From the NCBI RefSeq assembly GCF_004210375.1, contig NC_134833.1:142406127-142470126 (forward strand): a DNA stretch of 64,000 bases. Reading direction: 5' to 3'. Of the stretch, positions 1 through 64,000 are shown piece after piece. Positions within the stretch are counted from its first letter, which is position 1; the number at the start of each line of letters is the position of its first letter. A program made the translations under genes and the position numbers. The notes below the pieces were generated by a model that did no database searches, was not told the DNA's origin, and saw nothing but the letters and a program-made list of their open reading frames with translations. The DNA comes from Tachypleus tridentatus. Taxonomy: Eukaryota > Arthropoda > Merostomata > Xiphosura > Limulidae.

Positions 1-3000
1 TGTAAGGTATGTAAAATGGTGCTTTATTGAAATATTCAACTACTTTATATACAATACAGTTTAGAAAATTACTTTTTTTACAGATCATTGTTGTAATCAT
101 TACTCTTCAAAATAAAGTTTTGAATAAATGTTTCAAATATATATTGATAAATTGTAAGTTACAATTTTGTGGAAAAAAAAAATTTGCATACTGCTTTTCA
201 CATTGTTTAAGTTATTAGTGACAAGAAACTGGCTACACAAGAAGGAGAAAATGTATCAAAACTTAGACTTGCAAGTGGTATGTAAAAAACATTTGTACAG
301 TTGAAATATAAGTGACAAAACTGAATTCTGCAGTTGGAAACTTCTTTAATCAAAGATGTAATTTACCAACAATTCTGTGACAAATGACTTCATGTTATAT
401 ATCTTAAAAGTTAACAATGCAAAGTACATTCTCTGTGAACCAGTGTCATCCCACAAGACAAGATCATATAATACATAATAAAGATCTCTTTGTACAATTA
501 TAAATCACCATGTAACAGTTTTAATTTGATGAAACCGAAATTTGCTATATAATGCTTGTTCATTTGTTTTGTTAAGATATGTTTTACAGATATCCACAAA
601 GAGTAGAAAATAGGCTGAGTTTTCAAACAGCTATACCAGCACTACGACATACATCTACACTTGTATTATGATTATCATTTGGGAAACAGGTTTACAATTT
701 ATACAATGTTAGTGCTTTTGGACTGTTATATGACATGTTTAAATTGGATTTGTATCTCAAAATAAAAATACATGTTTACAATAACTGAAAATTGTATTTA
801 GCTTATAGAGCAAGAAAGAGATCTTGTAAAAATGATATATAATAATCTTAACTTATCAGTAAAAATTCAGAATCTAGTATTGTAATATTCCAACATATTT
901 TGTAAACCTCAGATAATAGAGTGATGTTTAATACTGTAATTGTAGTACTGAAACAAACATGATTCTAAACTAGTTTAAAAATTACAGAAAATCACTTAAT
1001 AGTTTTATTGAAAATTTAATTGTAGTACTGAAACAAACATGATTCTAAACTAGTTTAAAAATTACAGAAAATCACTTAATATAGTTTTATTGAAAATTTA
1101 ATTGTAGTACTGAAACAAACATGATTCTAAACTAGTTTAAAAATTACAGAAAATCACTTAATAGTTTTATTGAAAGTTTGGCAGTGCACATCTGCTAAAC
1201 ATTCAAAATTAATACCAAGTAAACAGTACAAAAATAGTAATTTGTTTTTACATTGAATTATGTACTCTCCACTAGATAAGTAATGAAATACATTTAACTA
1301 CAGCTAACTAGTCTTAAAGTAACCCCAAAACAGATGTTTTGATCTGAAACTGGCTACTGTAAAGGGAGATATCTCAAACGACTAGCAGAATTTGCCCTGC
1401 ACAAGTAATTAGCCCATTTTTTTATATTCCTGAATTAATATAAAGTAACTGATAGCTCATACAATCTACCCCAACATCACTAACCCTTCTACAAAAGGAT
1501 TCTCTTTTGTGCAAGAGACTGCATCACATTAAAAATTTAAACACATTTAACCCTTTTGTGATGGGCTTTGTATAAAATAAACAAGCTTATATACATATTT
1601 GCATACATTAAAGTATTCAAATTCATTTCTGATGCATTATATATACCTTCAAAAAATTTAAGAGGCTTTTAGTATACAGGTCTTTTATACACAAAAATAA
1701 GAATTTAAGTATTTTCATTAACGATTTGTGAAAAAGTTTTATTACAAACTGGAGTACACTACAAAGTGGTTTGTTATTTTTAAAAACAATTTTCCATAAA
1801 ATTCTCATGTATTATTGTGTAATCTCTAAACTCTCCTGAATACATTTCAAACTTTTTAACAGACAATATTATTTTTTCCACCCTACCTTTCTACAGAATC
1901 CAATTTAAATTACCTTTGTAACAACCATAAAAAAAAGGGAAATATAAATTACTCTAGTTTTAAAACTACAAATCTTTAGTCTAAAATGCTTAAAATTTCT
2001 TAACAATTAAAATTGTTAAATTTTGTGGAAAATATAAGTGTTTAAAGTTTTTACATATACACGCACATTTTGAAACAACCAAAATTAAATTACTTTCAAT
2101 ACAACAGAATTCCAATAATATATCTAGCTTAGTAACTATGCTGTATTTGATGCTAAAAAATTAAATATAAAATTGGGCCCATCAAGGACTTGGATATGTC
2201 ATTTGAAATACACTAAAAAAAGAACATTTCCACAAATACCTTGCAAAAGTTTAGCAAATATGAGGGACATTCCAAAGTTTTGATTGGTTGGAAACATTGT
2301 AGACAGAAGTAGGTGTACATAAGCATTTTTAAAAATAGAAAGGCGTGCAAGGCCGTTGTGAATCAGCACATTTAGCAGTATCAATAAATTGGATAGAGGT
2401 TTATATTTTAGATTCTAGCTTGTCAATATCAGTAATTTCAGTTCATAATTCATAAGAAACTATAGACCTTGTATTTAGACAAAGATATAATCCAAGTTAA
2501 TGTTGCATTCATAACCACATAAAAATTACTATTTAGACTTTTGGCTATGACAACCTCTACACTATCCTCAGTGGCAATTCTGTGGAGGTGCATATCTGGA
2601 CATTGAGATGCTTAGATAATCTTTTGATGCAACTTCTCAGAATGAACACACCTGTAACAAGTCATAAAATTTAACCCCTGAAATTAGCTAAGCTTAAATC
2701 AAACAGCTTTCAGGTCTTATAGACTTTATGTAGACCTTACATACTTATAACTGTCAGCAGGATATTCTACAGTACAATTAACAAATTTTTAAGTTAGCAC
2801 CAAGTTGGTGTCACAGTACATGAAACTGATTATAATATTGACTGCTTGATCAAGTTGTATTTATGTTTTGTTATACTTTAGTTAAAATTTCAAAATACAT
2901 AAGAGGTTAAACATTTAAAAAATATACATCATATGTTGCATCTGTTCAAGTCTCAAAATATGTTCCAAAATTAAAATTGTGCTAAAGGGTTGTATTTAAA

Positions 3001-4041
3001 AGAAACATGCCTCAAGAATGAGTGGTAAAGGGTAACAAAATACGAAATATTAAAAAGATAATCCAAAACTAATAAAAACATCAAGATACTCTACAGAAAA
3101 AAAGCCCTCAATTCTAAGCATTAAATGTTAATAAGAGCTAAAGAGAGTGATACAGTAAAGAAAATGGGAAACAAAAATACACCTTTACATTAAAAAGTTG
3201 ACACCCTTCAGGAGGTTCTAGAAGTTACACAAATGAAATATGAAAACGGAACTATTTTTATACTTAATGTAAACCACTTTGTAATAATTTGTAAGGAACA
3301 AAAACCTTACTAAAAACATTTAAACCATAAGATCATTCTTCATGTACAAGATAATTCTGACCTGTAATAAAATCTTACCAGTTTTTGAGATATTAATAAA
3401 TCAGTTATACTCACAAAATTTGTGACTATTCTTGCAAATTTAACAAGCCCACAGCAAAAGGGTTAACTCAAAATTCTATAAACTGGAGTACCAAAAGAAT
3501 AGTAATTACTGTTGTTCTAGTTCTATTAGAGTTGTGCACTACTCAGAGAAGCCAAGAAGTAAATTACCCAATGTTCTTGAAAGTTTCCCTTTAACATTAA
3601 TTTCACCTAACATTTAGCAAATTCAAGTGCATGACCTACATAACTAATCTTTTATAATGCTACGATACCTTTAAAACAGTGCCATGTAGAGAATTAGGTT
3701 TTTAATTTTAAGAATATTTATTCAAATCTAGACCTCTCATTTATAAAGCCCTAAAACTAAATTTAAGTCCTAAGAACCCAAGAGTACTTTTAAACTTTTT
3801 AGCAATGTGACCCAAAATATCAAATTTGTAAGCATTTTGAAAGGAATAAGTTTCAAGATTGACTTTTCCTGTCCTTGTTATAGATGGGGTGCACAAGATA
3901 ATCTAGCCTAATTATATCTTATAATAAGTTAGAGTAGTTATCTGAAATGATAAAATTAATGTAAATTAAAAAATTTTATTTACACATTTGATACTGTGAA
4001 ATTATAAACCACAACAATAGCATTCTGAAAAATTAACTCAC
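1..4041. other. HNRNPL intron 6 (non-coding stretch)
   Basis: This is AT-rich DNA downstream of the last recognisable HNRNPL exon, whose donor at 4041 opens an intron. I looked on the minus strand for RRM3, RRM4 or the proline/glycine linker of hnRNP L and found nothing convincing. The remaining exons are therefore inferred to lie left of the window. The only structure seen is the 80-bp tandem repeat at 938-1178. No known transposon was recognised. Confidence 0.5.
938..1178. repeat. Three-copy tandem repeat, unit about 80 bp
   Basis: Three nearly identical head-to-tail copies start at 938, 1018 and 1100, each opening with AATTGTAGTACTG. The first unit is 80 bp; the second is 82 bp because of one extra AT near its end; the third decays after about 1176. 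The near identity implies a recent local triplication inside intronic DNA. No coding content. Confidence 0.93.
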
Positions 4042-4105
4042 CAAGGGTAGGATTTGTGTAGTCCCAGCTTTCATTGTCATTTTTGAAAACATTTAGTCTT
4101 TTTGG
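4042..4105 (-). CDS. HNRNPL: HNRNPL exon 6 (after RRM2)
   Basis: Encodes PKRLNVFKNDNESWDYTNPT and then LG. This is the stretch that follows RRM2 in hnRNP L. The acceptor AG is at 4106-4107 and the donor GTGAGT lies just below 4042. It ends in phase 1, so a further exon is required to the left. Confidence 0.88.
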
Positions 4106-7100
4106 CTAAAAAATTAACAGTATAATTAGTATTGCTGTACATTACACATCATCCATTCCTAACCAGAAACAAAACATTCAAAATTCATGAACTTCCAATA
4201 AATCAACAAAACAAAAATTACTCACTACTACATCAACAGGTCATTTACAGAACTTCACAACAAGTTAAAAAAATAAAAACCACATAAGATCACACAACTG
4301 CCCCTACCTTGGCATACTCAATTTTCAATGTGCAGCATCCTGAATAAATATCAGCTCCATTCAATGACTGCTTTGCTCGTTTTGCAGATTCTACACTGTC
4401 AAATGTGATGAACAAGTTAAGGTTCCAAACAAAATGAAGGCCACAATATAAAGTTATTCACAGATTAGACTGAATGAACATTTAATTTAAAGAAATCAGT
4501 AAAAAGGATATTCAACCATAGCCTGTACTCCATTCTTCTTGAAAATAACAATTCTTTGTACTTTCCCACTGGGACTACTGATGGTGTGAATAACATCCTG
4601 AAATAACAAAACCAGAATGAATGAAAATTTAAAAATGTGGCCAACTCTTATTGTGGCAAACTTCTTAAACGTGAAAAACAAAGTATCTGATGAATAAAGC
4701 AACAATTAACCCTTTAAACCTGGGTGTGGCTCTCTTACATGTCATAATATTTAAATTCACGATTATAAAAAATTAAACTATCATCAATAACATTGGCATT
4801 AGTGAAGTTAATTCAAATTTTAATATCTGGCTTTTAAAAAATTGTACAATTTCAACACAATAACAACTAACACTACCAAAACAGGTCCTCATAGGGTCAC
4901 GAGTCAAAGCCCATGTCATTACATATGTAGACTCATTTAAAATGTAATTGAACTATGTTATGAATGTATGTCAATACATTTGGTATTCAACTTAGATAAT
5001 TCAAATTATATTATACATTAGTTAATTTAAAAAGTATATATTAAAAAAACACCTAAACATCAATTTTTGTATCTGCTGCATGTAACTAAGAGCACAGAGG
5101 AAATTCTGAAAACATGGACGTTCTATCCAAGAACTTTGTAGAATGGACAGCAACTAGCTGTTGTCGAGACAATTGTAGAGGATGTTTCGAACAGACAAGT
5201 GAACACAGTTTTGTGGCAGTTTTTTTTTTTTAACATGTTTGTTTTGTTTCATGTGCCAAGTCATAGGGAATGTACAATCCAGAATGGGCTTTTTTTTTTT
5301 AAATAATTTCCATTTTGAATTGTGTATTGGTTTTTGCAGTTTTGAGGTTGAAAAATACTATAGTTTTCTCATGTTCATAGGTGAAATTAATGTCAAGGTG
5401 TATGAAGTAATGTGGTTGAAACAAAATTGTGTGCGTTCTGTAGATATGAATTCAGTAAATGTATTGTCAACATATTTGTACCAGCATAATGGTGGGTGTA
5501 GAATAGTCATTTTCTACTTGTTGCTTTGCTGGTCATACATCATAAAAAGCAGCACAAGCAAAGATTATGGTGCAGGCTAAAGTAGATTAACTGAACAGGA
5601 ATCAACTAAAGTTTGTAGACAAATATAACAAAGAAATGAGTAAAACACTACAAATAAATTTGTGAAAAGGCACATTACATATACAATTCAATATATTACA
5701 TATACGATTCAATATATTTTAAGATGATTCAACAAATGAAAAAATACATTTTAATTTCATAAGTTTAAACATTTCACTGGATTATACTGATAGTGATATG
5801 GTAGAGAAAATGGAAAATTAAACCCTTATTTTAAAAACATTTAAATTCGTTTAGGGGATTCTATGGATTTTGCAAGTGAAAACTCTTAAGAATTAAAATT
5901 CCTGTACATGAAATCACCTTGCAGACAAGCTATTGTGTCCAACTGCAAATAACTACATTAATGACATTAATTAGAAGTATTTCTGAAACTAGATACTTTT
6001 GGGAAAGTTCAAATTTCATCCACTAGTTTAATATTTGAAGAAAATAAGTCCTTTTGCAATTGACAAATAAATGTTATAAAAGTACTGTACAGGATTTGAT
6101 TAGTTACATTTTGAAAAGTTAGCTGATGCACACATTGTTTTATGACCTACTTTAGTTATGATATAGGGTGTATCTCAAAAGTAATCCTATTCTAACAGAT
6201 GTTGAAATAAATTTAGCTAAATAAATTAATACAAAAAAAGAATGTGTGCATATTTAACCTTTATCTCTTTCACCAATACTTACAGGTCTCAGGTCACTGG
6301 AAATATGTTACTCACTTTACAAATTTACTTTGAAACAGAAGTTTTATTTAATAAAGTAGCCACACACATAAAAGCAAAAAACTAAAAATTCATAGAAAAC
6401 ACAAATCAATTTTTCAGATGTAAATAGACACTTACCACAGTGATGGGATATGCAGGATTAAGAATGGTCATCAGCAAAATGTGGTTTGCCCGGTCTTCAT
6501 CTTGTCTGGGAGAAAAAAACAACTAAGAAATACTTGTCACAAATGATTAGACACTAACTTGTACACAGTTCATATTTTAGAATGATGTACACGTAGCAAA
6601 AAGGCAACGTGCTTCAGCAAACACCAAAACTGAACAATAATTTCACTTGTAAGATGTGTAAAATGGAAAGTGAGAATTAGCACCTTTAACTTAACTGGAC
6701 TTTAATATAAAAAAAACAACAAAAAACGTGGCTTACCCTCGTCCTCCACCCCTATTTGGAGCATACCCATAACCATATCCCTGAAAATACACAAAATTTA
6801 ATTACAGGATGTCACACCACAAAATAACTTCTAGTGGGCTTTTCAATAATGATCTCCATACTTATAATCACTGTCATATAGCTGCAACCATTATGCAGAG
6901 TAAACTTGCATATTGTGTGTAATGAGCATTTATAAAAAAAAAATTTACACAGCTAAATATTTATTAAACATAAACAAAAAATAGTTTAAAAAATCATGAC
7001 ACCCAGTTAAATTACACAAACCTTTCCAATTATTTTCATCCATAACACCCATGCGATAAACAATTTTTTTGCACCCTATTTATAGGACAGGGAAGGAGTT

Positions 7101-10100
7101 AAGCAATGAAATATAATACACCAATACATGTTAATCTACTATTTGAGTTGTAGTTTTCATTTGCATTAATAAAAATATTAAAATGCTTAATTTTGTATTA
7201 TTGCAATACTGACTATCATAATACCTTGGGAAATGCTGGTTTACATTAGAGCTATGAGGCTAAGTAATTCTTGTATTGAAAAGCATACTTGCTTTTACTA
7301 ATTACAAAACACGAAAAAATGAAAAAGCTTAACATTTCACTTGACACACCTAGAGCTTAAGGAATTCACACTATAGCAGAAATAATCTAAGCTATATTAA
7401 CCATATTAAAAACATTAAGATCACTAAGGGTCAATTCAGAGTTGTTGCACTGAACCTCTCACCCAGGAATTCCTCATAACATTACTAAGTAACAAATTAC
7501 AGAATTTGTGATCCATCCCTATAAATGTTACAAATAAGATTGCAGACTTATCAAAATATGAAACAAAAGCTGAAACTTGATATTCCATACAAATTTGAAA
7601 TTTGTTTTTACCCAAAATGTTTTAAACAATGAACTTTTGAAACTGACACCAAGAACTGTACAATTAAACTATTCAACATTGTGATAAAACACTGAGCTGA
7701 AACTAAGTTTAAGTACTTGTCAACAGAACTCCCTTTTTATTCATAACATGGAAACTCAAAAACTTGTTTTTAGTGCATCACAAGACTTATTAGGTGCTGT
7801 TTTAAATAGTGCAAATTACCAATTTATTATTTGTGAATAATTCACTAACTTTTGATTGTATGAATATTACTCATTTTTATACAACAGTATTTTAGGTAAT
7901 GCAAGATACTGGTGAATCTTGAGTAACAATCTGAAACTCAAAGGTTGATTTGCAAGAATATTCTTTATGATTATGGTTGCATTTATTTATTATTTCCTTC
8001 TTTGTTTAGTTTATTTACAAATTTCAGCACATCTGTGAAATGGCAATTTTTTCTTTTTTATAATTATGGTTTGGTTCTGTTTATTTTATGAATAAATTTT
8101 TAGTTGTATTAAAATGCTACTTTACATAATTTGTATTTTGAGTAAATATTTATACACATCAATTTGTGTATGATGAAACTGACACCAGCTTCCCTAGCAA
8201 TAACTATAGATAGAATTAATGTAACAGAAGAGTACTGTCATTTTATGACTATATGAGGTTGTAACCTACTCCAAATAAAATCAGGAGAGCCAAGACAGTT
8301 ATTTGTCATACAGGTTTGTTTTTTTTAAAATCAGGCATTTTTTCTGGTTTCTAGTTCTTATTCCCAATCTCATTATTGATTTATTAATATTTACCATAAA
8401 TTTTGTTTATTAACTATTGTGAAGACCTGGTCAGGCACTTGTTTATTAACTATGTTCTGCTAAGAATTGTTGAACCCAACTGTAGTGGTACTGTAAATTT
8501 ACTGATTTTAAGAAATAGGTCATAGCCTGATGTTTAAGTGGATACTGCATGATGGTATCATATACAATTGTTACACTTTTTAAATATCATTACAGTTAAT
8601 AAATTCACTAAGATGCATTTCAAAACATCTCATGGTAATTTCATGCAATGTTGAAATGCCTGTCAACATTCACAAAATTAATTTTTATTAATAAAAATAA
8701 AGTTCAAAGCAAAAGGGCTATATAAAACTATTTTGACCAACAAACACATTAACTCTACTTGTAGCAATATGGCTGGTAAGTTAAAGTTGTGTGAAGGCAC
8801 AACGGAAACTCAGTAAAGGCACACCACAGTTTGATGAGTGGCCTACATAACCTGCAGGACTCACTAGCTATTATACTAACACAAGAGTGACAGTAACACT
8901 TTCATTCTGTACCTTGAGCTTTGGTTACCCAAAGTACCACATTTTAAGTAGATATGCTACACTGGGATCTTATTTCACATACCAAATGTCAAAATCTATC
9001 AAACCTCCAATCTTCATTTAATTTTCTCTTTGTGCCAAAAGTATGGAAGTTATTTCATAAACATTTTGGACTTTTTTTTTTTAAATTTCATACTCAGATC
9101 TTTATGACCTATATTAGGTATCAAATGTGGTCTAACTACAAATCATGTGCAAAGATAATTCAACTCAAACCACACAAATTTGATCAATATTTTTTATGCA
9201 CATCTGTGCAAAAATGTTGTTTGAACCGACAGACTAGGACTATTTCCAGGAATTCGGGTTAAAGACAACCAATATAGAGCAGCAAAAGAAAAAGAGTGGA
9301 AGAGCATGCAGATACATAAATTCTGGTTAGGACAAGCCAACAAGATAAGCAGGTTTCAGCTCATGTTTTCAAAGTAATCATTGGTGGGAGGCTATTATTC
9401 AATATTTGTTGGCAACTTAAACATTTGCCAAATTTTATGAAATTCTAATGTGATGGCATTCGGCACCACGTGATATTAGGATAAGCAATTGCAATAAATA
9501 TTAATGCTTGATACTGCTGTACTTGATACACGCAGGTGATAAGATCCCATGGCATTATACAGAAGAAAAACTACCACCATACGCATCTCAGAATTGCTGG
9601 TATGGGTATTAACACTTACTGATAAGGAGAGAACAACGTTTCGACCTTCCTAAGTGACCTTCAGGTTAAGAAGGTTGAAATGTTCTATCCTTATCAACAA
9701 AGGTGGTTAATACCCATAACCAGCCATTCTGAGATCCATTTTTATTTCAAGTGGGTTTCTCATCATCAAGAATTATCACCATATATAACTTATGACTGGT
9801 TCTGTGTAGGTCCATTCCAAATAATAGGATTGCAATTCTAAAGCTAAAGTAGGTTACTACCAAGTGTTACTTTAATTGCTGTGATTCATTGGTGTGTATT
9901 GACAAAAGTGGGCTTGACTCCTGTCCCCACTAGCATCCAGCCGTGCATTGACAACCAAACAGAATGGCCTACCTCAATATTCTGACATGAGCAGTTACCT
10001 TGTGTTAATAGTCTGAATCCAATATACAATATAAAATGAGCTGAACATACTCAGCCTTTGGTTCCCACAGTGTTCCTCTTGCTCCCCATGCTCTTCATTT

Positions 10101-11743
10101 GGTAACTTTTGGCCACAACACTTTACAGTTGCTTGTTAGAGAAATATACCAAAAAGTAAACTACCAGGTTTAATTTTAAAACAATTATCAACAAACTGAT
10201 TTAAGACAATTTTAGGTAGAGAATAAAATCTAAGTTTGCTTTATATGTTAATGCAAGCAGGAGGACTGGTTATAAATTAGATGTCAAGTATTTCACTTTT
10301 TATTGGTGCAACTGAATACACAACTCATAAACATATTTTTAAATTTGGAATAAGAAAGGTTTGTCACGAATGCAAATTTAGACAGCAGGATAGTGTAGAA
10401 AATAGCATTTACCAATTTCCTTGGCTGCTATGCAAACAGTGCATTGTGTGAAGGCCACGTTCTTAAGATTTCAGACCTTGAGAAATTGGAAAAGTTATTT
10501 CCTATAATTTCTTTATCACAGGAAGACATCCAGCCTTTAAAAGCCACTACCCTTGCAACCAAATATCAACATTAGCTTTCACTTCTAGATATCTCGAAAT
10601 TGAAATCAACATCAAAAATTAATCCATGCCTAACCTGATATGTTTCTTCACTGGTGTTTAAGACAAAAATATTTAAAGGATGATAATTGTCATGATGTAC
10701 AAAAAATCTTGGATACTTACATCTACTTAAGATGTTCTTAGACAAGTTAATTAAACAGGTTATACTGTAAATTAAATCAGTTTAAAATTTTTTTAAATAA
10801 AAACGTTAGTTTTAATTAAACACTCAAAAACGTTAATTTAGAACGAAACACAGGCACAAATTAAAAGGGAAAAAAACATTGTTTTGTTGGTTACAAAGAA
10901 TTCTTATGGAGTACAAATTTTGTCAAATGAATAACAATTTTTGTGTAATAAAACATTCAGTTACTATTGTTATGAATTCTACTAATTTTAGTTAGTTTTA
11001 TTCTGATGTAAAAAAAACTCAAATTCACTACCTTAACCTTTAGCAGAAAGTCAACAAGGAAACGACAAAGGACTGAAAAATCCTTTTACATCAGGCTACG
11101 CTTCGTATTAAGAGAGAAGAATTCAGATAATTAACTTTGTTAATATTTTAATACGTATACTAATATACTTATTTTACACATACATGAACAGTTTTCTGTT
11201 TTACAAGCAAAAATGTTACATCGGAGAGTTTTAGCGTAGCTTACGCCATGTTGAATACGAACTCCTATTACATTTTTCATCAATTTATTATATGTACCAA
11301 TACTACCATAATTCCATCATGCTTTGTTAAACTTACATGTTCTATTTATCAAATTTTATTAATTAGAAACATCCTTTGGATGTTTCTACAAAAGAAGTGA
11401 ATTATATAGAAAACTATACTACCTGCACTTCCATAACAGCTAACACAAAATATCGCGGCTACTCTTAACGTTAGCACTTACTTAGGTTCTTATTCAACTT
11501 GTATCTCGTTGGCCAACCGTAACACGCTAACTTTTGACTTCAATTACACATTACTCTCCAAGATATTCACTCTAACGATAAAGTGCAACTTTACTTATCC
11601 TTAAAAAACGTATCCATTGAAAAATTACAAATCGAAGCAATGAATCACAACATACTAAAATATAAATGCAATATATTAACAAAAATTACCCGTGCATCAG
11701 GCTCTGTTTTTATTCTTTTCGCTGGGTGTCCGTTATACGCCAT
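4042..11743 (-). CDS. HNRNPL: Heterogeneous nuclear ribonucleoprotein L (smooth orthologue), 5' part of gene
   Basis: hnRNP L is a nuclear RNA-binding protein that controls alternative splicing by binding CA-rich RNA. Six exons join in frame: 11690-11743, 6737-6780, 6436-6505, 4512-4597, 4308-4404 and 4042-4105 (415 nt, 138 codons plus 1 nt). The product starts MAYNGHPAKRIKTEPDAR, continues with a Gly/Tyr-rich stretch, then has one complete RRM. RNP2-like NHILLMTILNPAYPITV and RNP1-like VQRIVIFKKNGVQAMVEF match the second RRM of the family. It then runs through SLNGADIYSGCCTLKIEYAK and ends at SWDYTNPTLG. Four junctions are GT-AG; the intron at 4405-4511 is AT-AC. No RRM1 exon was found between exons 1 and 3, and RRM3-4 are absent from the window. 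Nuclear location is inferred from the family and from the KRIK basic patch. Confidence 0.9.
4308..4404 (-). CDS. HNRNPL: HNRNPL exon 5 (RRM2 C-terminal half)
   Basis: Encodes FDSVESAKRAKQSLNGADIY followed by SGCCTLKIEYAK, the helix 2 to strand 4 part of RRM2. The donor is GTAGGG. The reading frame works only if the upstream acceptor is the AC dinucleotide at 4405-4406 and not an AG. Confidence 0.92.
4405..4511 (-). other. AT-AC U12-type (minor-class) intron
   Basis: This 107-nt intron begins ATATCCTTTT, the U12-type 5' splice consensus. It contains CCTTAACT at 4415-4422, which matches the U12 branch-point element, with the likely branch A 12 nt from the end. It ends CATCAC. Splicing GTTGA to ATTTGAC restores the conserved hnRNP L residues MVEFDS. 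No AG near the exon 5 border gives that frame. Without splicing, the exon 4 frame reads through three more codons to a stop. Removal by the minor spliceosome is established knowledge for introns of this type. Confidence 0.93.
4512..4597 (-). CDS. HNRNPL: HNRNPL exon 4 (RRM2 central strand with RNP1)
   Basis: Encodes DVIHTISSPSGKVQRIVIFK and then KNGVQAMV, ending in phase 2 at the AT-AC donor. It is strongly similar to the family's RRM2 core. The acceptor AG lies at 4598-4599. Confidence 0.93.
4598..6435. other. HNRNPL intron 3
   Basis: This is a 1.84-kb GT-AG intron with no recognised repeat. It contains short poly-T runs near 5221 and 5290. A 113-codon plus-strand open frame at 5239-5580 resembles no family I know and lies antisense inside the intron, so it is treated as chance. 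Confidence 0.75.
6436..6505 (-). CDS. HNRNPL: HNRNPL exon 3 (RRM2 first strand)
   Basis: Encodes QDEDRANHILLMTILNPAYP followed by ITV, the beta-1 (RNP2-like) entry into RRM2. The acceptor follows a C/T-rich tract at about 6506-6520. The donor GTAAG gives a phase 0 exit. Confidence 0.92.
6737..6780 (-). CDS. HNRNPL: HNRNPL exon 2 (Gly/Tyr/Arg-rich microexon)
   Basis: This 44-nt exon encodes GYGYGYAPNRGGGRG, an RGG-like low-complexity linker. It is bounded by TTTTCAG and GTAAG and is in frame with both neighbours. The segment occupies the place where RRM1 would be expected. Confidence 0.85.
6781..11689. other. HNRNPL intron 1
   Basis: This is a 4.9-kb intron. I looked for an RRM1 exon (VVHVRGL-like or QALVEF-like coding) on the minus strand and saw none. 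It contains a palindromic repeat at 9586-9745. A 102-codon plus-strand open frame at 8954-9262 has no recognisable family and shows no splice or start context, so it is not called a gene. Confidence 0.7.
9586..9745. repeat. Foldback repeat, short copy
   Basis: An imperfect inverted repeat. The left arm reads TCAGAATTGCTGG then TATGGGTATTAACAC. The right arm is its reverse complement, ending near 9742. The inner parts of both arms carry the GAAGGTCGAAACG-type motif. It is the same family as the larger palindrome at 55644-55938, and both are followed by TTTATTTCAAGTGGGTTTCT. No open frame. Origin unknown. Confidence 0.8.
11690..11743 (-). CDS. HNRNPL: HNRNPL exon 1 coding part (start codon)
   Basis: Encodes MAYNGHPAKRIKTEPDAR and ends in phase 0 at the donor GTAATT. 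The start is chosen because KRIKTE matches the KRLKT motif near the hnRNP L N-terminus and the frame joins exon 2 cleanly. Confidence 0.87.
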
Positions 11744-12041
11744 CACGCTTTCACTAATACAATCTTCCCTTTGATGAACGCTAATATGGCGACTACCGCC
11801 GCTGTCTTTTCTCGTAAAATAATACGCAAAGGCTTATGGGATAGTCTTTGTCTTTAAAGCTGCGCGCCAAGCATATAAGGAAAGAATAAGCACTATTTAT
11901 TAAAAGTAAATAAAAATATATGTAAATAATAAAATAGTTTAGAAATACGCAAATTAAAATTACAAAACCATTTCTTTTCATTTTTACACTTACAGAAATA
12001 TTTTTTACAATTTGTTACAATCACAAAAAATGCACAATTAT

Positions 12042-12052
12042 ACGCATGCGCA
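12042..12052. promoter_or_regulatory. NRF-1-like palindrome ACGCATGCGCA
   Basis: This matches the GCGCATGCGC type of element recognised by NRF-1 (ewg in flies), which is typical of housekeeping promoters. It lies about 300 bp upstream of the HNRNPL start codon. The match is visible; function is inferred. Confidence 0.5.
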
Positions 12053-12222
12053 AAAATACGCTTTACAAAATTACCACCCTATTTTTAAATACTCTTGTTT
12101 TTTATTTACGTCTGAGAAAACGCTCATTTTATTACAAATATGTTATAGAGAAGCGATAAATTGTTCACCAGTTTAACTGTGAAAAAAACAACTATTTTGC
12201 AGGAATCATTTATCGATTATCA

Positions 12223-12230
12223 TATCGATA
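12223..12230. promoter_or_regulatory. DRE-like element TATCGATA
   Basis: This is a perfect TATCGATA, the DREF-binding element known from fly core promoters, with a second near copy (TTATCGATTA) about 10 bp away. It lies 480 bp upstream of the HNRNPL start codon. Function in this organism is inference. Confidence 0.35.
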
Positions 12231-12590
12231 TCATCATGGTAAAGACAAGATTCTGCATGAGAGATCTTTTTTTTTTTCACTTGTGAACGTTTGGAAGTAT
12301 ACTTGTTAAGCAGTAGGCTAAATAAAAGCTCTCTTTCATGGCATTGTATGTAAAATAATTATCTATGTTGAACTGTTTTTAGATATTTGTGTAAAAAATA
12401 ATGTTTTAATTTTGGTTTAACTCCAGCTCAATTATTTTCAATTAACCTGATGTACATTCATTCAAACAATTAATAATATATATGCATATAACACTCCTAA
12501 CTTTCCAACCAATAATAAGTAGTTTTACAATAAACTGTCCTAAATTATAGATATTAACATATACTTATTTTGTGCAAATTAATATTCTTT

Positions 12591-12868
12591 GGTTTTGTTT
12601 TTTAATTTCGCGCAAAGCTACTCGAGGGCTATCTGCGCTAGCTGTCCCTAATTGAGCAGTGTAAGACTAGAGGGAAGGCAGCTAGCTAGTCATTACCACC
12701 CACAGTCAACTCTTGGGCTACTCTTTTACCAATAAATAGTCGGATTGAACGTCACATTATAACTCCCCACGGCTGAAAGGGCGAGCATGTTTGGTGCGAC
12801 CGGTATTCGAACCCGCGATCCTCGGATTATGAGTTGAACGCCTTAACACACTTGGCCATGCCAGGCCA
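12591..12868 (-). mobile_element. SINE-A copy 1 (tRNA-headed SINE)
   Basis: Full-length copy read on the minus strand. Consensus features of the family: a tRNA-like head GGCCCGGCATGGCCAAG, an anticodon-loop-like CTCGTAA, a B-box-like GGTTCGAATCC, and a body with CTGCCTTCCCTCTAGTCTTA. The tail is GCGAAATTCAAAAC plus an A/C-rich end. SINEs are mobilised in trans by LINE reverse transcriptase. Confidence 0.9.
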
Positions 12869-12920
12869 ATATTCCTTTATATTATAAAACACTCAATTTG
12901 CTTCCTTTAGTTACGGTTCC

Positions 12921-13191
12921 AGCCCGGAGTGGCCATGTGGTCAAGGCATTCAACTCGTAATCTGAGGATCGTGGATTCAAATCCCCATCACACCAAATAT
13001 GCTCGCCCTTTCAGCCGTGGGAGCATTATAATGTGAGGTCAATCCCACTATTTGTTGATAAAAAGTAGCCCACGAGTTGGCGGTGGATGGTGATGACTAG
13101 CGAGCTGCCTTTCTCTACTCTTACACCGCTAAATTAAGTACGGCTAGCGCAGATAGCCCTCATGTAGCTTTGCGCGAAATTCAAACCAAAC
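12921..13191 (+). mobile_element. SINE-A copy 2
   Basis: Near full-length plus-strand copy with a diverged head (AGCCCGGAGTGGCCATGTGG). It sits 52 bp from copy 1 in the opposite orientation, so a transcript through both could fold back. Confidence 0.88.
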
Positions 13192-13227
13192 CTTACGGTT
13201 CCAGCTTTTCTTAACCGGTAGAGGTGG

Positions 13228-13511
13228 TTGGTTTGTTTGTTTGTTTTTGAATTTCGCACAAAGCTACTCGAGAGGTATCTGTACTAGCCGTTCCTAATTT
13301 AGCAGTGTAAGACCAGAGGGAAGGCAGCTAGTCATCAACACCCACCGCCAACTCTTGGGCTACTCTTTTACCAACGAATAGTGGGATTGACCGTCACATT
13401 ATAATGCCCCCACGGCTGAAAGGGCGAGCATGTTTGGCGCGACGGGGAAGCGAACTCGCGACCCTCAGATTACGAGTCGCACGCCTTAACACGCTTGGCC
13501 ATGCCGGGCCG
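13228..13511 (-). mobile_element. SINE-A copy 3
   Basis: Full-length minus-strand copy with a (GTTT)n tail. It is the third SINE in a 920-bp minus/plus/minus cluster directly left of a Tc1-like element. Confidence 0.9.
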
Positions 13512-13733
13512 AGAGGTGGGAATGAGATATATAATTGGGACAAATCTGATTAAAGGACAGTTTAGTTTGAAAGTAAAGCAATAAAATTTTACTGGAATCT
13601 TCCCATCAGCACTAGCCTCGGTTTCCATTATACTTTAAATATGAAAATTGTAACGTCAGAGTTAAAAGATGTTTTGTGCTATTGCCGTGCTATTTTTTTA
13701 TGATCATTTTAATGCATGCCAGATCTTAAAACA

Positions 13734-15300
13734 CACTGCTGGCCAAAATCTTAAGGCCAATGAACATAAATAAAAAAATATGCATTTTGCGTTGTTAGAC
13801 ACTACCACTTATTTGAGTACAACTTCGAAAGATGAAAATAAGAAAAGGGAAAATAGAAAATAAAAATATTTTTTAGAATTTAATAGGGAAAATGTGAACA
13901 CTATGAAATTAGCCTAAATACCAGTTGGTCAAAAGTTTCATACCATACCAAAAAGAAGTCCTAAACAGGGTAGGAAATGTCCAACAAGAGGTCTCAGTAG
14001 TGAGATGCACGGCCATCACTGTGGATAACTTCAAACATTCGCTTTGGCATGGTCGATATAAGCGTTTGCAGAAAGCTGGTTGGAATGTTATTCCAAATGG
14101 TGAAGATGGCTTCACGAAGATCATGCACTGTTTGGAATTGACGTCCATTTCCACAGACTTCCCTTGTCATCCACTCCCAAACATTTTCAATGGGGTTCAG
14201 TTTGGGCGAACACGCTGGATGGTCCAAAAGAATCACGTTACTCGCCATGAAAAAGTCCTTTGTCCCGCAGGCATTGTAGATTGCAGCATTGTCCTGCTGA
14301 AAGATCCAGTCATTTCCACACAATCGAGAGCCTTCAGTAAATAAGGATACTCTCTCCAACATGTCAATGTAGCCAGCTGTTCTTTGACGCTCCTGTATAA
14401 CCTGAAGCTCCATTGTTCCATGTAAGGAGAAAGCATCCCAGATCATGATGGAACCTCCTCTACTGTGTTGTGTAGAAAATGTCTCCGGTGGGATGTTCTT
14501 ATCATGCCAGTAACGTTGGAAGCCATCTGGACCATCCAGGTTAAATTTGTTCTCATCAAACCTTCGTCCACTTTTCTACGTCCCATGTTTGGTGCTTCTC
14601 AGCAAAGTTTAATCGAGCTGTTTCGTGGTGTGGAAGGAGGCGTGGCCTTTGAAGACGTTTACGGTTTTAAAAGCCTTTCTCTCGTAGATGCCGTCTTATT
14701 GTTTTTGAGCTGCATTCTGCGCCCGTAAGGGCCTTAATCTGATTCGACGATCGGCTGGTGTCTTGCCAGAGAACCCGTCAAATCCTCCTGCTCAATGCCG
14801 GCGAAATTTTATTGGGTAGACCACTTGAAATTCTCGTTCTATATCCCTCAGGGTCTTTTAAGAAATTTGTAATAGCAGTTTTACTACGCCAAATCTCACC
14901 AGCGATGGCACGTTGAGAAATACCTTGCTTTTGCAGCTCGACAATTCTACCATGTTCAAACTGTCAACTTTTTAGCCTTTGCCATGTTTTTACCCAATAT
15001 AACACAGAAAATGTCAGTGGGAGATGTTGAGAACGCTAATGCGTTACTAAATTTCGTTACGTGTTTACCAATTAACGCTTCGTTTCTGTATGGTTTTAAT
15101 CTTTTGACCAGCTAGTATTTAGGTTAACTTCATAATGTTCACATTATCCCTATTAAGTGCTAAAAACGTTTTTGATTTTGATTTTCCCTTTTCTTATTTT
15201 CATCTTTCGAAGCTATACCCAAATAAGTAGTTGAGTCTAACAACGCAAAATGCATATTTTTTCTTTATGTTCATTGGTCTTAAGATTTTGGCCAGCAGTG
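13734..15300 (-). mobile_element. Tc1-like DNA transposon with long terminal inverted repeats
   Basis: A 1.57-kb element. Both ends carry CACTGCTGGCCAAAATCTTA and extend as inverted repeats for about 190 bp. The right end abuts the TA at 15301-15302; at the left the TA is mutated. The minus-strand interior is a broken transposase (separate entry). This is a cut-and-paste element of the Tc1/mariner superfamily, now immobile because its transposase is frameshifted. Confidence 0.92.
13994..14990 (-). pseudogene. Tc1-like transposase, frameshifted
   Basis: The N-terminal helix-turn-helix is readable at about 14850-14964 (EHGRIVELQKQGISQRAIAG). The C-terminal catalytic part is open from 14446 to 13994. 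It contains [13 protein letters not shown] (second catalytic Asp) and [11 protein letters not shown] (catalytic Glu), spaced as in DD34E enzymes. Frameshifts separate the two parts. Overlapping plus-strand frames are shadows. Confidence 0.85.
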
Positions 15301-16378
15301 TATTGTAACCTTCACCTTCTCTTATTTTCAATAGTTTAAATTACTAAATTTATACACTGGTTAATAAAGATTTGGACATTTGGAAGTTTATATTGTCAGT
15401 GATTGATTATTACATTAATCAAAAGGAAATCCCAGTACCCGTGACTGTAATTATATCTCAAATCAGTCAAGAGATGGAATTTTGAGCTTAAACGTTGTAC
15501 TTGGAAAACAAGAGTGGAGCAGGCGTGTATTGGATTCCATTCTATTACTCATCAGGATCTCTACCAGCCTACTTTAAAACTGAAATTATTTTAGGCAGAA
15601 TTAGAGTACTGTAATCTATGAGTTTCACCTCGTGTATACAAAACAGGATCTCAAATCAGTAAAGAAACTTCGAAGCTAAGAGCTAAAATTATGTACTCGA
15701 AAAAAAAAAACTCGAATGAAGTTTACTGTGGTTTTCATAACTACAGAATTTCCAAAATCAAGCATATACCAAGCTGTATAGCTATTTACAAAAAATTCCT
15801 TTAATTGATGTAAATTATATTTATACAAGATATTGGTGATGCATGCTTTAAACTTGAATGCTCTTAATATTCTGAGTTATTCACGATATTTATTTTATTA
15901 GTTTTTACCAAAAATGAGATACACTACTCATAGCCTCCCGATAGTTCAGGATTAAGTCTATTGGCTTTTAACGTTAAAAATCAGATTTTGTTACCCGTTG
16001 TGTAGATTTTCGCTTGACAACACGAAAGCACTGCCCGTAACTAAACTGGACTACCCTATTATCGAATAGTGAGGTTTTATCTGTCACACTTATCACGCAC
16101 CACGGATCCAGAATGCAGAGTACGATTTTACAACAATGAGGTACGAATCCTGAACTTCGAACTCACAGAGTGGCATGCTGATTACTTAATTATTATTAGT
16201 CTTCTTTGCATATGTACTTTAGTTTTTTCAGTTAGAAAGAAATATAACTGATAAAAAACTCACAAACAAGTAAAAAATAAACGTCTAAATTGAATTTTTC
16301 AATTACAAAAACTGAAGTTTTTGAAAGATGTGACTATAAAACTATGCTTTGAATAATGTTTTAGTCGTGTATACATAC
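15301..16378. other. Intergenic stretch between two Tc1-like elements
   Basis: No gene seen. Positions 15500-15630 resemble 58793-58918 (unclassified dispersed repeat, separate entry). The rest is low-complexity AT-rich DNA, with an A-run at about 15700. Confidence 0.5.
15500..15630 (+). repeat. Unclassified dispersed repeat, copy 1
   Basis: The core ATTACTCATCA, then CTACTAGCCTAC-like and GAAATTATT, aligns with 58793-58918 over roughly 120 bp with scattered mismatches. There is no coding potential and no known family recognised. Confidence 0.55.
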
Positions 16379-17627
16379 ACACTACAAGGCCAAAATTTTG
16401 TGGACACCCGACCCTCACACCCACATGTCCTTGTTGAACATCTCATTCCAAAACCATGGGCGTTAATATGGAGTTAGTGCCTCCTTTGCTGCCATAATAG
16501 CCTCCACTCTTCTGGGAAGGCTTTTCAGTTGATTTTGGAACATAGTTGCAGGGATTCGCTCCTATTCAGTCGCAAGAGCTTAGTGAGGTCGGGCACTGAT
16601 GTCTGGCGAGAAAACCTGACTCGCAGTCAGCGTTCCAATTCATCTCAAAGGTGTTCAATGGGGTTGAGGACAGGACTCTATGCAGTCCAGTCAAGTTCTT
16701 CCACACCAACCTTGGCAAACCATGTCTTTATGGACCTTGCTTTGTGCAAAAGGGGGAACTGTTATGCTGAAACAAAAAAGGGCCTTCCCCAAACTGTTTC
16801 TACAAAGTTGGAAGCACAGAATTCTCTAGAATGTCATTGTGTGCTGTACAATTAAAATTTCCCTTCACTGGAACTAAAGAGCTTAGGCTCAAACCATGAA
16901 AAACAGCCCCAGACCATTATTCCTCCTCCACAAAACTTTACAGTTGGCACTATGCATTCAGGCAGGTAACGTTCTCCTGGCATCTGCCAAACCCAGATTC
17001 GTCTGTCAGACTGGCAGATAGTGAAGCGTGATTCATCACTCCAGAGAATGCATTTCCAATGCTCCAGAACCCAATATCAGTGTGCTTTACACTACTCCAG
17101 CCAACGCTTGGCATTGCACATGGTGATCTTAGACTTGTGTGTGGCTGCTCGGCTGTGGAAACCCAATTCACGAAACTCCCGACAAAAGGTTCTTGTGCAG
17201 TCGTTGCTCCCAGAGGCAGTTTGGAACTCAGTAGTAAGTGTTGTAACTGTGGGCATACAATTCTTACGCGCTTCAGCACTCAGTGTTCCCATTCTATGGG
17301 CTTGTGTGGCCTACCGCTTCGTGGCTGAGCTGTTATTGCTCCTAGATGTTTCCACTTCACAATAACAGCACTTACAGTTGACCGAGGCAGCTATAGCAGG
17401 GCAGAACTTTGACGAACTGACTTGTCAGAAAGGTGGCATCCTATAACAGTGCCACGTTGATAGTCACTGAGCTCTTCACTACAACCCACTCTACTGCCAA
17501 TGTTTGTCTTTAGAGATTGCATGGCTGTACGCTTGATTTTATGCATCTGTTAGCAATTGGTGTGGCTGAAATAGCTGAACCCACTAATTAGAATGGATGC
17601 CTACATACTTGGACCATACAGTCAGTG
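16379..17627 (-). mobile_element. Second Tc1-like transposon (decayed)
   Basis: A 1.25-kb element. Its outer ends, CACTACAAGGCC... and the reverse complement of ...GGACCATACAGTCAGTG, are followed by TA. On the minus strand, transposase fragments are readable in alternating frames. A tract just above 17000 retains TDESGFG, as in the DESRF region of Tc1 enzymes. The many frameshifts mean it is dead. It belongs to a different family from the 13.7-kb element. Confidence 0.8.
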
Positions 17628-17681
17628 TATATATATATAATCATGAATAAATTGAAAATGAATGCGAGGTCTCCGATAATT

Positions 17682-18237
17682 GTTTGTTTTGAATTTTCAC
17701 ATAAAGCTACATGGGTTGGTTTGTTTTGAATTTCGCGCAAAGCTACTCAAGGACTATCTGCGCTAGCTGTCTCTAATTTAGCAGTGTAAAACTAGAGGGA
17801 CGGCAGCTAGTCAACACCACCCACCGCCAACTCTGGGGTTACTATTTTACCGACAAATAGTGGGATTGATCGTAACATTATAACGCCCCCACGGCTGAAA
17901 GGGCAAGCATGTTTGGTGCGACGGGGATTCGACCCCGTGACCCTCAGATTAAGTCGAACACCTTAATCAACCTGGCCATCCCGGGCCACAAAGCTACATG
18001 AGGGCTATTTATGATACCCGTCCCTAATTTGTGCTGTAAGACTAGAGGAATGGCAACTAGTCATCACCATTCACCGCCATTTATAAGGCTACTCTCTTTC
18101 CAACAAATAGTGGGATTGACCATAAATTATAATGCCCCCACGGCTGAAAGGGCGAGCATGTTTGGTGTGATAAGGATTCGAACCCGCGACCTTCAGATTC
18201 GAGTCGAGCGTCCTAACACCTGGCCATGCTGGGGCAC
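17682..18237 (-). mobile_element. SINE-A copy interrupted by a younger SINE-A
   Basis: The outer copy is split: tail part at 17682-17713 and the remainder at 17990-18237. The two parts join exactly once the inner SINE and one duplicated target copy (AAAGCTACATG) are removed. Confidence 0.88.
17714..17989 (-). mobile_element. Inner SINE-A with 11-bp target-site duplication
   Basis: Full-length minus-strand copy flanked by AAAGCTACATG at 17703-17713 and 17990-18000. This is direct evidence of insertion by target-primed reverse transcription into an older copy of the same family. Confidence 0.93.
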
Positions 18238-18342
18238 TTTTCTGACAATAATTGAGGATTTGTCTACATAAGAAATCTTAATAAATATTTGCACCAGCAC
18301 AATATTAGGTAGTCCAGATATAAATGTTGTTTTTGAACTGCT

Positions 18343-18618
18343 GGGCCCGGCATGGCCAAGCGTGTTAAGGCGTGCGACTCGTAATTTGAGGTTGGCGGGT
18401 TCGCATCACCGTCGCGCCAAACATGTTCGCCCTTTGAGCCGTGGGGGCGTTATAATGTGACGGTCAATCCCACTATTCATTGGTAAAAGAGTGGCACAAG
18501 AGTTGGCGGTGGCTGGTGATGACTAGCTGCCTTCCCTCTAGTCTTACACTGCTAAATTAGGGACGGCTAGCGCAGATAGCCCTCGAGTAACTTCGTGCAA
18601 AATTCAAAACAAATCAAA
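18343..18618 (+). mobile_element. SINE-A copy, plus strand
   Basis: Full-length copy with a canonical head (GGCCCGGCATGGCCAAGCGT) and an AAACAAATCAAATC tail. It lies directly left of the mariner remnant. Confidence 0.9.
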
Positions 18619-18624
18619 TCAAAT

Positions 18625-19506
18625 GAACAGCGAAGTTTGGAAACGTATAAACCAGTGTCGTAAAACATGCTTTAATCAAAATAAGCACCATTTGCTTCAA
18701 CAAGTTTCTGCCAACGTGTAACGATGCCATTTACGCCCCTACTAGAGAAATCAGAGTTTTTCTGGTTAATGAGCTCCCTGATAACTTCTTCTGCAGCTGC
18801 CTGGTTTTGAAAGTGTTTATTGTTCAAAAAATTGTCAAAGTGCTTGAAAAAATGAAAATCTGTAGGGGAAAGGACTGGGGAATAAGGTGGATGAGGCAAA
18901 ACCTCGATACCAAATTCGTTTGATTTTTGGAGCATCATCCTTGACAGGTCTCATAACGCTGATTTTGTTGATCTTCAGTTAGTTCATGCGGAACCCACTT
19001 ATCCAACTTTTTCGTCTTTCCAATTGCACTCAGGTGGTTGGCTATGCTTGATTTGCTTGTGCCTAGCTTTTCTGCAAGCTCACGTACTGTTGTATGGGGT
19101 CTGTCTCAACTGCTTCCCTTAATGTGTTTTCACCTAAGGATGGCTTCCTTCCATGACATTCGTGGCCTGCAAGACTTTCATCTCCACGTCCAAACCTTTG
19201 GAACCAACTCTGAACTGTACATTCAGTAACAGAGCCATGGCCGAATGCTTGATTGATGTTCCATGTAATTTCGGTAGCTTTTCGTCGAAGTTTGAAATCA
19301 TAGAGGGAAATCAGACGAAAGTCCTTCTTGTCCAAGCTGCTTTGGGGGATTCGAAAGTTGCTCTGAATAGAGTCGAAACAGCAGACAATTAAGATACCTT
19401 GTAAACGACAAACATTGGATTAAACCGACCAACCAACGATAAGTTACTAAATATTCAGCTTCTAAGTCTCATAATGAGAATTCCGACATTTATGTTTGGA
19501 TCACCT
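18625..19506 (-). mobile_element. Mariner element with internal deletion
   Basis: On the minus strand the N-terminal HTH half (MDKKDFRLISLYDFKLRRKA, 19335 to 19063) and WVPHELTEDQ are kept, then the frame jumps. The C-terminal end is kept with PHPPYSPVLSPTDFHFF and VTRWQKLVEANGAYFD (18938-18672). About 120 codons, including the first two catalytic Asp residues, are missing, and HPPYSPDL has become HPPYSPVL (third catalytic Asp lost). This is a non-autonomous, MITE-like derivative. End positions are approximate. Confidence 0.82.
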
Positions 19507-21650
19507 AATATTTACTACAGAAACCAATATTTTTAGCAAAGTCGTATCGATGGATTATAATTTTGAAAATACTTACATATAACTGAATAGGTATGTTAAA
19601 ACGAAGATGAAACTGGAAAAAAAAATCTAATTCTAACAACCCGGGAATGAAATGAGAAGAAAATGTAAAATAATATGTTAATCATAATCCGTATGCCATA
19701 TTCACTGCCGTCAAGGCCTTTCGCTTGAAACCAGTGGATGGAACAAGAGAGTGTGCTATAGGCGCTATATGTGTGTGTGAATGTTCATGAAAAACTACTT
19801 TTATTAGTGTAAAACAGATTAAGTGACCTATAATTATTACAATTTTAAATTAAGTCACCAAAAATTATTTCACTTTGAAAACTGATTATCTATTTCTTTT
19901 TATTACAGTTTTGCTGGAATCAACTTTATTCTCACTCACAAGAACTGACGACCCAACTAATTAGTCGTTTTACTTTTAGTTAAAACAAATTTAAAAAGTT
20001 CAAACACTTTTTACATCTGAAGTTTGATCGGGCTTGCATACACAAATTGTGTTAGATATATGTATTTGAAATGACAAATAGTGCTACGAGTGTGGAAAAT
20101 ATGAGGTAAACCTGTAGGAGATGGGTTAAAAACAATATATAGATTAATAAAATCACTAATCACTAAATCAATTTTTACAGGTGCATAAACGATTCAAAAT
20201 TATTTTATACCATACATAAAACGTTAAAATACAAAGTCTGCTCTAAATTATCCTGTTAACAATATTAAAATGTATACATCAAAACATTCATTGTGAAATA
20301 CGACAGCTGAAAGTTTTCGTACATTTCCTATGCTGTCTTACGTATGTGTCTCATAGACATAGAATGAGCAAATTGAGGAAAGACCCGCCACTTTATCCTC
20401 ATCGCGCAAAAAGATAACAACATCCTTACGTAACTTTTACATTCTCATGCTTATCCATCAAAATCTTAACGAATACAATGTATATGAATACACATAAGTA
20501 TGAAGCCACTCCATAAATGAGTTATTATAGCATAGAAAAATATATATATATACCACAAAATGTGTCAAAAGCATTAAACAAAGTAAAGCGCCGTTATGCA
20601 AGTACTACTAATAAAACACAGATACAATTTTTCCACATTGCCGCTGGAAGGTCTCGAAATCCAAGCCAAATTAAAATTAAATTTAATCATTCGTTGTGAA
20701 AAAAATACAGTTTTAACAAATGTTTAATAAATTTATTTAGCTATATCTACCTTAATTTAATTTCTCACGTATTTATTTTTAATATTTTAATCTACTCTTG
20801 GATAAAACTAAGAAACCGATATCATTGTCACACACACAGTGAACGCCCTGCTTTTACTTTATATCACATAGCTTCTTTCCATTGTGAGTAGTGGGTTGCT
20901 TTTTTCTTCTCGCGATACCGTGAAAGTATTCAAAATATAGACTAATAAAATTAAATCCAAGCAATCTTACCTTTATCATTCGAGCATCTCAATACCTCTC
21001 GGTTTAACGAAAAAGCTAATAGCGCCTTACGCTTCTCTTCTGAAATTTTTTTAGAAACAAATCGCCCTCTTACGGTAGTATTTCCAAACTTAGGAAAATA
21101 ACATCAATTTAATAATCATTATTTTTACAGTAAAGATGGAGACGTAAATTATGTATTGATCATTTGAATAATTAAAAAGCATATTCGATTTGCAGATAAA
21201 AGCAGTATTATACAGTCAAGACCCGCCACTCCGTTGGCTTGAAGTAATTCTTAAAAAAACAAATAGAACTACATATTTTGCAAGTATGTCGACATCGTAA
21301 ATTCCATCTTGTTATTTTTAACTTTTAAAAGTTTACCCTTTGACAGTCGGAGAAATGTATTTCTTTAATATATTTTACAACAATAGTTAATGTGTTCTTT
21401 TGATGAAAAGTACATTCTTATTTCCATAATATAATATGTAAATAGATATTAAATATAAAAGGTAGAAACGACTGTACGTAAAGAAGTCAGTAATTACCAG
21501 TCAAAAGCACCTAACCTAAACACAAACCCTTATAAACTGATATCAAAAACTATTATGTGGCAGAGAAAACCTATAACGAAAAATACTATATTATTGTAAC
21601 AATTACTGTCATTCGACGAGTTCTTTTTGTTATTTAGCGAAAAAATTATG
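19507..21650. other. Intergenic stretch
   Basis: No gene recognised. Contains a segment at 20370-20545 that recurs at 22890-23062. A small TA run lies at about 20541-20551. Short open frames here have no family resemblance. Confidence 0.5.
20370..20545 (+). repeat. Direct dispersed repeat, copy 1
   Basis: About 175 bp shared with 22890-23062, including TAACTTTTACATTCTCATGC and ATATGAATACACATAA and TATGAAGCCACTCCA. Class unknown; a local duplication or an unrecognised element. Confidence 0.85.
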
Positions 21651-21929
21651 ATTGTTTGTTTGTTTTTGAATCTCGCACAAAGCTACTCGAGGGCTATCTG
21701 TGCAAGCCGTCCCTAATTTAGCAGTGTAAGACTAGAGGGAAGGCAGCTAATCATCACCACCCACCGCCAACTCTTGAGCTACTCTTTTACCAACGAATAG
21801 TGGGATTGACCGTCACATTATAACGCCCCCACGGCTGAAAGGGCAAGCATGTTTGACGCGACGGGGATGCGACCCGCGACCCTCAGATTACGAATCGCAC
21901 GCCTTAACACGCTTGGCCATGCCAGGCCC
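21651..21929 (-). mobile_element. SINE-A copy
   Basis: Full-length minus-strand copy with a (GTTT)3 tail and a head ending CTTGGCCATGCCAGGCC. Confidence 0.9.
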
Positions 21930-23104
21930 GAAAAAATTATGAAAATATCCAGTCCACTTGACGAAACAGAAAAAGTTTCATTAATTCTAACAACCTTTGT
22001 TGAGCTCACTCAGCTATAGGCTTAACTTACAAATAAATATAAAGAATTATTTACTTATTAAATTTTATGTCATAAATATAAAACGCAAACTCAAAATTAC
22101 CGAGTGACAGATTTATTTACTGACTAAAATTCTCTGGTACTCTTAGTATTATAAACTATATATTTTAATGTATGGTTCGTAAATGATCTCGTTAAAACAA
22201 TCCTAGACAGATCTAAAACTTCTGTGCCAGTTAAATAATAATACGCAACAATTTCATCAAGTGAGGAGTGGTTTAAAAGATAATCAAGGGTATAGTTAAA
22301 AGATTATAGGGTCATTTGAAGAAATGAGTTGATTTCGGGATGTATTTAGAATTGAGTTTACTATCGCACTTATTGAATTACTTTGTACAAGTAAATTAAT
22401 TTTAAGTTAGTCTTACTATTGTTAGAGAAGCTTTGCAATATTGGCCTACAGCTCGCTCGTTCGTCTCCTTGTTGGTATTTAGATAGTTGTTATACCGTGG
22501 AGGTTAAGGTTCATTCGACCTCTTCCTCCTTCCTTAACTTTTGTGAACACTGGTCTTAAATATTGCTTAGACACTACACGAAAGCCGGAGTAACCCTCAT
22601 TTACTCCAGTCCATTTCAGGGCAATGTTCATGCACAGTCGACGGACACATTTGTGCAAATATATCATTCTCTTTTATAAGTTCCACAATTATTTGAACTT
22701 TCATTAGGTAGGCCTAATCAGGAAGCATTTACATTAACACTCTCGTAATGTTAATTAATTAGGTCTCACGCTAATGTGGGTAACGACTATATATATATGT
22801 AAATGTATGATAGTCTAGTAGTCGATGGCCTGGTTATTTTCTATTTTTGTGCTAATCTTTACAGGTACATAGTTCTTAAATACCACATATTCATAGGAGA
22901 GAAGGCCACTTTATCCTTATCCCGCAAAGAGAGATATCAACATCCATCAGTAACTTTTACATTCTCATGCTTATGCATCAAAAACGTAACAAATAAAATG
23001 TATATGAATACACATAATTATGAAGCCACTCCACAAATCAGTAATTATAACATAGAAAAAAAAAAACAATAAACGTGAAAGTGATTCACATTATTGTCGC
23101 AAAT
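21930..23104. other. Intergenic stretch
   Basis: No gene called. Holds the second copy of the direct repeat. The minus-strand frame at 22479-22667 resembles no known protein. Confidence 0.5.
22890..23062 (+). repeat. Direct dispersed repeat, copy 2
   Basis: Counterpart of 20370-20545, about 2.5 kb away in the same orientation, with scattered substitutions and small indels. Confidence 0.85.
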
Positions 23105-23178
23105 CTCTTACACTTGTAAATTAGAGATGCCTAGTGCAGATAGACCTCGCGCAGCTTTGCGTGAAATTCAAAACAAAC
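23105..23178 (+). mobile_element. SINE-A 3' fragment
   Basis: Only the last about 75 bp of the family are present, from TCTTACACTTGTAAATTAG to GTGAAATTCAAAACAAAC. 5' truncation is typical of incomplete reverse transcription. Confidence 0.8.
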
Positions 23179-23439
23179 TAGTTCTTTAGTTTCTGTTTTA
23201 ACTAATGTCTGATATTGTTAAGACAAAGATTTTTATTTATTTTTCAAAATAGAACATTTATTTTTTTAGTCACTCAACACCAATATCTGGAAAGCGCTGC
23301 TTTCTAGTGCAGTAGTTGAGAATTTGTTTGGTTTATTTATTTCATGATAATTGCATGGATCAAAAGAGATAATATCTGCATAGAACTCTATGTTTTCTGA
23401 ATCTTTTGCTAATACTATAATACTATGTATCCATTACTG

Positions 23440-23686
23440 TTTGTTTGTTTTTAATTTCGCACAAAGCTACTCGAGGGCTATCTGCGCTAGTCGTCCCTAA
23501 TTTAGCAGTGTAAGACTAGAGGGAAGGCAGCTAGTCATCACCACCTACCGCCAACTCTTGGGCTACTCTTTTACCAACGAATAGTGGGGTTGACCTTCAC
23601 ATTATAACGCCCCCACGGCTGAAAGGGCAAGCATGTTTGGTGCAACCGGGATTCGAACCCGCGACCCTCGGATTACGAGTCGCAAC
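23440..23686 (-). mobile_element. SINE-A copy lacking the tRNA head start
   Basis: Minus-strand copy running from the (GTTT)n tail to GATTACGAGTCGCAACG. The last about 35 bp of the head are missing. Confidence 0.87.
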
Positions 23687-23689
23687 GTG

Positions 23690-24280
23690 GGTATTAAGTA
23701 CAAATTGAAATGGTTTTTTTTCTATCTCATATTTGACAGTTCGAGATGTCCGAGAATAACTTCTTGAGAAGATACAGAGCGAGAATGTCATGACTAAATG
23801 AAAAAAAAAAAAACTGTTCGGTGTCGATATTATTAATACATTTATTATGTGAGTGAATATTTTATGATTGTGTAGCTTTTTTTCATAAGAGCTTTAGGAG
23901 CAATTATTTTAAAGTAAATGTTTAGTAGGCCTAACTGCGATAAAAGAGCAGACACTTTTAGAAGTACAGTTCGACGGTGGTAACATGACAAAACATAAGG
24001 AAACTGCTCGAATAGCGAGTTATAGAAGAACATTGTTCAGTTTGTAAACTGAAATTCTAAAATAAGCGTATAGGCCTAAATGGGCTCTGACAATAAGAAG
24101 AGAACTCTGTAGTGTAAAGAATTGGTTGTACATACCTTTAACTAGTTCCTAATATATATGTATATTACCTTACAAATGAGTGCTGTTCGTTTAGAGCTTC
24201 GAATTTACCAACACCATGTCACAGGAGCCTTCTGCATTACGATCCTCAGGCCAACAACAACACACAGTATACATATTTTA
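23690..24280. other. Intergenic stretch
   Basis: Nothing recognisable; AT-rich, with an A-run at about 23801-23812. Confidence 0.4.
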
Positions 24281-24289
24281 ACTTACTGT

Positions 24290-24860
24290 AATGTTACAAA
24301 AATGCAAGTTTCCTGACAGAGAATTAGGCTGGTTTGAACTTTGCTCTTGCAAATTCCATTTTACAGAATTTTTATTCTGTCCCAAATGTTCTTTGAATTT
24401 GCTGTTATAATCTCTCTTCACTTGGTTGACACTTTCATACTTCTGTGATGTCATTTTCTACTTCGATTTTGTCACAATCTCTTCGTTTGGCTTTCTAACT
24501 ACAGTGTGCACATTTCCTGTTTTTTCTTCCTTCAAACTTTATTATGTGGGTTCACAATTCTTCTGCGAGTGTCATGTCTTGATCTTGTAATTGCTATAAT
24601 TAGTTTTCTATCTTTTTAGTTTTTGTACTTTTCTAATTTTGTCTCTTTCTCCTAATGCATTACATCTTACTTCTTATTCATTTAATTTTCTAAACCTTTA
24701 TTCTATTTTTCTTGAGTTTCTTTTACTTTTCTATAATTTTCTTGACTCTAAATTTTCTTCTTTGTACTCCATCATTTTCAGCAAATCTTCAATCTCAATT
24801 GAAGCACATCATTATCTTTAAAGTTCAGGTGAGACCGTTTTGCTTTTACTCAAAGAATCC
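24290..24860 (-). pseudogene. Possible decayed coiled-coil coding sequence
   Basis: One minus-strand frame reads as strongly charged, Lys/Glu-rich, coil-like sequence for about 180 codons, for example DLLKMMEYKEENLESRKL and YESVNQVKRDYNSKFKEHLG. It is interrupted by roughly nine stop codons, several of which are one change from Gln or Arg codons. The plus strand is correspondingly T-rich. I do not recognise the family. It could be a processed pseudogene, or biased low-complexity DNA read by chance. Confidence 0.3.
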
Positions 24861-24989
24861 AACTTCCGACATATTTGTTAATGGTTTCTATCATTTGGTA
24901 AAAATAATACAGTTCACATATTGGAAAGAAAAGCATTTTATTTATTTAACCACAAGTTCTACAAGTTGCTATCTTTAAGTTTGAAGTGT

Positions 24990-25165
24990 TGACCCCAGGC
25001 AGGAAACCAGCCAGCAACACCTCCACCACCCATTGGACTGCTCTTTACTAATTAAATGTGGGAATGCCTGTCCTATCATGATGCCCTCCATAGCTTAAAA
25101 GGATTAGCACAGTTGGTACTGGGTTTCATTCCCATGACCCACAGGCTGAGTACATCAAGATTATT
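24990..25165 (-). mobile_element. Very old SINE-A remnant
   Basis: Weak match to the minus-strand SINE body: CACCTCCACCACCCATTGG, ACTGCTCTTTACTAAT, then TGGGAATG and GGGTTTCATTCCCATGACCC. Heavily diverged. Confidence 0.4.
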
Positions 25166-25638
25166 TTGAAGTCTCACCACATCACTACGCCTATTTACTC
25201 TCTCTGATGACCTGATCTTGACAATAGTCCTTCAGTGTTTGTTTTTTTTGTGAAAGGTTCCTTTCTAAGCTCAGTGGTTAAATTATAATTTTGGGATACA
25301 CTTTGAAATTCCAACCAGAAGACCAAGAACACAAATGGCCTGAAACCTTAAGAAACAGAGTAGTTCCTGTTTCAAGTCCTGCTTGAAACACACCTTTTCT
25401 CCCTGCAGCTTTCCATATCCAATTTGGCATTGAAGAACAGTACTTTCTCAAGACTTATTTCAGTAATCCTATCATCCATCTATCCATCCATAGGTACTGC
25501 ATTTAGGATTTGACATGTACGTCTTAGCATGAAATAGCACAAATATAATTTTATTTCCAGCTGCGTAACATACCATGGAAGTAACTTGTGCATATTGACC
25601 ATTATGTTCATACATTACAAAAATGTCCACTATACTTA

Positions 25639-25790
25639 CAATAATCAAGGTACGACTTCTTGCAGGTCTCTTTATGGATGGTCCTGGTGCCTTAGGTTTA
25701 TCCATATTTTTATATTTTACAAAGCCATTAACTTCAAGGAATATCTCAACCTTGAAACTTCTAAACCCACTCTTCCTAATACATGTTTAT
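25639..25790 (-). CDS. Candidate exon of an unknown gene
   Basis: The minus-strand open stretch FKVEIFLEVNGFVKYKN runs into MDKPKAPGPSIKRPARSRT. It ends at a good donor (GTAAGTATAG) after TTGATTATT. Composition is protein-like (Pro/Lys/Arg-rich) rather than random. I do not recognise it, and no partner exon has been identified except possibly the decayed coiled-coil frame 0.8 kb downstream. May be a relic of the same gene. Confidence 0.25.
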
Positions 25791-25799
25791 GATTTGAGT

Positions 25800-28700
25800 T
25801 TATGAATATCTTGCATTGGAAGAGGCACTTATATATTTTTTCTCAAAAGTAATAAAGTTTTGACAGCATTGTAGTACCTAAAAAATTCAAGTAATTAATC
25901 CCATTAGTTACTGTTAAGGCCCTCTTCAGGTTTTTCATAGAAAATGAGTGACTTCACTCAATTTTTTTTTTTTTTTGTTAATTCATTACACTAAATATTG
26001 TGACAAGTGGAAACATGCAATCATTCAACAGGATGAAGTATGTGAACATCAGTGGTAATGAATGCAAAACAGTATAAAAACAAGCATCTGATTTTAGGGT
26101 TAATTTTCATGAATAAGTGTCTTTAAACAATGAAAATGTTTTGAAATATATAAAAATAAATATTAAATAATGCAAGTAGAGATGTCTTTATTAGAAAATT
26201 CTTTTTAAAAAAATTGTTCTTGTCCAAGGGTACAAAAATATGCTCCAATCTTACAAAAGCCTTAAAGATTAGACAGCAGTAAAAATAGGGTTTGATATAA
26301 AAGTCCTAAATGCACCCCAACAACAACCACTTCATATTAATTATACATACAATGGATACTGCTTATGCTATTACATTTGAATGAAATCATTTATAAAAAA
26401 AAAAGATATTTTGAAAATAAGCAAACAATTTTTGTCCTTAACTCGTGTTGCATGTCTTATCTGCTACATTCCATGTAGTTATCCCTAAACATTTTGATAG
26501 TACCAAATTAAAAATACTCTTAACAACTAAAAAAAACTATCTTTCTCAATAATTCACGAAAACCAACAACCCACAATATTGGGCTTGTTTAGCACAGACT
26601 AGATAGTTTACTGTACTTCTTTTCATATTATTGCATAGACATTCTAATTATAAACACATACAAATATCTCAGAAAATTAATCTACTAATTTTTGCTACCA
26701 ATTACCTTCTTTATGATGTTCTGGTAAAGCACAAAATAAAATTTCTATCTGTACAAAAACAAAATAAATAACTTTTTCAATCATATTTACACAAACTAAG
26801 TAAAAGAAATATAATCAATTATACCTTATTCAAAATATCTTTGGAAACTAATTTTGTTTTTTCATTGAAATATACGGTTCTACAATAATAATACATTTTA
26901 AAAACTGTTTATGTATTGCCTCACATTTCATGTACGTATAGCAGATATGGTCTTAGCAGTGACAAAATCCTCACTTCGAACATTTTGCCATCATTAAAAC
27001 ACGTGAAAAAAAAGTTTTATTAATCATAGAACATTTCTCTTCACAAAAGGATTTATGATGGTTAATCCTGGGAGACAAAAAGTAAAATGAAAATTCTGAT
27101 TAGAAAATCAGTTATGAAGAAAACAAGATAACATTTTATTCATAAATACAGAACCTACGTACTTACTTTTTGTTTGTGCATGTGTGTGATTATGACCTTT
27201 AGTACATTTCACAAATGTAATGTTTATAGTTTCATGATAACTAATGATTTAGATATTTTGTTTGAAATCTGAACCTGAACTATTTAACCACTACAAAGGA
27301 TTTTCTCTTATTACTACTTTTAAACTAAACTTCAGTGTACAACAAAAATAATCTAATAAACGAATTCCATAGATGGAACTCTAGTCAATTTAGTTCCTCT
27401 CACCATAAAGTTTACCAAGTTTTATTGATGCATCTAAATGCATGGTTGAAAAGTAATATATATCACTAAACAACATTTGCAGTGTTTCACTTTCTAACAC
27501 ATTAACTTCCCTTTTCTTCTACTAAAAAGTAAAACCTTTCACTTCAGGGAAAATATGAATGAATTCATGAACTTCATCTCACTTAAAGTATTATCAGGAA
27601 AGCAGTATTAATTTACAAGGTTTAAAAACTAATCAGTGGTGTTTTTGGGGGGGGGGGGGAATTTAAGGTAAATAAAATGTCCTTTAATAAACTTTACCTA
27701 TTTACATTTATCTAGTAAATTAATTAAGGTAATATCTTGCTTTCTTCAGCACACACTTCAAGTCATACTTAGCTAGAATAATATGATAACATAATAGAAC
27801 TAAACATTTGTGATAGGTTATCATTGTCACAGAAAGAGAGTTCATAGTTCATACCTGATAAATTTTTCTGAAACAAAAACAGCTGTGAAGTGAAACATTA
27901 CTATTGACATGAGCTTAGTTGTGAAGACTGGACAAATTAACATCCAAATATTAAGAGTTACTTTTTAAAAATAGTGATAAAACATTGATATAGAAATATT
28001 TAATCACACAGCAGTTAATAGGCTTTGCAGATAAGACACTTGAGAGAGAGATTATTTTTGGAGCTTAGATTTTAATATACAATACTTGTCATCAAGTTGG
28101 AATCTGCTTGAAACATCACCCATCAAGCTTACTCAACAAGGGAAAATAATCGTTCCAGAAGCCTTCTATATACTTCTTACTTCAAGGAGCCAACATTATG
28201 ACTAAATTAACCCCAGGTATTCAAAATACCTGATCTTAACATTTATTACCCTCAATCAAAGATTTAAAAACTCTTCCCTAGTTCCCCCCCACATAAAATG
28301 TATTAATACATTGTTTCTTTTTGCATATTTTTCTATTTCTACCTTTCTTCTTTCCATTTACTTTTATTTATTTTCCCATAACTTAAAATTAATTCCATAT
28401 ATCTTGAACACTTATTTTGGAAAAAAATTATTCTTCCATATTTATATGTCCTTAACAAAACGTAATTGCACAGATAATGTAAAAATAAAATATATACAAG
28501 TGGAGTAACTGAAAGAACCAAAATGCATTATTAGAATGAGAGATGATTTTGACTGTTGAGGGAGTGATTTGTTTTTCACTATTTACCCATAAAGCTTGAT
28601 TACCTATACTTTGCTTTACTTTTGAACTACATATTTCATCTTCTATAAAAAAAATATGAAGAGGTAGGTGTACCCTGTGGGTTTATACGTTTTACAATTA

Positions 28701-29316
28701 CCTCAGTAACTTAACTCTATATAGCAGTTACAAATTTTCATTGGTGATACTTCTCAATAAAACACATGCAGTATGAGATTTCAGTGAAATAACATGAACT
28801 ATTGGTATAACTTAAGTTTTGTATATGAATATGCTTAGGTGTCATAACTCAAAGACACGTGAAGATGCATGCTTTTATTAATAGTGCTGGATTAATAATA
28901 AAACTGACTTTAAAACATTATGCCATTGTTGAAAATTGAACAATTGTATAAATCATTAGAGATTATATGTTAACAATTTACAATCAATTTCAGAAATAGA
29001 AATTTAAATAGATCAAACACAAAATTATTACCTAGTAATAAAACAAATCACTTTGAAATGCATGTACAAATTAACTTAACATTAATAACAGAGGTAACAA
29101 ATACAAGTAACAAAAAAGGGGTACTTTCATAAACATAATACTTATAGCATGCGAATTCAATAATAAACACAAGACAGATAAAACATTGGTTTCAACCATT
29201 ATTACAGTCATTCTATTCTAGAGAAGACTCAGACACAAGTTTAAGATATAAATACTAAACCTAAGATAACAACTTAAAATGTTCATACAATTAGACAAAG
29301 AATTTTAAAGACTGTG
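25800..29316. other. Stretch downstream of FOS, including its 3' UTR
   Basis: No coding sequence recognised. The FOS 3' UTR must begin at 29316 and run leftward on the minus strand. AT-rich sequence gives many possible AATAAA and ATTTA motifs, so its end cannot be fixed. A poly-G run of about 13 lies at 27647-27659. Confidence 0.5.
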
Positions 29317-29772
29317 TCACAGAGACACCAGTTTAGGAGGATTCACACTGTCTGGACTGGACAATTCACTACCGGAGTTCCTCTGTTGTCCTGAACATGA
29401 AATCACGACTGTAGCTCCAGATGATACAGGTGTCAGTCCAGTTCCCCCTTCCATTAAAGAATCCATGTTGAATATCCCCGTGGTTGGAAGACCTGAAGAG
29501 CACAGATATGTGGATGACACTGGAAGAGATGTTGGCCTAGAAACTGGTTTTGATCTGATAGAGATTCCATCTCCACATGAAGGGTTAGGCCCATTTTTTA
29601 ATAGTAGACTATCAGATGACCCCTTCCCATTATCAACAGCTCTGTGTGTGGTGACCAGCTTGCAAGTGGCTTTGTGGGCTGTCAATAGAAAGTCAAGCTC
29701 CTCCTTCTGCGATGTCAGTAACTGAATTTCATTTTGTAAAGCCAGTCGTTTTTTTTCTAGACCATCAGTTTC
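29317..29772 (-). CDS. kay: FOS exon 4: leucine zipper and C-terminal tail
   Basis: Begins [17 protein letters not shown] after the acceptor AG at 29773-29774. It carries the heptad leucines and the HKATCKL end of the zipper, then a Ser/Thr/Pro-rich tail with [14 protein letters not shown]. Stops at TGA after KLVSL. Confidence 0.95.
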   Translation of the reverse strand, partial: ETDGLEKKRLALQNEIQLLTSQKEELDFLLTAHKATCKLVTTHRAVDNGKGSSDSLLLKNGPNPSCGDGISIRSKPVSRPTSLPVSSTYLCSSGLPTTGIFNMDSLMEGGTGLTPVSSGATVVISCSGQQRNSGSELSSPDSVNPPKLVSL

Positions 29773-32700
29773 CTATTGATAAAATTAATATGAAACTTTG
29801 TGGGTTTTCAAATAATTTTCTCTAATCTTTGCATCTGTTAATATCCACCTTAAAACTAAATCTAAGATAACTAATGGGTAGAGCAGTTAGTTCTATGTAA
29901 ATAAATGTGTATACAATTTCAGTTTCCCAGATTTCTGTGAATGACATTTAGTAATTAATGAAGTTTTATCAAAGAATGGCTACAAAAAATCTGAATTATT
30001 GGACATAGCTAATGTGAATTTCAAGTTTCTTTCTTTTGTCTATTGCAATTCACAATAGAAATAAACTATGTACAAGTTTACCATACCAGATTATCTGTAG
30101 CTACACTGTTTTAATACACAGTTTAGAATAAGTTCTGAAAAACTGTTGAATAGTACATAATCAAGAAAATATTACTCAAAGTGTAATACCATGAAATATT
30201 TGAAAGATTTTAACAGCCTTGTTTTTAAGTGATAAGCAGTATTCCCATTTCTTGAGTTTGATCTACAGTCTTCTGGTACTATATTATTACATTCATGTCT
30301 GATTCGTATTTTCTATATTAGACAAGTGAGTCATGCTACTATACCCACAGTTCCACATAGAGCTCATAATGACTCACTTTTGCTACATGACTCGCATCTT
30401 CCAAATGTCTTTAGACAAACAAGAGCATATTTTTATCTTCTCTAACAATAAACCACTAAATGACTCACAAATATAGCTCCACACATCCTGTACTTAGCTA
30501 CAAGAAACTTGCTGGAAAATCAGTTACATCATAAAAGTGGACAATTCATTAATAATACAAAAATACATTTTCAATACATGAAACATGTACTTCAGCTTTA
30601 TATCAATTCAAATTTTTATTATTTTAAAAAATTCATCCCTATCTTAGAAGTTACAAATACAGCTGGGTACTATAATTATAGCAATGACAACATTCCACTT
30701 CAAAAGTAGCAAGACCCATTAAAGAGTTGAAACAAATGTAGAATTTAGCAGTAATTAATAGATGGTCAATTCTCCTTAGATGTACTCCTTTTCTGAACAT
30801 ATTAAAAAATTGTTTTTGTAAAAACACTCATTTAGAACTAAAACACAAATTAACTAAATTCTACAAAATTCTAAGAGTAGTGCAATAATAGTTAGGTGGT
30901 CAGTTTCTCTTGATACTTTTTTTAATATTAAATATTAAGTTGTATTTACTTACTTTTAAAAGGTTGTTTGTGTGGTCTAATCTTCGTTTTCTACACCTGG
31001 CAGCAGCTAGTTTGTTTCGTTCTCGACGGACTCTCCTTCGTTCCTCTTCTTCTGGTGACACCTGTTGTCAATGTACACACCACCAAGATACTTTTTATAG
31101 CTTCTAGTAGCTTGAATTATATAGTAGTAACTCATTTGTTAGTAATTAATATTACATATTTTCACACATGCATGTGTGTGTGCAAGCACATACCTTACAA
31201 CTTATTGATATGCAGAGATGTATATACTTTTGCCATATAATTTTTCTTCTTACAATCTGATTAGGGCTTCCCAGTATACATACATATATATATATATATA
31301 ACAATTTCCAAACAGCAGTCCAAACTTGATAAATGTGAAACATGAATCTCCTATAATGCTTGAATAAAATAAAAGTTCACAGCTTTAAAATAAGCTCAGG
31401 ACAACATATTTTTTTGTTAATGAAACAACTAAAATACATTAAACTGATGGTAAAAAAATCTTGACACCATTAGTTCATTAAAATATATATACACACACAC
31501 ACACACATCTTGAACAAATAAACAGAATTAAGCATTTTGATTAACCTTCTCATTTTTGGGTCTCCTGCCCCCTGAGTTGCGGGGCTTCGATGCCGAGGTA
31601 GTTGTTACTGCAGGTGGAGGAGACATGGATAGTGAATCTTCTGAAAAGAAGCTGTTACAGGTAGATTGGCTATGGACTGAGGCCATCCACTCTGGATCTT
31701 CTTCCTGCTTGATTATAGGAAGAGGTTGATATGATGTTGAAACATTCACAACAGGAGGGACAAATCCTGCCTGGTGTTGATGTTCCATTGGGGCTGGAGG
31801 GATGGACTGTAGTTCAAAGAGAGTTTCAATATTCTTCAGGGTTGTCGGAGTCACAGTAGGAGTTGTACGAGTAGGAACACCAGATGTAAGGCCACTAATG
31901 TTTGTGAACTATTAAAAAACAATTAAAATACATTTTTTTCATCCTGAACATACTTAAGCTTCTAAATGGTTATAATTACAGAGAAAATTAATAAGTGTGT
32001 GCTTGTGCTCACGTGTGGCAGATTTTGTTGAAAAATTCTTTTCAAGGGGTGAAAAATATGCAGTATTGTATTTTTCAATAAGTTATAAAATTTTTACAAA
32101 ATGCAAGATTCTACATTTTTGGCAAATGTCCTTATGGGTTTAGTTAAAACAAATGTATAATTATTACATGAAAAACTTAATGCCTTAATTCATCAAGTTC
32201 ATATCACTCTTTTTATTTAGGTGAGATTTCCTGTGTGCAAAAACTATACAGGAATAAAAGAAAAGGCAAGATGACAGAAAACTATTCAACACATCAACCC
32301 CTCATGAAAACAACAAAAGATACAGCTTTTCACATTCTTATCTAATAAAATTTTGTTAGAATTTGAACTAATAACATGAGTGATATTGTCAGAAGAACCA
32401 TTTCAAAATGATGTTTTTATTTTAAATGCATCATTATATGAGAGATTTACGGTAGCCAAACTTATATGCAAAATAATCTACTACAGAAAAAAATTTTGAA
32501 TATTACCAACAATAATAAAATGTTTTGTCTGGGAAAAGGTAACTTCCAGAAGTCTGAAATACTTCTGATAAGCATGCCTGAGTTTTTCAACTTCTGTACA
32601 CAATTTGTTACTATTTAACTACTCTTCAATTTTTACTTTTTTTTAATGTGTTACTTTTCTTTCAAGTATATTGATTAATACCCATTTCAAAATTTTATTT

Positions 32701-35700
32701 TATTTTTTTACTTTTCCATAAAAACATTGAAATTTACTATGATATTACAAGTTTTACTGTATATATTATTATCTACAAGTTAAAGTTAACCAAAGTTAAA
32801 GTATATTGACCATGTGAATCTAAATTATTTCATGGGCTCCAAAAATGTTAATTGTGTTATATTTGTCCGAAATATACTGCCCAATGCAAAAAATCATTAT
32901 TAAACAGTTCAGTCATACATAGAGATGCTCAACAATAAAGTATGGTAAATATACATTTTTATTATTTAAGTTGCATGACATTTTGAAAGGTGAATGACAG
33001 TTGGTTTGAAAAGTAACTATCGAGCTTTACTTGCATATTTTTCAAATGCAGTATTGGATGTGGCCATCATAAACAGGAAATACAGAAATGCTTAGACAGA
33101 CACCACAGTTCACAACACATATAACACAGTAACTCATTTTTCATATTTAGACATTTGTTATATGGCTTGCATGTTAATTAAGAAAAAAGATGAACTGGCA
33201 GATGATTTAATACTTTATCTTTTGCAATTATGTCTTCATTAATGGTGAACAATAAATGTATAGTTACATCCCCTCTCTGTATTGTACAGAAAAAGAATTA
33301 CAAATAACTTCAAAAAACATCTCTTCCCTCACTACTTGGCTCCATGCGATACAAATCAGCATGTTTACAATTTAAGTCTCCCATAGTTAATACATTATTA
33401 ACCTTATTAGCTACAACCCTGATCTCATTACAGAATTTCTCATTGACCTCATCTGTCTGATAAAGTGGTCTACAAGTTTGCCAATTAAAACCTCTCTATG
33501 CTTGACATCCATATACATACATCCTCTAAATAAGCATTTTATATCTTCAATATTAATGGGATGCAGTGCCTCTCTTAAATAAAGAGCCATAACCCTCCTC
33601 TATTAAATTTGCTTCCATTACCTCATAACCTAAAATTTAAAATTTTTTTTTACAATGAACATTCTCCAAAACTAACTTTAGTAACTACCATCATGTCACA
33701 GTTTTCCACTGCAGCTAGAACCCTAACTTTTTTCCCTACATTAGAATGATAATGTAGCTTATTACCAATTTTACTATGTTTAGCTTTAAATCTCCTTTTT
33801 CCAATCTGCTCATTGCTTTACTATCCTACCAATTTGTTTATTCCTCATTTTGCAAGCCCTCTCATTACTATCCAAGTTTAGTTTAAACTATTATTAATGA
33901 ATACAGTTAGAAGTTCTTCTAACTATATCCTCCATAATTTTTCATTTAAGCCTTGGGTACTACAAAGTAGCTCATTCCCCCAACTAAACCCAGACAATTC
34001 CCAGAAGGGTCAAATGTCTATTTTTATCATTAACCTTCCCAAGAAGTTCTTTATAACTTTTAAAAAGCTTATCCCATATACAGTTTTGGTCATTATTTGT
34101 TCCTACATGCAGTAAAAAATAAAGTGTGTTCTATGATGTCAGAAACTAAACTCTCAGCAGCCAGCACTCTCTATAACATCCTGAACTTAATAATCACTTG
34201 GCAAACAAATTCTAGCCAGTCGTATTCATAACCTTTCTATGCTCTTTAGGACAAATCATTTTAGTAAATTACTAAGAATGTTTCCAATATCAAAAACTCT
34301 TGGTCACCAAATTCCTCTGTGCAAGTAGACAATTGTTTAACTTACAGACTGCTATCTAGATGCTAATTGAACCTATATTTCTCTACATTTTTAACATTTT
34401 TTTCTTACTAATTTGCACCTTTGAAAACCTAGCATGCTTATTTTCCCCTCCCATAAATAGCTTTTATGTGGATGACTATCCAATTCCTAGTCTACTTAAT
34501 TAACTTTTTATTCTAATCTATTACTTTCACCTTCTAATAATGTAATCTTCCTTAAAGCTATGTGCAATTTATTCCCAAGTAAACATTCTCTGAAAGTGTA
34601 GTGTACCATGTCTTTCTAAGCCTCCTGAAAGTCATAATCATGCCCACAAGTTTCAAGCATAAGCCACTCCTGGCACCTATCAGAACTTGTAAATACTGCC
34701 TTATTTACACCTAAATTACCTCTAACTATATGAAGATGGCTAGCCTTTATTCTCTATTTCCAATCTACTCATCCAATAACTATACATTTTAAAGCTATTT
34801 TACAGTTTATAGATTAACCTGATAGAAATCATGTATTAGCTAATAAGGATAATATTAGTTACATATTACACTACACCTCTAGTTGCACACATCAAAATTG
34901 CATATTTAGATATTTCATTGATGTATTAAAATTCTCAGCAACTACAAAATAATAGAAATAATAATTTCAAATTTAAAGTACCTGCTCCTTACTTAACATT
35001 CATTATAATTTTAATCCAATACTTAGCAGCTTTAGTATCTTGTAACTTAGTCCTACTATCCCAAAACATGTTACATTTACAAATCTAGTATTAAGCCTAA
35101 TGTTGTAGAATTAGGCCTAGTTCAACTTGCAGTGAAAGAAACTTAAAACTGTTTGTCCCTAACTAAAATATATTAAAACAACTGCTCTAAACTTTAATAA
35201 AAGCAAAATAGTATTTATCTTCTTCACAAAAATATTTTTAGTTTTTCTATTATAGAGCTTAAAAATACATGTTAATCTTTCAGCCAATAAAGTACAAGTT
35301 ACAATTAAACTTTCAGTATATACTACATTATTAAACAAACTATTCCACCCTCATTCAAGTACAAAATTAAATATTTCAAAGTACTTAACCCCTCTATACT
35401 GTATAACTTAAAGTTTACAACTCCTACAAGTATTTCCTTCACTTTTAGTGTCCAAATTAACAATTCTTTAAAATAGTTGTTAAAAAACAATTAGATCTTA
35501 GTTTCCATAACCTATTCTTTTCCATGTTATCAAATTTTCCATTTAACAATAAGTCTTTTCTCAGTTGTGTTTTTAACCCAAGTACACAATTCTACAAATC
35601 TTAAAAGAGGAATACAATTTTCCTATCCTCCATATCAATTTAAGCCAGTTTTTATGAACAATAAAGAAAAACTAGTACATGAGAAAAATAAAACAATTAT

Positions 35701-38386
35701 AAAAAGGATATCTTCGTCATGATTATTAACATAATAAATGTTATTGGTAAAAACTGCAAACAAAAACAGTACAATAAAATTAGATATTTATCAATAGGTT
35801 ACACAGAAAAACTTACTAATGAGCAGTATATGTGTCTTAATTACATTTACTGCAATTTTTCAAAGAAAATGTCATCAAAACTTAGGCTTTGTAGTGAAAG
35901 TCTCCAGTTATTGATTACAATTAAAGAGAAGCTGAAATGTTGATTCAGCTTTTACAGCTTTCCACAAAAGTATATTTCCAACATCACACAACATAATCTA
36001 TTCACCCACACAGACTTAGCCTGGGAAATCCTCTATCCCAGGACCTAGCCATACTCTCTCTCTAAGTAACAACAAGTAATACATTTTTACCCTAACTAAC
36101 ATACTTCGGGTTCAATTCCAAGAATAAACAATTTCTATATATACCTACAGAACATCCGAGGACATTAAAATTTCCTGGTGAAAATAAAAGTAATTACACA
36201 ATTAACTTTCTGAATATTGCCAACACCCAACCATTTCATAATTTCAGTAAAGGTAAAACAAAGATACACAGCGTTTGTTTTTAAATTTTGCGAAAAGCTA
36301 CTTGAGGGCTATTTGCGCTAGTTATCCCTAATTTAGCAGCGTAAGACTAAAGGGAAGGCAGCTAGTCATCACCACCCACCACCAATTCTTGGGCTGCTCT
36401 TTTACAAACAGTGGGATTGACTGTCACATAATAATGCCCCTATGGCTGAAAGGGTGAGCATGTTTTGTGACAGGAATTTGAACCCGCAACCCTCAGATTA
36501 CGAATCGATGCCTTAAGCCACCTGGCCATACACATAGTGAAAACTATGTTAATGAGGCTTTCCAGTCATATAAAATACTAAAAATCTAGAGATGTTACAA
36601 GGTCTAATGCTTTTAACTTACACAGTTTACACCAGTGATAATTACATACTTAACCAAATGTTTTACAGGCCCTAACTAGTTCCCTGTTACAAAAGTTCAC
36701 AAAATAAAAAGTCATTTTTATTATAGTGGATTATAACCCTGATCAACTCAATATCACTGAAAACAATACACAAAAAATAGCATAACAAAATAATCACTGA
36801 AAAAATTTCATTCATGGATAACTTAAAAGGAGGACTTACAGGAATAGAGTAAAGATTAACACATAAATATAATATAAATATCCATACAAGATTTATGTTA
36901 TCCCAGAAACAAAAATAAAACAAATACTCATAAAAACTGTATCATAAACCTCTATAACAAAGAATCACATACAAAATACAGTACAACTGATTTCTGTACA
37001 GGTGAAATTGGACATAAGACATCACTACTTAAAAAAATACTCACCAGTAAAGATAAAAGTGATATTTGTGCAAAAGCTTGTGTTCAGTGCTTAATATAAA
37101 ATTAAGTACCACAATATTTAACTCCACACAAGGTCTTGTTTCATATATGTAAAAGTCAAAGAAATTTTTACCGATATATTTTTATTGATTTAAAAAATTG
37201 TGTAACCTAGTTACTTTGGATAACAAGTGACTAAAGACAGTTTTTAAGACTACAGCTGACAAACATTTCTGTACTTTGGAATAGGAGGAGAGATTAAGAA
37301 GTCTAGCAATAATTTCTATAGAAGAAGAAAGGGTCAGAGAAATTAATAAGGATAAATTTAAATAAAAAAGAATGTTGCCATGTCAAAAACTCAAAGTTCT
37401 ATTTACTAATGATAAATCTATTTTTTATTCTGAATTATAAAAAAACCATTCAAGTCTTGTAAAGTACAGAAAAACAAAACTATTTATATATATAATAAAA
37501 TTCAGTGCTGTCCTTAGTGTTTACACATATATATTATTATGATTATTACTACTAAACCATTTTTCACATTTTTCTTTAGATAAAATACCAAGTTTTGAAT
37601 TCAATATAAGTAAACTTAAATGATTATGAGTATACTCTAGATGGAAATAACAGTAATGTTGTGATGGAAAAAAAAAAATGATGTTGTTGAAATGGTTGAT
37701 TCGCCTCCTAAGTCATCCAAGCAATGTATAATTGCTAGTGGTAGAGCAAATAGGATTTTAGGTTGTATCTACAAAAATACTGAAGTCTAAAGAGGTTATA
37801 ATTTCACTGTATTATGTATAGATTGTTTGTCAGGTCACATTTGGAGTACTGTGTTCAATTTTCAGCTTGGTATGTTAAAAAGTGCACTGAATTGAGAGAA
37901 AGGATTCAGAGGAAGCTACTAGATAGAAAGACTGTCACACAATGTCATATTAAGATTTCTGAAGTGGCTTTCTATTAAACAAAAAAAGATGTAGAGGGGA
38001 TTTGATGGAGGTGTGTAAGATCGTTAAGTGAATTGATAATGTTAATACATCATCTTTTTCTCGTACTAAATGGTGAGAATGATAAAACTAGGGGTCACAA
38101 ACATTAATTTTGGCAGGGTACGACTACAAGTAATCTTCAACAAAGACAACTTTATTTTTCTAACAGGGTAGTACTAGTTTACCTTCAGATATTGTGAATG
38201 TAGTTAATTTAAACAAAAACTGAGCAATATTTGGATGAAGCGGGCTGACTTTTGAGTGTTTTATTTTTAAAATTCGTATATACTTACCGTCGTTGTTGTT
38301 GAACCTTCTGTTCCATTTCCTACAGATAAGATATTGCTGGCTCCTGTATACTGTATTGATTCTGGGGCACTTTCATTCGTATACAT
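29317..38386 (-). CDS. kay: Fos-family bZIP transcription factor (kayak orthologue), complete coding region
   Basis: Fos pairs with Jun through a leucine zipper to form AP-1, which binds TGAGTCA and activates stress, wound and growth genes in the nucleus. Four coding exons join in phase 0: 38288-38386, 31546-31908, 30954-31061 and 29317-29772, giving 341 residues and a stop. Residues 1-33 are encoded by exon 1. Exon 2 holds an acidic/Ser-rich region with IKQEEDPEW and HSQSTCNSF. The basic region [16 protein letters not shown] (residues about 167-182) follows, with the invariant Asn and Arg of bZIP proteins. The zipper runs from LDHTNNL through [19 protein letters not shown] to [14 protein letters not shown]. 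The tail is Ser/Pro-rich and ends KLVSL, compared with TLLAL in vertebrate Fos. Intron 1 (6.4 kb) holds LINE and SINE debris. Likely immediate-early regulation, judged from the upstream CArG, CRE and AP-1 sites. Confidence 0.95.
29773..30953. other. FOS intron 3
   Basis: 1.18-kb GT-AG intron; no repeats recognised. Confidence 0.85.
30954..31061 (-). CDS. kay: FOS exon 3: basic DNA-binding region
   Basis: Encodes [18 protein letters not shown] and then [18 protein letters not shown], 36 codons, phase 0 at both ends. EEEERRR plus RRERNK and AAARCR is diagnostic of Fos. The exon boundary just after NNLLK lies within the start of the zipper, as in other Fos genes. Confidence 0.96.
31546..31908 (-). 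CDS. kay: FOS exon 2: N-terminal regulatory region
   Basis: 121 codons, phase 0 at both ends, from [18 protein letters not shown] to GGRRPKNEK. Contains [16 protein letters not shown] and a Ser/Pro cluster (SLSMSPPP) likely to be phosphorylated. It is homologous over its last 80 codons to the plus-strand exon at 54103-54342. A (CA)n/(TA)n run lies just below it at 31481-31507. Confidence 0.94.
31909..33290. other. FOS intron 1, proximal part
   Basis: AT-rich intron; no exon or element recognised up to the LINE remnant. Confidence 0.7.
33290..34760 (-). mobile_element. CR1-like LINE fragment (ORF1 plus endonuclease), decayed
   Basis: Read on the minus strand in broken frames. First comes a coil-like ORF1 segment ([20 protein letters not shown], about 34580). 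Then an esterase-like HTLFF...NND...[15 protein letters not shown] (about 34030-34140). Last is an apurinic-type endonuclease start ([15 protein letters not shown], about 33700). [19 protein letters not shown] and LTMGDLNC follow (about 33370-33490), corresponding to the MGDFN core. The reverse transcriptase is missing. It lies inside FOS intron 1 on the same strand. Confidence 0.65.
34770..36265. other. FOS intron 1, middle part
   Basis: AT-rich; possible further LINE 5' decay but nothing that can be aligned. Short frames such as 35719-35943 are not supported. Confidence 0.4.
36270..36530 (-). mobile_element. SINE-A copy in FOS intron 1
   Basis: Diverged minus-strand copy from GTTTGTTTTTAAATTTTGCG to CCACCTGGCCATAC. 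Confidence 0.85.
36536..37685. other. FOS intron 1, distal part
   Basis: No feature seen beyond AT-rich runs. Confidence 0.6.
37685..38265 (+). mobile_element. LINE 3' end (reverse-transcriptase C-terminal region), decayed
   Basis: Plus-strand frames show [18 protein letters not shown], then a segment like the [11 protein letters not shown] region of CR1/jockey-type RTs. A KxKRGDLxEVxKI-like stretch, TRGH and a YLDE end follow. Stops and frameshifts abound. It is antisense to FOS, 20 bp before exon 1, so it lies just inside intron 1. Confidence 0.72.
38288..38386 (-). CDS. kay: FOS exon 1 coding part (start codon)
   Basis: Encodes [18 protein letters not shown] through EGSTTTT, 33 codons, ending at donor GTAAGT. 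The start is chosen as the first ATG in the frame that joins exon 2 in phase 0. Confidence 0.88.
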
Positions 38387-38751
38387 ATTTGAGAATACTT
38401 ATATTCGGTTTCTTAAACACTACCGTGCTGATACTGATATTGAGCTTTTTGCTACGATGACAGAAAAACAATGAAGAAATCCAAATCTCTGGAGTGAAGT
38501 TAATAACAAACTGTTACACAGATAACATAAAGTTTTACACACTCGAATCAACCAACAAAAACAGGGCTCCAGAGGCTTAAGTGAAATCAACGATTATCAG
38601 CTGTGACAAATTTTACTTTATCTTACATTCACGAGTGCGTGTTTCTTATACTGTATAATAGATTCTACCTGTATCTTCTTAGAAATTCGTAACTTTAGAT
38701 ATTTGTCCTTTAACTACCCGAACTATTTTATTTAGACCCACAAACGTCCCA

Positions 38752-38758
38752 TGAGTCA
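38752..38758. promoter_or_regulatory. AP-1 site TGAGTCA
   Basis: Perfect TRE/AP-1 heptamer 366 bp upstream of the FOS start codon. It could allow autoregulation by Fos-Jun dimers. Confidence 0.5.
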
Positions 38759-38824
38759 TCTCACATACACGAAACTCGAGGGAAGCCCTTTCGGTTTTCA
38801 ACGGTAGTTCGGTTTTACAATGGA

Positions 38825-38832
38825 TGACATCA
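38825..38832. promoter_or_regulatory. CRE-like site TGACATCA
   Basis: One mismatch to the TGACGTCA octamer bound by CREB/ATF factors; 439 bp upstream of the FOS start codon. Confidence 0.35.
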
Positions 38833-38907
38833 TACCATAATGGCAGAATACCAGGAAGAAGTTTGACGCCACCCACTGTCACATGACTAAATTACTACGA
38901 ATGAGTG

Positions 38908-38915
38908 TGACGTCT
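38908..38915. promoter_or_regulatory. CRE-like site TGACGTCT
   Basis: One mismatch to the CREB/ATF octamer, with an intact TGACG half-site; 522 bp upstream of the FOS start codon. Confidence 0.4.
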
Positions 38916-39096
38916 GTTTCTGATTTTCTAACCAAACATTTTTTTTTGTTTTTAAATTTAACATTGAACTATAAATTATACTTGTACTTAAGCTACTAAA
39001 TGTTTCTTCCAAAATGTAAAAACTGAAGTAACCTGAAGCAAAACGGTATATTATTTTCATTACATACAAAGTTCGGAAATTATCGGTATGTGCATG

Positions 39097-39110
39097 ACTT
39101 CCATATATGG
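39097..39110. promoter_or_regulatory. CArG box with overlapping ETS core (serum-response-like element)
   Basis: CCATATATGG at 39101-39110 is a perfect CC(A/T)6GG. ACTTCC at 39097-39102 is the reverse of an ETS GGAAGT core that overlaps its edge, the arrangement used by SRF with ternary-complex factors at vertebrate FOS. It lies 715 bp upstream of the start codon. Confidence 0.55.
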
Positions 39111-39115
39111 AAAGC

Positions 39116-40122
39116 TCAATATTCACTGTACGTGCTTTGAAAATGATCCAATCCTAAAGCAACCTGATAAAATTTGTTTGTTGTGTAAGATAAATCTTGG
39201 CAGTAAAAACAACCTTTACTATCTAAACTATAATTAAAATATTTTTTATTCCAGCCAACGTTTTGCCTTGAGGCTTCAAAATGGTTAGTAATATAATAAC
39301 TCTTTTATGTGAAAACATATTTAAACTGCTTTTGGTGTTCTACTATTTGAGACGCTCGTAACGTGTTAGTAACAGTCTAGAATGTTATAGTTGTTTCACA
39401 AGTGTTCTAATAACTAACATATAAGTCAGTTGTTATTTAGTAACACTTCATTTGTCTGTGTCGCTTAGCAACAAAACTATAACCCAAAATCATTATCTTA
39501 AATCTAACCTATATAAAAGCCAGTGTGTGTCACGTTACGCTTGATTTCTCAAAATAGGAGTCATAAGAGTTAAAATGCATTTATTCAGATAGAATAATAC
39601 GAACACTATCTGCTCATTACAATTTTTAGTGACGGGGTTGCGTTATGGCTGTGAGGAAGGGGTGCCATGAAACCTTATAAGTGTAGTGAGCATTGGTGTA
39701 ATAAGTCTAAAGTTAAGACGTAGCATTGGGATCACCTAGCTTAGAACCAAGTGCATAACATTTAAAATAAAAATAAAAATATCGATTAAATTTGAAACTT
39801 AAATGATTTGCTAATTAATATATTTGATCTTATATCACTAATGTTTTCAATAAAACAAACCTCTTTAATCAACAGAAATTGTATGTTAAGAAGTCATATA
39901 TGTTTTCTAACAACATGGCATAAAAGTCATTGTTGAAACGAAGTGATGCAAAAAGCATTGGCTTTTGAATATATTATAAGTTGTAAATCTAACTGATTTT
40001 TACCAATAATTATTTTATGAATTGACAATGTTATTGGCTCACAATGGAACTTACCGACGTTTGATTCCCTCATCTGCACTTTTCTGCCTCTTTGTTGGTG
40101 AAACTTGATTTCGTATAATTTA
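39116..40122. other. Intergenic stretch upstream of FOS
   Basis: No gene or known repeat recognised. A 70-codon minus-strand frame at 39927-40139 partly overlaps a SINE head and is not supported. Confidence 0.5.
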
Positions 40123-40391
40123 AGGCCTGGCATGGCCAAGCGCGTAAGGCGTGCGACTCGTAATCCGAGGGTCGCGGGTTCGCGCCCGCGTCGCGCTAAA
40201 CATGCTCGCCCTCCCAGCCGTGGGGGTGTATAATGTTACGGTCAATCCCACTATTCGTTGGTAAAAGAGTAGCCCAAGAGTTGGTGGTGATGACTAGCTG
40301 CCTTCCCTCTAGTCTTACACTGCTAAATTAGGGACGGCTAGCACAGATAGCCCTCGAGTAGCTTTGTGCGAAATTCAAAAACAACAAAAAA
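40123..40391 (+). mobile_element. SINE-A copy (GCGCCCGCGTCGCGC subtype)
   Basis: Full-length copy. Its head reads TTCGCGCCCGCGTCGCGC and its body GGGGTGTATAATG, variants shared with the internally deleted copy at 57050. Confidence 0.9.
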
Positions 40392-40639
40392 CGTAAAATT
40401 TATTTATTTTAATTAACTATGAAATGTAACGTTATGGTATAGTATGGGGTGTACTTACCGCGTTATTTTTATTTTTGACGAGCTTGTGTTTACATGATAC
40501 TTCAAACGTTCACAGAAACTGGTTTGGATTGTACTTTTTCACATCTTTTAGTTTACGCATATATAATACTTAGCTTGACGTAGACATATAGAAGTTCTTG
40601 GCGTTTTTAGAAACATTAAAGCTAGAGATGAGTGACTAT

Positions 40640-41985
40640 AATTTGTATATTTTCATGGGTGCCTGCAGGAAATGGAAAGAGGGTGCATATTTTATAGACT
40701 ACATGTTTCATAAGGCATTTTTATCCAACACCATTTTTGTTTTGCTTTTTAGCATAACATTATTTTATGTTACATTTTGTTTTTCAGTATATGGAACGAG
40801 CTATTTTTTCTTTCAGTGTTTTACTCGATTATTGTGTTTTGTTGATCGTCAGTTAGCATTGTTTAATGACTTTACGAATTTTAGTTGTGATTGTGATGTT
40901 TGTGAAAGAAATGTTTGCTGTAAGATTGTTTTATTTTGGGGGTTTGTTGTTGTGGTGGTTATTTGATGTCTGTTTTTCTTATTTTATCAATGTAATTTTC
41001 GGGGTAATCATTTCGTCATAAGTGCTCGTTTCTGTACTGTTTGAATGGCATTAGGCGTGGAACAATTTCGATATATATTCTTCATTTATTTTATTGTACC
41101 CTGTTTGATTGATGAGATATGTAATAGAGAAATACCAGATTCTTACATATTTTGTTAGAAATAGAACTCCGTATTCGTTCTGTCTTGAACTTTTATGGCT
41201 GTAATGTCTGGTCATGGTATGAACATGTTTGATGGGTGGAAATTGTTTAGGAATTGGTAAAGCAGTTGTAATGCATTTTTTTTTTCCATGATTCCATATA
41301 CCAAATGTGTTATCGATGTATCTGTACCACACTTCTGGAGTTAAACCTATTTTGTTTCTATACGAATCAAGTGTATACATGAATATTTCTACAAATGTGA
41401 CTGCTGGTCTGTTACCAGAGCCCGCCATGGCCAAGCGTGTTAAGGTGTTTGACTCGTAATCCGAGAATCGCGGAATCAAATCCCGGTCGCACCAAACATG
41501 CTCGTCCTTTCAGCCGTGGGAGCGTTATCATGTGACGGTCAATCCCACTATTCGTTGGTAAAAGAGTAGCACAAGAGTTGGCGGTGGGTGGTGATGACTA
41601 GCTGCCTTCCCTCTAGTCTTACACTACTAAATTAGGGACGGCTAGCGCAGATAGCGCTCGAGTAGCTTTGCGCGAAATTCAAAACAAAACAACAACAATG
41701 GTCTGTTACCTATTGCTACTTCTTTCTTTTGTTTGTACAAAGTATCTTCTATCTTTATAATAGCTATTAAACAGGAAACAATCATTGTGCTGACATTTTT
41801 AAAGGTTGTGTTTGCTAGAAAAATGTATTCTTTAATTAATTATACTGTCTGTGTCTTTTTTATGGGTATTGATGGGTACGAGACGATAGCGGTTAATAAA
41901 ATTGATTCGTCATATATTATTCAGGTTGGAGAGTCTATTTTAACTAAGTGTATTTTGTTTATACTGTTTAAGTGTGATGTAGCGC
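40640..41985 (-). mobile_element. Penelope-like element reverse transcriptase, decayed, split by a SINE
   Basis: The minus strand reads FNSYYKDRRYFVQTKE (41711-41790), then across the SINE GNRPAVTFVEIFMYTLD and VWYRYIDNTFGIWNHG (about 41260-41400). These match the TYFxFxGxxYxQ, GSPVSP and YVDDTFVIW motifs of Penelope-type RT; the catalytic YVDD has become YIDN. VVYKIC near 40680 resembles the GVYKIPC start of the GIY-YIG endonuclease. Stops and frameshifts are frequent, so it is inactive. Confidence 0.75.
41417..41698 (+). mobile_element. SINE-A inserted in the Penelope-like RT, 12-bp target duplication
   Basis: Full-length copy flanked by TGGTCTGTTACC at 41405-41416 and 41699-41710. Its removal rejoins the RT motif GxxxGxxP of the host element. 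Confidence 0.93.
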
Positions 41986-41987
41986 AC

Positions 41988-42093
41988 ATTACCCTCCAAT
42001 TGCACAGCGGTATGTCTTCAGTCTTGCACGGCGAGAAATCGTGTTTCGACACTCGTGGTGGACAGTAGCTTTGTACTTAATTCTAAACAAACA
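41988..42093 (+). mobile_element. SINE-B copy
   Basis: Short family of about 110 bp. Elements: a head like GCACAGCGGTATGTCT, then a GTTTCGACACTCGTGGTGG box and a TTGTACTTAATTCTAAACAA tail. Probably tRNA-related, judged from the GGTTTCGAT-like B box. Confidence 0.7.
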
Positions 42094-42249
42094 AAATTTT
42101 AAATATGGTTTTAACAACAAATTCAATATACATCATGTCTGAGAAGAATGTTGAACCGTTTTTAATGTGATCATTCAGTGATACAGAAAATGCTTCTACA
42201 CGACAAAAATGTTGGAATGTGCTCTAATTCGCAGATTGTATGCTGCCTT

Positions 42250-42745
42250 GTATTTAAACGACTGATAATATCTCATTTAGATTACAGTACAAAGTGTATT
42301 CACAGCAGACATAAGTATTTTTACGAAGACATTAATAAACTTCAGTGGCGAAAAATTTGACGTGTGATAGGCGAAGAAAGAAAAATGCATAGCAAGCTAA
42401 CTCCATGTTAAATGAATGTACCTACATAAATTCAATTTTACTTTTCTAGTCGTGAACCCTCGATAAGATATCAAGGAAGTTCCAGACTCCAGACAAGATA
42501 TAGGACTTTATTGTTAGTAAACTTGTAAAGCTCTTGTACATAAATTATTATTTGTAATAGCTGTTATTGTATGTGTATTAAAATATACTTGTATAAAAAA
42601 AAGAAACTGTGCGTATCGTTCTTGATAGCAAATTAAATTGGATACATATCGACATTTATTTAACTTCTAAATCTAAATTATAATTTAACTCAGTTTAAAG
42701 CTATTGGAAATTGTAATATCTAACATGATAAATTGGGGACTAATG
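42250..42745 (+). repeat. Putative 5' LTR of the gypsy-type element
   Basis: Aligns with the reverse complement of 49720-50170. Shared stretches include TCGATAAGATATCAAGGA, TTGTACATAAAT and ATTATTTGTAATA, plus TATTAAAATATA. It precedes a tRNA-primer-like site (TGGGGACTAATGTCCAAGAT at 42734-42753) and gag. The 5' boundary is uncertain. Confidence 0.65.
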
Positions 42746-42769
42746 TCCAAGATCTATATCATACTTTCT

Positions 42770-43920
42770 GGATGATTTTTTTTTGAATTACCATTTCTCG
42801 AACAACAAAACAAATATAACAAAAGTGAATTGCTCGAAATTGTCAAAGTTTTAGAACTAGAGGCTAAAAATAATGAGAAAAAAATGAAATGAAAACGTAG
42901 TATTCAAATACTAGTCGATGATTATTTGTGTTTGAGTGATAAAGATGAGTTGGAAATCCAGTTAAAATGCAAACAAATCGAGCTTGAAGAAACTTGTTTC
43001 AAAGCCAAGAAAGAACAAGCTCGTATCAAAGCTTAAACAATTAAGTTGAAAGAAATGGAAATTAGATAATCCAGGGCAAAATGACAACGTCCAACTTAAT
43101 CAATATGTTAAAGTACCATCATCAATGAAAATGAAGTTGATAAATATTTTAAAAAGTTGCCCAAACAATGGAATGGCCCACCGAAAAGTGGCCATTAGTG
43201 TTGCAAAGTGTTTTAACTTATAAAACACTTGTAAGAATTAAGACAAGGTTAAAGCAACTATTCTCAAAACATACTATTAGCACAAGTAGCTCATCGTTAA
43301 AATGTTCAAGGTTATCGTAAGCGAGATAATCAAACTTGTATGGAATTTGTTCATAAAAAAAGAGGTTGGTTTACTTTGACTGAAGGTTTGATTCCGTGCA
43401 TATTGGCAACAGTTTCGATAAACAAAGAGATGAAATAAAAACACTATAACAGAGATGCTTTCGAAAGGTGGACCCGTCTTCTTCAAGGGCAGAAGGGAAC
43501 CTTTCGAAAGTGCTCGGGCTTTAGGGTTTTCATTCTATCAAGACTTCTTGAACCTACGTGTTTTTCTAAGATCACGGATAAACTAACAAATTATGTCTAA
43601 TTGAGAAATTTAAATGCTACACAAGTGAAGACCTCAAAACTCACTTGGATGAAAAGAAAGTTAAAACGCTAGAGGGAGCAGCTTCTCTTTCCTATAATTA
43701 CACTTTAACACATAAAACAACTTTTCATGAAAAGAAATTACTTCCATCTCAGAACAAAAGCCTGTATCTGTTCTATTCACTTAAGCTGAAGATTCCTATT
43801 TTAAGTTCCAGTTCCTGTGGTTCAAATTCCTTTCACTATTAGGATAAAACTTCATCAAACCCATCAAGGCCTGTCTGCCATTTTTGTAAAAACCTGTTCA
43901 TGTTATGTTTGATTGATAGA
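42770..43920 (+). pseudogene. gag remnant of the gypsy-type element
   Basis: Broken frames give DELEIQLKCKQIELEE (coil), KYFKKLPKQWNGPPKSG followed by LQSVLTYKTLV (capsid), then KKVKTLEGAASLSYNYTLTH. A zinc-knuckle trace CLPF...KPVHVMFD lies at about 43870-43910. Confidence 0.65.
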
Positions 43921-44020
43921 GTTTGAAAAAGAAATGGAAGTAGCACCCAATGTGTTCATGTCTACGTATGAACATAGTATCACCAGACGACTCGTTGTTG
44001 TTCATTCAGCCACTGTAGTC

Positions 44021-44133
44021 TGTCTGTTTGTTTGTAATTAAGCAGAAAGTTACACAATGGGCTATCTGTGCTCTGCCCGCCACGAGTATCGAAACCCGGT
44101 TTTCGCGTTGTAACTTCCACAGACGTACCATTG
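44021..44133 (-). mobile_element. SINE-B inserted in the gypsy-type element
   Basis: Minus-strand copy: TGTTTGTAATTAAGCAGAAA, then GGGCTATCTGTGCTCTGCCC, CGAAACCCGG and GTATCACTGGGAG. It lies between the gag and protease remnants. Confidence 0.75.
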
Positions 44134-44470
44134 TATCACTGGGAGAATCTCATGTAGTCAGGAAGGAATTTAGACATTTTTTGTCTGTTGGTTCTATGTC
44201 TTTGACAAATGACACTGTTAACTTCATACCCACACGTATTCTACGTAATACTGGGGGCAAATCGTTCATTGTTGTTAGAAAGTATATAGCTCTTGTATTC
44301 TAGTTCTGCTAATGGTGAGTCTGTTATTATTCAGGGTGTTGAGGGTGGCTTTGTTAATGTTCCACTTCTTAAGATTTATTTAGCATCAGACCTACTCTCG
44401 GGGCCAGCTGGGGCTGGAGTAAGATCTATTCTGCCAGTTAAGAGTGTATCATTATTTTAGGAAACGATTG
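44134..44470 (+). pseudogene. Aspartic protease remnant of the gypsy-type element
   Basis: FRHFLSVGSMSL and ILRNTGGKSFIVV are seen; the expected catalytic DTG is NTG here. GVEGGFVNVP-like, VRSILPVK and ILGND-like segments follow in shifted frames. Confidence 0.65.
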
Positions 44471-44929
44471 TTGTCAAATCCAAAGCAGTTAGTGAGCAGA
44501 TCAATTTTTCATCTAAGGATGATGTAGTTGATGAGAATCCAAATGTTTTCCGTCGTGCACTGTGACTTGAACTGAAGTTAAAAAATGAACTCAAAACAAA
44601 TGATAGACGCTTATTCAGAAGATGATATTATAGGTTTTTCTTAGAAAAGTTTTGGATCTGCTGGGGATTTTGTAAGTAATGGTCTTGCTCTGTGAGTGAC
44701 ATTAATGGACGTATGGGATCTAGTTCACTTGGTGATGTTCCTTTTGCTAAAAGTAAACTAACTGCTGATCAAGAAAAGGATTTGCAGATATCTTTACTAT
44801 TTAAATAAACACTTTTGAAAGACGAACTGAAGAAAGGTCCAACTGGTTGTTTTTAAAAAATGGTGTAGTTATGAGGAAATGAAGTCTCTCAATGAGTCAG
44901 CTACAGAGGATTGGATTATTTATAAAATT

Positions 44930-45725
44930 GTTGTTTTTAAAGTATTTTGTGATGAAATATTGAGAGTTGTCCATAAACGTCCAATTAGAAGTCATTAAAG
45001 TGTTTACAAGATATGTGACAAAATTATGAATAATTTCTTTTGTCTAAAAATTAGGAAAAATGTTTCTCAGTTTTCTAAATCTTGTCATACCTGTCTGTTG
45101 GTCAGAAAACCTTACCAGAAATTCCAGTTGTTCCTTTGAAACCTGTCTCAGCTTTCGAAGAACTACTCAGTCGGATGATTGCGGATTTTGTTGTACTTTA
45201 TTATCAAAAATTCAATTAGGAAGCCAGTATTTATTGACTATCATGTGCACATCCACTTGATTTCCTGAAGCCATTCCTTTTAGAAACATTTCAGCTCCAA
45301 AATTTTTTAAAGCTTTGATTAATTTATTTATATTTGTTGGTTGGTCCAAAGAAATTTAATCTCATCAGGGATCAATTTTTTTTTATCTGGGTTGTTCCAA
45401 TAGGTCGTTTACCAGCTCGGTGCTAAACAGATCAAATTTAGTGCAAATCATCAAATTCTATATCTGGGTTGTTTCAACAAGTTGTTTATCAATTTGGTGC
45501 AAAACTTTGTATATTATCCAGAATTGCAAAGTGCTCTTGAAAAGTCCCATTCTACTGTGAAAAATATGATGCATTCGTACCGTCTCGATAATTTGAAAGA
45601 TTGGGATAAAGAAGATACTTTATTATTATTTGTCTTTCGTGAGTCTGTTCATGAATCGTTAGAATTTAGCTCGTTTCATTTAGTGTTTGGCCATTCAGTG
45701 CATGTAAGTACAGGAAGTTTGTAAC
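44930..45725 (+). pseudogene. Integrase remnant of the gypsy-type element
   Basis: The zinc-binding HHCC domain shows VVHKRPIRSH and SKSCHTCLLVRKPY. The catalytic core keeps RMIADFV (first Asp), IRDQ (second Asp) and PELQSALEKSHSTVKNMMHS (Glu), then SFHLVFGHSV. The 45482-45724 segment is open for 80 codons; earlier parts contain stops. Confidence 0.78.
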
Positions 45726-45729
45726 AATG

Positions 45730-46030
45730 TTGTTGACATCACTGTACCATTAACAAACCTACTGACGAAAAAATCAAAATTTCAAATGGTGTGAACCATG
45801 TCAATCTGCTTTTGAAAAGGTCGACTCTTTACTATCCACTTACTCTGTGTTCATGAAACCTGATTTTATAAGCTTTTTTCATTGGCTATTGATCCCAGAA
45901 ATCGTGGTGCTGGTGCCATTTTACTCCAATCAGATGACAAAGATATTGGACACCCGTTTGTTATATTTCTAAAAAAAAATAATTGCCACAAAAGGAATTC
46001 TTCCACTGTGAAAAATGAAATATTTGGTTC
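45730..46030 (+). pseudogene. RT C-terminal edge and RNase H remnant, downstream of integrase
   Basis: Frames show TVPLTNLLTKK, FKWCEPCQSAFEKVDSLL and PRNRGAGAILLQSDDKDIGH, then CHKRNSSTVKNEI. These are the thumb and RNase H start of gypsy elements (pattern F-W-C-AF, DAS-GAGAVL, QRNYST-E). The catalytic DAS appears altered (PRN). Confidence 0.75.
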
Positions 46031-46417
46031 GTAACATTTATAGTATTATACACATATATGAATAGTATTTCAGATAATATTTTGTTCTTATCATCCAACC
46101 AAATATATGAGTTTTAGTAGTAAACGAAATATTTCTTAGGGGCATCTTGTGTGAGACAAAAGATAGATCTAAAATACTATTTTTATATTCTCTTATTTTG
46201 AATAGGTTGTGGATAAGTTAAGAAAAATGTGAGAAAAAATTTACAGTTTACATGATTTCTATTACAAGTGTATCATCTTGTTCTTCATTCTGTTATAACA
46301 ACAAACTTTACATTTTATTACAGACCCAGCCATTCTGTGCAAGTTGGCCTCGTATATTTATTGTCGAAGCCGTCCATTCTCAGCACAATTTTTGAACTTG
46401 AATTTTCACGATTTTAT

Positions 46418-46691
46418 GGCCTGGCATGGCCAAGCGTGTTAAGGCGTGCGACTCGTAATCTGAGGGTCGCGGGTTCGCATACCCGTTGCGCCAAACATGC
46501 TCGCCCTCCCAGCCGTGGGGGCGTTATAAAGTGACGGTCAATCCCACTATTCGTTGGCAAAAGAGTAGCCCAAGAGTTGGCGGTGGGTGGTGATGACTAG
46601 CTGCCTTCCCTCTAGTCTTACACTGCAAAATTAGGGACGGCTAGCACAGATAGCCCTCGAGTAGCTTTGTGCGAAATTCAAAAACAAACAC
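46418..46691 (+). mobile_element. SINE-A copy
   Basis: Full-length copy with a possible short target duplication ATTTTAT (46411-46417 and 46693-46699). Confidence 0.9.
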
Positions 46692-47054
46692 AATTTTATT
46701 TAATTTTTGTATGTAAATAGAGAGATATATGTAATTAAAATAATTTCTATAATTCCAGTTTTAATCCGATTGTTGTTATTTATTTAGAAATTGCCATTAC
46801 TCTCGTTTTGGTTTCCTATTTGCTGGCTGTAACATACAGACATCATCCATTCGGCCAGCAAAGGATAATTGAAGTTAGTGACTCTTTTAATATGGACGTA
46901 TTATGTCACTGCAATAACCTTCTCTGGCAGGCTAGATATTATGTAGCTGTGAGAACAAAAAACTAATGTATTATTCGTTACTCATTATTTTTTAAATTCA
47001 TTAAAGTTATACTTAAAATGTAAAATAACCAAAAGGAGTTAGAAGTTAAAGCTA
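46692..47054. other. Intergenic stretch
   Basis: Nothing recognised. Confidence 0.5.
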
Positions 47055-47181
47055 AGCTCGGCATGGCTTGGTGGTTAGGTACTCGAGTACTAATCTAAAG
47101 GTCGCGGGTTCGAATCCCCGTTACATCAAATATGCTCACCCTTTTAGCTGTGGGGGGTTATAATGTGATAGTCAATCCCAG
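47055..47181 (+). mobile_element. SINE-A 5' part (tRNA head only)
   Basis: Head plus start of body, from AGCTCGGCATGGCTTGG to GATAGTCAATCCCAG; the 3' two-thirds are missing. B box GGTTCGAATCC is intact. 3' loss, not the 5' loss expected of reverse transcription, suggests later deletion. Confidence 0.8.
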
Positions 47182-47267
47182 ACTGTTGCTACCACAGCTG
47201 AGTGCTTAAATTCCAGAAAGAGTATTGTGCTTATATTGTAAGTTTAAATAATAGAGTAATAACTTCT

Positions 47268-47376
47268 TTAACAGCCCCCAGTGACTCAGCGATATGTCTG
47301 CGGACTTACAACGCTAAAAACCTGGTTTCGATACCCGTGGTGGGCAGAGAACAGATAGCCCATTGTGTAGCTTTGT
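47268..47376 (+). mobile_element. SINE-B copy, tail replaced by a SINE-A
   Basis: CAGCGATATGTCTGCGGACT, GGTTTCGATACCCGTGGTGG, CAGATAGCCCATTGTGTAGC, TTTGT; then a SINE-A begins where the CTTAATTCTAAAC tail should be. Confidence 0.8.
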
Positions 47377-47650
47377 GGCCCGGCATGGCCAAGCGTGTTA
47401 ATGCGTGCGACTCGTAATCTGAGGGCGGGTTCGCATCCCTGTCGCGCTAAACATGCTCGCCCTTTCAGCCGTGGGGGGCGTTATAATGTGACGGTCAAGC
47501 CCACTATTTCGTTGGTAAAAGAGTAGCCCAAGAGTTGGAGGTGGGTGGTGATGACTAGCTGCCTTCCCTCTAGTCTTACACTACAAAATTAGGGACGGCT
47601 AGCACAGATAGCCCTCGAGTAGCTTTGTGCGAAATTCAAAAACAAACAAT
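47377..47650 (+). mobile_element. SINE-A copy
   Basis: Full-length copy abutting the truncated SINE-B. Confidence 0.9.
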
Positions 47651-48041
47651 CGTATTATTTTATATTCTACTTCTGGGTAGAAAATAATGTGAGCAATCAA
47701 GTCGTCAGTTGAAATAAATTGAAGTACTAACGCTCTCTAGTGGAGTCACACCTTCATTTTGTTTTTCTAAAATGGTGAAGGGTTTTTACTGCAACAGTGA
47801 AATAGTTTCTAGAGTATTCCTTTTAATTATGTTGAACTTAATAGCGTATTAGAAACATAAACGCAATTAAACACGTTATTGTGGTAAAAAGTTAACTGTC
47901 TATTTCTTAGAGTTCCTACGGGATGAAGCAAAACCAAAACTATATTTGTGTATACCCACCAGGTACCTGTTACAATCAGCAAAAACTTTCCAAAAAATTG
48001 TTGTGCAATGTAATTTATACCTTTCTGTCACGGCAAAACAA

Positions 48042-48312
48042 GGCACGGCATGCCCAGGTGGTTAAGGCGTTCGACTCGTAATCTGATGGTTGCGGGTTCG
48101 AATCCCCGTCGCACCAAATATGCTCGCCTTTCACTCGTGGGGGCGTTATAATGTGACGGTCAATCCCACTATTTCGTTGGTAAAAGAGTAGCCCAAGAGT
48201 TGGCGGTGGGTGGTGATGACTAGCTGCCTTCCCTCTAGCCTTACACTGGTAAATTAGGGACGGCTAGCACAGATAGCCCTCGAGTAGCTTTGTGCGAAAT
48301 TCCAAAACAAAA
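48042..48312 (+). mobile_element. SINE-A copy with the best-preserved tRNA-like head
   Basis: The head can be read as a tRNA-like fold: A-box-like CCCAGGTGGTTAAGG, anticodon-loop-like CTCGTAA (CGT, Thr-like) and B box GGTTCGAATCC. It is fused directly to the SINE body, so it is not a tRNA gene. Confidence 0.9.
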
Positions 48313-48439
48313 TTTTAAAACAATTGCCTTTAAAATGATTACTTTTACTTATTGTATTATGAAAAACTAAACAATTATTAAATATTAAATCACCTAATAA
48401 ATTAAATAATAACACTACATTAAACAGTATTGTATATCC

Positions 48440-49570
48440 AACAGTGATGATGCAGTCATAAATTACGATAATGACTCAGGTTAATGTGCTGTATAAATTC
48501 ACTCTCTAGATAATATATTATCTGTTGACGATGAGGCATCGTCTATATGCATTTTGCTACCAGACCGTCAAAAATGTTCCTCTCATGCGTTGAATCTCGT
48601 TGTTACTAGTGATGTAGATAAAGATTTCAGTAACACTAAAATTAAAAAAGTGTCTCCATCAGCAATATTAATGAAATAAACAGAAAAGAAGTATTGTAAC
48701 TGTTCACATAATTGAGAGAGAAACAGGGAGATGCTTGGTTGTTTCTTGCCCAATTTTTTGTTGGAATTCAGTGTTTGATGCCATAAATTGCATGGATAAG
48801 TTAATACTTAGAAGTGAGTCAGGTGACCAACCACCGGACCGAGTTTTTGATCAACTAGACATTATGTGGGTGAATACAGCTGAGAAAATTTTTATTTAGA
48901 AATACGTTCAAGTCATGAGATCTTATTGCTGGAACACTTTATACCTTCCTGTGTGAGAAAGAAGTATTTACGGAACTATTGGTTCTTACCTACATGCTTG
49001 TCTAACCAAATTGGGCGTTTTGAACAATAAACGGTTTCAGATTTGTTTGTTTGTTTTTTGAATTTCGCGCAAAGCTACACAAGAGCTATCTGCACTAGCC
49101 GTCCCTAATTTAGCAGTGTAAGACTAGAGGAAAGACAGCTAGTCATCACCACCCACTGCCAACTCTTGGGTTAATCTTTCACCAAAAAATAATGGGATTG
49201 ACCGTCACATTATAACGCCCCCACAGCTGAAAGAGTGAGCATGTTTGGTGCAATGGGGATTTGAACCCTCAGATTACGAGTCGAACGTCTAAACCCACCT
49301 GGCCATGCCGGGCCTTTCAGATTTATAAACTCCTAAATGAAGTATTAATTTAAAGCATACAAACTAGGTTTGACAATGTGTTTAACTATAATGATTCAAA
49401 TCTTTTGTCTTGTTTTCATTTTATCTTAAATATATCCTGGCTTCTTGAAAATCGGGAGGAACAATTTCCACAAAAAATTATCGCAAAAATAAAACAACAA
49501 GTAACACATTATGTATAGAATCGTCTAATCAACATAACAGGCCATAAACAAAAGATGAAGACAATTATTT
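48440..49570 (+). pseudogene. hAT-superfamily transposase remnant, split by a SINE
   Basis: The plus strand reads ILLPDRQKCSSHALNLVVTS (about 48550-48610), matching the LPxHQRCxxHxLNLV motif of hAT transposases. A degraded continuation follows up to 49034 and then after the SINE (about 49325-49560). Stops are frequent. DNA-cutting activity is certainly lost. Confidence 0.6.
49045..49314 (-). mobile_element. SINE-A inserted in the hAT remnant, 10-bp target duplication
   Basis: Minus-strand copy flanked by TTTCAGATTT at 49035-49044 and 49315-49324. Confidence 0.93.
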
Positions 49571-49689
49571 CTGATGCCTGCAAACAAAGAGGGGGGGGGT
49601 ACTGGGCACAAAAGTGATCCAGAAGTTGGTACATTTCTAGATAAATCTCTTGTAAAGTCTGTTCTCAATGGCGTATTTCCTGATTGTTA

Positions 49690-50170
49690 CGTATTATAAT
49701 TTATCCTGGACGAGCCTCCAATCTATTGTGTTACCTATTATAAATTCAAGTAGTCTAAAATGGAATTACATTGTAATTTGGATTTATAAGTTAATTAAAT
49801 CTCGACATGTATCAAATTTATGATGTTTGCCAACAAGATAAATACACACAATCTTCTATCTTAATACAAATATATTTTAATATACAAGCAATAATACAAT
49901 TTATAATAACAGTTATTACAAATAATGATTTATGTACAAAAGAGTTGCAAACTTACGAACAATATTGAGTTTTGTATCTGATCCGAAACCTCCTTGATAT
50001 CTTATCGAGGATTCACGATGAGTGAATTAATTTCGATTTGATAGAGATGGAATTACCTTAATGGGTAACAAGCTAGCTTTTTACTGATGCCATGTGTGTT
50101 TTTTGCTGCTGAAGTTATCTAATGTCTTTGTTGAAATACTAACATTCGAAATTAATCAGCTTAAGGTAAA
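49690..50170 (-). repeat. LTR with primer-binding site, reverse orientation
   Basis: Homologous to 42250-42745 in reverse complement. On the minus strand the LTR is followed by TGGAGGCTCGTCCAGGAT (49703-49720), a tRNA-Pro-type primer site with two mismatches to TGGGGGCTCGTCCGGGAT. Only a short leader remains beyond it, so this is a nearly solo LTR of the same family as the 42-kb element. Confidence 0.72.
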
Positions 50171-50353
50171 CAGTTTATAATGTTAGAAGTCCATAAACGT
50201 TCCTGGCTAAATATGTGTAGTTTCCCAATTAATAAGCGTTAATCACAGTTATGAAATCTTAGATTCATAGTGCATCAACCGTAGCAAACCTACAATATAT
50301 ATTGTATCTTTGCGTTACGATGGTTACCTTTTATAAGCTCCAGAGAAGACTTT
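50171..50353. other. Short stretch, possible LTR extension
   Basis: Some resemblance to sequence left of 42250 in reverse complement; the LTR start may lie here. Confidence 0.3.
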
Positions 50354-50475
50354 CTCAAAGTTCTCGCTGGGAGAGCCATAAGTCTATGGATTTACAACGC
50401 CAAGATCAGGGGCTTGATACCCTCGGTGGACACAGCAGATATCTCGATATGCCTTTGCTATAAGAAAAAACACAC
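50354..50475 (+). mobile_element. SINE-B copy
   Basis: GGAGAGCCATAAGTCTATGG, ATTTACAACGCCAAGATCAG, GATACCCTCGGTGGACACAG, then CCTTTGCTATAAGAAAAAAC and a (CA)n tail. Confidence 0.8.
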
Positions 50476-51850
50476 ACACACACATACACGAGTTTCTAGA
50501 AATTTCAGCTAAGGCAACAATACTGGCAATCACTAGTATTTACGTACATACGTAGTACATTATTGATTCTTACACTCGAGAATCTTCTACAATTTTAGTG
50601 AATAGGCACGAATTTTGCAATACAGATTTAACAATATAAGGTACATGTATTTCTAAATATATATTTAACTGAAAGAAACATCGATATTAAAATAATTATA
50701 TTATAGTAAATCCGTTACAAAATGTACACAGTGCATGTTTTATCTACAGAATACAGATATCTATTTGAAAAATAATGAGTCTTCACTTGTCACTTATTTA
50801 AAAATAATGAAAGTAAAGATTTGAGTAACGACATAACTATTTTTAGCGTGTAGAGGCCAAAGTTACAAATTTTTGTTTGTTTTTTTCTAGTAACATGGCC
50901 AACACTGGCATCTAGAACAAGGTAACGGTTTTCTGTAGCACGATTTGTGCTGAAACTGCACTAAAACTAGACAAATGAAGAACCTTTAAAATGTGTAAAA
51001 TATTTAAAGCAGGTAAAAAACGAATGATATGTTACATATCACATTAGGCCTATCGATTAGGCTGTGTCCGAACTTGTATGAATAAATGTATATGTTTGGT
51101 ATTCTGTTTCACTTGAATTATATTCAAAACTTAAAAATGGTAAACTATTTTTTACCAGTCTTTACACGTAAACGCAAATGAGATTATATTATATATACGT
51201 CCACATGTTTTATAGAAATATCAGTTGAAATTCCTTCTAGAGAAAATATTAACATAATATTATAATATACATTCCATACTCCCACACCTGGTGGCCAGCG
51301 GTAAGTCTTAAGGTTTATAATTTTGAAACTCGGGTTTCCATCCTCACGATAAGAATAGTACTTTCTTTTTTCGGGGCATCTTTTAGCAGATTTGGCGATC
51401 TTACCTACTAGGCAAACTGGGCAATTATCCGGTCTCCCGATGTTTTGCCTTTTAATCTACTTCCGAGTTTTCTTATCATTATGGGGCCCCATTTACTAAA
51501 TTCTGCTCTGGGCTTCAGAATGGCATAGACAGCCCCTGTCTGTACTCTTCGTGGCAATACTGATAGCCGCTGAAGAAGATTTTGTTGATAAAGAAAAATA
51601 CTAACATAATCAAAATTAATGCAAAGTTGTGTGGCTTGACAAATGTTTTAAGCACAGAGTAGAATCCATGATAATTAATTAAATTGATCTAATATAATTC
51701 TTTTTAACAAGGAGAAATCAGTTTATGATATTTAAAAACTATTAATTTTTATTGCATTACTTTGATGATTTGACATAAACTCCTGTCATCTATTGACAGT
51801 GCTTAGAACTACCAATAACGTTTTTATTTGATTTTTCCTTCTATTACGTG
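50476..51850. other. Intergenic stretch
   Basis: No gene seen. A degraded SINE-B lies at 51287-51370 (GTAAGTCTTAAGGTTTATAA, then CTCGGGTTTCCATCCTCACG). The remainder is AT-rich and unclassified. Confidence 0.5.
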
Positions 51851-51978
51851 TGTTGTTTGTACGAATTTAAGAGCAAAGCTATGCAATAAGCTATCTGCGT
51901 TGTGCCCATCACGGGTGTCGAAACTTTATTTTTCGTGTTATAAACCTTCAGACTTACCAATGTGCCACTGAGGGGTTA
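51851..51978 (-). mobile_element. SINE-B copy
   Basis: Minus-strand copy: GTTTGTACGAATTTAAGAGC, GCTATCTGCGTTGTGCCCAT, CACGGGTGTCGAAAC, then GTGCCACTGAGGGG. Confidence 0.8.
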
Positions 51979-52980
51979 TCACTCGTAAAATGTAGAATGC
52001 AAACGGTTTGTTTTTTTGTCAGTATATATTCGTAATCTAAACACCCATTCTTGTACAAATTGGAATGTATACTTTGTGTATTAGAGTCTATCGTTTGAAA
52101 TTTAAAAAAAAAGAAAAAAGGGTCAATAGCCTAAAGTTAGTCAAATATTACTTAGGCACATTCTGCAAGTAATGTTTTTCAAATACAGAAATACAGATTA
52201 CCCTTTGGTTTATTTTCATCGCTATTAAATGATTATACATTTTCTCTCCTTCGGAGAAATTATTGTTGTTACTTATATTAACGTAAAATAGTTTTTTGTA
52301 CTTTATTCACTTAGGTTTTACTCTCTCTGATTAAACTTAAACCTACATTATGATTCGCAATAAATTAATATACCGCTTTTTAAACACGTCCGTTGTCATC
52401 CCACACGAAATTACTTTCCCGCCATAACCACATTTTACAGAGGTGGCGGGTTTGAGGAATAAATAGGAAGTTCGAAACTTTAGGCCAACGCCAATAAGAT
52501 ATTGAAAACAAGTTGTATAACGTGTGTGTGTAAACTATTTGTATAACAATTTTCTGATGCAACTATCAAATCTGTTTTACATCAGGTTGACCTCTCTCTT
52601 GTTTGTATTCGTTTTTCCATGTGATCGTTTTAAAATTATCCTAATTTCGTTTAAAATTTTAATAACAAAATATCACTTTTATGCAAATAATAAACGGTAC
52701 AGCGTAAAAAGCTGCGAAATGAGTTACGAAAGAACTAACAGTTTCGAAGCAACTCTGAGAAGAAGAAATAATGTGTTTTTTTTTTAAATCGATATTTTCA
52801 ACTAAATATATTTAAATACTTTAAGTGCAACAGCAGTCCACATTTTAAATTTTTGTCTCATTTTTCGGTTTGTCGTAATAATCCTAACTCACTTTTGAAG
52901 CAATATTAAAGAATCTTAAACAGTATTAAAAGGAAAAGTAAAGTCAGACTTTTTACAACGTTCGTTCCAAAATACGTTGA
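51979..52980. other. Intergenic stretch
   Basis: No supported gene; short frames at 52380-52562 (minus) and 52524-52787 (plus) have no recognisable family. Confidence 0.5.
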
Positions 52981-53228
52981 GCGGATATGGATGGTCTAAT
53001 GGTAACGCAGTAGTCTACAAATCTGAGGGTCCATGGCTAGCGTCTCGTTTCTTCGGGACCATGGATGCGTTAAAAAAGTAACGGTCAAATCCCAATATAC
53101 GGTTAGAGTATCCCAAAAGTTGGCGATGGGCAATGCTGAGTAGTTGCCTTATCTCCTGTCTCTCGGTTGAAAATTAGAAATGGTGAGCACTTGTGTAGTG
53201 AGTATTCGAAACAAATTAAACCAAAACA
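52981..53228 (+). mobile_element. Old, degraded SINE-A
   Basis: Recognisable order: ATGGTCTAATGGTAACGCAG, TAACGGTCAAATCCC, AGTATCCCAAAAGTTGGCG, then CGAAACAAATTAAACC. Highly diverged. Confidence 0.65.
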
Positions 53229-54096
53229 TTGTTTTAAAACAATAAACACACGCACACACGTGTATGATCATATTGTTACATTTATAAAACATTGTGGTCC
53301 CTTAGTTACGAATATGTGTTCAAGACTTTAATCTGTTAGGCTGTAAGCTTCGCTCATAAAAGTCGAGTACACAGATGACCATAGTAAAAAAAAACAAAAA
53401 AAACAGTTGCTTGGCGGTTTCCAGTGTTCGTTTCCTTGTAGTAATAATAATATTACTTCTGCCACAGGTCTTCAGTTACTTACGCAACCTTAAGGAACTA
53501 TAGTCTAGCACAGGATGTGGTTGAGCTCGAGAATTTCATGTATAGGGAGTGACTCACGAGCTCGCGCGCGCGGGCGAGATGTGTCGTACCCAGTAAGTTG
53601 CCAAAGTGGTACCGTAAAGCTCGAAATCCAGAAGGTATCAGCTTTACAAGACTCACGGAAGCTTCTGCAACCCTCCGAATGTTTTTGGAAATATTCTAAA
53701 GGTCAAAACTTTCAGAATCGCTTGTTTAAAATACCGACGTTTTACCGATTATTTTGGCCACTGAAACGCTGAAGTGTTTTGGTACTTTAATATTATAAAC
53801 ACTCATACCGGCCTATTTATTCCGTTGTTGGATTTCGTTCGAGGATATAATCTATTGTGAATTACCTCATACAGCCCTCCCCCCCTCCTGCAACTGTACG
53901 TGTCAGTGTGAGTTAATATTGGTTGGTTGTAGATTAGAAACAAACTGAAATATCGAGTCTTTATTAAATAAAAAAAAGGAAGACGCTTCTTAGAGGGCAA
54001 ACAGAATACAACGTTGCGTGAGGAACGTTACAATTAATAAATTATTGAGTCACTTTTTACAAAGCTGTTTCTTCACTTCGTTTCGTTCTGATAACT
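53229..54096. other. Stretch upstream of the Fos-like exon
   Basis: Contains a locally CpG-rich patch (GAGCTCGCGCGCGCGGGCGA, 53559-53578) preceded by an AP-1 heptamer TGACTCA at 53550-53556. It could be the promoter of the Fos-like paralogue, but no first exon resembling FOS exon 1 was found. Confidence 0.35.
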
Positions 54097-54342
54097 ATGC
54101 AGTCTCGCCAGTATCAGCAGGAGTTTCTCCTTCCGTTGGTCAACGTTCCAGCATCTTACCATCCAATTTCCATGATCAAGCAGGAAGACGATTCCGAATG
54201 GATGACCTCTGGTCATAGCCAGTCCACCTGTAACAGCTTCTTATCGGAAGATTCACTGACCATGTCCCCGTTATCTGTAGTAACAAGTTTTTCAATCACG
54301 AAACCTCGTGGCACAGGGGGTAGGAAACCGACAAACGAAGAA
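54097..54342 (+). CDS. Fos-like paralogue, single exon homologous to FOS exon 2
   Basis: 82 open codons ending at the donor GTAAGTTT. Either an ATG at 54097 starts the frame or, more likely, the acceptor TATGCAG at 54096-54102 opens an 80-codon exon in phase 0. By hand count about 48 of 80 residues match FOS exon 2, including [28 protein letters not shown] and KPRGTGGRKP. Both exons end at the same place and phase. Most synonymous positions differ while the protein is conserved, which argues against a recent dead copy. No basic-region or zipper exon is visible up to 64000, so the gene either continues off the edge or is a relic. It lies on the strand opposite FOS, 15.7 kb from its start. Confidence 0.7.
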
Positions 54343-54346
54343 GTAA

Positions 54347-55011
54347 GTTTATATGACAGACGGTTCATTGTCGTCGAATCTTAGTTGTTCATTAAAGCAA
54401 TGAGCAGTATAATTGTTATTATTGTTTTAAAACCCCAATGATATTATTCTAACGTTAGGGTTACGTGTGAATGTCGTATCTTTCCAGGTAGACAATAGAA
54501 CTCAGACTTTGGAAGGTATACTTGGAGTGAGCTGATAAGGTTATTTTAAGTAGAAGATGATTTAATTTAAGTATAATGTAATTTAAGCTATTTCGTAGGA
54601 CATATCCTAGCTGTTTAGTATTTGTAGTTGCTAAGCTACTAAGACAATTTGACACCGACTCTGATTTGAACTATTGACCAAAGGGAAGGTAATTCATCAG
54701 CAGCACCCAGCACCCTACCACCCATACTAAGAGGTTGAACTGTTGCCCTTGTAATGCATTCACAGTTTAAAGTGCGAGTAGTATTTTGTATTGTTAAATA
54801 GATTCGAATTCGGCTCATCAGCTCCGAAATTCAAAGCTCCACCGCAGAGCCAACCTGTTACTTCTTAACTATCGTAAAGATGTTGTCATTATTTGCTTGT
54901 TTTTGTACTCGTCTAATTAATACTTATTTATACATTTAAACGTACCATTACCTCCTTCCTTGTCCGAGTGCTAACTATGGGTTAATGTACAGGACCGTAG
55001 AGAAAAGTTCC
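54347..55011. other. Stretch after the Fos-like exon
   Basis: Would be intron 2 of the paralogue. Holds a very diverged minus-strand SINE-A (about 54670-54780: GGGAAGGTAATTCATCAGCA, CACCCTACCACCCATAC). No bZIP exon. Confidence 0.45.
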
Positions 55012-55228
55012 TCGGTGCGTGATCCGTGAACGCGAGTAAAATAATCACCTTCCCCGTTTATGGGACCGTGAGTGCGTCGTAAGGTGATGGTTAAATGCCA
55101 CTATTCGGTTAGACAAGAGTTGAGCAATGTTTACTAGTTACTTACTAGTAAAGAAGTCTATCATTTCAAATTAGGGACGGCTGACGTAAGCCAGTCTCTT
55201 GTAGCTTTGCAAAAAATATAACAAACAA
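55012..55228 (+). mobile_element. Old, degraded SINE-A
   Basis: Keeps GGTGATGGTTAAATGCCACT, ATTCGGTTAGACAAGAGTTG, AATTAGGGACGGCTGACG and GTAGCTTTGCAAAAAATA; the rest is diverged. Confidence 0.65.
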
Positions 55229-55643
55229 ATAAATAAAAATTTCCACCCCTTTTCTTAATTCTGAATATTTATATTTTTTCATTGAACGTTCCTTTATATT
55301 TCACACAGGCTGAAGGGCTTAATCGGGACTTTCTTAAGTCTAGGAACAGCTTGCCCTAATTGTGATTGATATTGACCAATGGTATGACAAACCGGCCTTT
55401 ACAGTGACTTTTTTTTCAGCTTTAATCAGAATAGATGGGGTTAACTGTCATCCTTATAACACAACCACATCTAAAAATATGGCGCATGTTCCTCAGGATT
55501 TCAGCGCAAACCTTAGACCTCACGATTCGCAGGCCGAAAGGTATGTTAACCAGTAGATTATGCCCACTTTCCAATTTCCAGAGTTTGACAGATATAATTT
55601 TCTGGTAATTACAAAATGCATTCAGTGATCAAAGTTTTAGTGA

Positions 55644-55938
55644 CTGGTATGGGTATTAACACTTTTATTGATAAGGAAAGAATAACATTTCGACCTTCTT
55701 AGGTCATCTTCTGGTTAAGAAAGAGAGAGTTTGAATGTGACCATTGCCGGACACGTGTCTTAAGGACGAGATTATAAGTATAGGTATAAAGATATTCCCA
55801 TTTATACTATCGTCCGTAAGACATGTGTCTAACAATGGTCACATTCAAACTCTCTTTGTTAACTGAAGATGATCTAGGAAGGTCAAAACGCTGTTCTCTC
55901 CTTATCAATAAAAGTGTTAATACCCACACCAGCCGTTC
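55644..55938. repeat. Large palindrome (foldback element)
   Basis: The left arm (about 55644-55770) and right arm (about 55805-55938) are reverse complements with few mismatches. Examples: GGTATGGGTATTAACACTTT against AAAGTGTTAATACCCACACC, and GAATGTGACCATTGCCGGAC against GTCTAACAATGGTCACATTC. The centre is about 35 nt of AT-rich DNA. RNA or single-stranded DNA from it would form a hairpin of over 120 bp. A shorter relative lies at 9586-9745; both are followed by TTTATTTCAAGTGGGTTTCT. Confidence 0.88.
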
Positions 55939-56066
55939 TGAGTTACATTTTTTATTTCAAGTGGGTTTCTCGTCATCAAGAAAGTTTTGGCGAATTTATT
56001 TTTTTTATTTGAATATTTTTATATAATTTGTAGACAGTGTCAAATTTTTATTATTTACATTAAACA

Positions 56067-56192
56067 AAATTCTCCGTTGGGACAGCGGTAAGTCTTCGGA
56101 TTTACAACACTAAAATCAGGGGCTCGATTTCCCTCGCTGGACAAAGCAGATAGCCCGATGTGGCTTTGAACTAAGAAACACAAACAAACAAA
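56067..56192 (+). mobile_element. SINE-B copy
   Basis: GGGACAGCGGTAAGTCTTCG, GATTTACAACACTAAAATCA, CAGATAGCCCGATGTGGCTT, then an ACAAACAAAC tail. First of a cluster of five. Confidence 0.85.
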
Positions 56193-56396
56193 TATTAAAT
56201 AAAAAAAACGTAACTGATCGCCTCAGTTTCCTCTCTTTTTACAGGTGTTTCACACCTCATAACCAACTCTTTTCTTGTTATCCAGCGGTTACGTACAGTC
56301 ACCTGAAATACGTTCTTAAGAATTTTAAATCTTACATACTGCTAACCTAACTTGGGATTGTGTTGCAATATAATGTAATAAATACATATATCAACA

Positions 56397-56516
56397 CGCG
56401 TCTCGCAGTGGAACAGCGTTATGTCCGCGGACTTACACTGCTAGAAACCGGATTTCGATATTCGTGGTGGGCAGAGCACAGATAGCTCATTGTGCAGCGT
56501 TGTGCTTAATTATAAA
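56397..56516 (+). mobile_element. SINE-B copy
   Basis: CAGTGGAACAGCGTTATGTC, GGATTTCGATATTCGTGGTG, CTTAATTATAAACACG tail. Confidence 0.85.
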
Positions 56517-56574
56517 CACGTAGACTAATTCCGATTTATAGTAAATTATTATTTTTTCTTTTACTATTTTATAC

Positions 56575-56690
56575 AGCTTCCCTGGTGGGACGGCGACAAG
56601 ACTTCGGATTACGACGCTAAAATCAGAGGTTCTATTCTTTTCTGTTGATACAACAGACCGATAGTTCGGTGTGGCTTTGCTGTGGCCCGA
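56575..56690 (+). mobile_element. SINE-B copy
   Basis: CTTCCCTGGTGGGACGGCGA, GGATTACGACGCTAAAATCA, CGGTGTGGCTTTGCTG. Confidence 0.8.
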
Positions 56691-56825
56691 CTTATACTCA
56701 TTTCATATAAATATCTAGATATATGTGTTTATACCACATGTAAATATGTATAAGTAAACATAGTAGTTTTCTATTTAAAATGTACAGTTAAAGATTTTTT
56801 TTGCAGTGTGAAAGAATAATTCTTG

Positions 56826-56943
56826 TACCTGTGTGTGTTTTCATAACAAAGCCAGCTCAGCTTATCTGCTGTATCCACCGAGAGAAATCGAACCATGGAT
56901 TTTAACTTTATAAATCATTAGAATTACCGCTGTCCCACCAAGT
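56826..56943 (-). mobile_element. SINE-B copy
   Basis: Minus-strand copy: ACAAAGCCAGCTCAGCTTAT, CACCGAGAGAAATCGAACCA, CCGCTGTCCCACCAAG. Confidence 0.8.
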
Positions 56944-57049
56944 GATTTAAGCAACAAAAACTTGGTATGGATTCTCGTATATTTGAGATCTGGACTGTAT
57001 TTGAATTTGTAATTAATATATTGTATATATATTTCCATAATATACGCTA

Positions 57050-57240
57050 TAGCGGGTAAGGCGTGCGACTCGTTCGCGCCCGCGTCGCGCATAATACGTG
57101 GGGTGTATAACGGTCAATCCCACTATTCGTTGGTAAAAGAGTAGCCCAAGACTGGGTTTTGCTGCCTTCCCTCTAGTCTTACACTGCTAAATTTCACAGA
57201 TAGCCCTTGAGTAGCTTTTAAATTCAAAACAAAACAAAAC
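57050..57240 (+). mobile_element. SINE-A copy with several internal deletions
   Basis: Compared with the 40123 copy it lacks at least five separate blocks of about 5-25 bp, yet the retained blocks are nearly unmutated (CGGTCAATCCCACTATTCGT, CTGCCTTCCCTCTAGTCTTA). Confidence 0.85.
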
Positions 57241-57414
57241 TACTGTTTTTGTTTTTCTTAACTTCAAAAGAGGTTAAATTTATGACTAATTATTAGCAAT
57301 AACTGTTTTAAGAACTGTTAACGTGTTGTTATTTATTATTCATGATGCTGTGAGGTTGAATAAATACAAGTGGGTGTTTAAAGATAGTTCTACGCAATTA
57401 TAAGCTAACGCATG

Positions 57415-57535
57415 GCAGACTCCTGTGGCTTAGCGACAAGATTGAATATTTATCTCTATAAAACTATGTTGCCGATATCCGTAGAGGGAAGAACACAGAT
57501 CGCCTCTTGTGTATCCTGGTTGTTAACAATAAATC
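57415..57535 (+). mobile_element. SINE-B copy
   Basis: GACTCCTGTGGCTTAGCGAC, GTTGCCGATATCCGTAGAGG, CACAGATCGCCTCTTGTGTA; diverged tail. Confidence 0.6.
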
Positions 57536-57788
57536 CGAAAAAAAACAACCAACAACAACAAAAAACACGAACGCATTACTGTCGTTTACGTTTTAATATA
57601 TTCTCAACTATTTGTAGTTTTTTTTAAACAGTCAGACAACAGATAAATCACTTACAGACGTTTTATAGTTTTCCTGCAAAAACTTACACTGCTTTGTTAA
57701 CATAGAAAAAATAATAGTTTTAATTATCCTTTATATTTTATTCACTAACATGAAAAGATAATTTCAGAAGTTGAATATACACCTAGTT

Positions 57789-58065
57789 TTTGTTTGTTTT
57801 TGTTAATTTCGCACAAAGCTACTCGAGAGCTATCTGCGCTGGTCGTCCCTAATTTAGTAGTGTAAGACTAGAGGGAAGGCAGCTAGTCATCACCACCCAC
57901 CGCCAACTCTTGGGCTACTCTTTTACCAACGAATAGTGGGATTGACCGTCACTTTATAACGCCCCCACGGCTGGGAGGGCGAGCATGTTTGGCGCGACGG
58001 GATGCGAACCCGCGACCCTCAGATTACGAGTCGCACGCCTTAACACGCTTGGCCATACTGGGCCC
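57789..58065 (-). mobile_element. SINE-A with 12-bp target duplication
   Basis: Minus-strand copy flanked by ATACACCTAGTT at 57777-57788 and 58066-58077. Young by its low divergence. Confidence 0.93.
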
Positions 58066-58077
58066 ATACACCTAGTT

Positions 58078-61000
58078 ATAAATATATAGATCGTGTACCG
58101 GCAGTTCATTTAATAACCACATCTATACACAATGGGTTTCATGTAACGCTTGACCTTTTGAATAAATTCTATTGTCAACCTTCGCCGTTGAAAACCGTAA
58201 AAAAGTACTAAAACGTAATTCGTATTTCTGAGAATAATTAAGACGTTGAAAGATTCGTTGAAAGTGCAAAGTTTTAATAATGTTTTCAGTATTAGTGATA
58301 ATTCTCTCAACGTGTTAAGTAGAACAACATTAAACAAGATTCTAGTCCTTTTACCAATTTATAGGACTTGTCACTTTTATTCCCGAAACCAGAGAAAATG
58401 CAAATGAAACGTAAGAATGACCTAAGACATGCATAAATTCAGTTTGACATTATTTTCGTTTTGACCCAGTTATTGACAGGTGCGAAATGAGAATTACATA
58501 TAAAGGTACGTACAGGTAAAGAACTTATGAATGACGTAGATAAAACGGTCCACACATATTTTTTAAGAACCAAAGCCTAGGTGATAGGTGTCTCGTGTTT
58601 GCTTTGATCTGTCTTGACAATGACAGACGGTATATCGTGCCAGTTGTTAAATAATGTGCTCCTAAGGTGTTTTACTCGCATAAAGAAGAACGAATCATCA
58701 ATAGCTGCGGCACTTGAATTTTTTTTAGGCACGATTAGAGTAAAATTATGTGTGAGACCTTTTTATTATATATATATTTTTGTGCGCCAGCGTTGCAAAA
58801 CGTGGGGCGCGTCTATAACCACATTCAGTTGTATTACTCATCAAGATATCTACTAGCCTACCCTCAAATTGAAATTATTATAGGTAGGATTCGGGTAACT
58901 TCATGTGAGCTACCTTTGAGTGAAGTATTTGGTTCAGCCATTCGATCGATCAGCCGTGAATTGTACAGATAATTTTATTTCCACCTTAATGTACTGAGCT
59001 TATCCTTATTCAAACTAAATCATTTAAAATAACCTGCCCAACGAAAGAATACGTCACAAAGGCAGTGTATGAGAGTTTCTAGGCTTAAAACCAGACATGA
59101 AGAACTAAAAAAAAATGTAACCTAAAAGTTAATAAAATTAACATTAGAAAAAAGTGCTTATTATTAAGTTTTATGTAAGTTAACATAGAACTTATGTTTA
59201 TAAATATTTTCTTAGTGATGGTTTTAAGCAATATTTCGCAATAAACTGATAAAAGTAGGTTTCGCAAGTCTATTTAGATTTGATTATAAAATATATGTTT
59301 CAAAAACACAGTTAGTTTTTCACGAGACTATGCCAATAGTAATTTTTGTCTGAATTTCTAGTTACTGGGTTTAGGCTTGTGACCTAATATTCCATATGGT
59401 ATAAATATATGATAATTTAAATTGTACAAAAGTAGCTATAAGGTCCCATGAGTTTTTATACTTACATTCAAAATTTCAGTTCACTGTCACAAGTCGTTTT
59501 ATATGATACTTTCGCATGTTAGTATACCAAAGATGCGAGAAATTTACAGCTGTTTTTTCTGTGAAAGTGATAGAATTATAAGTCGTGACGAGACCCTGCA
59601 TTTATAAAAACCACCTGCTTATTGTGATATGTTAAATTGTTAGTGTATGAATCAATCTCCTTCCAATCAACTCTATTTATGCCTATTTTCGTGTCTTGGT
59701 TCAATGCCAAGTTACCATAAGATATTTTAGAGTTTCTAGTCTAAACATGCATCGAGAAAGGCAATAACACTATTTCCCTTTTTCATCTGTCTCCACCAGG
59801 ACAGTTTGGTTTCTGTCAGTACTTTTAATCATTAAAGGACAGAGACCCGGTAGTTTGGCATCTTCTCTAGTTTTGGTGTAAATAAACATCTTCTCCGGTT
59901 GTGGTGTAACTAAACCGAACTACATTACACTGTGATAAGAGGTCCATGCTGCGCCTGCCAAAAATGCACTAACATTTTACTTGTCAAAAAAAGGAAATCG
60001 GTTCACTTTTCCTTTCGATCACGCCGTTCTATATTTACCATTTAGTTTTCTATTACACTAAATAGAAATAAGTATTTAAAATTCATATATATAAATCTTA
60101 TATTGATGAAATGTTGTGTTACAATCAACGTTTCTTACATATATATTAATTTGAGGAAACCGTCAAATTATGAGTTTGTTTAAATACGTTTCAATACCAG
60201 CATGATCGCATTTATTAATTTGTATATTGTTGTCTTTGTCATACAAAGTTGTTTTGGAGCGGTCAGGCCATTGCCATATTGTCATTTCTAGGGAACGTCT
60301 GGGAGCATGTCCCCACCAGAAAATTTTAGAACTTTAATACTATAAAATTGTATATTCAGCCATTGTAACTACACATACTACATACATACGACGTAATGTG
60401 TTGAATTAAAATACGCAAGGATTAATACATAGGTTGTAGCTAAACACGCCCTGAAAATGTGGTCAGGTTATGGCCTAATTGGCCTTACCGATAACTATAG
60501 CCACAGTTGCATATTACAGTTTCCAGTATTAAAAAAAGAAATAAAAAAGGTGAAATTGTTCCGTTGAAATGTAGGAGTACAGGAGGATCTCTAACAGGAA
60601 TTAGTGATTTCAATTGCAACATTGAAATCTTGTGTGACATTATGCTCTGAAGGATCCTGTAATAAGCAAAATTATGAATCCGCAAACAGCAAACAGAAAA
60701 GTGTTTAAAAAGTCAACGGAGTCCTTAGGAAACCTCATCGGTAATTGTAGAATCAAAAGAAACGGAATAAATAATTCGTTCCTGCTATATCAGGCAACAA
60801 CTCTTCGGTTTGTTTCTTCAGTTTTATCAACAGTGATTTTTTTTTTAGTAAGTGTGTTTTTCCTCTATGCTAAAATATACAATACTTTTCGTCATGTAAA
60901 TGCATATGCAAATAGTTTTAGTGAGAAAATAAAAATATGGCTCGAATTTTAGAGATATTTTGATAAATATATCAAAATATATATATATATATAAATATAT

Positions 61001-61535
61001 AATTTATCATCATCGAAGTCTCGTTAGCCGAATTTGTATTTTTTCCCCATAGAGAGCCCAAAACGAGCGCTATATATAGTAAGACATCACGTTACAAACT
61101 CTAGTATGGAATGTGGCCCTAGGGCTAGAAGAGAGTATAAAAATGTTTTAACCGGCGCATTTAAAATAAAGTGTTCTCAAAATGTATCCTTTAAACAATC
61201 CTATTTTGAATAGTTATTTAAATAGATTATTTTTCTTTTAGAAAGTTTTCTTTTATTTTCCTAAGCTAAATAGCTCGCAGATAGGTTTGTAATTCAACAT
61301 ACATAGATACTAATCAACAGTTTGATCATTTAATGTTTAAAATCGTTCAACACCATTTGCCATTAAGTAATTAAAATTTTTAAATGCGTAAAATGTGTGT
61401 ATGTATGTCAGACCAGGAGAAAGCTGATTCAAGAAATATGCCTTAGAGATGTAAGTAAAACAGCAGTATTAGTCCTATATGAAAAAGTTATTTAGCGTTT
61501 GTGTATGTGTGTGTAGTCACAATGTTTCTCTGTTA
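58078..61535. other. Intergenic stretch
   Basis: No gene recognised over 3.4 kb. Contains the second copy of an unclassified repeat (58793-58918), a TA microsatellite at about 60976-60992 and short unsupported frames. Confidence 0.5.
58793..58918 (+). repeat. Unclassified dispersed repeat, copy 2
   Basis: Counterpart of 15500-15630: TATTACTCATCAAGATATCT, ACTAGCCTACCCTCAAATTG, AAATTATTATAGGTAGGATT. Confidence 0.55.
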
Positions 61536-61812
61536 CGTGTTTAGTTTGTTTTTAATTTCGCGCAAAGCTACACGAGGGCTATCTGCGCTAGCCGTCTCTA
61601 ATTTAGCAGTGTACGACTAAAGAGAAGGCAACTAGCTAGTCATTATAACCTATCGCCAACTCTTGGGCTACTTTTTACCAACGAATAGTGGGATTTTGCA
61701 CATTATAACTCCCTTACGGCTGGAAGGGCGAGCATGTTTGGTGTGACGGGGAGTCGAACCCGCGACTCCCACAGTTAGTCGAGCACCTTAACTACCTGGC
61801 AATGACAGACCT
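61536..61812 (-). mobile_element. SINE-A copy
   Basis: Moderately diverged minus-strand copy from GTTTGTTTTTAAT to CTACCTGGCAATGACAGACC. Confidence 0.88.
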
Positions 61813-63142
61813 TTCTCTAACACAACAAAACACCAATTCGTTACTGCTCTCTATTCATTTCGGCCCTAAGTATTTTCACGTGTATTTCATCTAGTCTTCC
61901 TTTACAACCGAAACAAAGTAAATCGAGACTTTTATGTCCATCTTTTAACACCTCACCAACCTACAAAGTTGTAAAAATTTAATGGCATAAACGTTTGCAT
62001 TAAGGAATTTCAACAATTGTTCTCTTTTTAGGATGTAATTAAGTGATATTAAATAATCATATAAATTATGAACTTAATTTAGTTTTTTGTTTTTTTTGTA
62101 CGTGCTTAGAACACTGTACGTTCATGGTCTATTAATTAATGTCCATCTCCTACTTACAGTAATGTGTCTCAGAGGTTATAGTGTCGATCTGTGGATGTAG
62201 GGGTCGCTCGTTCATGCCCGTTTTCCGAAATAAATAAGACAATAATAATGAAATACAAATAAGTAAAGAAAACTTCGCGGTTCGCATTTAGTGGCTATGG
62301 GTATATTATATGGATGACTAACAAATCCTGTTATTCGATCAGAAATAAAGTTGGCAGAGGGCACTATTGACTAGCTGCCTTCCCTTTACAATATTGTTCT
62401 ACTGTACTGAAATGTAAGAATTTCAATCTTACTGTGAGTATGATACATCTGTCTTTTACGATTAATTTACTAACACTAACATCGAAACTGTTTTGCAACT
62501 GATTATTTGTGTCTTGTAAAAAAAAATCACATTTTTACTAGGTATAAATGTGGGGAAAAATGTGATAAAAAGTAATTTCAGGTAACCATACATTTAAGTT
62601 TAGAAGGTTAAAATTAGCCTGGGAGTAATAAGGCCTGCAGCATTTCTTGTAGAGAGATGTAAAACTAATATTACATTAGATCTGTTTGTTTTAAGAAAAA
62701 GCCCAATTGTTCTATATTTGCACTCCGTAAACCATGGTGCATCGAACCACGGATCGTAGCACTGATAGCCCGTTCTTAGTATTGAGTACTTTGTATGCTT
62801 TGGAAATATTAAATATCAAACTAATAATTAAAACTAGTAGTTCAAATGATTAGTTTGATATTTAGTTGTATGATTTATATTTTATCTGTAAATACTCCAG
62901 AACCAGTTATTCAGTTTCAGATCAGGCTTTGTATTAATTAATACCTTATTTCCTCAGTAGTCTAACAAAATACTACAAACACCTTATAGTAACTGTGAAA
63001 ATGGTAAAGTACATATAATGAAAATTTTATGACACAATTTTTATCATCTATAAGTTCGTGACTTAACCAATCTAGATTGGTAAGTAGCCTAGAATGTGGA
63101 ACGTTCAACAGTTTTTAACATCTGCTAACAAATACTGTAGAA
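61813..63142. other. Intergenic stretch
   Basis: No gene. A degraded SINE-A is suggested at 62155-62400 (CAGAGGTTATAGTGTCGATC to GACTAGCTGCCTTCCCTTTA). The remainder is AT-rich. Confidence 0.5.
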
Positions 63143-64000
63143 CAGTGGTTCTCAACCTGTTTCACCCCATGCACCCTTTTCACCATTTATCAGAATGTCA
63201 CTCCCCCTTTCCAAGATTGTCTGACTCAATAGGTGTATTCCAAATAATGTGCCTATGATATTGAAAATCTTTTATTTTTTTCCATATTTGTGCATATATA
63301 TATATATATTTACTTGGATTATTTTTATAATTTAGAGTTACAAATTTAATAGCAATAGAAAATGTTGATGGATTTAAAACTTGAATACAAGTAGTTTTTT
63401 TTTATATTCGTAACTTATAATTTAACAGACTAAAGTTACTGAAACATACTTTAGTAAACAAAAGGTTCAGTAGAATACCAGGGTATTGTAATTCATTTTA
63501 TTCTGATGAAGATCACAGTCAATGAGAAACCTGTGATTGTTTTTTCTTCACCAATTCTTGGATGCGTGGAGGAGTACTTGAAAGGACACAACGCAAGTTA
63601 TTTTCAATCTCTAATCTACTTCGTTGCTTTGTTTTTATTTGAAATAGAGTTGAAAAGCCTGAGTCAGAAAGATACGTCGACACAAACGGAAGCAATGCAT
63701 GGATAGCTCTTTCTGCCACTTTTGGATAGGAGTCGCACTCAAAGGCCAACGTATCTCTTGCTCCAGAATCAGTCTTCAGCTCCAGAAATTCATCTTGACA
63801 ATCATCAGGAACTTTTTCAACTGACAATTTAAATGGATTTCGCACTAAATCCAACTCCTCATCACTGAGGTCAGGAAAATATTGGCTGAATTCATTTTCC
63901 AGTGCTGTAAAATGCTGCAAAATTTCCATTTTTGCAAACTCTGGAAGCACTTGCTCTTTACTACCAGTAACAAGAATTGATGACAGTTTCTTCAAACATT
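63143..64000 (-). mobile_element. hAT DNA transposon, left end and 3' part (continues off the window)
   Basis: Begins with CAGTGGTTCTCAACCTGTTT, a terminal inverted repeat of the kind seen in Charlie/ZBED-type hAT elements, with a candidate 8-bp target site CTGTAGAA at 63135-63142. The transposase is encoded inside on the minus strand. The right end lies beyond the window. Confidence 0.82.
63519..64000 (-). CDS. hAT transposase (ZBED5/SCAND3-like), C-terminal part
   Basis: 160 codons open from the window edge to a stop at 63519. The end carries the hAT dimerisation region: FVSTYLSDSGFSTLFQIKT, then RSRLEIENNLRCVLS and PRIQELV. This matches ZBED5/SCAND3/FAM200-type proteins, which are domesticated or active hAT transposases. 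The frame is uninterrupted, so the copy is either young or domesticated; the BED finger and catalytic residues are outside the window. The plus-strand frame at 63506-63706 is its shadow. Confidence 0.85.
   Translation of the reverse strand, partial: CLKKLSSILVTGSKEQVLPEFAKMEILQHFTALENEFSQYFPDLSDEELDLVRNPFKLSVEKVPDDCQDEFLELKTDSGARDTLAFECDSYPKVAERAIHALLPFVSTYLSDSGFSTLFQIKTKQRSRLEIENNLRCVLSSTPPRIQELVKKKQSQVSH

Follow-up and report, generated by a model that had tools for sequence, protein, structure and literature searches.

The window, by which we mean the whole 64 kb stretch of DNA that was analysed (C9:142406127-142470126, forward strand), contains a Fos gene on the minus strand, FOS-a, and part of a second one on the plus strand, FOS-b. 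The Fos family comprises bZIP transcription factors such as c-Fos, FosB, Fra and Drosophila kayak. The two genes on C9 are divergent and lie back to back (head-to-head), and further Fos copies are found on C8 and C6. In the features given here, extended numbering continues the window numbering past 64000.

38288..38386, minus strand: FOS-a exon 1 as predicted from conservation, 33 codons beginning MYTNES, donor gtaagt, phase 0
31546..31908, minus strand: FOS-a exon 2, 121 codons
30954..31061, minus strand: FOS-a exon 3, basic region and start of the zipper, 36 codons
29317..29772, minus strand: FOS-a exon 4, rest of the zipper, C-terminus and stop; likely gene conversion partner of FOS-b exon 4
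54103..54342, plus strand: FOS-b exon 2, 80 codons with phase-0 boundaries on either side, placed by tblastn to FOS exon 2 and by acceptor and donor context
54343..64000 in the window, plus strand: FOS-b intron 2, the first 9.7 kb of approximately 13.6 kb
67927-68034 in extended numbering (C9:142474053-142474160), plus strand: FOS-b exon 3 (bZIP), from tblastn and the genome search
72379-72831 in extended numbering (C9:142478505 on), plus strand: FOS-b exon 4 (last exon), open to the stop

The reading frame at 54097-54342 on the plus strand is open over 82 codons. An initial annotation had described it as an inverted Fos-like exon 16 kb upstream of FOS with about 60 percent of residues matching FOS exon 2 and with the same splice phases and exon end. 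These observations hold: the distance to the predicted FOS-a exon 1 (38386-38288, minus strand) is 15.7 kb, tblastn within the 64 kb window gives 61.5% identity over 78 residues to FOS-a exon 2 (31908-31546, minus strand; E 1.8e-29), and exon 2 ends at a phase-0 boundary in both genes (AAG/gttaat in FOS-a and GAA/gtaagt in FOS-b). At the DNA level the two exons are 74% identical over 227 bases, and their flanks do not align. FOS-b exon 2 probably starts at 54103, after the good-looking acceptor ctgataactatgcag/TCT and in phase 0 like FOS exon 2; alternatively, it could be a first exon starting from the ATG at 54097. The exon is shorter by approximately 41 N-terminal residues that FOS-a and C8 Fos keep and that C6 Fos mostly keeps, and nothing similar to this block was found upstream of it on the plus strand using tblastn with FOS-a exon 2. 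We take the N-terminal block to be a variable part and not a defining domain of the Fos family. FOS-b exon 2 is without a 20-residue block that is present in FOS-a and C8 Fos and altered in C6 Fos. Exon 2 of FOS-a and that of FOS-b match no Pfam family; an [IV]KQE motif within the exon 2 core, which fits a SUMO consensus, is kept in FOS-a, FOS-b, C8 Fos and C6 Fos.

No bZIP exon was detected between 54342 and 64000 in a motif scan and by tblastn, in line with the earlier remark that no zipper exon follows within 9.6 kb. Within the window, this would fit a reading of 54097-54342 as an alternative or trans-spliced exon of FOS-a or as a stand-alone gene without bZIP. However, the exon lies on the strand opposite to FOS-a and is followed outside the window by its own bZIP and last exons, and we regard this reading as exceedingly improbable. 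The RRERNK exon predicted to lie right of 64000 on the plus strand is present 3.9 kb past the window edge, with the last exon after it. In a search of 40 kb right of the window, FOS-b exon 3 is identical to FOS-a in 33 of 36 residues and FOS-b exon 4 is 84% identical to FOS-a over 151 aligned columns; the genome search match to exon 4 spans C9:142478505-142478954. FOS-b exons 2, 3 and 4 are in order on the same strand, have AG/GT borders and phases matching those of the neighbouring FOS, contain no stop and no frameshift and, if exon 2 starts at 54103, have lengths that are multiples of three. The exons are separated by approximately 13.6 kb and 4.3 kb, and we rejected a processed pseudogene because these introns are retained and the exons are not fused. 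Among the options raised in the initial annotation, the bZIP exon at 67927-68034 rules out a trimmed regulator without bZIP, and the uninterrupted frames and AG/GT borders of exons 2 to 4 make an old relic unlikely; the downstream plus-strand bZIP and last exons confirm the remaining option of a Fos paralogue extending past the window.

The joined FOS-b protein passes the Pfam cut-offs of bZIP_Maf (31.3 bits, cut-off 22) and bZIP_1 (28.6 bits, cut-off 27.6) and scores under that of bZIP_2 (19, cut-off 22.3). For FOS-a, exon 3 alone is below the Pfam bZIP cut-offs and the joined protein is above those of bZIP_Maf and bZIP_2. Among solved structures, the six best matches to the FOS-b zipper (exon 3 and the start of exon 4) are all FosB or c-Fos, with E values from 4.9e-15 to 9.1e-9 (FosB 4.9e-15 and c-Fos 2.5e-14 at best), compared to only 3.8e-4 for BACH1 and 5.3e-4 for Jun-D. 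FOS-b resembles the Fos family in its basic region, in a zipper that matches FosB/c-Fos among solved structures, in its phase-0 introns and in a last exon that holds the second part of the zipper together with the C-terminus.

The first exons are less clear. FOS-a exon 1 matches the region upstream of C8 Fos in tblastx (E 4.7e-4, 51.6% over 31 residues), i.e. exon 1 is poorly conserved even between these two genes. The FOS-a and C8 exon 1 peptides align with a score of 76 and the other C9 candidates listed score at most 3; FOS-a exon 1 also scores 167, but against itself, and this value is not counted as evidence. Upstream of 54103, tblastx, tblastn and a donor scan revealed nothing like FOS-a exon 1. 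The donor scan gave six candidates with an open reading frame plus donor, of which four were listed, and these were compared with two control regions. The well-placed candidate at 53515 (26 codons, donor gtaagt, phase 0) scored -11 against best scores of -7 and 0 in the controls and is a guess. Finding no similar exon 1 is what a recent pseudogene would predict, in which the promoter and first exon were lost and disabling changes have not yet accumulated, and that the Fos last exon at the matching place on C8 is degenerate points the same way.

The tests for selection bear on this reading from both sides. In the 32-codon core of exon 2 (IKQED...TMSP), which was picked after the fact as a conserved stretch, FOS-a and FOS-b differ at 8 codons with synonymous changes only and at 6 replacement codons, close to the at least eight synonymous and similar number of replacement differences initially counted in the best-aligned 33 codons. 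The dN/dS comparison to FOS exon 2 proposed at that stage gives a pairwise omega of 0.264 with dS 0.98. We dropped this pairwise value as proof of selection on FOS-b, because the constraint lies mostly on the FOS-a and C8 branches (omega 0.087). In a three-copy branch model of exon 2 alone (FOS-a, FOS-b and C8, with C6 excluded from all branch tests), omega is 0.66 for FOS-b, with 1 not rejected (2dlnL 0.40), and 0.087 for the other branches. For exon 3 alone, an omega of 1 on the FOS-b branch is rejected only weakly, by 2dlnL 4.19, in a fit where one branch length reached its bound; for exons 2 and 3 under one omega the FOS-b value is 0.29 and 1 is rejected by 2dlnL 5.73; for exon 4 alone it is 0.54 and 1 is not rejected (2dlnL 1.16), an estimate that is unsafe given conversion. 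Sharing dS over exons 2 and 3, the FOS-b branch rejects 1 in exon 3 (omega 0.064, 2dlnL 11.5) and in the 32-codon core (omega 0.16, 2dlnL 7.6), and does not do so in the other 48 codons of exon 2 (omega 0.68, 2dlnL 0.71). In the same model, 1 is rejected for whole exon 2 as core plus rest (13.0, 2 df) and for exons 2 and 3 (29.3, 3 df), as is a common omega for FOS-b and the other branches (13.7, 3 df). We simulated neutral drift under eight settings of divergence and indel rate of our own choice, with 4000 runs each. Exons 2 and 3 remained intact in 0 to 0.85% of the runs, and stayed open in 1.4 to 12% if indels are not counted. FOS-b therefore looks constrained in the part that would bind DNA and in the core motif and relaxed elsewhere in exon 2. 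The selection initially proposed for the exon is consequently supported for its core, and for exon 3, whereas the pairwise test was inadequate and neutrality is not rejected for the rest of exon 2. A pseudogene would be in keeping with the larger part of exon 2, for which neutrality is not rejected. Against it stand the open frames and AG/GT borders of exons 2 to 4 and an exon 3 protein that is nearly unchanged despite a high dS, and we consider a recent pseudogene quite improbable.

Genome-wide searches covered the assembly of 2,167,478,450 bases in 205 contigs. Pfam Coagulin, a family of horseshoe crab clotting proteins, gave 19 matches in it and none in 14 control genomes, and we take the source to be a horseshoe crab. 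The exon 3 search (E up to 10) listed eight matches, four of them strong (C9 twice, C8 and C6, all with E 2.2e-12 or better) and four weaker (E 3.6e-4 to 0.053). Two of the weaker matches, at C9:141298830-141298925 and C1:85889851-85889949, read ERNK[LV]AATKCRNKKKERT and are bZIP exons that we take to be ATF3/JDP2-like; the one on C9 is approximately 1.1 Mb from FOS. For exon 4, the search gave four intact matches, in the same four genes, and a weak one (E 2.77). Beyond C9, two features are relevant for the history of the locus:

C8, about 79476925-79477155, strand opposite to C8 Fos: degenerate Fos exon 4, local tblastn E 6e-5 and 1.3e-4
C6, about 17181121-17183242: C6 Fos, the fourth gene, more diverged and with a shortened exon 2

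The degenerate exon on C8, which is absent from the matches listed in the genome search, has an in-frame stop and gaps, and its start seems to be truncated by a repeat-like stretch directly before it. Its alignment score is 157.2 against FOS-a exon 4 (maximum of 300 shuffles 96.8), 137.7 against FOS-b, 137.8 against C8 Fos and 93.1 against C6 Fos (88.1 shuffled), i.e. it scores highest against FOS-a. No relics of exons 2 and 3 are claimed on C8, where the scores, each compared to a single shuffle, were 57.3/51.9 and 83.5/81.7 with FOS-b queries and 50.9/52.2 and 111.4/105.1 with C8 queries. Beside C6 Fos, no further match at E <0.3, and with it no candidate for an inverted partner, was found in 80 kb. 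If the C8 relic is a dead FOS-b, which its inverted position and not its sequence would indicate, then the inverted pair was once present on both chromosomes. The Fos genes and the exon 4 relic, taken together with the published duplications, lead us to infer that genome duplication produced C8 and C9.

The divergence between FOS-a and FOS-b is not uniform along the gene. For exons 2 and 3, dS is 1.32 between FOS-a and FOS-b, 1.27 between FOS-a and C8 and 1.22 between FOS-b and C8; for exon 4, the corresponding values are 0.22, 0.96 and 0.98. (dS is saturated for C6 and for exon 3 alone, and the first two codons of C6 exon 2, one of them a stop from the acceptor, were trimmed before alignment.) Fourfold sites, counted over codons present per pair, differ between FOS-a and FOS-b at 9/71 in exon 4 and 19/33 in exons 2 and 3 (Fisher P 6e-6). 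Over codons present in FOS-a, FOS-b and C8, with C6 excluded, FOS-a equals FOS-b and is unlike C8 at 73 of 120 variable sites in exon 4 and at 32 of 128 in exons 2 and 3 (Fisher P 1.2e-8), and the longest run of such sites, 16, was equalled in 2 of 20000 permutations. Third-position differences between FOS-a and FOS-b amount to 11 to 17 per 30 codons over codons 1-135 and to 2 to 9 over codons 121-255, exon 4 starting at codon 117. The C8 comparisons have 14 to 18 such differences where the FOS-a/FOS-b value drops and 8 to 12 further on, and silent sites are therefore somewhat quieter toward the 3' end in all three. In the last 31 codons, there is a single third-position difference between FOS-a and FOS-b and there are 12 and 11 in the two C8 pairs. 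The last 95 aligned bases of FOS-a and FOS-b, including the stop codon and six bases past it, are identical, and there the similarity ends. Thus, FOS-b is a mosaic: in exons 2 and 3 its distance from FOS-a is like that between FOS-a and C8, and in exon 4 it is far closer to FOS-a. Because exon 4 and exons 2 and 3 differ in divergence and site patterns, a single duplication date is insufficient, and we suggest as the simplest account that the likeness in exon 4 reflects interlocus gene conversion between the inverted C9 copies and not some other kind of exchange.

Alternatively, the inverted duplication may be recent and postdate the C8/C9 split, with exon 4 giving the true age and FOS-b exons 2 and 3 being acquired from another diverged Fos copy by recombination. 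This scenario would agree with the closeness of exon 4 to FOS-a (dS 0.22) and with FOS-b being, in exons 2 and 3, about as distant from FOS-a as from C8 Fos. On the other hand, the introns of the C9 copies, like the rest of the two loci outside exons, have nothing in common but dispersed or simple repeats (without low-complexity filtering there are two extra matches, of 28 and 23 bases), the 3' UTRs diverge six bases past the stop, and no other close Fos donor is among the first-look candidates of the genome searches. The inverted arrangement recurs on C8 with the degenerate exon 4, which likewise suggests an older pair, although this argument is weakened by the higher score of the relic against FOS-a than against FOS-b or C8 Fos. 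In total, we judge a recent duplication to be unlikely and favor an older inverted pair with conversion of exon 4.

A sequence scan placed two AP-1 consensus sites in the 560 bases preceding FOS-b exon 2:

53550-53556, no strand assigned: TGACTCA
54046-54052, no strand assigned: TGAGTCA

The region 53550..54052 is a possible promoter region of FOS-b. The window as a whole holds 12 AP-1 consensus sites compared to 7.92 expected, and 12 were reached in 11 of 100 shuffles. Three of the 12 (TGASTCA) lie within 141 bases of FOS-a intron 3 (30327-30467), a cluster that could possibly act as an autoregulatory element. The sole CArG-box consensus of the window (CCATATATGG, 39101-39110) is 715 bases upstream of the FOS-a start codon and not near FOS-b; with one match compared to 5.4 expected by chance, it is in itself no evidence, and there is no CArG box in the 1.1 kb upstream of C8 exon 1. 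The window also contains matches to Pfam DDE_3 (13994-14575, 4.9e-12) and to HTH_48 of Mos1 transposase (19063-19419, 7.5e-13), which are mariner/Tc1-type transposase fragments, and a repeat of approximately 280 bases is present in many copies across the FOS region (e.g. 57788-58064 and 46418-46693), the longer matches being 82-95% alike. Rfam (gathering) and tRNA scans of the window and a search of a plasmid collection gave no matches.

Based on these data, we consider it very likely that 54103-54342 is exon 2 of FOS-b and that FOS-b is an inverted Fos duplicate, most likely making an AP-1 subunit with a shortened and faster-evolving N-terminus. In this model, (i) FOS-b would have arisen by inverted duplication of the Fos locus about when the C8 and C9 copies separated or before, (ii) its exon 4 would have been partly rewritten from FOS-a by gene conversion, (iii) the gene is predicted to be expressed and its product to be a Fos-type AP-1 subunit that, judging from the zipper, would form a heterodimer with Jun on AP-1 sites and bind through the almost unchanged basic region and the Fos zipper, and (iv) the shortened, faster-evolving N-terminus may alter activation strength. 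The missing N-terminal block together with the intact zipper suggests that FOS-b may pair and bind and yet activate differently. More tentatively, and as a possibility that we rate well below an even chance, FOS-a and FOS-b could form a split Fos system in which conversion keeps most of the FOS-b last exon FOS-a-like while the N-terminus diverges, so that FOS-b would compete with or temper FOS-a at AP-1 sites. In such a system FOS-b would perhaps itself be under AP-1 control, given the two AP-1 sites and the lack of a CArG box nearby.

Horseshoe crabs are an invertebrate case of repeated genome duplication, and three rounds have been proposed (PMC7815833, PMC7210998). Having Fos on C9, C8 and C6 is in keeping with the retention of several copies outlined there; unlike such copies, FOS-b is a local inverted copy beside FOS-a and not on another chromosome. 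The words Fos, c-Fos, kayak and AP-1 are absent from the main text of both papers, and the accessible literature on Fos duplicates in horseshoe crabs and arthropods contained no report of the FOS-a/FOS-b pair that we could find, which is not proof of absence. As in the concerted evolution of duplicate gene pairs by gene conversion (PMC2720389), likeness between the two genes is far higher in one part than elsewhere; in contrast to the situation there, the tract in FOS-a and FOS-b covers most of the last exon only, and exons 2 and 3 retain their full divergence.

As a gene duplicate, FOS-b is ordinary; more unusual are its inverted partner, its trimmed front and its partly converted last exon. 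An exon-level mosaic of this kind would mislead dating or dN/dS analyses that treat the gene as a whole. What appeared as a one-exon oddity is now a likely functional second Fos gene, and the four Fos copies, one of which is trimmed and probably partly rewritten by its neighbour, provide a testable case of how duplicated regulators diverge.
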